NCBI RefSeq assembly: GCF_963675165.1
Contig: NC_087388.1
Coordinates: forward strand, 3,477,047-3,541,046
Reading direction: 5' to 3'
Source of the DNA: Halichondria panicea
Lineage: Eukaryota; Porifera; Demospongiae; Suberitida; Halichondriidae
DNA length: 64,000 nucleotides
Shown piece by piece: positions 1-64,000 of this stretch. The position numbers and the translations under genes were made by a program. Below the pieces are notes generated by a model. The model searched no databases, was not told where the DNA came from, and saw nothing but the letters and a program-made list of their open reading frames with translations. How positions within the stretch are numbered: the first letter of the stretch is position 1; each line of letters opens with the position of its first letter.

Positions 1-267
1 AGATGACATACCAGCTGCCTACCTTGTCTTAGAATTGTCTTAGAAGCACTGTAGTGTGAACATCTATAACATCAGTGTTTGAAAAGTGTCATTTAATCTA
101 AACTTTGGCTTTTAGAGATCTACTAGCATCTTATGAAAAACATCAACTGTTGTGGTGTATGCCCTTCCACTGCATCGGTTTGAAGTGCTGTTTTTTTGTT
201 TGAGAGATCAATAAATTTTCAGCCTTTTGAAATCTTTTATTGATGCAAATTCTTTAAACATGGAACA

Positions 268-425
268 TCTGATATGTTGGGCTTTGTGAGCCGTCAGTCT
301 GATATGTTGGGCTTTGTGGGCAGCTGTTCGTCAGTCTGATATGTTGGGCCGTCAGTCTAATATGTTTGGTTTTACATGTGGGCACTTGCCCCTCTGTATG
401 ATATGTTGGGCTTTGTGCCGTCAGT
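268..425. repeat. Degenerate ~37-bp minisatellite
   Basis: Several imperfect copies of a unit reading roughly CAGTCTGATATGTTGGGCTT then TGTGGGCAGCTGTTCG, with deletions. The same unit is present in inverse orientation at about 35558-35795. An ORF read through it has no family resemblance and follows the repeat period, so I do not call it a gene. The rest of 1-1270 holds no gene that I can see. Confidence 0.75.
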
Positions 426-1272
426 ACAGTGTGTGACAAGGCTTCATAGTTAATTATGCATGCTACATGTCTCATCACTTCAGATTCTCTTTTAGACCAC
501 ACAATGGGACGAAAATCAAAAGTAACCAAGATTCAAGTCGAGTTTAGTTGGCTCTGTTGCACCTGAATCACATTTTGATTCACCTGGATGCTCAGTCACT
601 GGGATTTAGTTCACCTGGGTCATCAGTCACGTCTTTGGGAACATTTGGCTCACCTCCAGACTCAGTTGCGTGTTCGGACACATAGGTTGGTATGGATACA
701 ACAGCTTATCAATACGATTGCGATGTGATAGATGACTTCACTCTTGTGAACGGGAAATGATACACTACTTAAATATGATACACTACTTAAAATGGTAAAC
801 TTTCCTCAAAAGTCCGTGTTTATCATACCGAATGTGAATCCCTACGAGATCAAAGTGCATAAAATAAAGAAGGAATAGAGACTCAAATAACTCAATTAGA
901 AACTTTTATAAGAACATGTTATTTATGGCACCTCACACACCTCACACGGAGCAAAAATTTGTATCCTAAAAAGTTCTTGGCAAGTTCCTTGGTTTTGTGA
1001 TTACCAACAACCAAAGAGAGTAGATTTTTTTTTTTGGTACACATTTTTTACATTTTGTAAAGTGATATGATCTATTTGAGTGCAGGTACTGCCACCACCT
1101 GTTACATCATCAGTATAAAATGGCTGTCTGAAGATGTGTACTTCCGAAAATATGTTAGGAATAGAAGTACCTTATTTGTGATCTGAAAATTGTTGTGCAT
1201 GTACCTGACACCTGAGCTCATCTTTTGAGCTTCAACGGAAGTCTGGGCTACTAGTAAGTTCTGAGAAATACT

Positions 1273-1745
1273 TGTTTTTTGGTGGCAAATATGTTAGGAA
1301 TACAACTTTCGATTTTATATTAGTTAAGGTTTAAGGTCTGATTTTTGAGCAGCATGTACTACAATAGTGTACTTTTCATCTGTACTAACTTACAGGAGTT
1401 AGGCTAGGACAGGAGTTAGGCTAGGCTAGCCTCTTCTTTGCTAGAGCAGCCCATCTTCTACAGTGCTTTTTATGACTTTTGGGGTGATTTGGCTACGTTT
1501 AAGTTTGGCTACGTTTAAGCTCAATTACCACGCCCCTGGACATCACATGACCTTTGGATGTACCTTTGGATGTAGCAAATAACAACAAGATGATTAATGA
1601 ATATCATTGCATACGTCAGCAAAAGTAGCAAAACGGAGCAAAATCACCATTTTTGACCTCCTGTAAGTTAGACATCAGATTTTAACTAGCATAAAATCGA
1701 AAGTAAGTTGTATTCCTAATAACATATTTGCCACCAAAAAACAAC
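1273..1745. mobile_element. MITE-like element with ~45-bp terminal inverted repeats
   Basis: The left end (1273-1319) reads TTTTTTGGTGGCAAATATGT then TAGGAATACAACTTTCGATTTTAT. Its near-perfect reverse complement sits at 1693-1745. About 380 bp of non-coding DNA lies between. No transposase is inside, so it is non-autonomous; I cannot assign a superfamily because no clear target duplication is visible. Confidence 0.7.
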
Positions 1746-2298
1746 GGACGGAGAAAACCCGTGTGAACACTGTCACTTGTCACCCTGCGTCGTAGCTACA
1801 CCACCTAGCTGGTTGAGAGTAGCGGGAACTTGTGCAAGCGATTCAAGAAGTTTTGGACACTTTTGAGCGTCTTAGGAGCGTCTTAGGAGCGTCTTAGGAG
1901 TGTGGAAACACCCTTTATACATACTGCACAGGACAGGACAGAGGACAGGACAGAGGACAGGACAGAAGGGATGTAATGCCCACTTGTGTGCTAAGGGTAA
2001 GTTTCAAGTATTTTTGTACTTACATTGCAAATACAATCCATTTTGTTTCTCCAGGAGGTGCGTGGGCGGTTTCCGAACCCACCAGGAGTTCCGTACACAG
2101 ACTATAAATCGTCTTCTTCATTTATTGTCCATGCAAAAAAACAATTTTTGTTTTTGTTGTTGCTAAAAGTGCTCGCAAAGCTTAACGTTTTTTTAAACCT
2201 GGACACTTGCAAAATGAGCTTTCCTCACAGTCGTCGTGCTTGTTCTGTGAACACAATTTTTAATGGTAGCACCGCAAGTGGTTGATGCCTCGACAAAG
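1746..2298. other. Spacer with short tandem duplications
   Basis: No convincing gene. It contains GAGCGTCTTAG repeated three times (from 1865) and a GGACAGGACAGA repeat (about 1931-1968). ORFs reading across these repeats in two frames have no recognisable domain. This is probably the 3' flank of the transposase gene that ends at 2299. Confidence 0.5.
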
Positions 2299-3890
2299 CT
2301 ATAGACAACATGAAGGTAGATGTAGGCTCATCTGATAATGTTTGCTGATATTCAAAATGCTTTTCCGTAGCTTTTCTGCTGACTGAGCACAGTTCTTCAT
2401 ACAGTAGTACAAGTGGACTTTTGTACCTTTACCTGGTGGGAATTATGTTTATGTGGCTCAGCCATACGTTTGTCAGATAATCCTTGAGTCTTCTTGGTCC
2501 CAACTGCTAGTTTAGTCATCTTCTTGGCAACATTCTTGGTGCCTGTAAATACACTAACTCGATAATACAGAATGTACATTGCTATCACTTACCGTGCCAG
2601 GTGTCGTATGAATTCAAAAGGTTCAGCTCATCAGTGACGTATTTCTTCACTACAGGTTGATTGTCATGAGCTACTTCAACAATGTTGAGACCTACGATAA
2701 AAAACATGAAAGGCATGAGATACCATACCTTTTTCCAGAACTTGAGGAAGAACTATTTTGGTACACGCAACTTCTCGAGTCTGTGCACAAATATGTTCTT
2801 TTCTTGACACAGTCGAGCATCCAACAATTCTTTTCGTGCTAACAAGAATTAGATTGTAACATTATGTACTTACACAATTACCGACATACCTTCCTGACAG
2901 ACAAGGAACGGTGGTATTATACGCGTTGGCTGTAGAGTCGTGGCGAGCATCTGTTATTACCCACTGTTGATAAAGTCCGCTTGTTTCAAATACGATAAAA
3001 GACTCAAAAAATATTTACCTCGCCATTGGTAGAGTAATTAGGTGTTGCTTTCACTGCCTTCAGCACACGCGTCCACAGTGTCCAAGTCCACAGTGTCTAA
3101 GTACCCTCCTTTGTTATACACTGTAACCATACATTATTATTATTATGCCATTAGAGAACCATGCACCGGCATTGCTACTGAAGTGGATGTACTGACTTGG
3201 TAGAACTCCAGCACACGTGAAAGCATGAACGATCCTGGACCAAAAAGTCAAGCAAATAAAAATAATGACAAACTCACTTCTGGTTGACAATGTATCGTCC
3301 ACCTAGTGTTCGTGAGCTAGCCCACCACTGACGCCTTCCGCAATTGTCACATTGAAATTCAATGCGGAGGACGTGCCCCTTCTACAAAAAAATGTTTACA
3401 GACACTCGTATAAATTAGGCGCTACCTGAAGAGAGTATGACTGGCACTGACATGGTTGGGATAGACTAGCACACAGACGGGAAAATGTTGTTTGCTCACA
3501 AATGAAGAAAACTGGTCGTCACTGGCGTTGGCATTGCCAGTGATACAATTATTACTAACTTCTTCGTCATATAAAAATTAATATCAGAAATGACAAACCT
3601 GAATTCTCCAACATGGGCACGACATAAGATCGATTAGAGCCAGGGCAAACTCTGTCAGTTGTAACTATACCTTCAGCTGCCAGTTCCTCCATATTGTCCA
3701 ACAATCTAGAGAGAAGCTCTCTGTTGTCCAAGGGCAATGAGCCTCTGGCAGCAAGAACACGCTTAGCGCTGTCCATTTTGTCCCCGAACGTCTTCTTGGC
3801 CTCCTCCGTCTCGAACTTCAGCTCCAGTTGGTACCTAAAACCGTGCCTAGCACGTTTGTTTGGAAGAACATGAAATGAACTTTCAGCCAT
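2299..3890 (-). CDS. Kolobok-like DDE transposase, ten exons
   Basis: I reconstructed ten minus-strand exons with GT-AG borders and mostly matching phases: 3890-3599, 3511-3426, 3381-3278, 3234-~3145, 3120-3019, 2963-2890, 2838-2729, 2691-2593, 2542-2433, 2394-2299. The start is the ATG at 3890 (MAESSFHVLPNK). Exons 2-3 carry a Cys-rich zinc-binding-like stretch (CQC then CDNCGRRQWW). Exon 6 has ITDARHDSTANAY, exon 8 has VAHDNQP and exons 8-9 have YDTWHGTKNVAKKM; these Asp residues are in the arrangement I know from Kolobok-type transposases (D...D...DxWH). The product would cut and paste DNA at TTAA targets if the family call is right. Oddities: exon 4 appears to have lost a short piece relative to the copy at 24.6-24.8 kb, exon 5 carries a local duplication of GACACTGTGGA, and the C-terminus ends early. 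A decayed relative is at 24361-25150. Confidence 0.65.
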
Positions 3891-4216
3891 TTTTTTTGTT
3901 CTGGTTTGAACGAACTACCTCGTGCGAGAGCTCACGCTATACTCAGGAAGAAGGCGTATCAAAAAGAAGAGAAAGAATGTGCATTATACTGTCAAGGGCG
4001 TCTTTTTGCAAGACTTAAACAAATTCATCTTTTGCCATTTTTTCATTTCCCGTTGCATCCGGTCAGAGCTGTCCTGGGCACTTTTATAGTCAGCATGCTC
4101 GTTTAAGGGTAACTTTAGTAGGGACACTTTCTCATTTTGAGCACAACAACACTCACAAACACTAAACACAAACACTTAACTAAAACTAACGCAACACAAT
4201 GGCAGCACATATATAT
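3891..4216. other. 5' flank of the Kolobok-like gene
   Basis: No gene. Much of this stretch (to about 3965) is repeated next to the deleted copy near 25000-25110, which suggests it belongs to the element rather than to the host. A TTAA occurs at about 4101, but I could not find a matching opposite terminus, so the element's ends are undefined. Confidence 0.45.
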
Positions 4217-4254
4217 GGGGCGCCGTTTGTCTCAAAACTCCTAGGAAATATGAC

Positions 4255-5500
4255 CAGTGTAAAATTTTGAGGTTATATATATACTGACAGTCTACATATA
4301 TAAATAGGTGGTGAAGTATATATACTGACAGTGTACATTTATAAGTAGGGGTGTAGTATATATAGAGATAGGCATTATATATACTGACCATCTACATTTA
4401 TAAATACAGAGAGGCATTATATATACTGACGGTGTACACTTAATACTGAGAATCAACATTTTAAATAGAGTGGTGTTATATATACCGATCAACTACATTT
4501 ATATAAGTGTGCCACGCTTATAAACAGAGAGGTGACATATATATACCGACCTACTACATTTATGTAAGTGTGCCACGCTTATAAACAGAGAAAACAGAGA
4601 GGTGACATAATTATATATACCGACGGACTACATTTATATAAGTGTGCCACGCTTATAAACAGAGAGGTGACATATATATACCGACGGACTACATTTATAT
4701 AAGTTTACCACACTTATAAACAGTGAGGTAACATATATATACCGACCTACTACATTTATATAAGTGTGCCACGCTTATAAACAGAGAGGTGACATATATA
4801 TACCGACCTAATATACCGACCTACTACATTTATATAAGTGTGCCACGCTTATAAACAGAGAGGTGACATATATATACCGACGGACTACATTTATATAAGT
4901 GTGCCACGCTTATACAGAGAGGTGACATATATATACCGACGGACTACATTTATATAAGTTTACCACACTTATAAACAGTGAGGTAACATATATATACCGA
5001 CCTACTACATTTATATAAGTGTGCCACGCTTATAAACAGAGAGGTGACACATATTATATAACCGACGAACTACATTTATATAAGTGTACCACACTTATAA
5101 ATAGAGAGGTGACATATATATACCGACGGACTACATTTATATAAGTTTACCACGCTTATAAACAGTGAGGTAACATATATATATATACCGACCTACTACA
5201 TTTATATAAGTGTGCCACGCTTATAAACAGTGAGGTGACATATATATACCGACGGACTACATTTATATAAGTTTACCACGCTTATAAACAGTGAGGTAAC
5301 ATATATATACCGACCTACTACATTTATATAAGTGTGCCACGCTTATAAACAGTGAGGTGACATAATTATATATACCGACGGACTACATTTATATAAGTGT
5401 GCCACACTTATAAATAGAGAGGTGACATATATACACTGACCTACTACATTTATAAGTGTACCGGGCCACGCCGCTTATAACTCTGACAGAGAGGGATCAT
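4255..5500. repeat. 61-bp tandem array in the left terminal repeat
   Basis: About 18-20 copies of a 61-bp unit containing TATATATACCGAC, CTACATTTATATAAGTGTGC and CACGCTTATAAACAGAGAGG. Units nearest the outer end (4255-4470) are more diverged and shorter; inner units are nearly identical, and some alternate between GTGCCACGC and TTTACCACAC variants. The right array is shorter (about 10190-10665), so the arms expanded or contracted independently. Confidence 0.9.
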
Positions 5501-5619
5501 TACCCATTCTATAAGTATAACATCACGTGATTGTAGGCGTGCCATGTGCATAGTGAGAGATAGTGAGAGCCATATAGCCACTTGAAAAGAGACTTAGTTA
5601 GGTGAATCAGGTGAATCAG
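5501..5619 (+). promoter_or_regulatory. Inferred promoter/5'UTR of transposase, duplicated in the other arm
   Basis: Non-repeated segment between the 61-bp array and the first ATG (5620). It is conserved in inverse orientation at 10060-10190, upstream of the HECT gene's first exon. Both genes must therefore start from the same promoter sequence. I see no unambiguous TATA box placement; the call rests on position and conservation. Confidence 0.45.
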
Positions 5620-7170
5620 ATGGCCAACATATCTGTGAATGTTGGCACACTCTCCACTGCATTAGCTGCTGCACTACAGCAAGCTGTTGGTACCAATCAG
5701 CAGAGTGTAACACCTCGACCTCAGGCTCAAGCACAAGTACAGAGTCAGCCAGGACCCAGCCTGAGCAATATTCAGGGACCAAGTACAAGTGCAAGTACAA
5801 GTGGAAGTGTAGGGTGAGTGTGAGTGTGAGTGGCAGTGTAGCTAAGGTGGCACGTGCATGGGTAAGAAAATTAGTTTTAGTCTTGGGGGTTTGGCCTAAA
5901 TGTACCACCCAGAAACCTATTATAGTATGTGATCTATTATAGTATGTGATGTAATTACACTATGAATAATGACATAACGACCTCATTAATTGAACAAAAC
6001 CCTCTGCATTGTATATTTAATACAAACCTAGTATGCATAATAATGCCTGTGGTTTTTTCATTAACAGAGGGAGGCCTAAAGTATTGATTGACTTGGAAGA
6101 AGTTAAAACTTTACGGAGATTCAATTTTTCCTGGACTAAGATAGCCGAGATACTGGGTATATCAAGAGAGCAACCTTGTATAGACGCTTAACAGAAGCTG
6201 GGGTACCTACTGATGACAAATGTATGATTTCCGATAGTGATTTGGACAATTTGATCCGAATGATGGAGAGGTATTAATTCAAGGGCATCTAACAAGTAAA
6301 GACATAAAGGTAACTCGTGAAAGATTAAGACGTTCAATTCATCGTGTGACCATGAGAATACTGTGTCTCGCCAATCAAGTGTCGTAAAACGTCGAATTTA
6401 TTCTGTTCCCTATCCAAATACCATTTGGCATTTGGCATATCGATGGTAATCATAAATTAATTAAATGGCGTTTTGTTGTTCACGCTGGAGTGGACGGCTT
6501 TTCACGGTTAATTGCTTATGTTAAATGCTCAACTAACAATCAAGCTGCTACTGCATGTGCATCTTTTAATGAAGGAGTCGCAGCTTTTGGTGTACCGGAA
6601 AAGGTGCGGACCGATCACGGAGGTGAAAACATAAAACATTGACATTTGGCTATATATGATCCTGTGTCATGGAAACGATACTTCGTGTGTAATAACTGGT
6701 AGTTCTGTTCATAATGAGCGAGTTGAAAGGTTGTGGAGGGATGTTCATCGTTGTGTTTTGAGTATGTTTGGTGACTTGTTTTGTTGCTTAGAACAGGAAG
6801 CATTGCTCAACCCCTTGAATAAAGTGGATCTGTTCTGTTTACACTTCATCTTTTTACCACGCATTAATCGTAATTTACTTGAGTCAGAAACTTTCAACTG
6901 AAGGAAACCGATCACCTTATCAAAGAAGGGTTGCTGCACAAATCTGATGAGAGAAGTGTGGCACACGCGGCATTGGATGCTACGTCGTACCTAACTTCAC
7001 TGGTGGATAACCACGTTAATATACCTTCTGATGTGTTCACACCATGCGAAGCACTCATGCATAGTCTGTCATCAATTGATGTACTTGAAGAAAACCCTGA
7101 CAATGGCAAACAGTTGTATACAAGTGCTATTCAGTTAATTGGTAGCCAGCCACCTACTTGTAGGTTGTGA
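5620..7170 (+). pseudogene. rve-type DDE transposase/integrase, two exons, frame-broken
   Basis: Exon 1 is 5620-5813, starting MANISVNVGTLSTALAAALQ, an Ala/Gln/Ser-rich leader. The donor GG|GTGAGT at 5813 joins the acceptor AACAG at 6067 in frame. Exon 2 begins GGRPKVLIDLEEVK, then a helix-turn-helix-like stretch (SWTKIAEILGISR), then an rve (RNase H-fold) core. The catalytic acids I see are the Asp in IWHIDGNHKL (about 6437), the Asp in VRTDHGGENI (about 6610) and the Glu in NERVERLWRDV (about 6720). The C-terminal part ends with PPTCRL near 7170. The gene is interrupted by several small indels: near 6170 (ISR/TLYRR), about 6265, 6645 (before DIWLYM) and about 6900-6930. The domain family resembles the 'integrase catalytic domain' proteins abundant in fish, corals and sponges. 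Its partner is the convergent HECT gene. Confidence 0.75.
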
Positions 7171-7332
7171 TGACTGTGGAACTTAATTATTATGTTTAAT
7201 TAATGATAATAATAGAATTGCATGAAGTTAACGAAACGATTGTAACAATACATTCAATTCTGAACTGTCCAAATCAGCATGAATAATTCTCAAGTTCTAA
7301 ATCCGCATGAATAATTCAAAAGTCATTAAGTT

Positions 7333-10059
7333 CTAAACCTGTCCAAATCCGCATGATCCTAGAATACACAGGTCCATCATTTGTTGGAAATTGTCAGTTG
7401 ACATTTTAGAACATGATTGTGGGAACGTTAAGGTCAAAGAACAGGTGGAAACTGTAGGCAGCTGGTCAGCATCAGTAAAAGAAATTGACAGGGGATTCTC
7501 AAACCCAACTGCTGGTAAACACGTCGATCCAGTCATAAATCTTAGCACGTCTTGAAGTGTGATATTTAATAGTTTGTAACACTTACCAGGTAAATCAATG
7601 ATGTAATCTGACCAATGGAGAATGACAGCTTCTTCAAAAGTGCGCTTATTAGATCCATGATCGGAGTAATCAATTATTACTTCATCCAGAAAGAAATGTG
7701 TAGCAGAAAGAAATGTGTAGTGATCTTCAGTGAGGACGACGGCACCAACAAGGAATGCACCTCGTTTGGATACATGCATATGGGGAGCTCCATCTGCAAC
7801 GTTTCTCTAATACCTTTTCGTAGCTGTTGTAGCTCAGCGTGAATTGCAAAGAAGGCGTAGTGCAGCCATATGTAGTGCAGCCATATGCATTTAATTATTT
7901 CCTCTTTACAGGTGATATCAACAGAAGATACCAATTTCGAATAGCCACACTCAAAAATGAACTCGAAATGTTCTGATTGAAGCATTTCTTGTAACTCTTC
8001 ATCTTCAGTGGTGTCACATTTCTGCAGCTGAAAAAATTATACAGTTACACTCACATATTTGGCGCTTCTGACATAGTTCAGGAGTTCAGGAGTGGGTGTG
8101 GCCTAATATTTGTTTGGACCAACCTTTCGTGCCATTTTTAATGCTAAGTTCCCTACACTCCTAATAATGTAAGTAATCACTAATGACCCTTTCAATGAAG
8201 CTGTTGTACAATACTCAATACTCTATTTTGGAGTGCAAATACAACTTTGGAAGTTTGCTAAATTGCACTACACATTATAATTAGAGAGCGCATTAATTAG
8301 AGTCAGCCTTTAAATATATCACTTACTCTTTTCAAATGTTCACGAATCTCGTAATCAGGGATATCCTCTAACAAGGTGTGCTGATAACTTTATCAAACAC
8401 AATGAAATCTGCTGCTGCTTGAGAAAAGCACAAAGGTGGCTGACCACCTTGGACAATGCTTGTAGATATCATTTTCCCAATGATATAGAAGTGATTGTCG
8501 GCAACACCCTGAATACTATGGATTGGAAGATACTATGGATTGGAAGAACATTTTCAGGTGATCCACAAAATGGTGATCCACAAAATAATCCAGATTTAGC
8601 AAATGTGTCTCTCATTAGGATGGAAAAAAACTCCCTGCGTGGTCCCCCGTCATCCACAGCTCCCTCTCCAATGAGTGTCACCTTCAACATTTTAGAGACA
8701 TTAAAAGAAGGCTGAGAAAAGGCTTTGAAGGCATCAGAATAGAGTAATTTTCGTCGTATGTACACAGATTGCGTATCTTCCTCATCTTTAGCTTGGATGA
8801 CCTTTCGCTGGTGCTGTATCATTGCATGTTTGGCAACCACCATGTCTGGTGCTCTCTTCATCCTATGGACCAACTGATAAACCACTGAGAATCACCCCAT
8901 ATAAACCTTACTTGTTAATGGCCCGAGAATCCATTGAAATGGGAACAACAGGAAGATCATCTAATTCAGAGTCATCACTTTCCATGTTTGGTAATTCATC
9001 AGTGGTGAGGTCAATAACGTCAACATAATTCCTAATTGCAAAAATTATTTTATTGACAAAATAATTATACACATATAACTTACTGGTAACTACTTTCAGC
9101 AGAACTCAAAGATGTACTAACGGCAGGAGATTCGTTTTCAACTTTCTTTGAGGAAGCTTTCTTCGAGGAAGCTTTCTTTGAGAAAACTTTTTCAGCTTCA
9201 TCTGAAGATATTTCTGCATCTGAATGATCCTCATCCTCATGATCACTCTGTGTGAAATGGTAACACGTTATAAAAATGTAATGACATGCTGTTGAAATGT
9301 TTACGCTAGACTTTGATTAGCACTCAGTAACATGTAGCTCACCTCAAATGGTGTAAACAACTCAGTCTGTGCCATTATATATATGTTTCCTTTGGTTCCA
9401 CCGATCTTCACTACCTGCTGCACTGTCCATTCAAACGATGCCGACAAGGATGGGATGGTTAGCGAGCGACTTCCACAACCTGTTGACTGTAAGTAAATGT
9501 AAGGAAAGTCACGTTGATCCTTCATCGGCTGCTGAAACAACAGAGCGAATTTCGTCCTCGACTTCTTGCATGCTCATAATTATTTGAGTTGAGCCGTACC
9601 TTTCCAATCAACCCATTCTTCCCTAAGCTGTTCACGATATTTTCCCCTTGGGTAGGCGATATGCATATCTGCTGATTTCACTTTAGGGAGGCAAACGATG
9701 TCTCTGTCCCATGTTTGCAACGTTTTTTTGCGCTTTCTCGGGAGGGTAGAGTTACCCTTTCTTCTCTTCAGAAATGAAGGCAACACTGACCAAGGCATGT
9801 CTAAACAAACAAAAAACAGTACTGTTTTTGACTCTTCCGAATTCCATAGCTAGCTCCCACCTACATATTAAACTAACTGCCACTCACCCTACACTTGCAA
9901 CTTGCACTTATTGCTCAGGCTGGGTCCTGGCTGACTCTGTACTTGTGCTTGAGCCTGAGGTCGAGGTGTTACACTTTGCTGATTGGTACCAACAGCTTGC
10001 TGTAGTGCAGCAGCTAATGCAGTGGAGAGTGTGCCAACATTCACAGATATGTTGGCCAT
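7333..10059 (-). pseudogene. HECT-type E3 ubiquitin ligase (G2E3-like) carried by the transposon
   Basis: Eight minus-strand exons: 10059-9888 (shared leader MANISVNVG), 9800-9600, 9531-9343, 9247-9084, 9031-8912, 8873-8337, 8027-7587, 7550-7333. Exon 4 is acidic/Lys-rich (SDHEDEDHSDAE, three KKASS repeats). Exon 5 has VDVIDLTTDE, a classic SUMO-interaction-like motif. Exons 6-8 form a HECT domain: LIGEGAVDDGGPRREFF, then IIGKMISTSIVQGGQPP, EDIPDYEIREHL, LRFMTGSTCLPAVGF, and the catalytic-Cys segment LPTVSTCSLTLTF; the C-terminus GFGQV is typical. A HECT ligase takes ubiquitin from an E2 onto this Cys and passes it to substrates. Damage: exon 1 has an in-frame TAG just before its donor, exon 6 has a 17-bp tandem duplication near 8515-8545 that shifts frame, and exon 7 has another near 7690-7720. 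The border of exons 2-3 is not phase-consistent in my reading. Confidence 0.75.
9888..10059 (-). other. Right-arm copy of the shared first exon
   Basis: Nearly identical, in inverse orientation, to 5620-5813, with a 22-bp internal deletion. It encodes the same leader MANISVNVGTLSTALAAALQ. The deletion changes the exon's phase from 2 to 1, which matches the frame of the next HECT exon (9800), but it also leaves a TAG one codon before the donor. Confidence 0.75.
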
Positions 10060-10189
10060 CTGATTCACCTAACTAAGTCTCTTTTCAAGTGGCTATATGG
10101 CTCTCACTATATATGCACATGGCACGCCTACAATCACGTGATGTTATACTTATAGAATGGGTAATGAATAGAATGGGTAATGATCCCTC

Positions 10190-10665
10190 TCTGTCAGAGT
10201 TATAAGCGGCGTGGCCCGGTACACTTATAAATGTAGTAGGTCAGTGTATATATGTCACCTCTCTATTTATAAGTGTGGCACACTTATATAAATGTAGTCC
10301 GTCGGTATATATATGTCACCTCTCTGTTTATAAGCGTGGCACACTTATATAAATGTAGTAGGTCGGTATATATATGTCACCTCTCTGTTTATAAGCGTGG
10401 CACACTTATATAAATGTAGTTGATCGGTATATATAACACCACTCTATTTAAAATGTTGATTCTCAGTATTATATTTGATGCTCTATTTATAAGTGTACAC
10501 CGTCAGTATATATAATGCCTCTCTGTATTTATAAATGTAGATGGTCAGTATATATAATGCCTATCTCTATATATACTACACCCCTACTTATAAATGTACA
10601 CTGTCAGTATATATACTTCACCACCTATTTATATATGTAGACTGTCAGTATATATATAACCTCAA
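10190..10665. repeat. 61-bp tandem array in the right terminal repeat
   Basis: Reverse-complement counterpart of the 4255-5500 array, with far fewer units (about 7-8). The outermost, shorter units (10450-10665) match the outermost left units almost one for one, showing that the outer part was conserved while the inner array contracted. Confidence 0.85.
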
Positions 10666-10734
10666 TTACACTGGTCATATTTCCTAGGAGTTTTGAGACA
10701 AACGGCGCCCCATACATATATAGGGTCAGGGTTT

Positions 10735-11114
10735 CTAATTGTTAGACACTTTGTCTTGAATCCTTTTCTTTGTTTTTTCGATGGGGTGATCCAGGAGAAA
10801 CTGTTCGCACAGACCTGGCGTCGTGTTGGAACGTATGCCTTCACTGAAGTAGCGGAAGTGCTCAGGGGTGGCTATGACAAACCTCAGCCTCCACAAGTTG
10901 GAGTGTTGATTCACATGCACCCTATGGAATCGAACGTAATTGACGCTATTTGAGACAAACCTGAACCGTTCGCCAACTCATGTTGTCGTTGATCGTTGAC
11001 AACCTGTCCCACACCTCCATCTTGACACCTTCTAGGTGACACACCTTTAGAGTACCTATAATATCCTATAATATCCTCCCTAACCTCGTGATACAACTTC
11101 TCGTAGTCCGCCAT
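10735..11114 (-). CDS. Unrecognised two-exon coding fragment
   Basis: Minus strand: an ATG at 11114 opens MADYEKLYHEVREDIIGYYR, and a short GT-AG-like gap near 10960 leads into VHVNQHSNLWRLRFVIATPE and HFRYFSEGIRSN, ending at a stop near 10738, about 25 bp outside the right end of the HECT transposon. Composition looks coding (no repeats, balanced residues) but I recognise no domain. Because it abuts the transposon, it may have been interrupted by that insertion. Confidence 0.35.
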
Positions 11115-11847
11115 TACAGGGGAAATAGGTCCCTTTCCCTTTTCACCATGACTTTGTCCTTTCTAGTTCTTCCGTGTCCCCCTTCAGGTCCCTCTCGGAT
11201 TGTCCCGTCTCTCGGATTGTCCCGTGAAGTCCCAAATGTCCCCGGCCACCGCGACTTTAGTCCCAGGACCTCCAAAATTCCCGGGAAATTTCCAGCCCCC
11301 AGGGTTAGGGTAGTAAGACATATTGTCAATGGCGAGAGATGGTTCCAGATTCCCCGGTTTTGCCACGCAGCGTTACTTGTGTTGTTGTGTGCTAAAGATA
11401 CTTACTGTCACATTCTAGCGGACAGACCAATGAACCTGTTTACTATACAGGTTCCTTTGATCACTAATCAAAGGAAGAACCATTGATGAGATGACTAAAT
11501 CGAGGGTTGGTGTCAGGGTTAGGTAAAGATCAATCATAATTAACAAGCAAAACATCAAAACAACATGATAAATCACACATAAATCATAAAGTGAACACAA
11601 CATGAAACCTAAGTCACATAATTATAACATCATCAGTTAAATAGAAAATCATCATAATTGGATATCAGTTAAACAGTTCCATTGGCGATCTTATTGGTAG
11701 TATTTGCACAGGTTTTTGACCTTATCACGTATTTGTTGGGCACTTCTGTTCACTTCAGGGTTGTCTGTGATAAATGTGTTAGCCTGATCCATTTTAATAC
11801 ATTTCCCCTTCTGATTCTGAATTGAATTGTGACCGCAAAGTATTTCT

Positions 11848-12439
11848 CTACGGCTCTTGTTTCGGTTTTAATAAACGGGACCCGTTTCTGTAGCTTGGGC
11901 TCCTCCGTCGGCTTTTGCTTGGACCTGCACTTGCAGCAGCGGAGGTGTTGATAAGATCATAAGCCGTGTGGCCGTGTGGATGGTTCTGTTGTAGTGTGTT
12001 TCCTTCGTAGCTAAACTGTGAGACATCCACAAGTCTCCTCTTCTCTGTGTCAAGGTCTTTCGTGACGTGACGTGACGTGTGTTGCCACCAGTTTTGTGGA
12101 TGCCAAAAACTCAAACTGGAACCTCTCCTCTACTCTGTCGGCCAAGTGGTCAAGTTCTTTGCCGCCATATTTAATGAAGAACCTTTGTGTTGGCGGCACG
12201 GCACGTTCAGGTAATCTGTCATGTTGCTCATCATTTGTGGGGTCAGGATGAGGTTGGCCGAGCCCTGCGCCCCGGTTTTGTGGTGTTTCACCCTCACCAC
12301 CCAAGTGGATTCTCCCTCGACGGCCGCTTGAAACGCCCATCCCCTCTTTTGCTTCGAAGTTCTTGCACGAGGGTATCTTCACTAGCCCACCCAGAATAAG
12401 AAGTTGAGCATGCCCAGTAGCTGAATGCCACATGTTCAC
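11848..12439 (-). CDS. Unrecognised coding fragment, frame-shifted by a GACGT repeat
   Basis: Two overlapping minus-strand frames (12439-12050 and 12114-11848) look like one coding stretch broken at a repeated CGTGACGTGACGTGACGTG (about 12060). Readable parts include RFFIKYGGKELDHLADRVEE and DTEKRRLVDVSQFSYEGN, followed by a Ser/Lys-rich tail ending LKPKQEP. No family recognised. It lies in the same orientation as the fragments at 10735-11114 and 12996-13691, so all three could be parts of one decayed gene or element. Confidence 0.3.
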
Positions 12440-12995
12440 TATTAATTTTAGTGAGTTTTAGGTAGTAGCTAGTAAGACTATACTCCTTGCTGGACCAAGA
12501 TCAGACATTATAACTTTCTCTGTATGGATCTGTTTGCCGATGGTCCTATATGCTGAGAAAGGAAAACACAAGTCCAAGAAAGTTATCACACAGGCTAATT
12601 TTGCAGGTTACCTTGCCTTGGTTTTCTGAAACAAAGCACCTGATAGCTGCTCTGTAGGAGTATGACCTACCATCCTTTGAGAAGTTTCTGCTACATCTAA
12701 CATCATGCTACATCTAACATCAACGAATAGAATCAGAGTCCTGTTCATTCTCTTGTTATGCTTTAATCATACTCATGCATGCATTAGTATAACATTGTTG
12801 TTGTTTTCATACTATGTATTAAAATGAAATACAATAAACTTAATAATGAATTAATTGGCGAAGTGTAAACCTCGATTTGAGGCCGCGGGTGGGCGTATAT
12901 TAAACGCCCAGTCCGTATTTTCGCGAGGGTACGGTATAACTGCCCCCGGACGCTGGCATGAGCTGGTCAGAGAAGACCCTCTTGACGGGCAGTAC

Positions 12996-13691
12996 TCACT
13001 TGGGTGTTAAAAAAGTCCCACACAGCAACACAGCATCATTTGCGTGAGTAATGATTGGTAGGTTGTCTTTCCTTAAGATTGATGTCCAGTTTCGAAGAAC
13101 TTCAGATGTTCGTTCGGCCTCCCTGAATTGCTTGGACTCGACCTCGATCAGACATATGTAGTCGAGCTTCTGTATGATTCCCGAAGCCTTTATGTCTCGA
13201 CATAGGACGTTCCCAGTCAATGGGGAGTCCTTCCTTCTTGCCAGAATGCAGGTACTTGCTGGCATCTCGTGCCGTCTGAGCCTTGTTTCTCCCGTCAACG
13301 GTTTGTAACCATTGCTGGAATTGTAATTGTACAAGGGTAGGTTCTTTGTTGACGTCGTATTTAGGTAGCTGTGTAGTTTTGCAAAATCAATGGTCAATGT
13401 CTTTGTTACCACAAAATTAACGGTACCTGTCGGATTGATATCCTTGTCTGGCTCTGGCTAGTCCGTTCCTTGCTCCATCGACGACTGTCCCGGCTCCTTT
13501 ACTTGGTTAGGGACATACAACAGGGCATTTGATCGTGCTGCCCGGTTAGGGTGCATGACTTTGATGTGTTGGGATATCTTGTGGCTTTGACAAGCTACCA
13601 GGCAACGGGCACCACTTCTTGACGTTGTCGTCTTCACAGGAGGTCTCTTGATCCTGCCTCCTCTCTTAGTATAATGCAATGATAGTGGCAA
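12996..13691 (-). CDS. Unrecognised coding fragment(s)
   Basis: Two minus-strand pieces. The first (13691-13458) has CLVACQSHKISQHIKVMHPN, which has the spacing of a degenerate CxxxC...HxxxxxH zinc-finger-like unit. The second (13412-12996) has DFAKLHSYLNTTSTKN and LTGETRLRRHEMPAS. Neither matches a domain I can name. They lie about 60 bp apart, as expected for neighbouring exons, but the splice sites are not convincing. Confidence 0.3.
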
Positions 13692-14464
13692 CTAACTTGT
13701 TCCTCATCCTCCACAGAAGTTGAGAGTGAGGGGGTCGAGAGTGAGGGTTCTTCTTGGGCCTCCTCCTTTGTTTCTTCGTCGGATATGTGGATTACATGTA
13801 CATGTATTTATGTGTTAATTATTGTACATTTATGATTGTATGCTATCTTTATAACACATAAATTCACATACATATTCCAACTCATCCGACATCGGTTAGA
13901 TTTTAGTAACCCTAGGGTTTATGGCACTTTTTTGGTTCAGGGTGGCACGTTAGTTCTAAAAGACCATGGCCCTAGTGAAGGCCAGGGTTAGGGTCTATAT
14001 GGAACCCTACGTTGTTTGCATTTGGTCCCTTGTTTCTAGATGCTTTAGTTTAGATTTTAGTAACCCTAGGCACTTTTTTGGTTCAGCTAGTTCAAAAGAG
14101 AACTAGTTCATAGAGAGACTGAATCGTTTTCCTTGCTAGTGCAGCAACTGGATGTTATAGGTGAACGAACCAGAGGATGGATTAAGTCAAAGTGGCGAGG
14201 TACACACACACTTATATATACGTCATACTTATACATCATCGATACTTGTACATAGGTGAACCAACCAGAGGATGGATCTCCACCATTAAACCCACTCACT
14301 CAAAGTGGCGAGGTACACACACACATATGCATGATATATAGCTTGTACATTATAGGCAGAGGATGGACACCTACCATCAAGCCCACACCCTCAAAGTAGC
14401 TCAAAGTGGCGAGGTACACACTCCCTCAAAGTGGTGTACACACACACACACTTATGATAACTTG
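13692..14464. repeat. Spacer and CAAAGTGGCGAGGTACAC minisatellite
   Basis: From about 14190 several copies of CTCAAAGTGGCGAGGTACAC with (AC)n tails occur. The same unit resumes at 16812-16890 on the other side of the pogo element, so the element sits inside this array. At 13880-14110 there is a duplicated segment beginning TAGATTTTAGTAACCCTAGG. No gene. Confidence 0.7.
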
Positions 14465-14624
14465 TACCGTACTTAACCGTCGAACCGCCCATATGTTTTG
14501 AGAGCGGCTAAACAAGGGGTGGGCAGATATTGGCTACTGAACCGTGCAAGCGCCCACCAAACTCAATTAACACCTTGTCAGTAAATCAACAACACATTAC
14601 ATTACAGATAACAGGATACATGCA

Positions 14625-16018
14625 TTAATAGGATACATGCATGCAAGATAAAAAAGCCATGATAAGAATAACATAATAATTTGTGAGCTCAGTCCTCCAC
14701 ATCTTGATCTTCAGAGTCTCATCAGAGAAGGGATCCCCCATGCTGTCTACATCCGAGTCTGAAGGGTCCTGGTTTTCTTGGTCTTCCTCATCCTCGTGGA
14801 TATCATCTGAAGCTTTATCATCCTCTGTTCCATCCAGAGCATTAGCCAATCCACAAACTAAAAAAGAATGCACTGTGATCGCTTGTTCAATGGATGCCCA
14901 GGCCCAGTCGATGACATCTTGTCTGGTGGGTTGCTTGAGATTCCCAGCTTTATCCACTCCTCCCATTCTTGCCTCAAAAGAATACACTGTGATCACTTGT
15001 TCAATGGATGCCCAGGCCCAGTCGATGACATCTTGTCTGGTGGGTTGCTTGAGATTCCCAGCTACTCCCATTCTTGCCTCATGTAGGTTTTGAAGGGTTT
15101 GTTGATACATTTGTCCATGGGCTGGATGATCGATGTACAGCCTCCAGGAATGACGATGACATTAGAGTTATAATTATCTCCTCTTAGCAATCTCAATGCT
15201 CTTGTAGCTGTCCACAACCACACATTGCAACCAGTGGTGATACTCCGCTCGTGTCATCCAGCCATTTGCTGTGGCCCTCATGCAGTGGCCCTCACCTGCA
15301 TGATAATAAAATGAAATAATGAAATGCACCGTAAATGTTTAAAGCAGGTATAGTAACTCGGAATTGCATTGTAACTATACAAGCTATGCAAGAACATTAT
15401 AATGCAGTTACAACTGTGAACCCTTTCTTCTCTGCACGGGTAGTTTTGATTCGAATAGTCCTTCCTCCAAGTAGAGACTGTTCCCGGGCATATCAAAGCG
15501 GCACATGGTTTGGTTCATGTTGTATATGTGTGATGGCTCAATCGAGTGCGTAGCGAGATAATATCCTTTCGAACTTGTAGAATCTGATCAGCATAGTCAG
15601 CTGGTACTTTCTGGGACACATTGGTGCCACGTCTGTAGCCAACGTTGTACCTTCCTTTCCATCGATGGAGCCAGCCTGATGTACACTTAAATCCTTGTAG
15701 TCTCAAACCCCCGGCAATTTCAGAGCTTATATTCGAAACAGCAAGTCCATTGCTCCTGTGTTCCTCCAGAAATTCAAACACCTTTTCATCGAGCTCTTTG
15801 GACAACGGGCATCTCCCACCTCCTAGTCGTCGTTTCTTTGCCAATGTTCCATGATTGTGTTGCTTTAGGTAGTGATCCCATTCACGGATTCGTTTACGAT
15901 CAATACCAAACTCCCGTGATGCTAGTGAGATGTCATGGTCATGAGTTCGAAGCCAGTCCACCACAAACTCCACAGTATAGCCCTTTTGGCGATTGAGAGA
16001 TTTGTTTGAAGCTGCCAT
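14625..16018 (-). pseudogene. pogo/Tigger-like transposase
   Basis: The ATG at 16018 opens MAASNKSLNRQKGYTVEFVV, followed by a psq-type helix-turn-helix (DISLASREFGIDRKRIREW) and a CENP-B/Tc5-type second DNA-binding domain (GLRLQGFKCTSGWLHRWKGR). After 15515 the frame moves: NMNQTMCRFDMPG (first catalytic Asp region), KTTRAEKKGFTVV, then PGGCTSIIQPMDK (about 15155-15115), all characteristic of the pogo DDE domain. The C-terminus is an acidic tail (EDDKASDDIHEDEEDQENQ). Frameshifts break the catalytic domain, and a ~110-bp segment is tandemly duplicated (14861-14976 and 14977-15080), so this copy is dead. Confidence 0.75.
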
Positions 16019-16032
16019 GATAGATGCTAGAT

Positions 16033-16200
16033 GCTAGTTGTAGATACACTTACATAGGACGATTTGATTTTATAGCAGGCACTACCCTACTGCATTGGAA
16101 ACAGTAGGATCATTCACAGTTCAGCTCACACCAACCAGCATTGGAAACAGTAGGATCAATCACAGTTCAGCTCACACACCAACCAACAAACTGCAGACAG
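16033..16200. repeat. ~55-bp direct tandem duplication
   Basis: GCATTGGAAACAGTAGGATC followed by ATTCACAGTTCAGCTCACAC is repeated almost perfectly in tandem upstream of the pogo transposase, inside the element. It could serve as a subterminal binding region, but nothing beyond position supports that. Confidence 0.6.
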
Positions 16201-16787
16201 CTTCGCCATAGATACTAGATTATATCATAATGATTGTATCCAAGATCACAATACCTTCTTTCTTATTTGAACATGGCAAGGTCATTCAGTGGTCATCATG
16301 TCTTTAAGGCACCGGCGAACTGTTGACAGTACAAGCTGAACCTAGCAATGCCTCTGACAATTTTGCTGTTGCAGTCTACAAAGGAGGAACGGTCATGTTC
16401 CAAGAAAGATTTCTCATGCTACTTTTTACGAAAAGGGTTACAGATAAAAGAAGACACTCTGCCTGGTGTTCAGAGGGAAACAGTGTCATCTTGAACGCTT
16501 GATGTCAGTTCTAACAAACTTGTACAACTCTAGCTAAAGTCATTGTTTTCTGAGCTAGCACTACTCTATCTATACTCTATCTATAGCTAGCTAGCTATAA
16601 GCTATCTCAAATTAAATCATGCATCCTGTTGACCTTTATCTAATTATAAGCTTACGCATGCGCAATAGTGAGCTGCAATAGTGGGCGCTTCTACGATTGC
16701 AAATAGGACTTTCAGGCAAAAGTAGGGGGTGGGCGGTTATTTGATATGGGCGGTTCGATATGGGCGGTTCGACGGTTAAGTACGGTA

Positions 16788-17330
16788 CATATACAGATGA
16801 GCGATACACTACCTCAAAGTGGCGAGGTACACACATACGAATACATAATATTTATACCGGCACACTCCCTCAAAGTGACAAGATACAGTACTTATACACA
16901 CATAGGGTTACACTCCTTCCGGAGGCATACTCTTTGTAGACGACGTTTACTCTAAGTGTATGTATGTGTATGTATGTGTATGTATGTACATTTGACAGGT
17001 GGACCTAACTAAGAGTTCTGGCGAGGAGGATCGACCTTTCCACAGACACTACTTCAACTACTCACTGTGAGTCATTTGTGCATGTGAGCGTTTGTGCATG
17101 TGCATGTTTTAAATTGACCTTTGACATCACAGACTGCTGCCTCACTCATGCCTAGACTGAGACCTACCTTTGACGTCACAGACTGCTGCCTCACTCTTGC
17201 CTGAAGAGACCTCAGACGACTCAGAGACTGAGACCCATGAAGTTAGTCGCTTGTGCATGTTTTAAATTCACATTTGACCTTTGAACTCACAAACTGAGAC
17301 TACCTCTCAACACTCAGACCTCAGTTCGAT
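16788..17330. repeat. Minisatellite flank and ~70-bp tandem repeat
   Basis: After the remaining CTCAAAGTGGCGAGG units, a second repeat occurs at 17105-17290: two to three copies of TTTGACATCACAGACTGCTG then CCTCACTCATGCCTAGACTGAGACC, with GTGCATGTTTTAAATT interspersed. TGTATGTA repeats lie at 16960-16990. No gene is visible. Confidence 0.6.
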
Positions 17331-18073
17331 GTACTCACAGGCAGACCTTAGTGGTTCTGATGAGCCTGGGACCCGTGACGTCTGTAGTCGTTTGTTGAGG
17401 AAGTCCAGGAAGGGCGATACACGAGGTGGTGCCACATCCCTACCCAACACCCGAAACTGTCGGCGGCTCAGAGGAAGGCGGCCTACCAGAATGCAGTGAG
17501 GTATGTAAAACCCTTACTCAATGCACTCAAGGTATCAGGGCCGATCTTCAAGGGAGAGGTAGAGGAAAGGGAGAGGTAGAGGAGGAAGAAGAGGAGAAGC
17601 CTCCATCACCAGTAATCTTTCCCATGGGAAGGACTACTCAGCCGTATCGGAACAGCCAACGAACGACTGGCTTCAGACACCGGACGGCAGATCGAAATCG
17701 AAAACTAAGTGACTGATACCAGCAAGTTTCTGCATTTCGATAAGCCGAAGGGGTCACCCATTGAATGGGAGGAAACTCCGAGCCCAGTGCGGCTTCTGGT
17801 ATAATGGACTACCTGGAGGACGCACTCAAGTTTTACAGAATAGAACTTGTGCAAGCAGAAACATCGGAGAACTGGAGATGTGTCTTGAGGAAGGACAAGA
17901 TGCAGGTCTACCTCAGGATTTGGGGTTCTTATAGTACTTCTTGTCCGCGCAAAGCGCAGGCAAGAAGTTCACTCGAAGTTCACTCAGCGCGCAGCGCTGA
18001 AATTTTTGACCACACCCCTTTTAAAGTTATAAGAGAGATAGTCCAGTGGAAAGACTTGGCTATAGACTTGTAG
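17331..18073 (+). CDS. Exon-like fragments, possible START-domain remnant
   Basis: Plus-strand reading gives acidic/basic low-complexity sequence (17400-17716) and then, from about 17800, YLEDALKFYRIELVQAETSE and NWRCVLRKDKMQVYLR, later FDHTPFKVIREIVQW. The W...V......VYLR and FDH.P...I patterns faintly recall START lipid-binding domains, but frames change and the middle (17935-18000) is a GCGC-rich insertion. I cannot tell a decayed host gene from an element ORF. Confidence 0.2.
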
Positions 18074-20013
18074 AACTTGACCATCAATAGGGTTAACGAT
18101 TATAGCAATTATACATGTAAGTATGCAGTGTCATTCAATATTGCAGTGTCATGCACTCTCTGCGTAGTTAAGGCCCAGGTCAAGGCCCAGGTCTGGCTGT
18201 AAATACCAAAATTTAACACTATGTTCATACTGCTGTATTATTTGCAATATACAATGTATGCTGCATCAAAATCAAAATGATCCAACTACTAGCGTAACAT
18301 ACACATGTACATTTACACAAAATCTAAAAGAATAATTTTCTTCTACTGTACTTAAACGAGTATAAAAGGAATTTCAAAATTGTGCCGCAAGACTTGCATA
18401 CACAGCTAGACTGGAAAACTCGACGTTAAATTCATGCCCGTCAACTTCGGGTGCAGCATGACGACTCACATTAATTGTGCTGCCTTGTTTAGGTATGCAA
18501 CAGCTTTTTATGGATGATAAACAGCGGAAAACAAGTAATTGTGAATGCTAGCGGGAAAAGATTTAGTGTGGCTGACTTCCATCATACCCATTGCTCTGTG
18601 ACATACCAAACTCCTTTGAGGAATCTTTCTACAGAGGCCAAGTTTTTGTCAGTATCAAAGATGCTCTATCTCGAGCAGTAGAATAACGTGTTAAAATTTC
18701 TGAAGCTATGTTTGTGCCGATGTACAGCGATGGCGATGTCTCCTCTGGTAACTATGAAGGAGGGTAAGAATGCACCCATTGTGCTCATTTGTGAGTGTAC
18801 CATCAACCCCACTCCTATCACCACCACTCCTATCACCACAAGTCAGCTCCTCTCGTCTCTCTAATCCTGGTCCCATTACAAAAAAGCAGTAAAAATACGC
18901 AAACAATCAGACTCACAAGCAGCGGCTATCGAACAACATGAAGAGAGCAATGAAGTTGGCTCGCCACCCTACCCATTGATGAACATGGTGGAGATGCCCA
19001 TTATGGCTGGCGACTTTCAAATCTACCATCACACTGCATCTGTGGTCACCACCAATTCACAGTTCAATCCGCCACAACGAACTGAGGGACATTACAGCGG
19101 GTTTCCTCACTGAGGTTTGCCACAACGATGGAACTGAACCACCACTCCAACCTCTCTCAGGAGAACAACTCAGACTTAGAACAGCCCGCAAACAGAGCGT
19201 GCCTAGATATTGCAGCAGATAATTTCTGGGGAAGAGGGGTGTTTCGCCAGAGTCATCGACATACCGTCAATGCTACCAGAAGAACGGAACGAACTAGAGA
19301 AGAAAAGAGCATACGATGAAGGCGCTTCTCAACATCAGGAGGAATGGTCTACAAAAGAATAGCCTCAATGACAGCACAGAAACAAAACAAAACAAGACAT
19401 ACAGTAAGATAATCCATTGGATCAGACTCTACTACGCTCAGGTGCAAGATCAAGCATTCACCATTCGAAAACATCTCTCAATAACAATTATAAGTTTGCA
19501 AAAAAAAACAACTTGTACTCACACCAGTACTCACACCATCTATCAGGCATGGGGGACTCCTTCCTGAATCAGGTAATAACATGTAGTATTATATCAAATA
19601 AAAGTCACGTTCTAAATTATTAATTTTTACGCAGAGAATCATCTGATTTACCAAGTCAAATTTACTTAATCATGCATTTGGCAGTTGTCTGAGCACGTAC
19701 AGCAGCGGGTTGACCTCATGACCTCACAACAGGTAAAACTAATAATGTGTTAATTACTAGATGTATATACCGTAGAGCTAAACATTTCTACGGCCCAAAA
19801 ATTCGAATAAATGAGTAAACGCAGAAATATTATCCTTCTTTTTACAGTGGGCCGCAAACATTTCTAGCTATATACAGTACATTACTTAATTACAGCTGGA
19901 CACAACACCTATTGTCCAACACGCGTCAACTCCGGTACGAGTGTTTGTATACACAATGCATTTTTAACTAGGAAACACCACAAAAAAAAAAAAAAATAGA
20001 AACAAGAATCAGC
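18074..20013. other. Stretch without a recognisable gene
   Basis: AT-rich spacer with small ORFs. At 18905-19110 a plus-strand frame reads EESNEVGSPPYPLMNMVEMP, which looks exon-like but has no family. A poly(A) run of about 15 bases lies at 19981-19996, just before the exon-like ORF below. Otherwise I see nothing. Confidence 0.5.
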
Positions 20014-20217
20014 TCAAAGAGACCTCAGGAAAAGCCACTCCCACGGCCGTTTCCTTTGCCTGAAAATTTTCAGGTAACCATCATGGAAAGCATCAAAAAG
20101 GGCGTATTGATTGGAAGATTGTTTTTCAGCATAAATCCCGGCCACTGTCTGACGAATATCAGGAGGTTGCACTCCAAGCAGTGAAAAAATGGCCATTTCT
20201 GGGAAGACACGTGCCAC
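20014..20217 (-). CDS. Unrecognised terminal-exon-like ORF
   Basis: Minus strand, ARVFPEMAIFSLLGVQPPDI then ALFDAFHDGYLKIF, ending WEWLFLRSL and a stop. It is preceded by a plausible acceptor (GATATTTTAG). The sequence is non-repetitive and protein-like, but I cannot name it. It could be the last exon of a decayed gene whose other exons lie upstream within or beyond the piggyBac insertion (20559-23023). Confidence 0.3.
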   Translation of the reverse strand: MARVFPEMAIFSLLGVQPPDIRQTVAGIYAEKQSSNQYALFDAFHDGYLKIFRQRKRPWEWLFLRSL

Positions 20218-20571
20218 TAAAATATCCCAATCATACTATTATAATCACACTCATTGGTTATGGACACTCATTGGTTATACATAGCAACAGTAACACAAAA
20301 TATTCATTTCGTTGTACATGTATATAGGCATATTTTCTGAGACGGCCTTATAGGAAAAACGAGAGCAGGAGTAGGGACAAAAATCGTTTTCCCTAGTGCT
20401 CCTTCAATGACACCACTCCTCTCAGAGGATAGGCCTGCTTTCAAACGGCACATAAAGCGACTAAAACTCGAGTGCAACAAAAGACATCAGGAGGTGATTG
20501 CAATTTATATTGTCACGATTACTATTAATTATCTGACCAGATCACAAAAAGTCTCATGTTAACCGATTATA

Positions 20572-20660
20572 CGCCGCAGACGCATAAATGCGTCATGTCG
20601 CTATGATGCCATAGACGCATTTCTGCGGCAGCTGCAGTTGAACGTCTTCTTTTTGCAAGA
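20572..20660. promoter_or_regulatory. Subterminal hairpin of the piggyBac end
   Basis: GCCGCAGA + CGCATA + AATGCGTC pairs with GACGCATTTCTGCGGC about 25 bp downstream, giving a 16-bp stem with one 6-nt bulge. A closely similar arrangement occurs at 50932-51007 with compensating differences. Position suggests a transposase-binding or end-folding role (inference). Confidence 0.5.
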
Positions 20661-20884
20661 TCTCGAAAGGAGGAGGACCTACTGCTTGCTAGAGCACTGC
20701 AAACGGCCGAGCGCTAGCTAAGGTAACTGTAGACTAAGCATTGCATGGGGGTAACACATAAAAATTTTGCACAAAAACGGTTTGAATACTGACAGATATT
20801 ATTAAATACAATATTAAATACAATACTACCACATAATAAAATAAAATACATGTAAATTAATTCTAACTATCTAAAACTTGAAGA

Positions 20885-22645
20885 ATGACCAAGAGACAGC
20901 ACTTCACTGTGGAGGAGGTACTTGGCGATATATTGTCCGATGATGAGGAGGACCCAGAAGAACCTATGCAGGAAGGTAGTGACTATGAATTTTCAGACCT
21001 TGAGTCGGACAACGACGAATATGGTAAATACATAATTGCTACAAACATAGAAGTATTATGAACACTGTTCTCTTATTATTTAGATGATACGAGTGACTCA
21101 GGCCTAGACCCACCACCCCAACCCCCCTCTCAACCACCCCACCAACCCCCCTCTCAACCACCACACCAACCCCCCTCTCAACCACCACCCCAACCCCCCT
21201 CTCAACCACCACATCAACCCCCCTCTCAACCACCCCATCAACCCCCCTCTCAACCACACCAGCCACCGCCACCACTCCCTCCAGGTAAAATAACATCAGA
21301 AGAGGCTCATAATAAATTATTATTTTTACAGGTGCAAATATTACCCAATGGTCTGAGAACCTGACGACTGTCACAGTAAACGACTTTACATCCCTGACCG
21401 GTCCCACTGTAGAGATCTCTGATTGCCCGCTACACATTTTTCACCTCTTCGTCAACGAAGAACTACAGGAGAAAATAGTGGCTGGGAGCAATAGATACGC
21501 CAGGGAGGTTATGGGATGACAAGTACGATAAATGGAAGAAGATTGACACTGAAGAATTGGAAGCGTATTGGGGTTTTTGTATTCTTATGGGGATTGTCCA
21601 CTTACCATCTCTGGACGACTATTGGAGTAGAGACCCTCTTACACACTACGCCCCCATCACGACAAGGATTCCTCGGTGGCGCTTCAGGGAAATCTCTCGG
21701 TACCTGCACTTTGTCAACAACCAACATCTTGCTCCGAGAGGAAGTCCCACGTTTGATCGGCTGGGTAAGGTCCGCCCTGTGATTGATCATTTCAGCTTGC
21801 AATTCTCAGCCTTGTATAATCCATCCAAGAATCTTGCTGTGGATGAAGCAATATCCACAGCAATGATCAAATTTCAGGGTCGGTCCGCTCTCAAGCAGTA
21901 TATGCCTATGAAGCCGATCAAGCGTGGGATCAAAGTGTGGGTACTGGGAGATAGTACCAATGGGTACTTCAGTCGTTTCGATGTGTATACGGGGAAGCAG
22001 GAAATACGTCATGTCGGCCTCGGGGAACACGTGGTGAAGAAATTGACAAGCGAGTTGAAGAGGAAGAACCACCACGTCTACTTTGACAACTTCTTCACCA
22101 ACGTCAAACTGCTCGAGGATTTGTTGGAGGACGGAATCTATGGTTGTGGGACTGCTCGCAGAGACAGGAAAGGTTTTCCTCCTGCATTGAAGAAAGCTGC
22201 CCTAAAAAATTCCCTAAAACAGAGGTACAAAATAATTACACACACTCACCCACGCAACACTCATACACACACACACCCACGCAACACTCAGACACACACT
22301 CACACCCTCATACACACACCCACACACACGCAACACTCATACACACACACACACCCATGCAACATGCACTCTCACACAACCACTAATAATGCTACGTTAC
22401 CTTTACACAGAGGTACCAGTAAGACAGTCCAGAAGGGCCCCGTGACAGCAACCGCCTGGAAGGATAACAGGATCGTGAACGTCCTCTCCACGACAACACA
22501 GCCCACAGCTATAGGTTCCGTTCTCCGGCGACAAAAGGATGGAGTCAGAATTAATGTGCCATGCCCAGAGGCCATTATGTCGTACAACCAGCACATGGGT
22601 GGAGTTGACAGGGGTGACCAGCTCAGGGGCTACTACAGCTGCTAA
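20885..22645 (+). pseudogene. piggyBac-like transposase (DDE_Tnp_1_7), four exons
   Basis: Exons: 20885-21023 (MTKRQHFTVEEVLGDILSDD, acidic leader), 21084-21284 (Pro/Gln-rich, repeated PPSQPPHQ), 21332-22224 and 22411-22645. The main exon holds the piggyBac domain: NLAVDEAISTAMIKFQGRS with the first Asp, VWVLGDSTNGYF with the second, and HHVYFDNFFTN with the third. The last exon has CPEAIMSYNQHMGGVDRGDQ, the conserved piggyBac segment with its Asp. The intron at 22225-22410 is a (CA)n-rich 186 bases, divisible by three, so it reads through without a stop. Damage: a one-base frameshift at about 21517 (ATGGGATGAC) and loss of the C-terminal Cys-rich domain after GYYSC. The transposase would excise seamlessly at TTAA. 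Confidence 0.8.
21098..21262 (+). repeat. Pro/Gln repeat within the transposase
   Basis: About six copies of a 24-bp unit CAACCCCCCTCTCAACCACC in coding exon 2. The minus-strand Val/Gly-rich ORF here is only its shadow. Confidence 0.85.
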
Positions 22646-23023
22646 TAAAGGCTAAATAACGCTTCTCAGCACTACAAACTCTACAGCTACGTCCTATATA
22701 CTTACTACAATGAGTATTAGACTGTATAAAGCTTCTAGCGAATCTAAAGAGCCATGTAACAAAGCAGTATTATACGCAACTACTACTTACCGCTTGACAG
22801 AAGCAGATCACAGCCAATCCTTCGAGATAGTAAGCGATTTAGGCATCATCTTGTAGATCTTTGACTAGTATATCTTTCTAGCCTAACTTGTACTTCAAAA
22901 GTCGAAGCGCTTTCGAGTTACGCACTGTTTTCTACGGACTAATAAATTTTGTGCATTTTTTGAAAATTAATATGGCTGTGGGGGTGTCCCCGCAACGTTA
23001 CGTCATGGCGTATAATCGGTTAA

Positions 23024-24360
23024 AGACATTCGGCTTTCGCCGAACTGACATAATTATTGGAGCCCCTATACCGGTCCACCACTGGCAGAGCCAACTGAGG
23101 TACATGTACTATTTCAGCAAAATAACTACATACATGTATAATTATATTAGTTGGTCAGGGAATTTAGCCGCATCCAGGGAAAAGAAATCACCATCAGGGC
23201 ATGGGAGGTATTGTGCCCCAAAGTGATACGCTTAGCCGCTAACGAGAATGTACGGCAATTCAAGATGCTCTAGCAAAGTTGACGTGCACCATTGAGTGTA
23301 CAATGCACTGGGAAAATTATTCGCTATTATAGGAAATTATAGGAAATGTACTGTATAGCTAGACGAAATACCTTTGTATAACTGTACGTTTGTATAACTG
23401 TACGTATTGCTTTACTGCTGCATGCACGCAGCACATTACATCGTATACAGCCGAGTCTCATTGCCTACTACACTCATTGCCTCTACTACATGCTAACTGA
23501 CACCAGATTCAAGGCAGAGAATTATTCTGACTGACCTTACAATACAATAATTATGCCTTCACTCCCCTGTAAAATACATGTAATACATGTACGCCGCATT
23601 AAGATATACCGTATACTAGCAACAATAAAATCCACACAGACGCAATAGTTAGATCGCAAAGGGTCACATTTTCTGCTGATTTGGCTCGGTTTTTACCAGC
23701 AAAATATTCGCTAACGGAGGATGACTCAACAGAGCGGAGTGAATTAACCGCCCAGCCTCTTCTGTGGGTAAATGGGCATTCCTCAAGTGACGAAATTCCT
23801 CAAGTGACGAAGCTCTTTGTCGAGAGGTGGCTACATTTCCACCGAAGATGGCACCTCTTGTGCTCCTGAGTACATTTTATGTATTTAATCTGGCTGTGTC
23901 AACTTCTATACGGTATTCTTTCTAGGTGGAATCTAGGTGGAATCCAAGAGAACAAAACTGAACAGGCTTTGTGCTGAGTAGCTAGCTACCATGTGCCTTT
24001 AACTCTGACCTTTAAACTATCCTTTAAACTCCTTTAAACTATCTTTAAACTATAACTTTTAAAGTAGACTATCTTCTCCTAATAATTAGAATTATCATCT
24101 GGATGCAGTGTACCAGTCTGTGTTTGTTGTTAGTGTATTATTCCTATTGCCTGTTGTTGGCCCATTGTTCTGATTTGAAAAGTGTCTAATTTTATGTGCA
24201 TGCATGCGTCAGAAGTTGAGAACTCACCACCAACAAGTTCACTACCAATTGTTGGTGAAAACTAAATTCCATATTTTGGTGAGATATGGGACTGAGATAT
24301 GGGACTGAGATATGGGACAACATCTCACCACCATTTTTTGGTGAAGCTCACCAGAGTTTT
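23024..24360. other. Stretch without a recognisable gene
   Basis: Contains a short plus-strand ORF (23681-23869) without a family and numerous short tandem duplications (for example CCTCAAGTGACGAAATT at 23780). Near 24215-24350 lie several copies of TTGGTGAGATATGGGACTGA-like and CACCA/TTGGTG inverted motifs. Nothing gene-like is supported. Confidence 0.5.
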
Positions 24361-25150
24361 TTTAACAGTGTACATGCAACTTCTCGAGTCTGTGCACAAT
24401 GATGTTCGGTTTTCTGGACACATTAATTTGAACAATTCTTTTCGTACTATTGTGGGTTAAGTGTTACAACGAGAGACATACATACCTTTATCGTGGCGAG
24501 CATCTGTTATTACCCACTGTTATTACCCACTGTTGATAAAGTAGATAAAGTACACTTGTTTGACTCAAAAAATATTTACCTCGACATTGGTTGATTAATT
24601 AGGTGTTGCTGCTTTCACTGCGTGGATGCCTTGGCAGTACCCTCCTTTGTTATATACTGTAACCATACACAAACCTGAAGAAATGTACCATGCACCGACT
24701 TTTCCTAAGCCGGCATTGCTACTGAAGTGGATGTAGAACTCCAGCATAAATGAATAACTGGTTGTCACTGGCGTTGGTCCTGAACGATACATACAATTAT
24801 TTTATTACAAACTTCTGAATTCTTCTCACTTCTGAATTCTTCTCCAACATGGGCACGACAGTTGTAACTATAACTATACCCATATTGTTGGACAATCTCC
24901 GTTGTCCAAGGGCAATGAGCCCCTATCGTCTTCTTGGCCCCTCCTCCGTGTCGAACATCCGAACATCAGCTGCCTAAAACTGTGCCTAGCACCATTTTTT
25001 TTGTTTTTTGTTCTGGTTTGAACAAACTACCTCGTGCGACAAACTACAAACTACCTATACTCAGGAAGCTACCTATACTCAGGAAGAAGGCGTATCAAAA
25101 GAAGTGTATCAAAAGAAGTGTAAATCATCTTTTGTCATTTACACCTGATG
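24361..25150 (-). pseudogene. Internally deleted copy of the Kolobok-like transposase gene
   Basis: Collinear with parts of 2299-3965: 24361-24450 matches exon 7, 24480-24560 matches exon 6, 24580-24790 matches exons 5-4, and 24840-25110 matches exon 1 and its upstream flank. It keeps HFSSNAGLGKVGAWYISSG, which the other copy has partly lost, showing the true exon-4 end with GTTTGTG as donor. Exons 2-3 and most of exon 1 are gone, so it cannot encode a transposase. Confidence 0.7.
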
Positions 25151-26169
25151 AGTGTTTAAGAATTACAAATTATAAATTATAATGTCAACCTCGGTTGACG
25201 GAAATCAAGACTGTCACTACAACACGGCGATATGATATGGCTTGGACGGATGACGGCGACGTCATAAAAACAAAACCACAAATTTTAATGTTGCTATTAT
25301 TTTCTGTTATTTTTTCTAATGTTGCTTGTTGACCGCATCACTCGCTACTGCTGCACGCTGCGCTCTAGACATTCTTAGAAAACTAACCGCAGCTGCATAG
25401 CGACTAGTAATTAATTTGTTATTGTGGAATTCCCTTCCCCGGAAAATTAATTAACTGTTTAAAGAATCCTAGGCAGCTAAAACTTTGCAGGCAGCGGTTT
25501 ATTGCTCAATTTAAGTGCAAGCAGCTAGAACTGATTGGTAACAAGCGAGAGAATTTAACATCCCGAATCTGAAAGCGAAAGCTTATTTAAGGAAAAGAAA
25601 AACTGTATCATTCATCATTCATCAATATCAATATTGTGAAGCGAAGATGTTTATGATGGTATAACTTTGCACTTGAGTAATAATTATACATGTCTTCCGA
25701 ACGTGAACGTAATCCGGGAGGGTAATAATGAGAGGGGCAGTGTTTTCCGACTGCCAACTTTACCGGACTTCACTGCAGAGCAGTGGAAAAACTGGTTTCT
25801 CTGTTTGCGCTAAAAGATACCCTACCACGACGACGCAATGTTGGCAAATGTTGGCAAAATGAGATCAAAGAAAAAACCCCACGGAGAAAAAAATTATACA
25901 GATAATTATTCTAACGAACTGCACCAGCAATGAGTTGTTTTTTTCTATGACACTTCTACTATTACAAACATTTTTGGGACAGTTATCACCTACTCAGGTG
26001 CATTAAGGCACGTCCAGAATCAAGCAACGTCACACGTCACATACGTTGAAAAGTGTGCGATATTAAACATATTAAACATATTAATTTGACAGACATTTTG
26101 TTTTCTCTTTAGTTAGATCCTATCCTTTCATAGGTAATCATCATGGTCTATACAACAACAAGCTAATAT
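25151..26169. other. Stretch without a recognisable gene
   Basis: AT-rich spacer. No ORF with protein-like composition, no terminal repeats found. Confidence 0.5.
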
Positions 26170-27255
26170 TTGTGACAGGGCCAATGAAAACGGACCTTAA
26201 CGCGGCAATAATTAAATTAAGCTATAGGCCAATTTAGTAGAAATGAAAAACATGGGCAAAAATTTTTTTTTTCACAGGTGCTAACTTCAACCCTTCCTCT
26301 ACCTACCTGTAAAAATTTGGGTCTCTACGAAGCTTTAAACAGGTCAAGCGCGGACGTTGAAGAAACTCACCAAACGTTCATTTTTTACAATGAAATTTAC
26401 TGTCTACGTGAGGGGAAATTTCCTGGGAATTTCCCTATTATTGTTTATTATTTTTAACAAATAAAAGATGACAACTTGTAAGGACTATTTCATCAGCCCA
26501 GTACTTACAATCATCAAGAGGAGCCAGGTATATTATAGCTCCACTTCTTATCAAACATAATTTAGCAACAGAAATAGATTAGAAAGAGCAGCTATCTAGC
26601 TAGCTAGCTTGGCGTAGATCCACTCTTGTTTCTTTAGATGTACGTATCCCGTGCCACTTGTCCTCATAAACACTCCATAACAACCTACAGATAAGTAGTA
26701 AGTTAAGATAGACACAATATCAATGTCACTTACATTCTAGCCAATAGACTAGCGTTTCTCAGGCCTCCGACACTTACCACCACCTGGGGGAACCATCAAT
26801 ATAAATGTTATACGACAATTCCACGCAGTTTCCTGGGCCCTCCATGATGTGATCACCCATCCCATCAGGCCTGTTACTACTAAGCACAATGGCAGTGATA
26901 CCAGTACTAAATTAAAGGAGGAAAGCTTCTTATAAGGCTACTAATAAGTTGGATCAAGCCTTAGATCGATACGGACGAATACTAAGTGAAAGACTACCTA
27001 TAATAGATTACTTAGGCTTCCTTTAAGCTGTATGAAGGACAGAGACACTTTCTGTAGGCTCCATACAAGTGAGGGATCTTTTATAAGACTGATACATTAC
27101 ACAGATAATAAGTACAAGCTTATAACAAGACATGAGAGCTTACCATTTGAGCGACGGGAGTCTTTGTCTCTTTATTTCTTCGAAGATCCTTCCTAGGTGC
27201 CAAGCAATCCAGCTACATAACTATACTAGCTAGCTAGAGAGTCCTAAGCAGAGTA
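26170..27255. repeat. Interspersed repeat, copy A (empty TTAA site)
   Basis: Matches, in inverse orientation, 37225-37810 plus 38546-38580. Landmarks: CGGACCTTAACGCGGCAATA (26191-26210), GATGACAACTTGTA (26467), GTGCCACTTGTCCTC (26651), CTCCCGTCGCTC complement near 27150 and the CTAGCTAGAGAGTCC end. Copy A carries about 200 bp (26235-26430) absent from copy B. The TTAA at 26197-26200 is unoccupied here and occupied by a MITE in copy B. No ORF supports an encoded protein. Confidence 0.8.
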
Positions 27256-27529
27256 TCCACGAGCCCACAGAAACTGAGTATACACGCCAGCCAAAGATGA
27301 CCACACAGCCAAAGATGACCACAATGCACTCAAGACCAAGAGACTACACATTCAAGCCCACACCATATAAATTCAAGCACCAACACAGCTGTTTTAGGTC
27401 AGCTGTTTTAGGTCAGAAAAATATATCTAAAATACAACATTCCAATTGTGTGATTTACTTCCGGTTTGTATAGAATAAAAACTGGGATTTGTAATATATT
27501 TTTAGTTGCAAGAGAAGTTTACAAAAAGA

Positions 27530-29748
27530 ATGTCTACTCCTGGCTCAGTTCCCGTTGCAAATGAATTCATACACTCGCTTGGATCAAACAATATTGTGAG
27601 TGAACCTAGGTGGTTTATGATATTGAAATGCCTCAATGATAGTGCACATGCAAGTATCCGGCTTGTAAACGTAATGGCATACGATGGATCCACTTTGCAA
27701 CTTGGTGGTAGTGACCAGGAATTGAATCCCATTTTACTGTCTGTTGTTGCTTCAACAAACATTGTGTCATACTCGAGATACGCTAGCAACTGTGGCATTT
27801 GTTTTGAACTCTTGTTTCACACAATTAGAGAAGATACAAACAATCCCTTTGACTTTTCGTACTTTATGAGCAAGATTGCCGATTGGAAAAGAATACAAGA
27901 GTTCAAATCAGATGCTCAAAGCCACAGTCACACGTTAACAATTTCAATTCAAGAGACTGAACTGTTGTCAGACATTTTAATATTAGCAAAAAGTTTTGAA
28001 GTAGCAGACATGTTGAAATTTGTGTCCATACATAGAATAGCACCACTTTAATGTTTTTTGTTGTTTACAGGTTACGAAGAACATATTTGTTGATGGAAAG
28101 TACGTCCCAACAGATTTGATTGGGTTGTTTGAATTCATGTGTACAAACTCTGAACTGCTGTCAACCTCTGACATATGCTACATACTGCACGCTAACCAGA
28201 AAGTGCTCAAAGAATTCAAATTGAGGCAGGTCAATGGGCTCTGGTCTTGTTGCCAGCAACCCACTTGCAGGTTTTCAGAGGTGTGGAACAGGCTGAACAG
28301 CTCCTCTGGCAAGTCGATTACAGATGTTAAGTTCAGTGCAAACTGCAGGCCTTTCAATGCTGTGAAGTCCAGCATGGCATGGGACACTGTGAGTGCAAAA
28401 AATGTCAAAAAAAACATTGTTCAAGTGCATTCCTACATGCCTGTGCTGGTCTCTAGAATGGCCATTACCCCCAAGTGCGATTGCCCCAACCCAACACTTG
28501 ACTGTGCCGACTGCACAACTGTCTACACGAATGGGGACAGTTTGAAAAGGTTCATGAGAACTAGGCAGGCCTGCATTGAGCACATACAGTCGCAATCCGA
28601 GCTCACAACAGAGGACTTCCTGGTCCTGTCGTCATATTGCATGGTACCCTCCTCTGGCAAAGTGCAACCTCAGCAATTTCGAGAACAAATCTCCCAGGAG
28701 ACATATGTTTACAACCACGTGTTCAACGAGAACTTTACTGGGGTTATAAACAACCTCATGCTTTGTTATTTTGGGTTTTACAAAGGCTTTGACATTGCAC
28801 CAAGCGAGATGCTCAAGAAAATACTGTTCTACTGCATGAGGTGCCAATACATCAGGTCTAACAAGTTCAAGACCAGGCAGCACTTGGTGGCAAAAGACAC
28901 CACCACTGTTGACACCATGCTTAGCAACCTATTCATACTCAACAGCAAGTCCTCAATTTTGAGGGAGGAGGGAGAAGGTCAGACAGCAGTACATGCACTA
29001 CACTGTGAACTCTGATGAGTACACCTACGAAGTTGCAGAGATACTGAGTGACGCATTCAGGTCCACCAACAGCAGGCTCTCAGACAATGTCTACTTCTGC
29101 AGCATCTTCCACAAATTCAAAAAATGCACCGACCAAACATACAGACACATTCTACTGAATTGTGCCCCCTCCAGAGACAAACTGAAACACAACAGGTGCA
29201 TAACATACATGGAGCTATCAGAGGATGGAAGAGAGGAGACACTATACACCGCAACTCCAGAGCTGTTCAAGTACAGAAATGCTTCAACTGCAATGAGTTA
29301 TTACCTGAAGCTTGCTGACTTTTTCAAGTTAACTACGAGGCTTAAGAGGAAGATGGGTGTGTCCTTTGGAAAGAAGGACAAAAACAAAGTCTATGTGGAG
29401 CCAACCTTTGACAACCTCACAGAAGCTGAGCTGTTTTGGCTGAGGCAACCTCACTCTGTCAAGAGTTGTGACAATCTAAGAACACTAAAAGACACACATG
29501 CAGTGACAATCTTCCCAGCAGATCTAGTTGAGAGCAGTGAGCCCATGGAGCAGGATGATGAAGAGGACCAAGACCTGCTTGCTAAAATTTTGAGTGGGCT
29601 CTCTGAACTCGAGCAGATGCAGGTTGCAACCGCACCAGCCCCTCCCCCTGAAATATTTGAAGTCCAACAGCTGACCAGCAGTGACATAACTCAGAAATAT
29701 GACACAATTAGACAATCTGTAATTAAAGCACTTCAAATGAGACAATAA
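27530..29748 (+). CDS. Uncharacterised ~720-codon Cys-rich protein, two exons, one frameshift
   Basis: Exon 1 runs from ATG 27530 (MSTPGSVPVANEFIHSL) to 28021; a 49-base intron (GTGTCC...TTTACAG) joins in phase 0 to exon 2 (28071-29748). Exon 2 is open except for a one-base slip near 28980, where the frame passes from 28071-29015 to 28993-29748. Visible features: CCQQPTC and CDCPNPTLDCADC clusters (zinc-binding-like, 28250 and 28480), CMRCQY at about 28835, a basic TRLKRKMGVSFGKKDKNK stretch at about 29335, and an acidic/Pro tail (EQDDEEDQDLL, APAPPPE). No transposase motif, RT box, Walker motif or signal peptide is visible. I do not recognise the family. A DNA-virus-derived gene is one possibility because of the Cys pairs and the adjacent small basic protein; a gene of an unknown transposon is another. 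Confidence 0.6.
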
Positions 29749-29802
29749 TAATATATTTTTTTTTGTATATGGTTCTGTGTTCAAATAATTATCCTTGCAC
29801 TG

Positions 29803-30183
29803 ATGGCTACACTAGATCAACTTAAGTTGTATGTGCAGAGGAGCAGGGCCACCATCAACAGAGCTTTGAACAGACTGAGGAACAGTGGTCAATTGCCACA
29901 GGTGTTTAGTGGCAGAGGAAGATCTGCTAGGGGAAGAGTACCTAGTCCAGCATCCACAGTGCCAGAAAAAATAACTGTTTTGAATGCACTGGACACCATC
30001 CTCTCCAATAGAAGAACAAGCCAAAAAACTAAAATAGAGAGACTCAGAGCATACATCCTCAGAGTCAATCAGAGGTGTACCGATGTGGGTGTGCTTGAAC
30101 TAGTAGCAAATGTGAGTGAACAAATTCACGAGCCAACAGTGGTGGTGTCTTTTGCCACCAAGTGCTGCCTAGCCTTCATCTAA
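29803..30183 (+). CDS. Small basic protein following the Cys-rich gene
   Basis: ATG at 29803, 52 bp after the preceding stop; 126 codons. It begins MATLDQLKLYVQRSRATINR and has an Arg/Gly/Ser-rich middle (FSGRGRSARGRVPSP) flanked by predicted helices. A good donor (AAT|GTGAGTG) at 30111 suggests that the real protein may splice to a missing exon rather than end at the stop. Tandem arrangement with the upstream gene suggests that the two belong to one unit. DNA- or RNA-binding is plausible from charge only. Family not recognised. Confidence 0.5.
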   Translation: MATLDQLKLYVQRSRATINRALNRLRNSGQLPQVFSGRGRSARGRVPSPASTVPEKITVLNALDTILSNRRTSQKTKIERLRAYILRVNQRCTDVGVLELVANVSEQIHEPTVVVSFATKCCLAFI

Positions 30184-30253
30184 CTAACTTGTCTTCTCCA
30201 GAACATCTTTTACTAAGCTTTATGAGTATACGGAAGTGCCCGGAAGCCAATAA

Positions 30254-30931
30254 TTGACTTCTCTGCCAATCAAGGAACATGGCTTCTGTCTCCACAAGGG
30301 TGCCTTTGTTGATGCCATGGCCCTACGCTACGGCTGGACACCCATCAAGACCCCCACACACTGTGCCTGTGGCGCTGCGTTTGTTGTGGATCATATACTT
30401 TCTTGCCCACGCGGTGGGTTTCCTTCCCTGCGTCACAATGAAATAAGAGATTTAACAGCGAGACTCTTAACTGAAGTATGCAATGATGTGCAAATTGAAC
30501 CAGAGCTTCAGGAGATCACCACAGAGACCATGTCCGGGAGAAGCGCAAATACCACCATAGGTGCTAGGCTTGATGTTGCTGCCAGTGGTCTCTGGGGAGG
30601 CAGACGCGAGAGAACCCTGATGGACGTCAGAGTCTTCAACCCTTTTGCTCCCTCAAATCGCAACACAACCCTAGACCAATGCTTCAGGAAGCACGAGAGG
30701 GAAAAGATCCGTGCATACGGACAAAGGGTGAGAGAAGTGGAGCATGCTACTTTCGTCCCCATTGTGATGTCTGCGACTGGCGGCCTTTCAAAACAAGCTA
30801 CAAACTTCTACAAACGACTGGCCTCCCTGCTAGCAGAGAAATGGGACCAACCCTACAGCACCACCCTGCACAAAACCTTGCGATTGACCTTCCCAAACCA
30901 TTGGGCACTAAGCTTACTGTTCAAGAATTGA
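30254..30931 (+). pseudogene. C-terminal domain of a non-LTR-type retroelement protein
   Basis: 5'-truncated ORF with a zinc-knuckle-like HCACGAAFVVDHILSCPRGG (C-x-C-x7-H-x3-C) followed by LRHNEIRDLTARLLTEVCND, GARLDVAASGLWGG, DVRVFNPFAPSN and HATFVPIVMSATGGLSKQAT. The same domain appears in the minus-strand insertion at 44908-45616 (about half of residues identical by eye). The LDV...DVRVF pattern resembles a PD-(D/E)xK nuclease core; I infer an endonuclease role as in restriction-like-endonuclease LINEs. This copy lacks a poly(A) tail and an upstream RT domain. Confidence 0.65.
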
Positions 30932-31030
30932 AGGTCATCTCAGCAATAATTATACTGCCCTATCTATATTAACAATTGCAAGTGCTGCCCATGTCAATTT
31001 GTGACCGTAAGTACATGTGCATCTTTTCAG

Positions 31031-31136
31031 AATAAAGATGATGCTGTACCTGATAATGCTGTGCCTGATGATGCTGTGCCTGATGATGCTGTGCCTGATG
31101 ATATGTCCGAAGATGCTACGTCTGATAGTGACACAG
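31031..31136 (+). CDS. Acidic repeat exon (VPDDA repeats)
   Basis: Acceptor CTTTTCAG at 31030, then NKDDAVPDNAVPDDAVPDDA, MSEDATSDSDT and a donor G|GTATTA at about 31136. The 15-bp unit GATGATGCTGTGCCT is repeated four times. It looks like one internal exon; its partners were not identified. The minus-strand IRHSI repeat ORF is its shadow. Confidence 0.4.
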
Positions 31137-32650
31137 GTATTACTATACACTTTGATATTAAACGCTGAATATGTACGCAAAATCTATAGGTAACGAACGT
31201 ACTGCAGAGTCCAAGCTCTGAATTTGATAAGATGAAGCAACGAAATATTCTCGGGGTGAGGTAAATATTTGTGGAGGCTATTTGTGGAGGCTATTGGTGT
31301 TGTTTGCATAGGGCAATGTCTCTTGTGATGACGCAGGTCCTATTCTGCTGAAGCACGGAAAAGAATAACGGGGATGCACATCACGATCAGACAAAAAGAA
31401 GATCAAGAGTACTGATGATGGTATAGATTCACTCAAAACAATCCAGAAGTTGTAAGTTAATCACTTCACTTCACTTTACTCCAACTGTACCATGTTTAGG
31501 TAACTCTTTAATTATTGGCATCTAAAGGAAGGAAAGATGAAGAGAATCAAACAAAATCCAAAATCCAAGGTGCTTTGGCCTTGCCTTCCACAAATTTTAT
31601 ATCAGTGTCTTTAATAAGTATAATAAGTGTCACACCTGTTTTTTATCCGTACTGGTTCAGCACATATCGTCGAAACAAAAGTGGATCGGTGCTTATTGAT
31701 TAATATTATAGCAGTTGTGCATGTGATCAACTGTATACGTAGTTAGTTTTATACGTAGTTAGTGTGCTCATAATTCAAGTATAGTACATAAATTGCATAG
31801 TAGTTAGATGGCTACATATATTCATACATAATTATGTAGAGCTCGAAATATTGGACGTATGAGTCGTCGTCAGATGATCCATTCCAATTACACCTTCTAC
31901 GTGCACACTTGGAGAGAAAGCACACTTGGAGAGAAAGGAAAAAAAAGGATAATTATAAGTAATATAACACATAATTAATAATTATAGTGACGTACATGTG
32001 TTATTATAATAGCATATCATTTTAAGTAAGTTTCATTTCATGGATAGGTTAATTTAATTTAAGCATATCATATTAAGTTTCATAGTTTAAGTTTCATTTC
32101 ATGGATTTAGATTTTTACTCACTGTGTATGAAATGTTCATGGATATTTCACAATCTCAATCTTTGAAATTCTAAACTTTGAAATTCTAAATTTAATGCCA
32201 TGAAAATCCCCAATGATGCCATAGTTCATTGGTGCTTGATTTTCCATCTGCTTTTCATGGGTGTAAAATTTCAGCTGGTCTATCGGGCTGTGAAATGCAC
32301 ATGATTTGGATATTTCACATTTCATGGTATGTACTATCTTGAAATTCTTAATTTTAATACGGTGTTATTTGATTTGCCCATTAAAAGGCAATTAAGTCAT
32401 CCTAGGTTAAGTCTAAGTCACATAGTATAGTATGTACTTCCCATGTGATCTATCAACTAAGTGTCATTTGGCCTGTAATATAGTAGTGTATGTAATATAG
32501 TAGTGTATCATAATTATAGTAATGTTATCATTGTTTCTGGTAATGGTAAACATATCAAGCAGATAGGCGATGCTCTTTACCCAATATCCCGTACAATGCT
32601 AAATTGAATAGCCACTTCACTTCATAGATCAGCAAATGACTTCCTTTATA
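31137..32650. other. Spacer with TTTCATTTCATGG repeats
   Basis: AT-rich, with TTTCATTTCATGGAT-type motifs and inverted partners between 32030 and 32335 (for example GGATATTTCACA... and its complement), suggesting a small degenerate foldback element. No gene supported. Confidence 0.4.
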
Positions 32651-33690
32651 GGTGGAGGAGTTTGTTGGTAACATCACTATAGTCAGCATGGCTACTGATA
32701 AATTTCAACGCTGTGTTGGAGCTATGCGCACATGCCAGCACTGAGCTCGTGGTATTTTTAATATTTTGCTTCGAGGTACGGTTCGATCAGAGAAAAGCTA
32801 CAAGATCTTCGTAGTAGGGAGTGAGAATATCGACCTTGTAGAGTGAGTGTAGAGTGAGAGTGAGTGTAGAGTGAGAGGACAGTGACTGGGATCATAGCTG
32901 GGTAGGTCAAGCTAAAAAGAAAGAGCCTGAGAAAGGGGTGGACCATCTTCCTGGACCTGGTAAGTGAGTAGCGGTTTGTTTAGTCTAGTACAGTGGACAA
33001 CATGAGCCTCTTGTAAACCTGTGTGTAGGTGTAGATGTAGGTGAAGAAAATATTTCCCGGGAAAAGGGTGTCTGCCGATAGAAACTCACAGACAAGTTTC
33101 TGCAGATCCTTGTCACCATGAGAACATTGAACAGTCATTATCATGTGTTCAGTCACTTTGTAATCATACAATATTGTTTGTGTACATAATTGTGAATTTT
33201 TGTTAACAATTGTTATTTGTGGGGTGGTGGTTGGTTGCTAGCTAGGCAACAATGATGATTCCATGATTCCATGGATGCAACAGGTCCGGTTCTACCTGTG
33301 GAACTTTGTTACAAGTGTTTTCAATATACGGTTCATGAGTTATAAATTTTTAAACAAAATATGCAAATATTTACTAGATAATCAAAGCAGGATCGGCGCC
33401 CTTTTCCCGGGAAATTCACCTAATTACAAGTTCAATGGTGGCTCATGATGTTGTACTAACTAGCCTAACTAGCCTAAATACAGTTAGACCAGATCCAAGA
33501 AGTTTATCCATGCTTCTTATCTAGCTATGATCTTGTTGTCTCACACTCAACAAGGCCATAGCATCGATATTCTCACTGTCTAGCTGCTCACTGAGGCTGT
33601 ACTACGAAGATGTTGAAACATTATCAAAGCTCGAGGCAGCATATTATGTAAAAGAGCAGCTCAATGTGCATGTGCTGTGCATGTGCTGGT
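32651..33690. repeat. Inverted pair of fragments related to the TTAA MITE
   Basis: 32755-33190 and 33250-33680 are inverse copies of each other and share sequence with 38018-38470: AATATTTCCCGGGAAAAG with TCTGCCGATAG, AAGTTCAATGGTGG, and ATTCTCACTGTCTAG. The centre (about 33200) is the symmetry axis. Small ORFs here follow the repeat, not a gene. Confidence 0.6.
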
Positions 33691-34920
33691 AGACACAAGA
33701 AACTACTATACAAACTTTGGAGAATAGGAATAACTGGTCCTCTTTGGTTCTGGTTTAAGACTTCACTATGTCTCGCTACGTAATGTCAACTCCTCTATGT
33801 TACCGGTGATATCAGGTGTGCCACAGGGCAGCATTTTAGATTTTAGGTCCCCTTCTATTCCTCATCTATGTAAATGATCTGCCTGATAAAATCCAGCATG
33901 TGAGATGCTTTATGTTTGCCGATGACACCAAACTGCTAAAAGGTATCAGCAAAGAAGAGGATGAGCTTTTACTACAAAGAGATCTGAATGCCGTGGACAC
34001 ATGGTGTGAAAAATGGAAAATAAGTCTAAATGTAGATAAGTGCAAGACTATGAGAATGTGCAAGACTATGAGAATGTCCCTCAGCAACAAATCTCAAGAT
34101 ACCCACGAATACACCATCAATTCTAATGACCTTGGAATTCTAGTTCACCAAAATCTTACTTGGAGGCAGCAACACAGTCTAGTCTGCAAAAAATCATACA
34201 TCTCTCTCTACCTAATCAAGAGGACGATCCCAGCAAACTCTTCAACTAATCTACTGGTAAGAAGTAACCTATCATACTTCTCTCAGTTATGGAGGCCAAT
34301 GTATATCAAAGACATACAAAGTATAGAACGTGTACAAAAAAGAGCTACGAAATACATTCTGAACGACTTTACCTCATGTTACAAATCAAGACTATTGAAA
34401 CTAAAATTGTTACCACTAATGCATTGGCTAGAATTGCAGGACATTATGTATCTTGTAAAATGTCTGAAATCGCCCCAAAATACCATTGCTCAACTAGTAT
34501 CTTTCATATCAAGTAAAACAAGAGCAGGTCAGACTGGAAGGAACCAACTATACAAGACATTTCGGAACTCACTCCCGGCTGATATATTGGACTTTTTAGC
34601 ATCTGTCTACAGTATAAAACAAAAAGTACGGCAATATTTAATATCTAATTTTGAAAGAAATTTTGAACAATCGGATGTGTGCTCGTTCCACCTGATATGC
34701 CCATGCCAGAACTGCCACACAATTTAATGATATTTTGTTTTGTTTGTTTTGTTTTTTTCTTGTTTTGTTTCGTTCCAGCTGCCCCTGAAAAGGGGTAAAG
34801 GGGTAAGTCTGTCAGCATTAGGATGTATGCCTGCTAGACCATGCCTGCTAGACCTTACTACCTTACTCTATTTTCTGTAATGTCATATGCTGTAAAGCTC
34901 TCATAATAATAATAATAATG
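33691..34920 (+). mobile_element. 5'-truncated CR1/L2-like LINE
   Basis: It starts within the reverse transcriptase and ends with a GTTTTGTTT-rich 3'UTR and an (ATA)n tail at 34906-34919, typical of CR1/L2-clade elements. Upstream breakpoint near 33690. Confidence 0.75.
33805..34727 (+). pseudogene. LINE reverse transcriptase, C-terminal half
   Basis: Box GVPQG...L.P (about 33810-33850, broken by a TTTTAGATTTTAG duplication) followed by RCFMFADDTKLL (33900-33930), the FADD catalytic box, then the thumb (LGILVHQNLTWRQQ, IKRTIPANSS, LWRPMYIKDIQSIERVQKR) and a C-terminal stretch ending CPCQNC. The frame stays open from FADD to the stop at 34725. An 18-bp tandem duplication (TGCAAGACTATGAGAATG, 34049) adds six codons. 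It copied RNA into DNA at the target site when intact. Confidence 0.8.
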
Positions 34921-36350
34921 CACATAGCAGCGTGCACAGCGAATTTTTGAAAATTACCACTGACAGGGTTAAACATCCATCTATGGACTATGAGCTCTCC
35001 ACACACAAACATTTCTACCTAAATGCAGATCCCTCACATTTGTGTTCTGTTCTATTTATTAAATGAAGATGTTGGTGATCACTTGTCCAATCCCAATTCT
35101 AGTAAGAGAGGCTGCTCCCTCACCATATAACACAGCAGCTGCCATTTGACATTAAGTATTAAGTATGGAGATGAAGCCTTTCACCAAACAAGACTTCATC
35201 TCTAGTGACACCCGTCAAATGTAAATGTTATGCCTCTGGCCAAGGTCACAGACCACAATGTTTCACAGACCACAATGTTAAGAAAAACTTGTGCCAGCTA
35301 TAAATACAATCATCTACTTTGGTAACTGTTTTGTACCCAACATAATTATATGGACATACCTGAGACCTATATAAGAGATTCCTTCCTAAGTGTTCTAACC
35401 AGCATTGAGCTTCACTCTGGGAGTAGTGAGTAGTGGAGAGTAGTGAGTAGTGGATCAGCAGCACTGAAAAAGATGAAAGTTAAAGTAAAAGCAGACACGA
35501 GATTGGAGTTATGTCCTCAAAGAGTGAGAAAGGTGAAAGGTGGAACACGCTAAGAGACTGACGGACAGTTGCCCACGAAGCCCAACATATCTGACTGACG
35601 GACAGCTGCCCACAAGGCCCAACATATCAGACTGATGGACAGCTGCCCACAAAAAGACTGACGGACAAGTGCCTAACCCACAAAGCCCAACATATCAGAC
35701 TGATGGACAGGTGCCCACAAAGCCCCACAAAGCCCAACATATCATACTGACGGACAGCTGCCCAACATATCAGACTGACGGCCGCCCACAGTACAGAGAG
35801 TCTAAGTATACAAGAAGTTAAGTATACAAGAAGTTACAATGGTTTTTGCAGCATAGATTTCAGTCTCTTGCAAGTGCAACAGAGTTGGTTAGGGCAGTGC
35901 AGAGAAGGTAGGTACGTCGCGTGTGTACTGCTGCATAGATTTCATACATTTATCTCACAAGGTTCACGTGGTCAGTTCAATACTACCGCCCACGATTCCA
36001 TATATTATCTTTAACGTAGTCTTGGCTACCAACCACACATTGGAGATCTATGTAAACGTGATCATTGATCGCATCATAGATTGTGATTGATGTATGACCT
36101 TGATGTATGACCTTGAAACAAGCAAATCATACAAAATGAAAATAATGATCATTAGATGGCAAACTTCAGAGTTACAAACTTTATTAAATTATTATATTAA
36201 ATCTGCTAGGTACTGATGATATTGAGTGGGGGTGTAAACATTGCCGTGAATGAATGGACATGTAACATTCTTCTGGGCAGATGGGTCACTAGAAGTTGCT
36301 ATCATCCATGCAGTGTCAGTGACAACACAATTAAGACTGAACAACCTTCC
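34921..36350. repeat. Spacer with the 37-bp minisatellite
   Basis: At 35558-35795 about seven copies of GACGGACAGCTGCCCACAAA then GCCCAACATATCAGACT. They are the reverse complement of the array at 268-425. Adjacent spacer holds no gene. A duplicated CACAGACCACAATGTT lies at 35247. Confidence 0.75.
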
Positions 36351-36439
36351 AATTGCATTTAACATTATGTTTTGATAAACATTGTTGGTTTATGTTGGTT
36401 TATACGCTACACATCATCAATATCAAATGCGACAACTTG

Positions 36440-36966
36440 TCCACTTGTCATCTGGTAATCTACCCTTTTCTCACTCGCTTTTTACGAACTGGGTTTGCGG
36501 TGTTCCCGAAATGTACGGGCTTCAGTATTTTGACGGGGAGCGGTTTCTAAAAGATAAGTACAACTTAGCCTTAATGGTTAGGATTTTTTTCAGCCGTACA
36601 ACTATTCTGTTGGAGCCATCTATTGTGTGATTATGAATCAGTCCGCTACAAGCAAGAAAATGTTATCCTGTCATGCATGAACCAGCTAAACATATCAATA
36701 CCTACTTACAACCCTTTATTAACACTTTGGGATGGTGTCAAAGTGTCAAATTCAAGCATAAAGTCCGTTGTGCTCTTTTGTGTGTAGCATGTGATATGCC
36801 GGGTGGGAGAAAAAAGTGTGGTTTTTTGGCACATTCAGCTATTCTTGGATGTTCCAAATGCTTCAAGAACTTTCCAGGACTTGTTGGAGAGAATTGGACA
36901 AAAAGGACTATGCAGGACTATAGACAAAGTTCTATTAAAATGCAAGACAAAATCAGAGCTGAGTAA
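36440..36966 (+). pseudogene. CACTA/EnSpm-type transposase fragment
   Basis: Plus-strand reading gives HINTYLQPFINTL and then, after a one-base shift, VRCALLCVACDMPGGRKKCG and FLAHSAILGCSKCFKNFPG, a block characteristic of the Transposase_21/CACTA proteins (IRAALLxxxCDxPAxRKxxGFxxHSxxxGCxxC pattern from memory of the family). Only this block and a short upstream piece (TNWVCGVPEMYGLQYFDGER) remain, so it is a dead fragment. Confidence 0.65.
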
Positions 36967-37224
36967 ACAAGAGTCTGGGCATCGTTTGCGTACGTACGTA
37001 TGTCTGTGTATGTGTGTGGTATGTGTGCGTGTGTCTAACCATGTACTTGACAGAGACAGAGACGACTCCATGTGTGCGTGTGTCTAACTATGTATTCTAT
37101 TCTTGACTACTCCAAAGGGACCAGTGGCAGTGCATAGTGTGACAGTAAAGTATTCATGGACATACAGCAGTAGCCACAGACATCATTGTAAAGCTTAGTA
37201 AAAGATGTTCTAGAGAAGACAAGT

Positions 37225-38580
37225 TAGTTAGATGAAGGCTAGGCGTTCTAGGACTCTCTAGCTAGCTCTGTAGGAAGGATCTTCGAAGAAATAACTCCCG
37301 TCGCTCGAATGGTAAGCTCTCATGTCTTATTATAAGCTTGTACTTCCTCACTTGTATGGAGCCTACAGAAAGTGCTTAAAGGAAGCCTAAGTGATGTATT
37401 ATAGGTAGTCTTTCACTTAGTATTCGTCGTACTGGTATCACTGCCATTGTGCTTAGTAGTAACAGGCCTGATGGGATGGGTGATCACATCATGGAGGGCC
37501 CACAGGAAACTGCGTGGAATTGTCGTATAACATTTATATTGATGGGTGGTGGTAAGTGTCGGAGGCCTGAGAAACGCTAGTCTATTGGCTAGAATGTAAG
37601 TGACATTGATCTATCTTATCTGTAGGTTGTTATGGAGAGGACAAGTGGCACGGGATACGACGCCAAGCTAGATTTCTAATCTATTTCTGTTGCTAAATAT
37701 TATGTGGATGACTTGTACAAGTTGTCATCTTTTATTTGTTAACAATAATAGGGAAATTCCCCTACTAAATAATTTTTATTGGCCTATAGCTTAATTTAAT
37801 TATTGCCGCGTTAACCCTTTCCCGGCTTTAATTTCCCGGCTCAAAATACAGAATAAATACATATTAATTTTTTCTTTAAAAATACATATCTCATGAAAAT
37901 CACTTGCAACTATTTCCTACAGGTAGCCCAGATCCTGGGGGTACCATGACATCATCATCGTTACCTAGCAACTGACCACCCCCACTAATTAAAGATTTTT
38001 TTATACATTTCACAATTATGAATATAACTAAAACACTAAGTAAGTGTTCTCACGGTGACATGGTTCAATCAGGATCAGGTCGTATCGGCAGACGCTCTTT
38101 TCCTGGGAAATGTTTTCTTCACCTACACACAGGTTTACAAGTTCAATGGTGGCCCACTTGTGTACTAACTAGACTAACTAGACTAAGCATACCATACTGA
38201 AGCTATCCAGACTACATATGATACTCCATAGTAGGTCCAGGACTTTGGTTCATGCTCAGGAGCTTCTTCCTCCGGCTCTTCAGGCTCTAGTTTCCTCTCT
38301 TGGTATGATCCCAGTCACTGTCCTCTTACTATCGTTATTCTCACTGTCTAGCTTCCCTAGAACCTCGCTGAGGTTGTACTACGAAGCAAACGGTCACTTT
38401 TCTTTCGACAGTACTGCACGAAGCGTACCTCGAGGCAAGATACCACGTGAAAGAGCAGCATGTGCTGGTACCTACAGCGTGCGCATAGCTCCAACACAGC
38501 ACTACCGCTGCCGTCATATGACGGCTAAAGCCGGGAAAGGGTTAAGGTCCGTTTTCATTGGCACTGGCACTGTCACATAT
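37225..38580. repeat. Interspersed repeat, copy B (interrupted by MITE)
   Basis: Inverse copy of 26170-27255. Continuous from 37225 to 37810, interrupted by the TTAA MITE (37811-38545), then resuming with GGTCCGTTTTCATTGGC at 38546. It lacks about 200 bp present in copy A. Together with copy A it brackets the 27.3-37.2 kb block. Confidence 0.8.
37811..38545. mobile_element. piggyBac-type MITE, 735 bp
   Basis: Ends are TTAACCCTTTCCCGGCTTTA (37811-37830) and its perfect complement (38526-38545), including the TTAA target. The empty site survives in copy A at 26197-26200. It has no transposase. Internal segments are shared with 32755-33680, so the family has several members here. An ORF read at 38218-38625 crosses the MITE end and is not a gene. 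Confidence 0.9.
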
Positions 38581-38619
38581 GAATGTAACAGAGGTGAAGG
38601 TGAAGGTGTAAAGGTGAAG

Positions 38620-39697
38620 GTGTAATGCAGTAAAAACAGTTAAGAACAAGTGTTGCAAGCGTGCTCTTGCTAATGCCTCTCGTCATGTTTGTGCTTTTGC
38701 TCAAAAGTATTAGAGTGTTATAGAAGAATTTGCAATGTGATTGTTTCACAAGAAAGAGGTTGCTAAGATAATTATATCAATTTGAAGTACAATACGTACA
38801 TGTATTACTATAATATGTATTACTATATCGGTGAACAATTTACAAGCTCACATAAAGACTGTTCATTACTGCTAATTACTGCTAATTCTATTTTAGCTAT
38901 ACTATACTTACACTACTGCCAGAGTCACACAGTGAGCCCTCTCCTGGTCTTTCACCGTCCTGGTCCATAGCGCTAGCGTCTAGGTCCAAGTCATGCATGT
39001 CTTCAGCGTCTGGCATAAAGCTGGTAGCCTTTGGGAGGTATCCTACTATCCCCTTCATAGGCACCTCTCCTACATTGCCATTGCTGTCCTCAAGCTGTTC
39101 AAGCACAAGTAAACAATCTAGCCATAGCTATAAACTTCGTGCGGTAAGATGCAGCAACGTGGCTTGGAAAATTCTAGACTAAATTGCACGTGATTCTACA
39201 GCTCTTCGTCTATACAGGGATGTGCGTAGTTCGAGCTACTTCCTAAGTATCGCAGAGTTAGAATTTCGCAAAAATTTCGCAAAAAAGTCACTTATTGCGG
39301 GCCACGATCGTGGCCCGTGACGGTTCTATAAGCAACTCAGGGACTGGGACCAACAATTAATCTGCCAAGTAATAAATATGCATAGATACCATTACCACTA
39401 CGAAATTATAGGGTACAGCTACCCATTACCGCAACGCTCCTTGGAGGGTGAGCCGGACCATGACTGAAGGCCGTTAATATGGTTATAATATGGTTAGAAA
39501 GCCCCTCTAATTAATTAGAGATGAAGCATTTCTAATAATTATGTTGCTCCCCTAATTATGTTGCTCCCCTAATTAAGTACTTGGGGGTTAAAGAGGTGGC
39601 CTAGCCAACAGTCATAGCCCATCGGACGAATGTCCTACCCCCAAGGCGTAGAGGTAAGTATAGCAAAGCATATCATAATGGACACAAATTAACTACG
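38620..39697. other. Spacer with a perfect 20-bp palindrome
   Basis: No gene. CGGGCCACGATCGTGGCCCG at 39298-39317 is a perfect palindrome flanked by TCGCAAAAATTTCGCAAAAA. Several short duplications follow (TATGTTGCTCCCCTAAT at 39541). Confidence 0.5.
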
Positions 39698-39699
39698 TT

Positions 39700-40500
39700 T
39701 AGACACCGCCGCTAGAAGTTGTGAGGGAATGCGAACGTAAGTGAGATATGCAGAGCTCCTCGACGCCGTTCAGTGAAGCTGCTGCACCAACAATTCTAAA
39801 ACTGTGGCCTGCGCCCCGTGATGGAAGAGCCTGAGGTGAATTTGCATTTTGTGAGATCTTGGTAATGGTACTACGGCTGCCGCTGCAAAGACAATCGGTA
39901 GGAGTTCTTTGGCCGTGATCCCTAATGTATTGTGGACCATTTATAATGGAACCAGCGATCAAGGCGCCGCAGACAGAGGCATCGGAAGTGAGGATGATCT
40001 CGGGGTGGTGGCTGCGCTGCGCAGCCCGTTCCAATCACCTATGAATTGTTTCCACCAGAGGATATCGGATCTTGCTTCGGTGTTTAGCCGGCCTTCTCTG
40101 GGGGCGGTTGTGAGAGGAGGCAGCGTAATGACGATACTAGCGTCATGGACATGAGATTAGTGACGTTGCTGGAGGAGAGATGTGTCTAGCTCAATACCTA
40201 GGAAAGTGAGGCAGGGCCCTCGAGTTTTTGCAGGGCCAAAGAAGGTAATTTCAAGGGCAGCTGGATGGCATTTGTGGCTGTGGGGTTTCCCTGTGGTGAT
40301 AAAGTTGTCTAGGAAGTGATCTAGACCCTCTTTCTAGAGCAATCTATTGGAGGCCGTCGGCTATAGCGTTAAATAGGGGCAGGCAAGGTTGTATCGATGT
40401 AGAGCTGGTTGTCCTACATCATCCCTAGCAGATGGCGGTCATCAGGGTCAATCGGAGCATTTCTGAAAGTGTTTTCTTTTTCTATGTCTATCTTAGCTAA
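39700..40500 (-). pseudogene. DIRS-like retrotransposon RT/RNase H remnant
   Basis: Minus-strand frames, broken by indels, read LLAKIDIEKENTFRNAPIDP, DDRHLLGMM, LFNAIADGLQ, DHFLDNFITTG (catalytic YLDDF-like box), LTFLGIELDTSLLQ, ARSDILWWKQFIGDWNG, and PEIILTSDASVCGALIAGS with ITAKELLPIVFAAA (RNase H). This order (RT palm, then LTFLGIELDT connection, then DAS...KELLPI) matches DIRS-type elements. No tyrosine recombinase gene or inverted/split repeats were found nearby. Confidence 0.7.
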
Positions 40501-40559
40501 CAGTGTATCATTCGTGGGATGATGTAGTCTACTTTTGTGTAGGTAGAGATACCGTCGTT

Positions 40560-40690
40560 TAACTGAGTTTACGCATTACTCTACTAAGCTACAAGCTCCA
40601 CATCTTTGCAAGGCTTATCTCGAAGGTCGACAGAAGCCATACCTAGTCCGATCACCATAGGTTAGCAATCAAAAATTTGCTTAAAATTTC
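40560..40690. repeat. Dispersed repeat also present at 56085-56215
   Basis: Both contain CATTACTCTACT, AGCTCCACATCTTTGCAAGG, TCTCGAAGGTC and CAGAAGCCATACC followed by AGTCCGATC and ATCAAAAATTTGCTT, in the same orientation. Non-coding; probably an old element fragment. Confidence 0.7.
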
Positions 40691-42463
40691 GTGTGAACAT
40701 ATACATTATAATAAACTAATTGTATGGCAACCTAGAAACAGATATGTTTTTGTGGAGGGACCTATCTTCAAACTTTGACGTAATTGGTTTTTTGCTGCGT
40801 ATGGTTTTAGTTCGTTCATTGTGATTGTGCTTCTTGTTTTATGACAAACGACTTTTCCATATCTTTCTTCCGGAGGTTTACCATTAATTTTATCAAAGAG
40901 CATTGCGTACACACTTGATGGTTTCTTGGTGAAACACCGATGTGTTTAGCTGTGCTATAAATCGAAGTAGGGCTGAAGATCCTATGTTGGTGTATAGGTT
41001 AATGTACTGTGCAATGTACTGTGCTTACATAATTTTTTTATGCAAATTTTAATAGCATGCATGTAGCCCTACTCTATACACCTATACACGTAAAGCATTT
41101 GACCCTGACTTTCGAGAAGGGCTTTTGTAATGATTGTCTGAGGAACGGGTGTAGTTGAACAATCGGAACCCCTCTGTCTGAAGGAGGTATGTAACACTCC
41201 ATTTCTTTTATCTTTTCATTATATACATAGATAATTGACGAAAGAAATCTGTTCTACAATCTCCGATTCGGTAGACTGTTTTTGCTTTAATTCTTTGGCT
41301 ATGCAATTGGCTTAGGAGGGGTTCCAAAGTGTTTGACTGTGGTACAACTGTAGACTGAGCAGACTCGTGGTTCCCTATTTCCTCTAGAAGAACTGAATGC
41401 TGACTTCGATACACAATACTTGCAATGTCATGGAATAATGCAAATTGTGTGTCAGAGGAAACAATGGCAGTAACAAGACCATGCCATGCACTAAAAGTTG
41501 AATTTGAAAATTCAAGTATGCATCTTTGCCTCTACACTTGATATCGATCACACAGGCCTGACTAAATACTTGTTTTCTCTCTAGTTGTGGTAGCTACTTC
41601 TTCTGTTATTTTTCTTACCAATGCTAGATTATTTTCTTGTACTAGTAGCAAGCTTTACTAGTAGCAAGCTTTTTGCTATCACAGTTGCTTTGCTATGTTT
41701 CTTTGCTTTTCTTTTTTTACTTTGCTTAGGCATTTTGTGCAAGAGCTTGCCACCTGGACTTGCACAATGCAATGCATGTAATTAACCACAGTAATTAACC
41801 ACAGTAGGATGTGGCGTTTTACACATGTAGTGTGACGTGGTATGACACATAACAACACGTTTGTATGGGTGCTTACTCCTATTCATGTACTCCTGATATT
41901 ATACATTACACATAATAAATTATTTCTCTACAGGCTCTTGTGTAATTCAGTTACCGTCCTGAGTTACCGTCCATGCCCAGCGTTACTGTGTGCCCATAAT
42001 TGGATTAGCAGAAGGAATTATGAGGAAATTTCTTTGAAAAATGCGACCGAGGGTATAACAATAATTTCTGAAAGTGAAATTGATATTTTAGGTAACCGAG
42101 TGTACTCATACCTCCTTTATTCATGTGGCTCCTACCAATGTGGCTCTTGAACCACCTGTGAAACGAAGAAAATTAAGAGAACTGACGATACGCACACAGA
42201 TCTATACACACACTTACTTACTACACACACTTACTTACGTACGTACACACACACACAATTCACTTGTACAATACCAGTCCGTGCTTGCAGTATGTACGTA
42301 TTGACACTCAGTTGCTAGCTAAGCTATATATATTCAGATTCTATAATATGTGATAGTACTTAGGAAAAGGGCCCTTAACGCGGGGATGATCAAAATCGAG
42401 TTTGTAGTATGATCTTATAGTATGATCTTATAAAGAATTTCAACAGCTACAGCTACACACTGA
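40691..42463. other. Spacer with exon-like ORFs of unknown origin
   Basis: A minus-strand frame at 40912-40706 reads VYAMLFDKINGKPPEERYGK then VVCHKTRSTITMNEL, and one at 41414-41208 reads LLEEIGNHESAQSTVV. Both are protein-like but I recognise neither and see no good splice sites. The rest (41430-42463) has none, apart from (ACTTACTACACAC) and ACGTAC repeats at 42205-42260. Confidence 0.35.
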
Positions 42464-42569
42464 TACAGTGGATTTCAGTTGCGTTCGAATTTGCGTTGAA
42501 GTAAGACTTCCGTGTTGCGCTTACAAGAGGAAAACCGTGGGAAATTCAAATGTAATACTACAGATCAAA

Positions 42570-43568
42570 ATGTCAGCTGAACCGGGAAGAAAGAAAGCCA
42601 GCCATGGCATAGATCTACGCTGGAGAGTAGTCTATCAAAGAATTGGTATGAATCTTACCTATGACAAGATAGCTACTAACTTAAATATTGCAGCAAGCAC
42701 AGCATACAGTATATTTACGAGGTTTCAGCAAACAGGAAAAGTAGACCCTGTACTGAGCGAACAAAGGAGAGAGCTGAGAAAGCTAAGTGTACATGAAGAA
42801 ATATATACAGTTGGGATGGTGCTCGAGGATCCATCCATGTATCTCTCTGAGGTGTGCCACGAATTGGAGGAAGCAATGGGGGTTGTGGTGACTCCCCCAA
42901 CTATTTGTCGGCTACTTAGAAGATATGGGATCACTCGAAAGAAGATTCAACAAGTAGCTCTCCAAAGGTGCTATACACTCCGTGGAGCATTTATGGCTCA
43001 GTGTTTACTATTTAATCCAGACCAGTTTGTATTTATTGATGAAACGGGTTCAGATGCCAGAGATCATATCAGAAAGTATGGATATGCAATAAGAGGATTG
43101 GCACCACAGAATAAACGCCTGTTGAGTCGTGGGCAAAGAGTTAATGCTATTGCTGGCATGAGCACTGATGGTGTAGTAGCTGTTGAAGTTACTAAGTCTA
43201 ATGTTGATGCGGAAGTGTTCTTTGACTATGCAAGACGATCTCTCATACCTCTCATACCGAACATGCTACCATTCAACGGATCTAATCCTTGTTCAATTGT
43301 TATAATGGACAATTTGTCTGTGCACCACACTCAAGATATCACAGATCTATTCAGACAAATGGGCATACTTTTACTATTTCTTCCACCGTATAGTCCTGAT
43401 CTCAATCCGGCAGAAGAAATGTTTAGTTTTGTAAAAAACTACTTAAGGAAACACGATAACCTACTGCAAATTGTCACCAACCCAACTGATATAATACACT
43501 CAGCTTTTGATAGTATCACCAGTGAACATTGTACTGCTTGGGTTCGACACAGCGGTTACTCAAAATAA
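42570..43568 (+). CDS. Tc1/mariner-superfamily transposase, DD34E, apparently intact
   Basis: 332 codons from the ATG at 42570 (MSAEPGRKKASHGIDLRWRV); the frame is open further upstream into the terminal repeat, but that part is not coding. An N-terminal helix-turn-helix pair spans about residues 14-130 (YDKIATNLNIAASTAYSIF; then TPPTICRLLRRYGITRKK). DDE_3 catalytic domain: Asp157 in FVFIDETGSD, Asp247 in VIMDNLSVHH, Glu282 in PYSPDLNPAEEMF, giving 34 residues between the last two. The C-terminus is WVRHSGYSK. It would excise the element and join it at TA. No frameshift is visible; a short LIPLIP duplication is in frame. The left terminal repeat lies about 50 bp upstream and probably contains the promoter. 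Confidence 0.88.
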   Translation: MSAEPGRKKASHGIDLRWRVVYQRIGMNLTYDKIATNLNIAASTAYSIFTRFQQTGKVDPVLSEQRRELRKLSVHEEIYTVGMVLEDPSMYLSEVCHELEEAMGVVVTPPTICRLLRRYGITRKKIQQVALQRCYTLRGAFMAQCLLFNPDQFVFIDETGSDARDHIRKYGYAIRGLAPQNKRLLSRGQRVNAIAGMSTDGVVAVEVTKSNVDAEVFFDYARRSLIPLIPNMLPFNGSNPCSIVIMDNLSVHHTQDITDLFRQMGILLLFLPPYSPDLNPAEEMFSFVKNYLRKHDNLLQIVTNPTDIIHSAFDSITSEHCTAWVRHSGYSK

Positions 43569-43595
43569 TTTGTGCATTCCATTCATATAATATAG

Positions 43596-44334
43596 TTACA
43601 CATTGTCATTCATACACAATACTTGATTTGAAGGCAAGAAATTTCCTGATTCTTTGATTCTCGAATTTAGCAATGTTACAAACAGCCAATAGTTGGATTT
43701 AATTTCCTCCATGATTGCCTTTTGCATTTCATCATACTGCAATTGAGAAATGGCACCTTTCTCAAGCAGTGAGTGCCATTTAACTAACTGCTCAATGCAC
43801 TGACTCCGGAGGCCAACCCTTTTACTGGGAGAAGTAATAATTGATGGTGAAGACTTAGAGGCAGCTTGAGGTGAAGGTGGAGAATTCTCGCGTCCTTCAC
43901 TAGCAGTCTGCAATTTTCGTTTCTTTGTTCCTCGGAAGTATGGTAAATCTGGAGGATCATCGTGTGAATCATGTTTTCCCACATGAATCAAATGTGCCCA
44001 AGCATTACACTTTTCTACTGAATATTGGTTGCCATGCTTATCTTGAAGTTTTTTCACGATGCACTCAACTTCGTTAATTTTCGAAGCAATCGCTTCCTTC
44101 TTAGATTTGGAACTTGTCTCTGCTTTTTTCGATTTACTGCATGTAGTGATCTCAGTGATCTCAGATCCTTCAGGGTTCTCAGAAAAGCACCAGAGCAGAA
44201 TCTCAGTCTTTCTCTTGTAAATGTCATACATAGTATCTACATCTTCATCTGTATACAGCCACCTCTGCTTCCCCTTTAATCCATGCCCTGGCTCAATGTA
44301 GCCGATATTTTGTCCAAACACTTTTGCAACTGTT
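43596..44334 (-). CDS. Second, convergent ORF of the mariner-like element
   Basis: About 240 codons, minus strand, ending 28 bp from the transposase stop. It contains KGKQRWLYTDEDVDTMYDIY, a Lys/Ser-rich segment (SKSKKAETSSKSKKEAI), a basic/Ser-Pro linker (SPPSPQAASKSSPS) and a C-terminal helix region (QCIEQLVKWHSLLEKGAISQ, LQYDEMQKAIMEEI). No start codon lies in frame; an acceptor-like CTAACAG at about 44335 suggests an upstream exon, for which 44716-44561 (MESCDYQSHLPYPG, donor GTAAGT) is the best candidate, though my phases do not match. Charged, helical and probably nuclear; possibly a DNA-binding accessory. Family not recognised. Confidence 0.6.
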
Positions 44335-44560
44335 CTGTTAGTTCATCAAATGAGGAGAAACGATCATAAGTACTAGTACTAAGCTTTCTGACAGTGTATT
44401 CGGTATTCGGACTTGCGTACTGGGTTCACCCAGTACCTTTACCGAATATACGTAGTGTTTAGAAGATAATTTTGAAGGGGAAACCCTAACCCGTGCTGTT
44501 TCACACTGTGTACACAAAGGGTATTACATGGAAACATGTTAGCCAATTTTATTTACTTAC

Positions 44561-44716
44561 TTCTACTTCGATGCAGCTTCCAGAAGCAGCGCTAACTGTA
44601 GCTTTGGGTGCTGAAACTTCCACTCTACTTTGGCCTTGCCAACAACGACCCATAGAGATAGACCCAGGGCTAGGCCCAGGGTATGGTAAGTGGGACTGGT
44701 AGTCACAACTCTCCAT
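44561..44716 (-). CDS. Candidate first exon of the second mariner gene
   Basis: ATG at 44716, 52 codons to a good donor (GAA|GTAAGT at 44560). It is Pro/Ser-rich with SHLPYPGPSPGSISMGRCW. It lies between the right terminal repeat and the 43596-44334 ORF, in the same orientation. The join to that ORF is not phase-consistent with the acceptor I see, so an intermediate exon or a frameshift may exist. Confidence 0.4.
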
Positions 44717-44907
44717 GTAATCAGGCCAGCCAGAGTCCCTGTTAATGTTGTTTAATACTGTCAGACACTTACTGTGAATAATCTGAGAAGGCTCTGAAAT
44801 TTTCACGTGGAAGCTCACGTGACAATATAATAATTTCCCGCGTTTTTCCTATCTTATAGCGCAACACGGAAGTCCGTATCAACGCAACATTCGAACGCAA
44901 CTGAAAT

Positions 44908-45616
44908 TTTTTTTTTTTTTTTTTTTTTCAGGGTTAATGTAATGAAAAAACTAAAGTCATGTAAAAGTTAAAACCATGTATTTATTCATTGAAGTTTAGT
45001 TCCGAGTTGGCCAGGTCCGCTGAGGGGTGATTCTGGGACCTGGCTGGCTGTCCACGACTGGAGCGGGATCCTCTGATGCACTGAATGGCAGAGCGTAGGA
45101 GAGAGAATGTAATTCTGCTCCTTAGCCAGGACAGTGTTCTACTGTAGCTTTCATTAGATTTGATTGCCAAGTTTGAGGCAAGCCTTTTGTAGAACACAGT
45201 GGCCTGGTTGGCCATACCACCTGTGGCTGACATCACCAAAGGAGTGAATGAGGCGTGTTCGATATCTCTGACGCGTTGTTCGTATTGTCTTTTCTTTTCA
45301 AGTTCATCCTTCCTGTAGCAGTTGGTGTGTTGGTTTGATTTTGCATGGGGATTAAACACTCGTACATCTAGATATGTACGTTCAAAGCGCCCACCCCAGA
45401 AGCCATTACACGCAATGTCTAATCTGGCACCGTCTTGGACATTTGCTGACAGCCCGATTAGTTCTTCACCACTTACAGGTTGTAGTTCAGGCTCTACACA
45501 GACGTCACTGCAAATTTCAGTGAGTAGGTTGGCCGTTAAATCCCTTATTTCATTGTGCCTGGTGATGGTGAAACCGCCCTTAGGGCATGACAGAGCGTGA
45601 TCGACTGAGAATTGTT
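44908..45616 (-). mobile_element. 5'-truncated non-LTR element inserted in the mariner terminal repeat
   Basis: A poly(A) tail (as T from 44908 to about 44928) at one side and GAACGCAACTGAAAT duplicated exactly on both sides (44893-44907 and 45617-45631) mark a target-primed insertion. The body encodes the last ~210 codons of the element protein. The 3'UTR contains ATGAATAAATACATGG, with AATAAA as poly(A) signal. Confidence 0.92.
44982..45613 (-). pseudogene. C-terminal domain of the non-LTR element protein
   Basis: Reads VDHALSCPKGGFTITRHNEI, RDLTANLLTEICSDVCVEPE, GARLDIACNGFWGGRFERTY, LDVRVFNPHAKSN, EHASFTPLVMSATGGMANQA and LRSRITFSLLRSAIQCIRGS. It is the same domain as 30254-30931, but continues into the natural C-terminus. 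The N-terminal part including RT is lost by 5' truncation. The MDFSCV start of the open frame is the mariner repeat read in reverse, not part of the protein. Confidence 0.75.
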
Positions 45617-46224
45617 GAACGCAACTGAAATCCACTGTATGCAGATCGTTCGCGTAGCGTCAAATTTTCCTCGAGGTATAAACATTTTTAGTTAGATTTT
45701 TAGTTAGATGGTTAGATGGCTTCAAAGAAATGCATTTCGAAAAATTGACGTTTAAAGTTCAATGAAATATTGGAATGTTTCCGCAACGTTTCCGCATACC
45801 TCCGTATACTTGCCTAGCCTCGTGCGGTGACATAACCATTAACCATCTTGCAAGAGATATTAATTTTTTCTAAGTAAAGAACCCAAGAGTAAACTTAGTT
45901 GGGACAGGACAATCTACATAGCTGGAAGATGGCAACAACCGTTCAGAGAGGCAGTGAGGCTGTGAGGCTATGAGGTAAGTCTAAAACTAAAAATTTTTAC
46001 CTGCCGTTTCATAGTTAAAAAGTTATTCTGATACAGTAACACTGAAGTAGATTACACAGCCTCCCATCTGTAAGAATAGCTAGTGTTTTGGGGACAGGGC
46101 GTTTATAATCTTGGTTAAAAAGATGAGGTTGTAGAACAGTCTGTGTCCTGTATACAAGTATAAGTATAAATAATAATAATGCTGTAGAAGTAAACAGTGC
46201 TCAGTGTTGGCGTCTCTAAAATGT

Positions 46225-47595
46225 TCAAGTCGACATTTGTGTTGGACAGGTCCTAGTGTTGTGGCCAGGCTCTTTGCATGACCCACACACTCGTTTTCTT
46301 TTAGGAGCTGGAGATGAGGAGACTGATGGTGGTGAGAGTGGTACTAGGGTTACTGCTCGACTGGTTGGCTTGGGGACCATAGGGAGAGGACAGGTAAGGT
46401 CTTTGGCAGCATCAGGGCAAAACTGCAAGTAGATAATTATGAATAAACTGGAATAGGTTGTAATAGTTGGGCTGCCAGTATTGACATAGCAGTATTAGTT
46501 AACGTGTTTTTCACCTCGCGTATCTTGTCGTGCAGATACCACTGTCTCTGTGCCGATAGCCCATCTGGCTCAATAATTTCAGGAAACTCTCCAGGATCAA
46601 ACCCTTCCTTCAATAGGGAGTGCTCCACCTCTGTTGCCTCGTCTGCCCTCTGCTTCATGAACACTACCCCGGGTTGTGAGCTGTGTACTCTGAAGTGGTG
46701 GCCCTTCTTGATCCCGATCAGTTTCCTGAAGTGAGGAACCAAGAAGCCAATCCAGTCGTAGGTTGGTACAATGGTCCCCCCATCCTGATCTGCTACCAGC
46801 TGGGCTGTGTTGCATCTGGAACCATGTAAGTTTGTGTTAATTATGTAGTCAAATGTATGTACACTTTCAGAACTGCTAAAACACTTCTGTTTGGACATGA
46901 CTTCTGTTTGGACATGTACCTGCCAGACTTGTTGACAACATCTACGATGTCTTGGAGACAGCCAATGTCAGTCCTCCTATATAGCCTCTTAAAAAAAGTC
47001 CGAAACTCCAGTCAGGAGCGAACTTTGTGTGTCCGACCACTAAAAAGCTGAGTGTTATCTGTGTGTGTCTGCCAGTCATCACTCTCCAAAGAAGGTACGA
47101 TAGAACATAGTTGTTTTTGTTCTTTCCGACACAGTTGTCAGCATGGAGGTACACTGTCTTCTCACCTACAATAATGCATGTTTGCGTGTGCATAATAATT
47201 AATTTTGCGTATTAAAGACTAATTCAAACAGTGTTGCCCTTTTTAATGCACATTGAATTTTATGCAATTAGGTCTATCTCAGTCAATTCTACAATAAATA
47301 CTATGAGTGAACGTCTTATAAGCAATACGTACCTAGACCATGGTGTTCAAAGTAGTAGTAGTGGAGTAGACTTATCACCGTGTTTGCCCCCTTCCCACAA
47401 TCTCCAGACTCGTCAATTAAGAAAAACACCTGGCGTGGAAACGCCTCGTTCTGGAGACCAAAAAGGGCACACTTCCTTGGGGTCAGGAAAAACACTGGAC
47501 CAGGTTGGAGAGGGTTAGACGGGTAGTGGACCTGTGGACAAAACAAAAATAAGAAGGTTTGCATTTTCTATTTTCTCTTGTACTGTTTTTTTAAG

Positions 47596-47629
<34 letters not shown>

Positions 47630-49861
47630 AATAGGCACTGGCTTGAGCATAATGTACTAACTCCGTTTAAGCTGTGTGTGTGCGAGGGTAATTTTGTTTT
47701 GTTGTGTACGTGTGTAAGCTCACACGTGGTGGTACTGTGTGTGTGTGTGTGAGGAATAGGTGTGTGAGGAATAGGCACTGGCTTGAGCATAGTATGAGCA
47801 TAATGTACTAACCCCGTTTAAGCTGTGTGTGTGTGTGTGCGAGGGTAATTTTGTTTTGTTGTGTACGTGTGTAAGCTCACACGTGGTGGTACTGTGTGTG
47901 TGTGTGTGAGGAATAGGCACTGGCTTGAGCATAATGTACTAACCCCGTTTAAGCTGTGCGTGTGCGAGGGTAATTTTGTTTTGTTGTGTTACGTGTGTAA
48001 GCTCACACGTGGTGGTACTGTGTGTGTGTGTGTGTGTGTGTGTTTGTGTGTGAGGAATAGGCACTGGCTTGAGCATAATGTACTAACCCCGTTTAAGCTG
48101 TTTAAGCTGTGTGTGTGCGAGGGTAATTTTGTTTTGTTGTGTACGTGTGTAAGCTCACACGTGGTGGTACTGTGTGTGTGTGTGTGTAATTATTATTGAT
48201 AGAGGAATTCAATTGCACTACAGTACCTGCTGTGCAAAATCAAATGAGTAGTGTGCCTCAATATCCACAGAGTTAGGAGGAACACAGCAGTTCAGTGGAG
48301 GAGCAGTAAGAATACCGTCAACTGAGTAATGCTTCTTCACAGACTCCTTACATTGTTGAAGCTGCTTGGTGTAGAGTGACCTCTCCAGAGTAACTACATG
48401 CAAGTGATCCAGGTACTCCTGCATAACAATAATTATTATTGTATTATGTTGTATGTACTGTTGTTAGTATGGTCAAAAATGTATTGTATAAACTTATACA
48501 CGCACCTGTAGTGCTGACGACTTCTCTATGTCACTGTTTGTGGCTCTCTTGATTCCAGCGCTGTGTTGCTGGCACGTCCAGCACAGGTCGGACATGGGTT
48601 TCATCACCACAACTGCAGGAAGGAGAGTCTGCCAGTACCTGCAGAATGTTGTGTATGCTGACACCCTTCCTCCTGTTGCCATACTCTGGTACTGTTTCCA
48701 AATGCCTCGCTTCGACAAGCTTGATGGTAGCAGCTTGATGTCAGTGCCGCTGTATCCCGGAACGCGTCCTGGCAGAAGGAGACCGTGCATCTCGGTGTAA
48801 TTGGTGAGAAATGTCTGTGGTATTATTAGTGTCATCCTATGCTTTTTTGCGGTGTTCAACAATTGTACTTAAGTTACTAATTGTTATACCTACCACAATT
48901 TCCTTAATGTCCTCGTGGGATAGGGTATTCTTTGGTAGGCGGTGTTTGTTACCATGTACCCTAGGAACAAGCCCATTTGTCTTTAGGGACTTGACCAGGT
49001 TCTTCATCCTCTTTTCACCTTAAAAGTATAAACAATTATAATTTTTATGTATTGATGTTATTATTTCTTACCAACTGTGTGCAGGAAACGGAACATTGAA
49101 GAACATATTGGCCACCCTATTGGCCACCCTTGATGAGCATACGCAATGTGACCTCGTATCCTTGGTGTGTCTAGGTGTTTGTGAAGTCTGCCCACCAAGC
49201 CGCCAATCACACTCATGCTTGCACTGAGTTTGCCAAGAATGACCAAGTCCAATTCCGCCCTTGTCATCTCGCTGCAGTCACTCCTAAATTCAAGGACGTC
49301 GTTGGGAGAGAAGCGCTCAGAGCAAACAATACTGTTGTGTCCCGAACACCCACAACCCCCGTCTAAAAACGTTTGTATTCTGTCGTGCTCTGTCTGGTCG
49401 AGAATACCCATGTCACACCCTGTTGTGTTCGTTGGATTCTGTGGTGGCAATCGTGCAAGAGCGTGGGCAATCTGTTGCCCTGCAGGTGGAGCCTCTCCAT
49501 CGCTGTCCTCTGGGTCGCTCGGTTCATCATTCTGGCTTGTTAAAGATTCAAGCTCATCATCTGCAATAAATAAATAGTTCTGTCTCTATGTTTATTGTCA
49601 ATGCTAATGTTTATTGTCAATGCTAATGTTTATTGTCAATGCTAATGTCTATTATTGTTTACTAGTATCTATTGTTTACTATGAATAATTATGGAACTTA
49701 CACTCAGTGAAGTTCTCTCTATCGAAGTCTTCATCATCCAGGCCGTCATAATCGTTGAGGAAGTAATCTTCCAGTACTTCCTCGTAGGCTTGGTTATCTT
49801 CTTCGCAGAAGAGGTGGCTTAAATCATTCAGAGCCTTTGCAGCCTGGTTTGCTGTGGCCAT
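46225..49861 (-). CDS. Nine-exon DUF7869-like transposon-associated protein with zinc knuckle
   Basis: Exons: 49861-49702, 49560-49072, 49018-48894, 48814-48506, 48418-48227, 47531-47333, 47165-46920, 46815-46515, 46422-46225, with GT-AG borders and consistent phases. The start is the ATG at 49861 (MATANQAAKALNDL, acidic leader). Then GGCGCSGHNSIVCSERF (Cys cluster), KRMKNLVKSLKTNGL, LLPGRVPGYSGTDIKLLPSS, VSAYTTFCRYWQTLLP, VVMKPMSDLCWTCQQ, HYSFDFAQQ, FFLTPRKCALFG, CGKGANTVISLLHY, YLHADNCVGKNKNNY, LVVGHTKFAPDWSFG, TIVPTYDW, and a CCHC knuckle RVCGSCKEPGHNTRTC. I know this pattern from a large family in corals, sponges and fish (DUF7869-type). Repeated Asp positions (SFDF, HADN, APDW) suggest an RNase H-fold nuclease (inference). 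The only defect is a one-base slip in a T7 run at about 46990. No terminal repeats found. Confidence 0.75.
47600..48187. repeat. (TG)n-containing ~130-bp minisatellite in an intron
   Basis: Four to five copies of a unit with GTGTGTGTGTGAGGAATAGG, CACTGGCTTGAGCATAATGT, AACCCCGTTTAAGCTG, GTAATTTTGTTTTGTTGTGT and GTAAGCTCACACGTGGTGGT. It fills intron 5 (48226-47532) of the DUF7869-like gene. Long ORFs on either strand here are products of the repeat. Confidence 0.9.
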
Positions 49862-49974
49862 TCTGAACTGTAACTAGCCAGAAACTAGAGCGCAGCTGCA
49901 GCATCTTCAAAAAATACATTTTAGCAAGCGAGGGGAATCCCCGTAATTTCCTTAAACTAGTAGGAAATCTCTGT

Positions 49975-50104
49975 GGATCCCGCTCCAGTCGTGGACAGCC
50001 AGCCAGGTCCCAGAATCACCCCTCAGCGGACCTGGCCAATTCGAAACTAAACTTCAATGAATAAATACATGGTTTTAACTTTTACATGACTTTAGTTTTT
50101 TCAA

Positions 50105-50133
<29 letters not shown>
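49975..50133 (+). mobile_element. Very short 3' copy of the non-LTR element
   Basis: Begins GGATCCCGCTCCAGTCGTGG and matches the complement of 44930-45070, ending in poly(A) (50106-50133). Flanked by an exact 12-bp duplication GGAAATCTCTGT (49963-49974 and 50134-50145). Only the last ~40 codons and the 3'UTR with ATGAATAAATACATGG remain. Confidence 0.92.
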
Positions 50134-50135
<2 letters not shown>

Positions 50136-50145
50136 AAATCTCTGT

Positions 50146-50930
50146 ATGGCTTTGGCCATGTTCTTCCTGTGAAAGGCGTCGCCTAAATAAATTGTTGTAT
50201 AATAAAAGTGAGCAAAATGTAGCTTGAACAGCTGGGTAGTGATCCTGCAGGATCACTAAAGTAGAAAGCTAGAAAGCTGTATATAACCAGGAACAAAGCT
50301 GAGACTCCAGGCTGTGATCCTAATCCACAGTGCAAATGTCTCCAGTGTGGTTTAGTTTCCAGTGTGGTTTAGTTTTATTGCTCCTGAGTTTTTGTGCAAG
50401 TCATGATAACATATACTGTAATTACAGCGCGCATAAATAATGGTGATTCAACAGAGAACAGATAGAACACAGTAAGACTTTCTGTACTATCTATGGTTTC
50501 ACTGCACGTTGAGACTTATGAACAACGACTGTAGCTATGGGAAGTCAAATGCAAGATGATTGTCTAAGCGCCAGAAAAAAATAATTCCAACAGCTTTTTT
50601 AGGACCTAAAAAATTATGCTGATGCTGATGTGGCGCTTAAATTATGGTGGCGCTATAATTACTCTTCTGGTTTTTCTGGTTTCTAGTTGTTTTGCGGGTC
50701 ACATACATATCTCCTGTAGAGTGCTCTCTTTTTCTTCACTGGGGTTCTTCTTGCATTAGAATGGTACCTAAAACCTAAAGGTCATGTAAATTCTTGAATT
50801 CTTGCTCACAGAAAAATATTAGCACCTATAAAGAGCACCTATAAACTCCCACTTTTTACCAGATCAACTTTTGCATGAGGTCTCTCATAGAATCAACTTT
50901 TCAAATGAAGAAGCATGTATTCGATCCATT
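50146..50930. repeat. Spacer with a repeat shared with 54760-55020
   Basis: 50240-50420 and 54830-55020 share CCAGGAACAA, AGTAGAAAGCTA, GATCCTA..CTCTGAGTCCACAG-like sequence and TCTGGTTTAGTTTTATTGCT. Non-coding, probably an old element. No gene. Confidence 0.5.
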
Positions 50931-51010
50931 TAACCGCCGCAGACACATAATTGCGTCATGTCGCTATGACGCCATAGACGCATTTTTGTGGCAGCTGCAG
51001 TTGAACGGGA
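50931..51010. mobile_element. Solo piggyBac end
   Basis: TTAACCGCCGCAGACACATA then ATTGCGTCATGTCGCTATGA and GACGCATTTTTGTGGCAGCT matches the left end of the piggyBac element at 20559-20640, including the hairpin. No right end was found, so it is a fragment or a tiny derivative. A further related motif, GCGGATGACGCATATTTGCG, is duplicated at 56006-56075. Confidence 0.65.
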
Positions 51011-53394
51011 CCTAGCATTCACTAAACAGACTCAACAAGACAGAACATTTTCTTTGAATCTTCTCGGCTGTCTGTATTACTGTATGGTTGACAGCATGGC
51101 ACAGTCGCTCTATGTTGTCAGCCTGTGGAGAGCAAAGTCTTTAATTCTGTAATAGATTTCCAACGAATGTTCCACCATAATACAAAAATTGTCGAGAGCT
51201 GCATCGAGGGACTGAATGTCCTAAATCATTGGTGTGATTACACCTATGCCATACCAGTTTGTTTGCATGGGTCATCCTCCTCTTCCTCTTCACCCTCCTC
51301 ACACTCACACTCACCTAGCACAATCATTGAGCTGATTAACTTCCCTACAAAATAAGTATTAGTTAATGTACAGTGTTAGTTAATGTACAGTGTAGAGGGC
51401 TCCCGACTACGAGAGGTGCATGTGGTTTACTGTCATAAACCCTGAGGCACTGTGCATTAACTCCCATCTGATTGGCTGACTGGTTGCTATGCATCAAGCT
51501 GCATGCATAGCAACACTATTCAAACAAGAAGACAACTAGGAAAAGATAGCTCGTTCACACCAGGGCTGCTGTCCACACTCAAATCCTTGTGCAGCCTAGA
51601 CAGAATATGAGCAGCCAGCCCCTCCCTCAAAGCGTACGGTACAGAGCCACTCCCCCTCTATGTTCAATTAGTCAGCCCCTCCCTCCACTTACTGCGCAGC
51701 AACCAGCCAGAAGAAACAACACAGCTAGGTGTCTAGACCAGCTCTCTTCAGCTATGCCAGGCTAGTAGGCAAGCAAAGGTAAGCATAAATAGCCACTCCT
51801 ATATTATTGCTAAACTGGCTTCTTTTTATTTAAATACAGAAGCAGGCCTAGTGCAGTGCGTGCAGTACTACTCAGCCTGAGCTCTCCCAGAGTGTCTCTA
51901 AAGCAGCTCCTTCTGCAAGCACACAGCAGAATTTTTGATGAACTAGTCCACCCTCTGTCTCTATGTTTTCATTTATGACATTTTGTTTCTCATGCAAGAA
52001 ACACCATTAGCTTGAGGTGCCAATTTATGAGCCCTTGTAGCCCTGAGGTGCCAATTTATGACAGTTAAACCCCACTAGACTACATGGCAAAAGTGTAGTA
52101 GGTGGGAAATATTGTAATTTAATCTCTCTACCTCATCGTCCTGGCTCTGGCAAAATCGAGTACATAGCTATCCTGTTCTCCTCTAACTTCCATGTCCAGC
52201 TGGTGGCACTCATCTTCGAGAAAAGGCGGTAGAAAATCCCTAAGGGGCAAACCTGCATTGCCAATTATGGAATAAGGTGGGTGGGTGTAAACAGGTGCTG
52301 AGGTTCCCTAACATAGTGTTTGGCATGAGCAAGTTTCGCTGCGGTGGTCCGGTGCATGCTATCTGTTCTTCTTGGCTTCTTGTTTGAACATTGGCAGGTG
52401 GATCATGCAGCATACCATCACACACAATGTCGACCTATTTGATGATAATACATTGCTATAAAATTATGTTTACCTGAAGCACCTGATAACCGAAATGCGG
52501 CACTCATAGTCCCCACTAAAAGAACACCCTGCATCTTTCCCCTGTACTTAATATTGACTATTACCATGTCTTGTTGTGAAGACTGTCCACCTCATCTTCG
52601 TACTTCAATCTTGAGGTTCGTCAAACACACAGAAGGCACAAGTGTTGACTGGGGAATTGGAAAGACATTTTAAAGCTCCCTCCTCCCGTATCTTTCCCCC
52701 TTCATGCCAGGTCAGTCGGTGCACTCCAGTGTAAGTGCATTCAGTGTAAGTGCATTAATACACAGTTGTTTGTGTGCATGTTAATGTTATCATCGTCTTG
52801 AAGTCAACTGTGTGCCTGGCATCCTTGAGTGAAGGGAACAAGCTGACTCTTGACCCCTGACCCCTGCTAGAACACCAGCTTCAGCCCTCTCGGAAGCAAT
52901 CTTCACCAACATGCTAAGATGGAATTTTTTGGTTAAAAAAGTAAAGTCATCCTGGTCATCCTGGATTTATTTACCTGTTCATTGGTATATTGAGGACCAA
53001 TTGAATCCCCAGGCTTTCCTGAAAACGCCGCTGCTGTAAGTGAATATATACCTACTACATAGATGCCGACACAAGGATTCGATTCGATACAAACACAACT
53101 TCAGTATTATATACATGTGCTGGTGGCTCATGACAATGCATAAAACCATATTACGTCCATATTGTTACTATAGAATAATTGGCACAGGGAATCGTATCTA
53201 TAGACTACTCGTTTATATTCACTGTTACTCACTGTTACACAATCACTTTCCACTTTCATTTCATTCGATAAAATAAAACACATCATGCACTGCTCGCACA
53301 TACGTAAGTATACCTCTTTTACAGATGACATATTTACTGTGCGAGTGTTTCCACACAAAAATCTGATCTCTGCAAAAGTGTTTTGAGTGATTGA
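51011..53394. other. Stretch without a recognisable gene
   Basis: Small ORFs only. 52130-52430 has protein-like stretches on both strands (plus: PGSGKIEYIAILFSSNF; minus: PTLFHNWQCRFAP) but stops interrupt them. A duplicated TTAGTTAATGTACAGTG is at 51360. No terminal repeats found. Confidence 0.45.
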
Positions 53395-54040
53395 TACAAA
53401 AGAAAGGGGATTGGAAACGACCGCCCACGCCCTGTGTAAAAGGACTGACATCCGGTGAAGCACTCCTCGTTATGATTCGCACTCGCGATTCTTTTTGTTT
53501 TGACCGTGCTCTGGTTGTATTTCAACTGTTTCTAGCTCTCCTATCCACTAGCGATCACTCAGGGGCTGGGAGGTACTCAAGAAAAGTAAGCTTATACTTT
53601 ACTCTGTTTCCAATTTTTGTTGAGTTTAGCTCTATGTCAAGTTTTCTCCGTCCCTCCTGTGAAGTCAAAACAGCAAAGGACATTGCTTGACTTGGTTATT
53701 ATGTATCTAAGTGCTATATAGGATGGTTTCATGCTATAGATGAGCTGTACTGTTCATAAACGTTTGCAGTATAGTCCTTCAAACTGCTTTAGTATACTTT
53801 TAGACACACCACAGGCCTGTCCCTCCCACGACTTCATAGTAAGGGCTATTCCTTCTTGTATAGCAGGCTTAGTGGACTTTTTAGAGCTAAATCCTCTTTA
53901 CTTTTCAACATTAAAAATGATCAATTAGAGGAGTCAAGACAGGTGCTGACTATATAGTTTTAGCCACGCCCTATAACGCGGAATGCTTCACGCAAAAATA
54001 CGCAAACAATTTCGTTTCCAATCCCCTTCCTTTTGTATCC
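53395..54040. mobile_element. TIR element, ~650 bp
   Basis: Ends ATACAAAAGAAAGGGGATTG then GAAACG at 53395 and the complement CGTTTCCAATCCCCTTCC then TTTTGTAT ending at 54040. Both arms also share CCACGCCC internally. An ORF over the left arm runs out of the element and is not a gene. No transposase. Confidence 0.7.
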
Positions 54041-54109
54041 CTCCCTGATTGCGCATACAAAGCAACTAAAATAAAGCAGGTTCTTGCACAATAGCAACCG
54101 TAAACCCAC

Positions 54110-54613
54110 TCTAAAGAAAGCACAGTTCAAAGTTGAATTTCAAAACTTGTGTTGTAGAGCAGATAAAGTGATTTTGTGCTGGAATTCTACACTTCAAGGT
54201 AAGTAGTTTAGAGCAGTCAAATTGCACTTGGTTGTCAAAGCTACAACCAGAAATTGAAAATGTCGAAGTTCCTCACTGTATTTTTATGAAGTAGGTTGGT
54301 GCATGTATCTATGATAATAATTAAAAGGAGAATCGTCCCATGTAACCACCAAACTGCATCCGATGTATTTTTAGTTTCACCTATTTTCATTATTAATACT
54401 AGATTCTACTCTGTAACAAAGTAACAAACATTACGAAATGTCAGTATGTATTATACACAGGCTGTTGAAGTCAATGTCTGACGATTTAATAATTAGTTTC
54501 TCACTGCAGTGGCCTTGTATGATCTGCAACAACAGATTACAAATTTAGTGGACCTTGTTCAAAAACTAAGAACAGAATTTAGTGAGCCACAAGTCGATGT
54601 TAATGATAGTTAA
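54110..54613 (+). CDS. Two exon-like pieces of an unrecognised gene
   Basis: An upstream piece reads AQFKVEFQNLCCRADKVILC with a donor CAAG|GTAAGT at about 54198. A terminal exon starts after CTCACTGCAG at about 54509 and reads ALYDLQQQITNLVDLVQKLR then TEFSEPQVDVNDS and a stop at 54613. The heptad-like LQQQITNLVDLVQKL suggests a short coiled coil. Family unknown. Confidence 0.35.
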
Positions 54614-55129
54614 TGGACATTTTAAAGGACATGGCAGGACTTGAATATAACCCGAGGCGCCGTGGGTGGCCACGGGTATAGTAGTCTGTTGGTCTGTTTG
54701 TTTGTTTGTCACAGGTATATCTACTCACCTGGGTACCACAGCGCTGCGTTTACAGCATGTATAGCCAGATTTTGATGTTAAAGCTTCTTTGTCGAGCAAA
54801 AGCTAAGAAGCAGTTACACGTAACGTAGTTGCAGCTGAAGTGATCCGTACCAGGAACAATTGATAGTAGAAAGCTAAAATTGTGACTGGTTCTCTGGATC
54901 CTATACTCTGAGTCCACAGTACATGTCTCATGTGACATGTACCACTCAATGTTTCAGCATGCCTCCAGTCTGGTTTAGTTTTATTGCTCTTGAGTTGCTG
55001 TGCTAGTCATACCATACATGCTACATGCACTGCTCTTCTGGTTCATGTCACCAGCCGAGGGTTTGCACTTTAGTGCTCTAGTTTACATAGATTTCAATAA
55101 TAGTATGTTTAGTCTGCGTCCTGGTCTCC

Positions 55130-55912
55130 ACTAAAAAAGTCAATCGTTAAGTCAAAATAGCACACTTCCTGTTCTCCATCACAGTATGTTTCTTCATCGT
55201 CTCTGTTTGATTCTTTTTCCAACAGGGCGAACTCTGAATCAACACAATTTAATCTCGTGTAATATCACTTACGATTGTATATGGGCACGCTCTGACCCAG
55301 GACTGTACCAGGACTGTACCTGAGTCTTTAAAATATCCATCTTCAAGGTCCTCTTTCTTGCGGCACTGACATTTGTCTTGTCAATTCATTGCCGGGAAGC
55401 TGTCTTATTCAACTTGCACAAGGTTTGAGCGTGACATTTGATGAAGGTTGGTGGTCATTGAGAGACTTACAAATATCATTGCTAAGGCATAACACATCCT
55501 TGTCTGGATTCCAATAATTTCCACCAGGAAGCTGCATAAGAGTTCTCCTTCATTATTTTACCTTCTCCCTTGACAAGTTTAAGTAGCACTGTGACTTGTG
55601 TAACTTCGAAAAGTTTAGACGTAAGTTTAGTTTGCTATTCTTTTCTCTGAGGAGAACTCTGAGGAGAACACATGATAATCAGGTTTGAATACAACGTCAG
55701 GATCCACTGTAATTTCTGAGTTGCAAATAGTGTTGGTTCCACTTGGACAGCATGAACAAATCACCATAAATATGATAGTACTCAATGGGATCTTGCAATT
55801 TAACAAATACATCTTGTTCCAATTTGTTGCCAGAATCTTTGATAGGACTTCCAACTTGTCTATGGAGCCGTATCTTTGAGATAAAAAATTTTAATTTAAG
55901 GAAATCCCACAC
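55130..55912 (-). pseudogene. Exon-like fragments of an unrecognised minus-strand gene
   Basis: 55890-55690 reads VGSPIKDSGNKLEQDVFVKL then QDPIEYYHIYGDLFMLSKWN; a frame change follows, then ICNSEITVDPDVVFKPDYHV to about 55640. A piece near 55550-55430 reads QLPGGNYWNPDKDVLCLSND. A terminal exon at about 55250-55130 reads SEFALLEKESNRDDEETYCD then LTIDFFSGDQDAD and a stop. All look coding and lie in order on one strand. I do not recognise the protein; frameshifts suggest a decayed transposon gene. A similar phrase, LPSGEYWNPE, recurs at about 60330 on the other strand. Confidence 0.4.
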
Positions 55913-56215
55913 AATACTCTAACGTTCCAAACGTTCCAAATAATTTGCAAAACTCGTGCACTAAAAGTATCGACTCTATGATATCGTCTTTCACATGATA
56001 AACCGCGGATGACGCATATTTGCGTAATTACGGAATAGACCCTTTAGCCGCGGATGACGCATATTTGCATCAACCGCACATTACTCTACTCTTATTTAAT
56101 TTGTGGTAAGCTACAACCTTCCTGAGCTCCACATCTTTGCAAGGCTTCTCTCGAAGGTCAACAGAAGCCATACCGAGTCCGATCCATACCGAGTCCGATC
56201 AAAAATTTGCTTGTT

Positions 56216-57020
56216 TATATAAATTCAATATCAATCTCAAAAGTGAACATACTATGGTACAACAATAACAAAGAGGCCTCTGTACACAGGGGATGAGGTA
56301 TCCTGGGTATCTTGGATAGCAGTGACAGTGAGACCCATAGATGGTCCATGGCAGATAGCAGTAACATTCAGCCACATAACAGCCACATAATTATAATTGA
56401 ATTGCTATGACAGCACACTAAAAGTTGGGCACTAACTCAAACCTAAAGAAGTATACTGAGAAGAGCCATACACAAAGTACAGTACATCTCATACAAAAAA
56501 TTATGAATCATGCAACCTTAGACATGATTATGTACAGGCTCCCACAAGCAAACTTACATGCAATGGCACTCATAGGCACAAGCAATTGTGATCCTACAAC
56601 AAACTGGGAGTTCATAAAAAGATTAAACTTTGGGCACAGAATTACAATGCATATCACAGGTATCACAGGCAAACACAAGCCAACTAATCACACAAGCCAA
56701 CTAGCCAACTAATGACAAATTCCAACTAATGACAAATTGTGACCTAATCCTAGCTGGGGAGCATAACACAACCAACAAGCCTATTATGTTTGGAAGAAAA
56801 TGTCCTTACACAAGTAAACAGTACACTCATAAACCCAACAAGCCTTTTCTTTCCCCTGAACAATCGTACATGTACACAGTGAGCCTAATGAGTAGTGAGC
56901 CTAATTGAGAAGTGAGCCTAATTGAATTGTAACCTTGGAAGCAAGCTTTTGGCACCACTGATAATGATAATGTAAATTGTTAGCACGTATAAAGTATCAT
57001 GCCACAGGCACACACAGGGG

Positions 57021-57057
<37 letters not shown>

Positions 57058-57400
57058 TACACGCGCGTGTGCACGTGTAGCCATTGTGCACGTGTAGCCA
57101 TACACACACGTACACCCACGCGGGCACACATACAGACACTCGCGTGGGAACACATATACAGCCACAGACACACACACACACACAAACACCACTCAGTGGC
57201 CTGCCTATGGACTCCCACCATCTCAACCAATCTGTTGGCCCAAACTTTCCGGTGTCCAGCATTCTTCACAGCTGATAACTGATAACAGAATACATTGTGG
57301 ATGAGACCAACAGATAGCTAAGCAAATCAATGATAACCCCTTTATATTGCAACACTGCTGAGCGTACGTATTTTAAACTCGGGCTTCAACACACTGCTGG
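56216..57400. repeat. Spacer with (CA)n microsatellite
   Basis: (CA)n at 57021-57055 and impure ACAC repeats to 57185. A plus-strand ORF at 56425-56712 has an ordinary composition but no family. Long ORFs across the CA tract are low-complexity artefacts. Confidence 0.7.
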
Positions 57401-57404
57401 AGCA

Positions 57405-58262
57405 AGTATACTTTACAAGCTACGTAGGTAAGCGTATAGTATTATCAGCTAGCTAATAATCATACGCACACAAAGCTTACCTCTAAAGTAATCTCTCGCT
57501 CTGTCCTTGGCTGGTTGACTCTTCGACTGTTCAGATAGAACTACAAGGTAGCTTGAAGAGAACTGTTACGGGGTGCTTTGCCACAATAAATTTAATATCA
57601 AACACTGTACACTACACTCTAAAAACAGGCTCTAAACTAACTCAGCTTCTACACAAGTATACTTTACACACTCATAAGCTATCTAGGCAAGTGCATAAGC
57701 ATATTAAATCAGCTCAGAGACTTATGAAGGCTTATACTAGCTACATAATGCTTGCTTGCTATATACGCACACAAAGCTTACCTCTGAAGTGCTCTGGCCC
57801 TTGGCTGGTTGACTGTTTCGTTGGAAACCAGGAGATCCTGACACAGTAAGTACTGTAGATAAGAAGTTGAATAAAGAAAACAGTCACTGTTTCCAAGTTA
57901 TCTGTTTCCAAGTTATGCATCTTTCTTTGCTAAAGGCGAATGCTGAAAAAGAGAAAATAATAAACGTTGTAGACTACACTCTAAAAACAGGCTCTAAACT
58001 AACTAAGCTACTCTTCCAGTATATTTCACACACTCAGAGGCTATCTAGGTAGGTGGACAAGCATATTAAATCAGCTCAAAGGCTCTGAACTAGGAAAATG
58101 CTGATCGCTATACACACACACAGAGCTTACTTGTGAAATGATCCTTCGCTGGGGCCTTGGCTGGTATACTCTTCCGTTCGAAACTTAGAGATCCTGGCAG
58201 AGTAACTATTCTAGACTAATTTGCAACTGCTGCTACAGGCTACGCATCTTTCTTTGCTAGGG
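57405..58262 (-). repeat. Triplicated ~350-bp exon-containing module
   Basis: Three diverged tandem units share AGGCTCTAAACTAACTCAGC, ATTAAATCAGCTCA and, on the minus strand, an exon-like block ending ...AG|GTAAGCTTTGTGTG. The middle block (about 57849-57782) reads YLLCQDLLVSNETVNQPRAR between a TCTACAG-type acceptor and the donor; the third (about 58210-58130) has the same residues with an in-frame stop; the first (about 57550-57480) is more diverged. It looks like tandem exon duplication in a gene or element that I cannot identify. Confidence 0.55.
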
Positions 58263-58599
58263 GCTAAGTAATTTAGATTTTGGTTCCACCGCGGGCGGTG
58301 GGCGGTATTACGTATGAAATCATAACCGCAGCTATTTGGTTAAGAAAGCCTTTCTCAGGTTGATTCCTAAATGCATAGAGCAAAATGTTGCTGGTCCAAA
58401 TGTTTTCTCATCACATGCTCCTCAATAAGTTGTCGCTTTTGAGTAGACTAGAGTCCAGTTTATAATGTCTTAGCTTCTCTAACTCTCTAGAAATGTCATC
58501 AACGGCACTAAAAGCAGATCCATATTATTTGCTACTACTCCACCTAGTTTCTACTCCACCTAGTTTTTTCTGGTTTTTTGTCGTACCATCGGCTTAGAA

Positions 58600-59105
58600 T
58601 TAGTTGAGTCTCCCAAAATCTCTGTTACCTTGTGGACATCACAAATTCCTCTTTTCTTATATGAGAATCTTCAGATGGATGAAAACACTTCAAAACATGT
58701 TGAATGATTTCAGTTATTTTGGAAAGCGGTACCTGCTCTGCCAATAATTCATAATATTCCTAATCTCAGGTGAGTATTTTTGATCATTCCTCAACCTGAA
58801 GATCTTCTTCCAACGAATGTTGCTTACTATTATTATGATTTTTTTTACTATATGATTTTTGATTTAGTAGTAATATAGTAATATCTAGTAATATCTCGCA
58901 ATGCAGCAATGATTGGCCTCTTAACGTTACTTTTTAATTCTGTAAATTCTGTAAATTCTGTATTCAATGTTCATAACACTTTGTCATCTTCGAAGACATA
59001 CTTCTAATTGGGTATCGTATACCATCATACCAGCGAAGAGCAGGTCTACCATCATATCTTGGTCTGCCGCCTCTTCCCTTTAGGTTAGAATGCCTTTAGG
59101 TTAGA
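58600..59105 (-). pseudogene. Exon-like fragments, unknown element protein
   Basis: Minus strand: 59095-58985 reads GRGGRPRYDGRPALRWYDGI then RYPIRSMSSKMTK; 58740-58625 reads ELLAEQVPLSKITEIIQHVL then KCFHPSEDSHIRKEEFVMS with a donor-like AG|GTAACA. Both are strongly protein-like and in order, as in an N-terminal region of a transposon protein, but I cannot name the family. Intervening sequence has stops and short duplications. Confidence 0.4.
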
Positions 59106-59559
59106 ATGTAGCCGTAACCGTAACATTGTTCTGCGATGTAGTGTTCTATAAAAACCAATTGTAGCTCTCATAGACGAAGTTCTTCAGTGACAATCAGATA
59201 TGTATCATCAGTTTCTGTACGCATGCGCATCATAATAGTAATAATTATTATAACTGTCGGGTATAGGTACAAGCATGCTGCATGCATAATATTATAGTGA
59301 TAGACTTCTATAATTATATACCTTTAGCGTTAGCTTTTCTGATGCGTGGCTCCCATACTGGTAATAGTTAACTTGGGCAGCCCTTTCACTGAAGGTGCTA
59401 CAAAACGAGATAAATAATCAAACAGACATGCCTAACAGACGCGAGACTAAACGTGACGTCACAGCTTATTTTACATTGAAAACATAGTAAAACTGCGTGC
59501 CTGTTGCCTGTTACCTGTTATCTATTTAGAGGAGGTCAAACCTGTACAAGACAAAAGTT

Positions 59560-61770
59560 AGGTCCTGAAGTTTTGTAGTGCCATGCTAGGGTTCCCACTT
59601 CAAAATACCGATTTTCAGGAGATGGTTCTTCTAGCATAGTTACCTACCTGTAGTTACCTACCTGATCTCTAGCTGAAATTTGTTCGCACTTTTTTGTAAT
59701 TCAATTCAGTTAATTAGACAAAAGATCAACCAGTGATTAAATTGTGCCAGTGATTAATCTAAGCTGACTGGTATGTTTTCTCACTGGTTAATGTATATTT
59801 AGCAACTAGGTGTCGCTTCACCGCAAGTAGTGCTCAAATTTGCATCCAAGGTTTTTCCTCACAGCATTTTTAGGCTTAGGGGGATATGATCAATTGCCAG
59901 AATTATTTTGAGTGGATCCTAGCACATTGTTTGTTTCATCTGGCTGGCTCAGCTGGCTTGTTCAAATGTTCTTTATAAAGTGCACCATTTTTGATTTGGT
60001 GTAGACAACATACATAAGTATGTAGACAACATAAGTATTGCAGTGTATTGCAGTGTACGTGTTGTGTTGTACGTGTTGTGTTGTTCGTTGTTCGTAGTGT
60101 TGTTCGTAGTGCCATCTGTATTCAATTGATATCCTGATGTGCACTCACTCAGAACTGTAGCTTTGTGTGCGTTACTAATTGTTACCAGCTCACATTTACG
60201 CATATTATAGTCAGCACATACAGTCAGCACATGACCGTTTAGGAAGCTGCAATCCGTCAACATCAATGGCAGGAAAAAAACATCTTATCACAGTCTTAAT
60301 TATATCAGCTATCTTCACTGAGGGAAAACAATTACCTTCTGGTGAATATTGGAACCCCGAACCAGCAGCGAACCAGCAGCAAGCAATGATTGCGACTAAC
60401 CTAACTCAAGTCGCAAGGTCAAACCTTGTTCAGGTGAAGAAAAACTCAGGTGAAGAAAAACTAACACCTTGCAGTGGCTTCCAGAGTGCAGTGGCTTCCA
60501 GAGAAACAGCAAAGTAAATTGCTGGATCTTGCTGTTCAGCAAAAGCCAACGGTGAATGCTGAACAAAAATAGATATAATTGAACAAAGGCACAAAGGCGG
60601 AAGGCACCAAATTTTGCTGGATATTGATGCAGAAAGTATTGCTTTGAATAAGAAGAAGAGTAAGAAGCTTTCGCTATTGAAAATACAGATTAATATCAGG
60701 AAAGAAGTATTGAGGCAAAAGTTGGGCAAGGAAACAGCGGTGTCTAAGTGAGATTTTTAACGATTTACACACAAGCTATTTGGAAAATCCTAGCTCTTTG
60801 ATTGGTAAACGTATACGCCACAAATTTGTAGTTGGTGATACGAACATTGGTGATACGAACATATACGAACATAGTAGAATGGTACCATGGTACTATAGTA
60901 ACCATGGTATATAGTAAATTACGATGCAGTTGAACAGTTGAACAGTATGATAACGAGGAAGAGTTGTGTTCATTTGATTTGATTTGGTACTAGACTTACT
61001 TAGTGGTGACTTAGAAGTACAAACTGGATATATACATGTACATAATATACATGTACATAATAATTATTATAAAGTATTTTTTTTATTGTCAACTTAATTT
61101 TGCTTGAAAGTCTTAATGTCAAACTTCAATAAAATAATAATAATGCATTAAATTGTTGTTAGTCAGCTCGATGACGAAGTGGCGTGTGATATCATATTCC
61201 GCTTTTTAAATTCTCCGAATTCCATACTGAGTCTCTTTACTTCTGCCTTCAACAGCTTGAGTTTAGCGTTACACTATCTGCAGCTGGAGGTGGTTTATTT
61301 TATGAGGTGGTTTATTTTATGAAAATATTTCCATTTTCGGGTTGCCATTTAATCAAATGGATATATAAAATCATTAATTAGGAACAATAATTAGGAACAC
61401 TTTTTTCAGCGGTGCACTTTATAAAGAAAACGGTGCTCAAAACAAAGCCAGCTAAGCCCAGCCACATGAGCTAGGCTGTGAGGAAAAACTTTGGGTGCAA
61501 ATTTGAATTTTCAGAGCTCCTTGCGGTGAAGCGGTAATTTACACACCTAGTTGCTAATATACATTAAACAGTGAGAAAACGTACCAGTCACTGAGTCCTC
61601 TTGTCATGTGTCTCTCAATTTAAAGGTTAGAATTGAATTACATCATCAAGCTGTAACAATAGTAAAAGTGCTCAAAACACGAACAAAACACGAACAAATT
61701 TCAGCTAGATATTCTTTCCAGGTAGGTAACCATGCTAGAAAACCATCTCCTGAAAATCGGTATTTTGAAG
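59560..61770. mobile_element. Large foldback (inverted-repeat) element, ~2.2 kb
   Basis: About 400-bp arms: 59595-59990 is inverted at 61405-61765. Matching landmarks include CACTTCAAAATACCG/CGGTATTTTGAAGTG, AGGAGATGGTT/AACCATCTCCT, AGCAACTAGGTGT/ACACCTAGTTGCT, GTGAGGAAAAAC and GTGCACTTTATAAAGAA. The centre has an ORF at 60266-60517 (MAGKKHLITVLIISAIFTEG) with no recognised domain and a poly-T/AT-rich segment. It is a foldback or a deleted transposon with long arms. Confidence 0.75.
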
Positions 61771-61777
61771 TGGAACG

Positions 61778-62317
61778 CTCAGGTACATTAACTGGGACTG
61801 GGACCAGCAATTATTGTTGATTCAGCGAAAACGAAGCTCTGCCCACGATTTTTACTATCAATTGTGCAGTAAAAATGGAGTTTTGCTGCTCTGTTTTGTT
61901 TTGCTGCTCTAATCTTTAGCTCAATTTCCGGAGCATAAAACCTTAGTTTAAGTGCAGTAGTTAGTTCAAAGCTATATACAGGCACTGCCTGAGACGATAC
62001 GGTATAAAGATCCCTCGAAAGACTGTATAGGAAAGAGGATATTTTGCATGTAAAGGCTTACTTTTCATTTTTCATTGATAATATTTTGCATGTAAAGGCT
62101 AATAACTTACTTTTCATTTTTCATTGATCCCACTGTTAGGCGCTAACGGTAGTGCCTGCATATAGTAACTACTGCACTAAAAAGTAAACACTTAAACTAA
62201 GGTTTTATGCTCTGGAATTTGAGCTAAAGATTAGAGCAGCAAAACTCCATTTTTACTGCACAATTGATCGTGGGCAGAGCTTCGTTTTCGCTGAATCAAC
62301 TCCTTAATGTACCTGAG
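61778..62317. mobile_element. Palindromic MITE, 540 bp
   Basis: Terminal CTCAGGTACATTAA (61778-61791) and complement TTAATGTACCTGAG (62304-62317); the arms remain complementary for about 170 bp inward (TTCAGCGAAAACGAAGCTCT, AGTAAAAATGGAGTTTTGCT, GAGCATAAAACCTTAG). The short centre contains a tandem duplication of ATATTTTGCATGTAAAGGCT. It abuts the right end of the larger foldback element. No coding capacity. Confidence 0.85.
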
Positions 62318-62764
62318 GCAGGCTGTCAAGGTAAGAACTTTAAAATGAACAGCACTTACTTTGGCTGTCAATCCTCTCTATGTCTCCTCTCTCTCCCCCT
62401 CCCTCACTCCCCCTCCCTCACGCATACAGACATCATAAAGGATACCATCTACTTGTTTTGTCTGTAAGAAGCAAAAGTGTAATCTAAACATACCTCCTTC
62501 AGTTCCCAGTGCTTAAAGGACGCAAGATTGCGTATACTTAAAGCCCATCACATTGGCTCACATTGGCAAGAATATCAAAGTGTGTCTGTTCTTGGCTTTG
62601 GCTGGGTCTGTTGGCTGGGTCTAGAAAACTACTGATTCCGATGATGTTAAACTGAATCTGATTATGATGCAGACGCAGACACAGAAGCTAGTGATATCGA
62701 AATGCCATGATTGTGTATTATTATTAATCACACTTTTTGTAATAAAAATTTTTTTTTACAACTA

Positions 62765-63059
62765 CAGTAGACTCTGAAGTACTCTGAAGTACGGCCACTC
62801 TGAAGTACGGCCACCTCGATATACCGGCCATTTGGCTTGGCTTGGCACGGACTATGCACAAAACCCACCCTGAAGAAGTACGGCCACCGTTTACCGGGCT
62901 GTTATACGTTTAGTACGGGTGTGGTTTAGCAAATAAAATTAGATTACAAGAACAGAGAACAGAATGATTCATTATCCTACATTATCCTACCGCCATTAGA
63001 TTCGAGGTAAGGTAGCCGCGGCTATCTCGCTATTCCGGCCAAGTGACCGGAGTCTACTG
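62765..63059. mobile_element. pogo/mariner-type MITE with TA duplication
   Basis: Ends CAGTAGACTC (62765) and GAGTCTACTG (ends 63059), flanked by TA (62763-62764, 63060-63061). ACGGCCA and CCGGCCA motifs recur near both ends. It has no ORF. The CAGTAGACTC end differs from that of the pogo element at 14467, so it is a separate family. Confidence 0.75.
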
Positions 63060-63339
63060 TAATAGAAGATCTATAATTATACATTAACATGGGTAACAAC
63101 ACTATAAAAAAATAAAGACTTAACGGATGAATAACGGTGAACAATTGTAGTTAACTTTTCATTTTCCCAAAAGTCAGAGTCATACTGAATTCTATTTCTT
63201 TTTTGGTAAATACATAGCACAATAATAAGCAGCATGGGTTCGTTTTAGTTCCACAGTGTGGTTGTAGTTTGCAACAGAAATCAGTTTCTTGTGACGCAAC
63301 TTCAGTAGTCTGTACTTGCAACAGGTGAAGTTGTTCGCT

Positions 63340-63444
63340 GATGATATCACTATGTCCACACTTCGCTTGGTATTTCTCGAGTGCTACTGGCTCATATGTA
63401 TTTCCCCATTCTGTTGCTTTCGTAGAAAAATCTTTAGGATGCAA
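63340..63444 (-). pseudogene. Possible YqaJ-type exonuclease fragment
   Basis: Minus strand MHPKDFSTKATEWGNTYEPV then ALEKYQAKCGH. The WGN.YEP.AL..Y pattern resembles the motif around the first active-site Glu of YqaJ/lambda-exonuclease-like proteins, which are common in invertebrate elements. Downstream frames lose similarity. Short and uncertain. Confidence 0.35.
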
Positions 63445-64000
63445 AAGCTGCCTCCTAGGAGTACCACCTTGTCAGTGCTACTGCAAGGAGGGTGATCGCA
63501 AGGAGGGTGATCGCACAAGGAGGGTGATCGCAAATCAGCAGCAGTAGTAAACAACTCATTATAGCACTCATTATAGCACTCTCCTGCTGGTGACAATTAT
63601 TATTGATTAATGGGCGGGATTACGCATGTGCAACAACAAAAGTCAATTTATTATTGTTTGAACCAGCTAGCTGGCTGTGTACGTACGAGCTGTAGGATCT
63701 AGGATCAGGCGATCAGAATATTTATATTTAGGTAAGCTCACACTTGCACTGCCTGTGTTTAACCCTTAACCCCTTAACCGTCGGATTCTTAATTAACAGT
63801 GAAGTGAAATGTCTGTAAATTCTCTATCGGGTTTCCAGAGCAATAAAATGCCTAGCAACCAAGGAATAAAACATGTGTTGCCATAACAACCACGGGTTAT
63901 TACGCTCACATTTTAAATGCTCGGCCATCATAATTTTACGGGACCACTACCATTGCCATTGGAAAGCTTATGTTTTTATGTACCCAAACAGCTTACTTGA
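63445..64000. other. Terminal stretch without a recognisable gene
   Basis: AAGGAGGGTGATCGCA is repeated three times at 63485-63530. CCCTTAACCCCTTAACCGTCGG near 63765 has the look of a TTAA-type element end, but no partner lies within the window. Confidence 0.5.

Follow-up and report, generated by a model that had tools for sequence, protein, structure and literature searches.

Can a cut-and-paste DNA transposon carry a ubiquitin ligase of its own and, if so, is the ligase a working part of the element or a passenger? This question was raised by a locus of the sponge Halichondria panicea, contained in a stretch of 64,000 nucleotides (hereafter the window), for which the original prediction had placed long inverted repeats around an rve-type transposase and a convergent HECT gene at positions 4217–10711. 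Our analysis indicated that the locus is very probably a decayed cut-and-paste element of the IS3EU superfamily, belonging to an H. panicea lineage in which a HECT E3 ligase is the second core gene. For the explanation as a whole, which combines this element identity with an action of the ligase at the transposase–DNA complex, we see an even chance.

Boundaries and condition of the element

The element spans positions 4214–10714, has TATGG..CCATA ends and is flanked by a 6-bp target site duplication. The predicted boundaries thus referred to the same element, but fell three bases short on each side. The terminus TATGGGGCGCCGTTTG, starting with TATGGGG, is located at 4214, its complement ends at 10714, and the left (4208–4213) and right (10715–10720) target site duplications both read CATATA. 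The left terminal inverted repeat (TIR; 4214–5770, + strand) consists of the terminus TATGGGGCGCCGTTTGTCTC, a subterminal array of ~61-bp repeats and most of exon 1, and contains the inverted pairs I3–I6 as well as the direct-repeat families D1–D2. The right TIR (9909–10714, – strand) comprises the inverted-repeat pairs and the terminus. Four pairs of inverted arms, located between about 4214–5770 and 9909–10714, were 176 nt (I3, 100% identity), 151 nt (I5, 99%), 146 nt (I6, 100%) and 162 nt (I4, 99%) long; the left arm exceeds the right one in length because of the ~61-bp repeat array. With arms of 146–176 nt, a PF24764 match on the + strand and a PF00632 match on the – strand, the proposed layout of long inverted repeats enclosing an rve-type transposase and a convergent HECT gene was borne out. 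The window copy is decayed, as its transposase frame changes at two or more points (around 6640 and around 6890) and short tandem duplications are present within the HECT blocks at 7687 and 8513. The original prediction had remarked neither on this broken state nor on the element being one of a large set, and the presence of a first coding exon of each gene within the arms had also escaped it.

The transposase gene

Exon 1 of the transposase (MANISVNVGTLSTALAAALQQA..., 5620–5813, + strand) lies inside the TIR; its 3′ end is a predicted GT donor. The exon is supported by its counterpart in a related family of copies (family B, see below), which has both a donor and an acceptor, and positions 5620–5796 showed 98.9% identity to HECT exon 1 of a sister copy on contig C6. 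Exon 2 (6068–7186, + strand) comprises an HTH-like region and the rva_4 DDE core (PF24764). Its frame is broken in the window copy, and the profile matched on the + strand in two pieces and different frames (E 5.1e-30 and 4e-24), with catalytic codons at 6442–6444 (D), 6613–6615 (D) and 6725–6727 (E). The exon is 93% identical to an open frame of 400 aa in the C6 copy.

The family B transposase matched PF24764 (E 9.9e-79) and PF00665 (E 8.4e-9), while HTH_7 (E 5.4e-5, 23.7 bits) scored just below the cut-off of 23.8; no zinc-finger family was among the 11 families listed for this protein. Across 24 representative elements the second Asp was kept in every case, and the first was absent from 12 of the 24 rows, in which the exon was split or the row started later. 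For the Glu motif, 41 of 50 loci matched the expression used, all of them with Glu; the other nine did not match it. Relatives in the protein database amounted to 2221 matches at E ≤ 1e-5. Searches of viral_contigs and genome_contigs yielded 13 and 169 pattern-matching stretches, respectively, none of which was confirmed as a transposase relative.

Termini starting with TATGGGG, TATGAGG and TATGGAA gave families A (the window and C6 copies), B and C, respectively, TA..TA ends on both sides. An exact 6-bp duplication flanked 11 of 14 elements (the window copy, the C6 copy, two family B copies and seven of ten further end pairs); C1a and m3 had no exact one, and that of C3m was offset by one base. 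According to the main text of PMC10045372, IS3EU elements have TA..TA termini, lack the HHCC motif and as a rule are flanked by 6-bp duplications. TA..TA ends, 6-bp duplications and an integrase-type DDE core without an HHCC finger thus mark the superfamily, which the original prediction had left open, as IS3EU, an assignment that is based on these features.

The HECT ligase gene

Eight exon-like HECT blocks run on the – strand from 10059 to 7333 and are 91–100% identical to the sister copy. Exon 1 (9909–10059), inside the right TIR, was recognised through I4, a peptide search and the sister-copy alignment, and encodes the same N-terminal peptide as the transposase. Exon 2 (9342–9801, 97% to the sister copy) encodes an N-terminal accessory domain (RDIVCLP...) and has a homologous exon in the family B copy C7b. 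It is followed by a linker block (9081–9247, 99%), an acidic linker block (8911–9031, 100%), the N-lobe block (8325–8895, 91%, with 54–55% amino-acid identity to family B copies) and two further blocks (7887–8030, 96%; 7587–7838, 93%). The last exon (7333–7567) encodes the C-lobe (PF00632, E 5.2e-10) with the catalytic Cys codon at 7441–7443. This cysteine, part of a TC motif, was present in all 24 representatives.

The family B HECT protein gave a PF00632 match of E 5.5e-11, and the best PDB HECT ligase by sequence scored 7e-6. It corresponds (96% identity) to the H. panicea record P0001, named 'G2/M phase-specific E3 ubiquitin-protein ligase-like'. An AF2 model of P0001 (13 rows) had a mean pLDDT of 51, with block means of 63–93 in residues 61–170 and poor values outside the N-lobe. 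In a Foldseek search with this model, confident only in the N-lobe, the best match scored 1.4e-6, and the best 50 of 184 PDB matches were all HECT entries by description. By domain, fold and catalytic cysteine, we thus assign the gene product to the HECT E3 ligases and presume that it is enzymatically active.

The N-terminal region varies. In families C and D it takes the form AGLGEK..GGF.L..C..IRP.Q, joined in family D by a CxxC..HxxxC finger. Searches of the protein database with HECT queries returned one match and seven matches (~7990 candidates scored each time). P0003 (Em0018g519a, the prefix of which we take to denote Ephydatia muelleri) is a relative (E 4.6e-66), and both P0003 and the H. 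panicea protein P0002 contain stretches readable as ubiquitin-interacting motifs, without a profile match. P0008, a mollusc protein related to the N-terminal region, carries a zf_C2HC_14 finger (E 1.1e-6) and no HECT domain in its 249 aa.

Mobility of the gene pair

The H. panicea genome (131 Mb, 39 contigs) contains five occurrences of the 17-bp window end, namely two at the termini of the window copy, two at those of C6:6879874-6894639 and a single one on C9, with a matching stretch of only about 560 bp. The C6 locus was the one other full copy found with this end. It has both genes at ~93% identity, its own target duplication (GAAAGC) and an insertion of 7.2 kb between the genes, which itself holds another convergent pair of rva_4 and HECT matches. 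Since the HECT gene of the C6 copy is also frame-shifted, both family A copies are worn. A frame within the transposase intron of the C6 copy was read as a putative reverse transcriptase.

Family B consisted of six merged copies (three on C7, one each on C17, C10 and C5), which were 96–99.5% identical in their longest matches of 2.7–4.8 kb, covering both genes. Their ends read TATGAGGTGCCGTTTG, and duplications (TATGCG and CGTGGC) flanked the two copies for which both ends were read. Both genes were found at all eight family B loci examined, and in C7b both are open, with predicted gene models of a two-exon, 428-aa transposase and a seven-exon, 702-aa HECT protein. The core of the C7b HECT model agrees with P0001 (395 aa) except at two splice junctions, at each of which the model is a few residues shorter, and at the start and end. 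Decay was observed in this family as well: in several copies one gene or the other carries a stop or small indels, and a 977-bp deletion removing HECT exons 2–3 is common to C7a, C7c and C5, with exon 1 still in frame with the next exon in C7a and C5. Short derivatives sharing the element ends, as are usual for DNA transposons, are also present in the genome. Altogether, target duplications bound both genes at different sites in families A, B and C (window, C6, C5, C7a and C1b). The idea that the two genes, arranged tail to tail, move together was thus supported by the C6 copy and by the eight family B loci.

Genome-wide linkage of transposase and ligase

Of 234 candidates for PF24764, 150 were scored, which gave at least 156 rva_4 matches; the 150 matches listed formed 113 clusters. 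HECT matches were collected with PF00632 at E ≤ 0.01 (120 matches) and four single-protein queries, resulting in 130 clusters. For 76 of the 113 rva_4 clusters, a HECT match on the opposite strand followed at no more than 4.5 kb downstream (gaps of 335–3291 bp, median 715 bp); five had a downstream HECT match on the same strand only, i.e., in tandem, and 32 had none. When the 130 HECT clusters were placed at random, with the lengths of contigs C8, C13 and C20 entered as rough guesses, the result was a mean of 0.43 convergent pairs and a maximum of 3 in 1000 trials. Furthermore, no rva_4 site had an upstream HECT match alone, an observation that speaks against simple clustering in regions rich in repeats. 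The convergent count climbed from 45 (PF00632 and the first query) to 69 (two more queries) and 76 (all queries), so that 76 of 113 represents a lower bound. The HECT gene is hence no one-off cargo, but widespread in the rva_4 elements of H. panicea. A search for the end pattern gave at least 586 matches at ≤1 mismatch vs 51 in the reversed control and was not used as stand-alone evidence.

These data also bear on the assumption that G2/M-phase-specific E3 ligase-like genes of the host merely received chance transposon insertions nearby. In the NCBI record the family B protein is indeed called a ligase of this kind; yet TIRs and duplications bound both genes at different sites, family B copies share 96–99.5% identity over 2.7–4.8 kb including both genes, and 76 convergent pairs compare with 0.43 expected. 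We consider this reading hardly credible. For families A, B and C, the duplication-bounded copies refute a chance neighbourhood with host HECT genes, which the null model also speaks against.

Full copies lacking the ligase, which had been named as a point against the predicted partnership, did not occur in families A or B, but near-complete cores without a detected HECT gene are present elsewhere in the genome. Among 66 near-complete rva_4 cores, 51 had a convergent and four a tandem HECT match, and 11 had none within 4.5 kb. For two of the 11, a convergent HECT match lies farther off (7.4 and 8.8 kb, the latter being the C6 copy with its insertion). For the remaining nine, no HECT match was found nearby with PF00632 and the four queries; three of the nine are open (368, 407 and 450 aa), and four belong to one family, three sister copies of which do have a HECT match. 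It follows that a ligase in cis is not required by every lineage.

Selection and gene trees

Pairwise comparison of the HECT genes of families A–E (10 pairs, 303–340 codons, the blocks of families A and E being taken from frame-broken copies) revealed amino-acid identities of 28–52%, pN of 0.33–0.53 and pS of 0.73–0.86. dN amounted to 0.43–0.92, and dS was beyond correction in eight of the ten pairs. In the other two, dN/dS was 0.28 and 0.32, in keeping with the expected constraint on the HECT frame, synonymous sites being saturated in the remaining eight. Within family B, five copies were compared with C7b. In the HECT core, 8 of the differences were synonymous and 4 nonsynonymous, one stop was present, and the last exon of two copies carried small insertions. 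In exon 2 of the transposase, 14 differences were synonymous and 1 was nonsynonymous, again with one stop, and two copies had small deletions. Since the copies share history, these differences are not independent events.

Distances of the transposase and of the HECT C-lobe were correlated (r 0.49, p 0.0001, 9999 permutations) across the 24 representatives, i.e., those with sequence in hand, including two near-identical pairs. Groups common to both trees were A+B; D+C14; F with two C5 elements; C11+C7_6142; C1_17025+C7_6052; and G, C16 and C4, which lie close together. Deeper nodes were in conflict: the transposase tree places A+B+C15 with the G group (97/96), whereas the HECT C-lobe separates A+B from the G group (100/100). 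Moreover, C11+C7_6142 switch sides, and C15_3186k and C have differing partners. Shared groups together with deep conflicts point to an old association with deep exchange of one gene or the other, or to an artefact caused by an alignment of just 76 columns. On this basis, the association of transposase and ligase looks old.

Could the HECT gene be passive, host-derived cargo that brings the element no benefit? DNA transposons do capture genes, and the nine of 66 near-complete cores without a detected HECT match would be compatible with such a view. Constraint on the HECT gene, the catalytic cysteine in 24 of 24 representatives, the same tail-to-tail position in 76 of 113 clusters and the open state of both genes in a recent copy speak against it, and we strongly disfavour this reading as very improbable. 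The HECT gene has instead been preserved by natural selection, and this suggests that the element gains from tagging its own or host proteins.

A first exon common to both genes

In the window copy, each gene has its first coding exon within the arms, which are 99% identical there over 162 nt; the exons start with ATG at 5620 (+) and 10059 (–). Since the TIRs extend into exon 1 in the clade formed by families A and B, transposase and ligase are predicted to start with the same peptide. In family B the two versions have diverged (MAEGVNVGVLSSALAVSIQQA.. and MAEGSISVNVGVLSSALAVAIQQA..) and both are still open. A genome search with the exon-1 peptide (E ≤ 0.1) gave 19 matches, which correspond to both ends of nine of ten elements and one end of the tenth; there were no others. 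In the C17 element the two matches lie 20 kb apart. Splice signals and frames suggest that exon 1 is used in both genes. Database proteins gave a mixed picture: P0053 and P0057 (two of 120 database transposases among the matches listed) open with a similar peptide before the HTH region, but P0009, which has 18 members and is 100% identical to family B, lacks exon 1 and takes its start from an ATG within the intron tail, which counts against exon use. No exon-1 peptide was seen with the transposases of families C and D. The shared exon therefore belongs to the A/B clade and cannot explain the partnership between transposase and ligase in general. A first exon common to transposase and ligase through the TIRs appears to be a new feature; we know of no other transposon with an exon common to two partner genes via inverted repeats.

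Proposed role of the ligase

How might the two proteins cooperate? Degradation of a host repressor and regulation of the transposase had both been put forward as options in the original prediction. The transposase, with its HTH-like region and DDE core, would act on the TATGG..CCATA ends and insert the element with 6-bp duplications, and the ligase gene, tail to tail with the transposase, would be read inward from the opposite TIR. The near-identical TIRs may provide a common promoter and timing, so that both genes would be expressed together. In the A/B clade, exon 1 has come to lie within the expanded TIRs, so that both proteins would start with the same peptide. This common N-terminus, or the ligase's own N-terminal accessory domains, could hold the ligase at the transposase complex, where it would ubiquitinate the transposase, thereby clearing or limiting it, or other proteins at the complex. 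That the ligase works at the transposase–DNA complex, with the transposase or proteins met there as substrates, is a tentative proposal that we place somewhat short of even. A more specific version, in which the shared TIR exon joins the ligase to the transposase and the ligase gates transposition by ubiquitin at the element ends (through turnover, disassembly or local chromatin modification), seems rather unlikely.

Alternatively, the ligase of the same element might act elsewhere and degrade a host silencing or DNA-repair factor, an anti-defence role like that of fungal TET/JBP. The N-terminal accessory regions of the HECT proteins could bind substrates or ubiquitin, and the zf_C2HC_14 finger of the mollusc relative would fit such a function. 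Fungal IS3EU elements provide a parallel, as they can carry, in addition to an alpha-kinase gene, a TET/JBP gene that the main text of PMC12730594 proposes to aid transposon escape from methylation. The N-terminal exon shared in the A/B clade, however, points to the transposase, and the host target is hypothetical. We regard this role as possible, though doubtful, and as nearly as likely as an action of the ligase at the transposase complex, which we retain as the preferred reading.

Comparison with known systems

'G2/M phase-specific E3 ligase-like' proteins are spread in fish and corals. The family B HECT protein shares their name and is here a transposon gene; hence some ligases named like host genes in the sponge, and perhaps in other animals, are transposon genes. 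In the literature searched, from which Repbase and most subscription papers were beyond scope, we found no report of a HECT gene in a DNA transposon, and priority is thus unproven. The term 'HECT' is absent from the main texts of PMC10045372, PMC12730594 and PMC2836005, and 'ubiquitin' from those of the first two.

The sponge elements agree with the IS3EU/GingerRoot elements of the main text of PMC10045372 in TA..TA termini, 6-bp duplications and an integrase-type DDE core without an HHCC finger; they differ by the addition of a HECT gene in most lineages and of a TIR-shared first exon in one clade. With TET-positive fungal IS3EU, as described in the main text of PMC12730594, they share the superfamily, TAYGG..CCRTA ends and a second gene opposite to the transposase. 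That second gene is an alpha-kinase in the fungi, with the TET/JBP gene in between.

Identity with Ginger1 was considered and rejected, since no zinc finger before the DDE core was among the families listed and the duplications are 6 bp, not 4 bp, long. Ginger1 has a zinc finger and a GPY/F motif (main text of PMC2836005) and 4-bp duplications (main text of PMC10045372). Both are nevertheless integrase-type transposons tied to the ubiquitin/SUMO system: Ginger1 transposases carry C-terminal OTU or Ulp1 protease domains, and these, together with protease domains on other transposons, led the authors to suggest that the ubiquitin pathway participates in transposition (main text of PMC2836005). 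Ginger1 has deconjugating proteases within the transposase, whereas the sponge element has a putative conjugating ligase encoded by a gene of its own. The conjugating side of ubiquitin would thus be carried by the element itself, on a separate gene that accompanies most copies of the transposase, and, as this linkage extends over many lineages in one animal genome, the suggested role of ubiquitin in transposition becomes testable.

Results and discussion

Exact tandem duplications in the window exhibited a sharp peak at a unit length of 17 bp, with 24 duplications at 24 places (for example at positions 5917, 7687, 8513 and 11192); the neighbouring unit lengths of 16, 18 and 19 bp accounted for 10, 3 and 2 duplications, respectively. 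A single shuffle, used as a control, yielded one tandem duplication of any unit length of at least 8. In the loci fetched outside the window, 12, 13 and 11 tandem duplications were found at unit lengths of 16, 17 and 18, and a 20-bp class was additionally present. The 17-bp peak may reflect either a mutational process whose upper limit is 17–18 bp or an assembly artefact.

Seven duplications of 12–17 bp lie within the IS3EU element (4214–10714). Since five of them correspond to a single unit in the C6 sister copy (C6:6879874–6894639), these five arose in the window copy; the remaining two could not be matched to the sister copy. The latter (L006/L007) carries a second rva_4 and HECT pair between its two genes. 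Its transposase intron holds a frame that was read as a putative reverse transcriptase.

Short elements bearing the same ends, and recognised by these ends, appeared among the end matches listed as pairs 0.6–1.4 kb apart on contigs C1, C3 and C5 (L085–L100), with exact 6-bp duplications at six of eight pairs.

Among the rva_4 matches listed, no HECT was found near the near-complete cores at C10:3899528, C14:2657228, C16:3891756, C6:2972264 and C6:2978661, which possibly represent HECT-free lineages or host-adopted transposases. The family of L080 (C4:2652690–2658100) has ends TATGGCACGCCGTTTG, spaced 11–12 kb among the end matches listed; here, the HECT gene lies downstream of the transposase on the same strand and not in the usual convergent arrangement.
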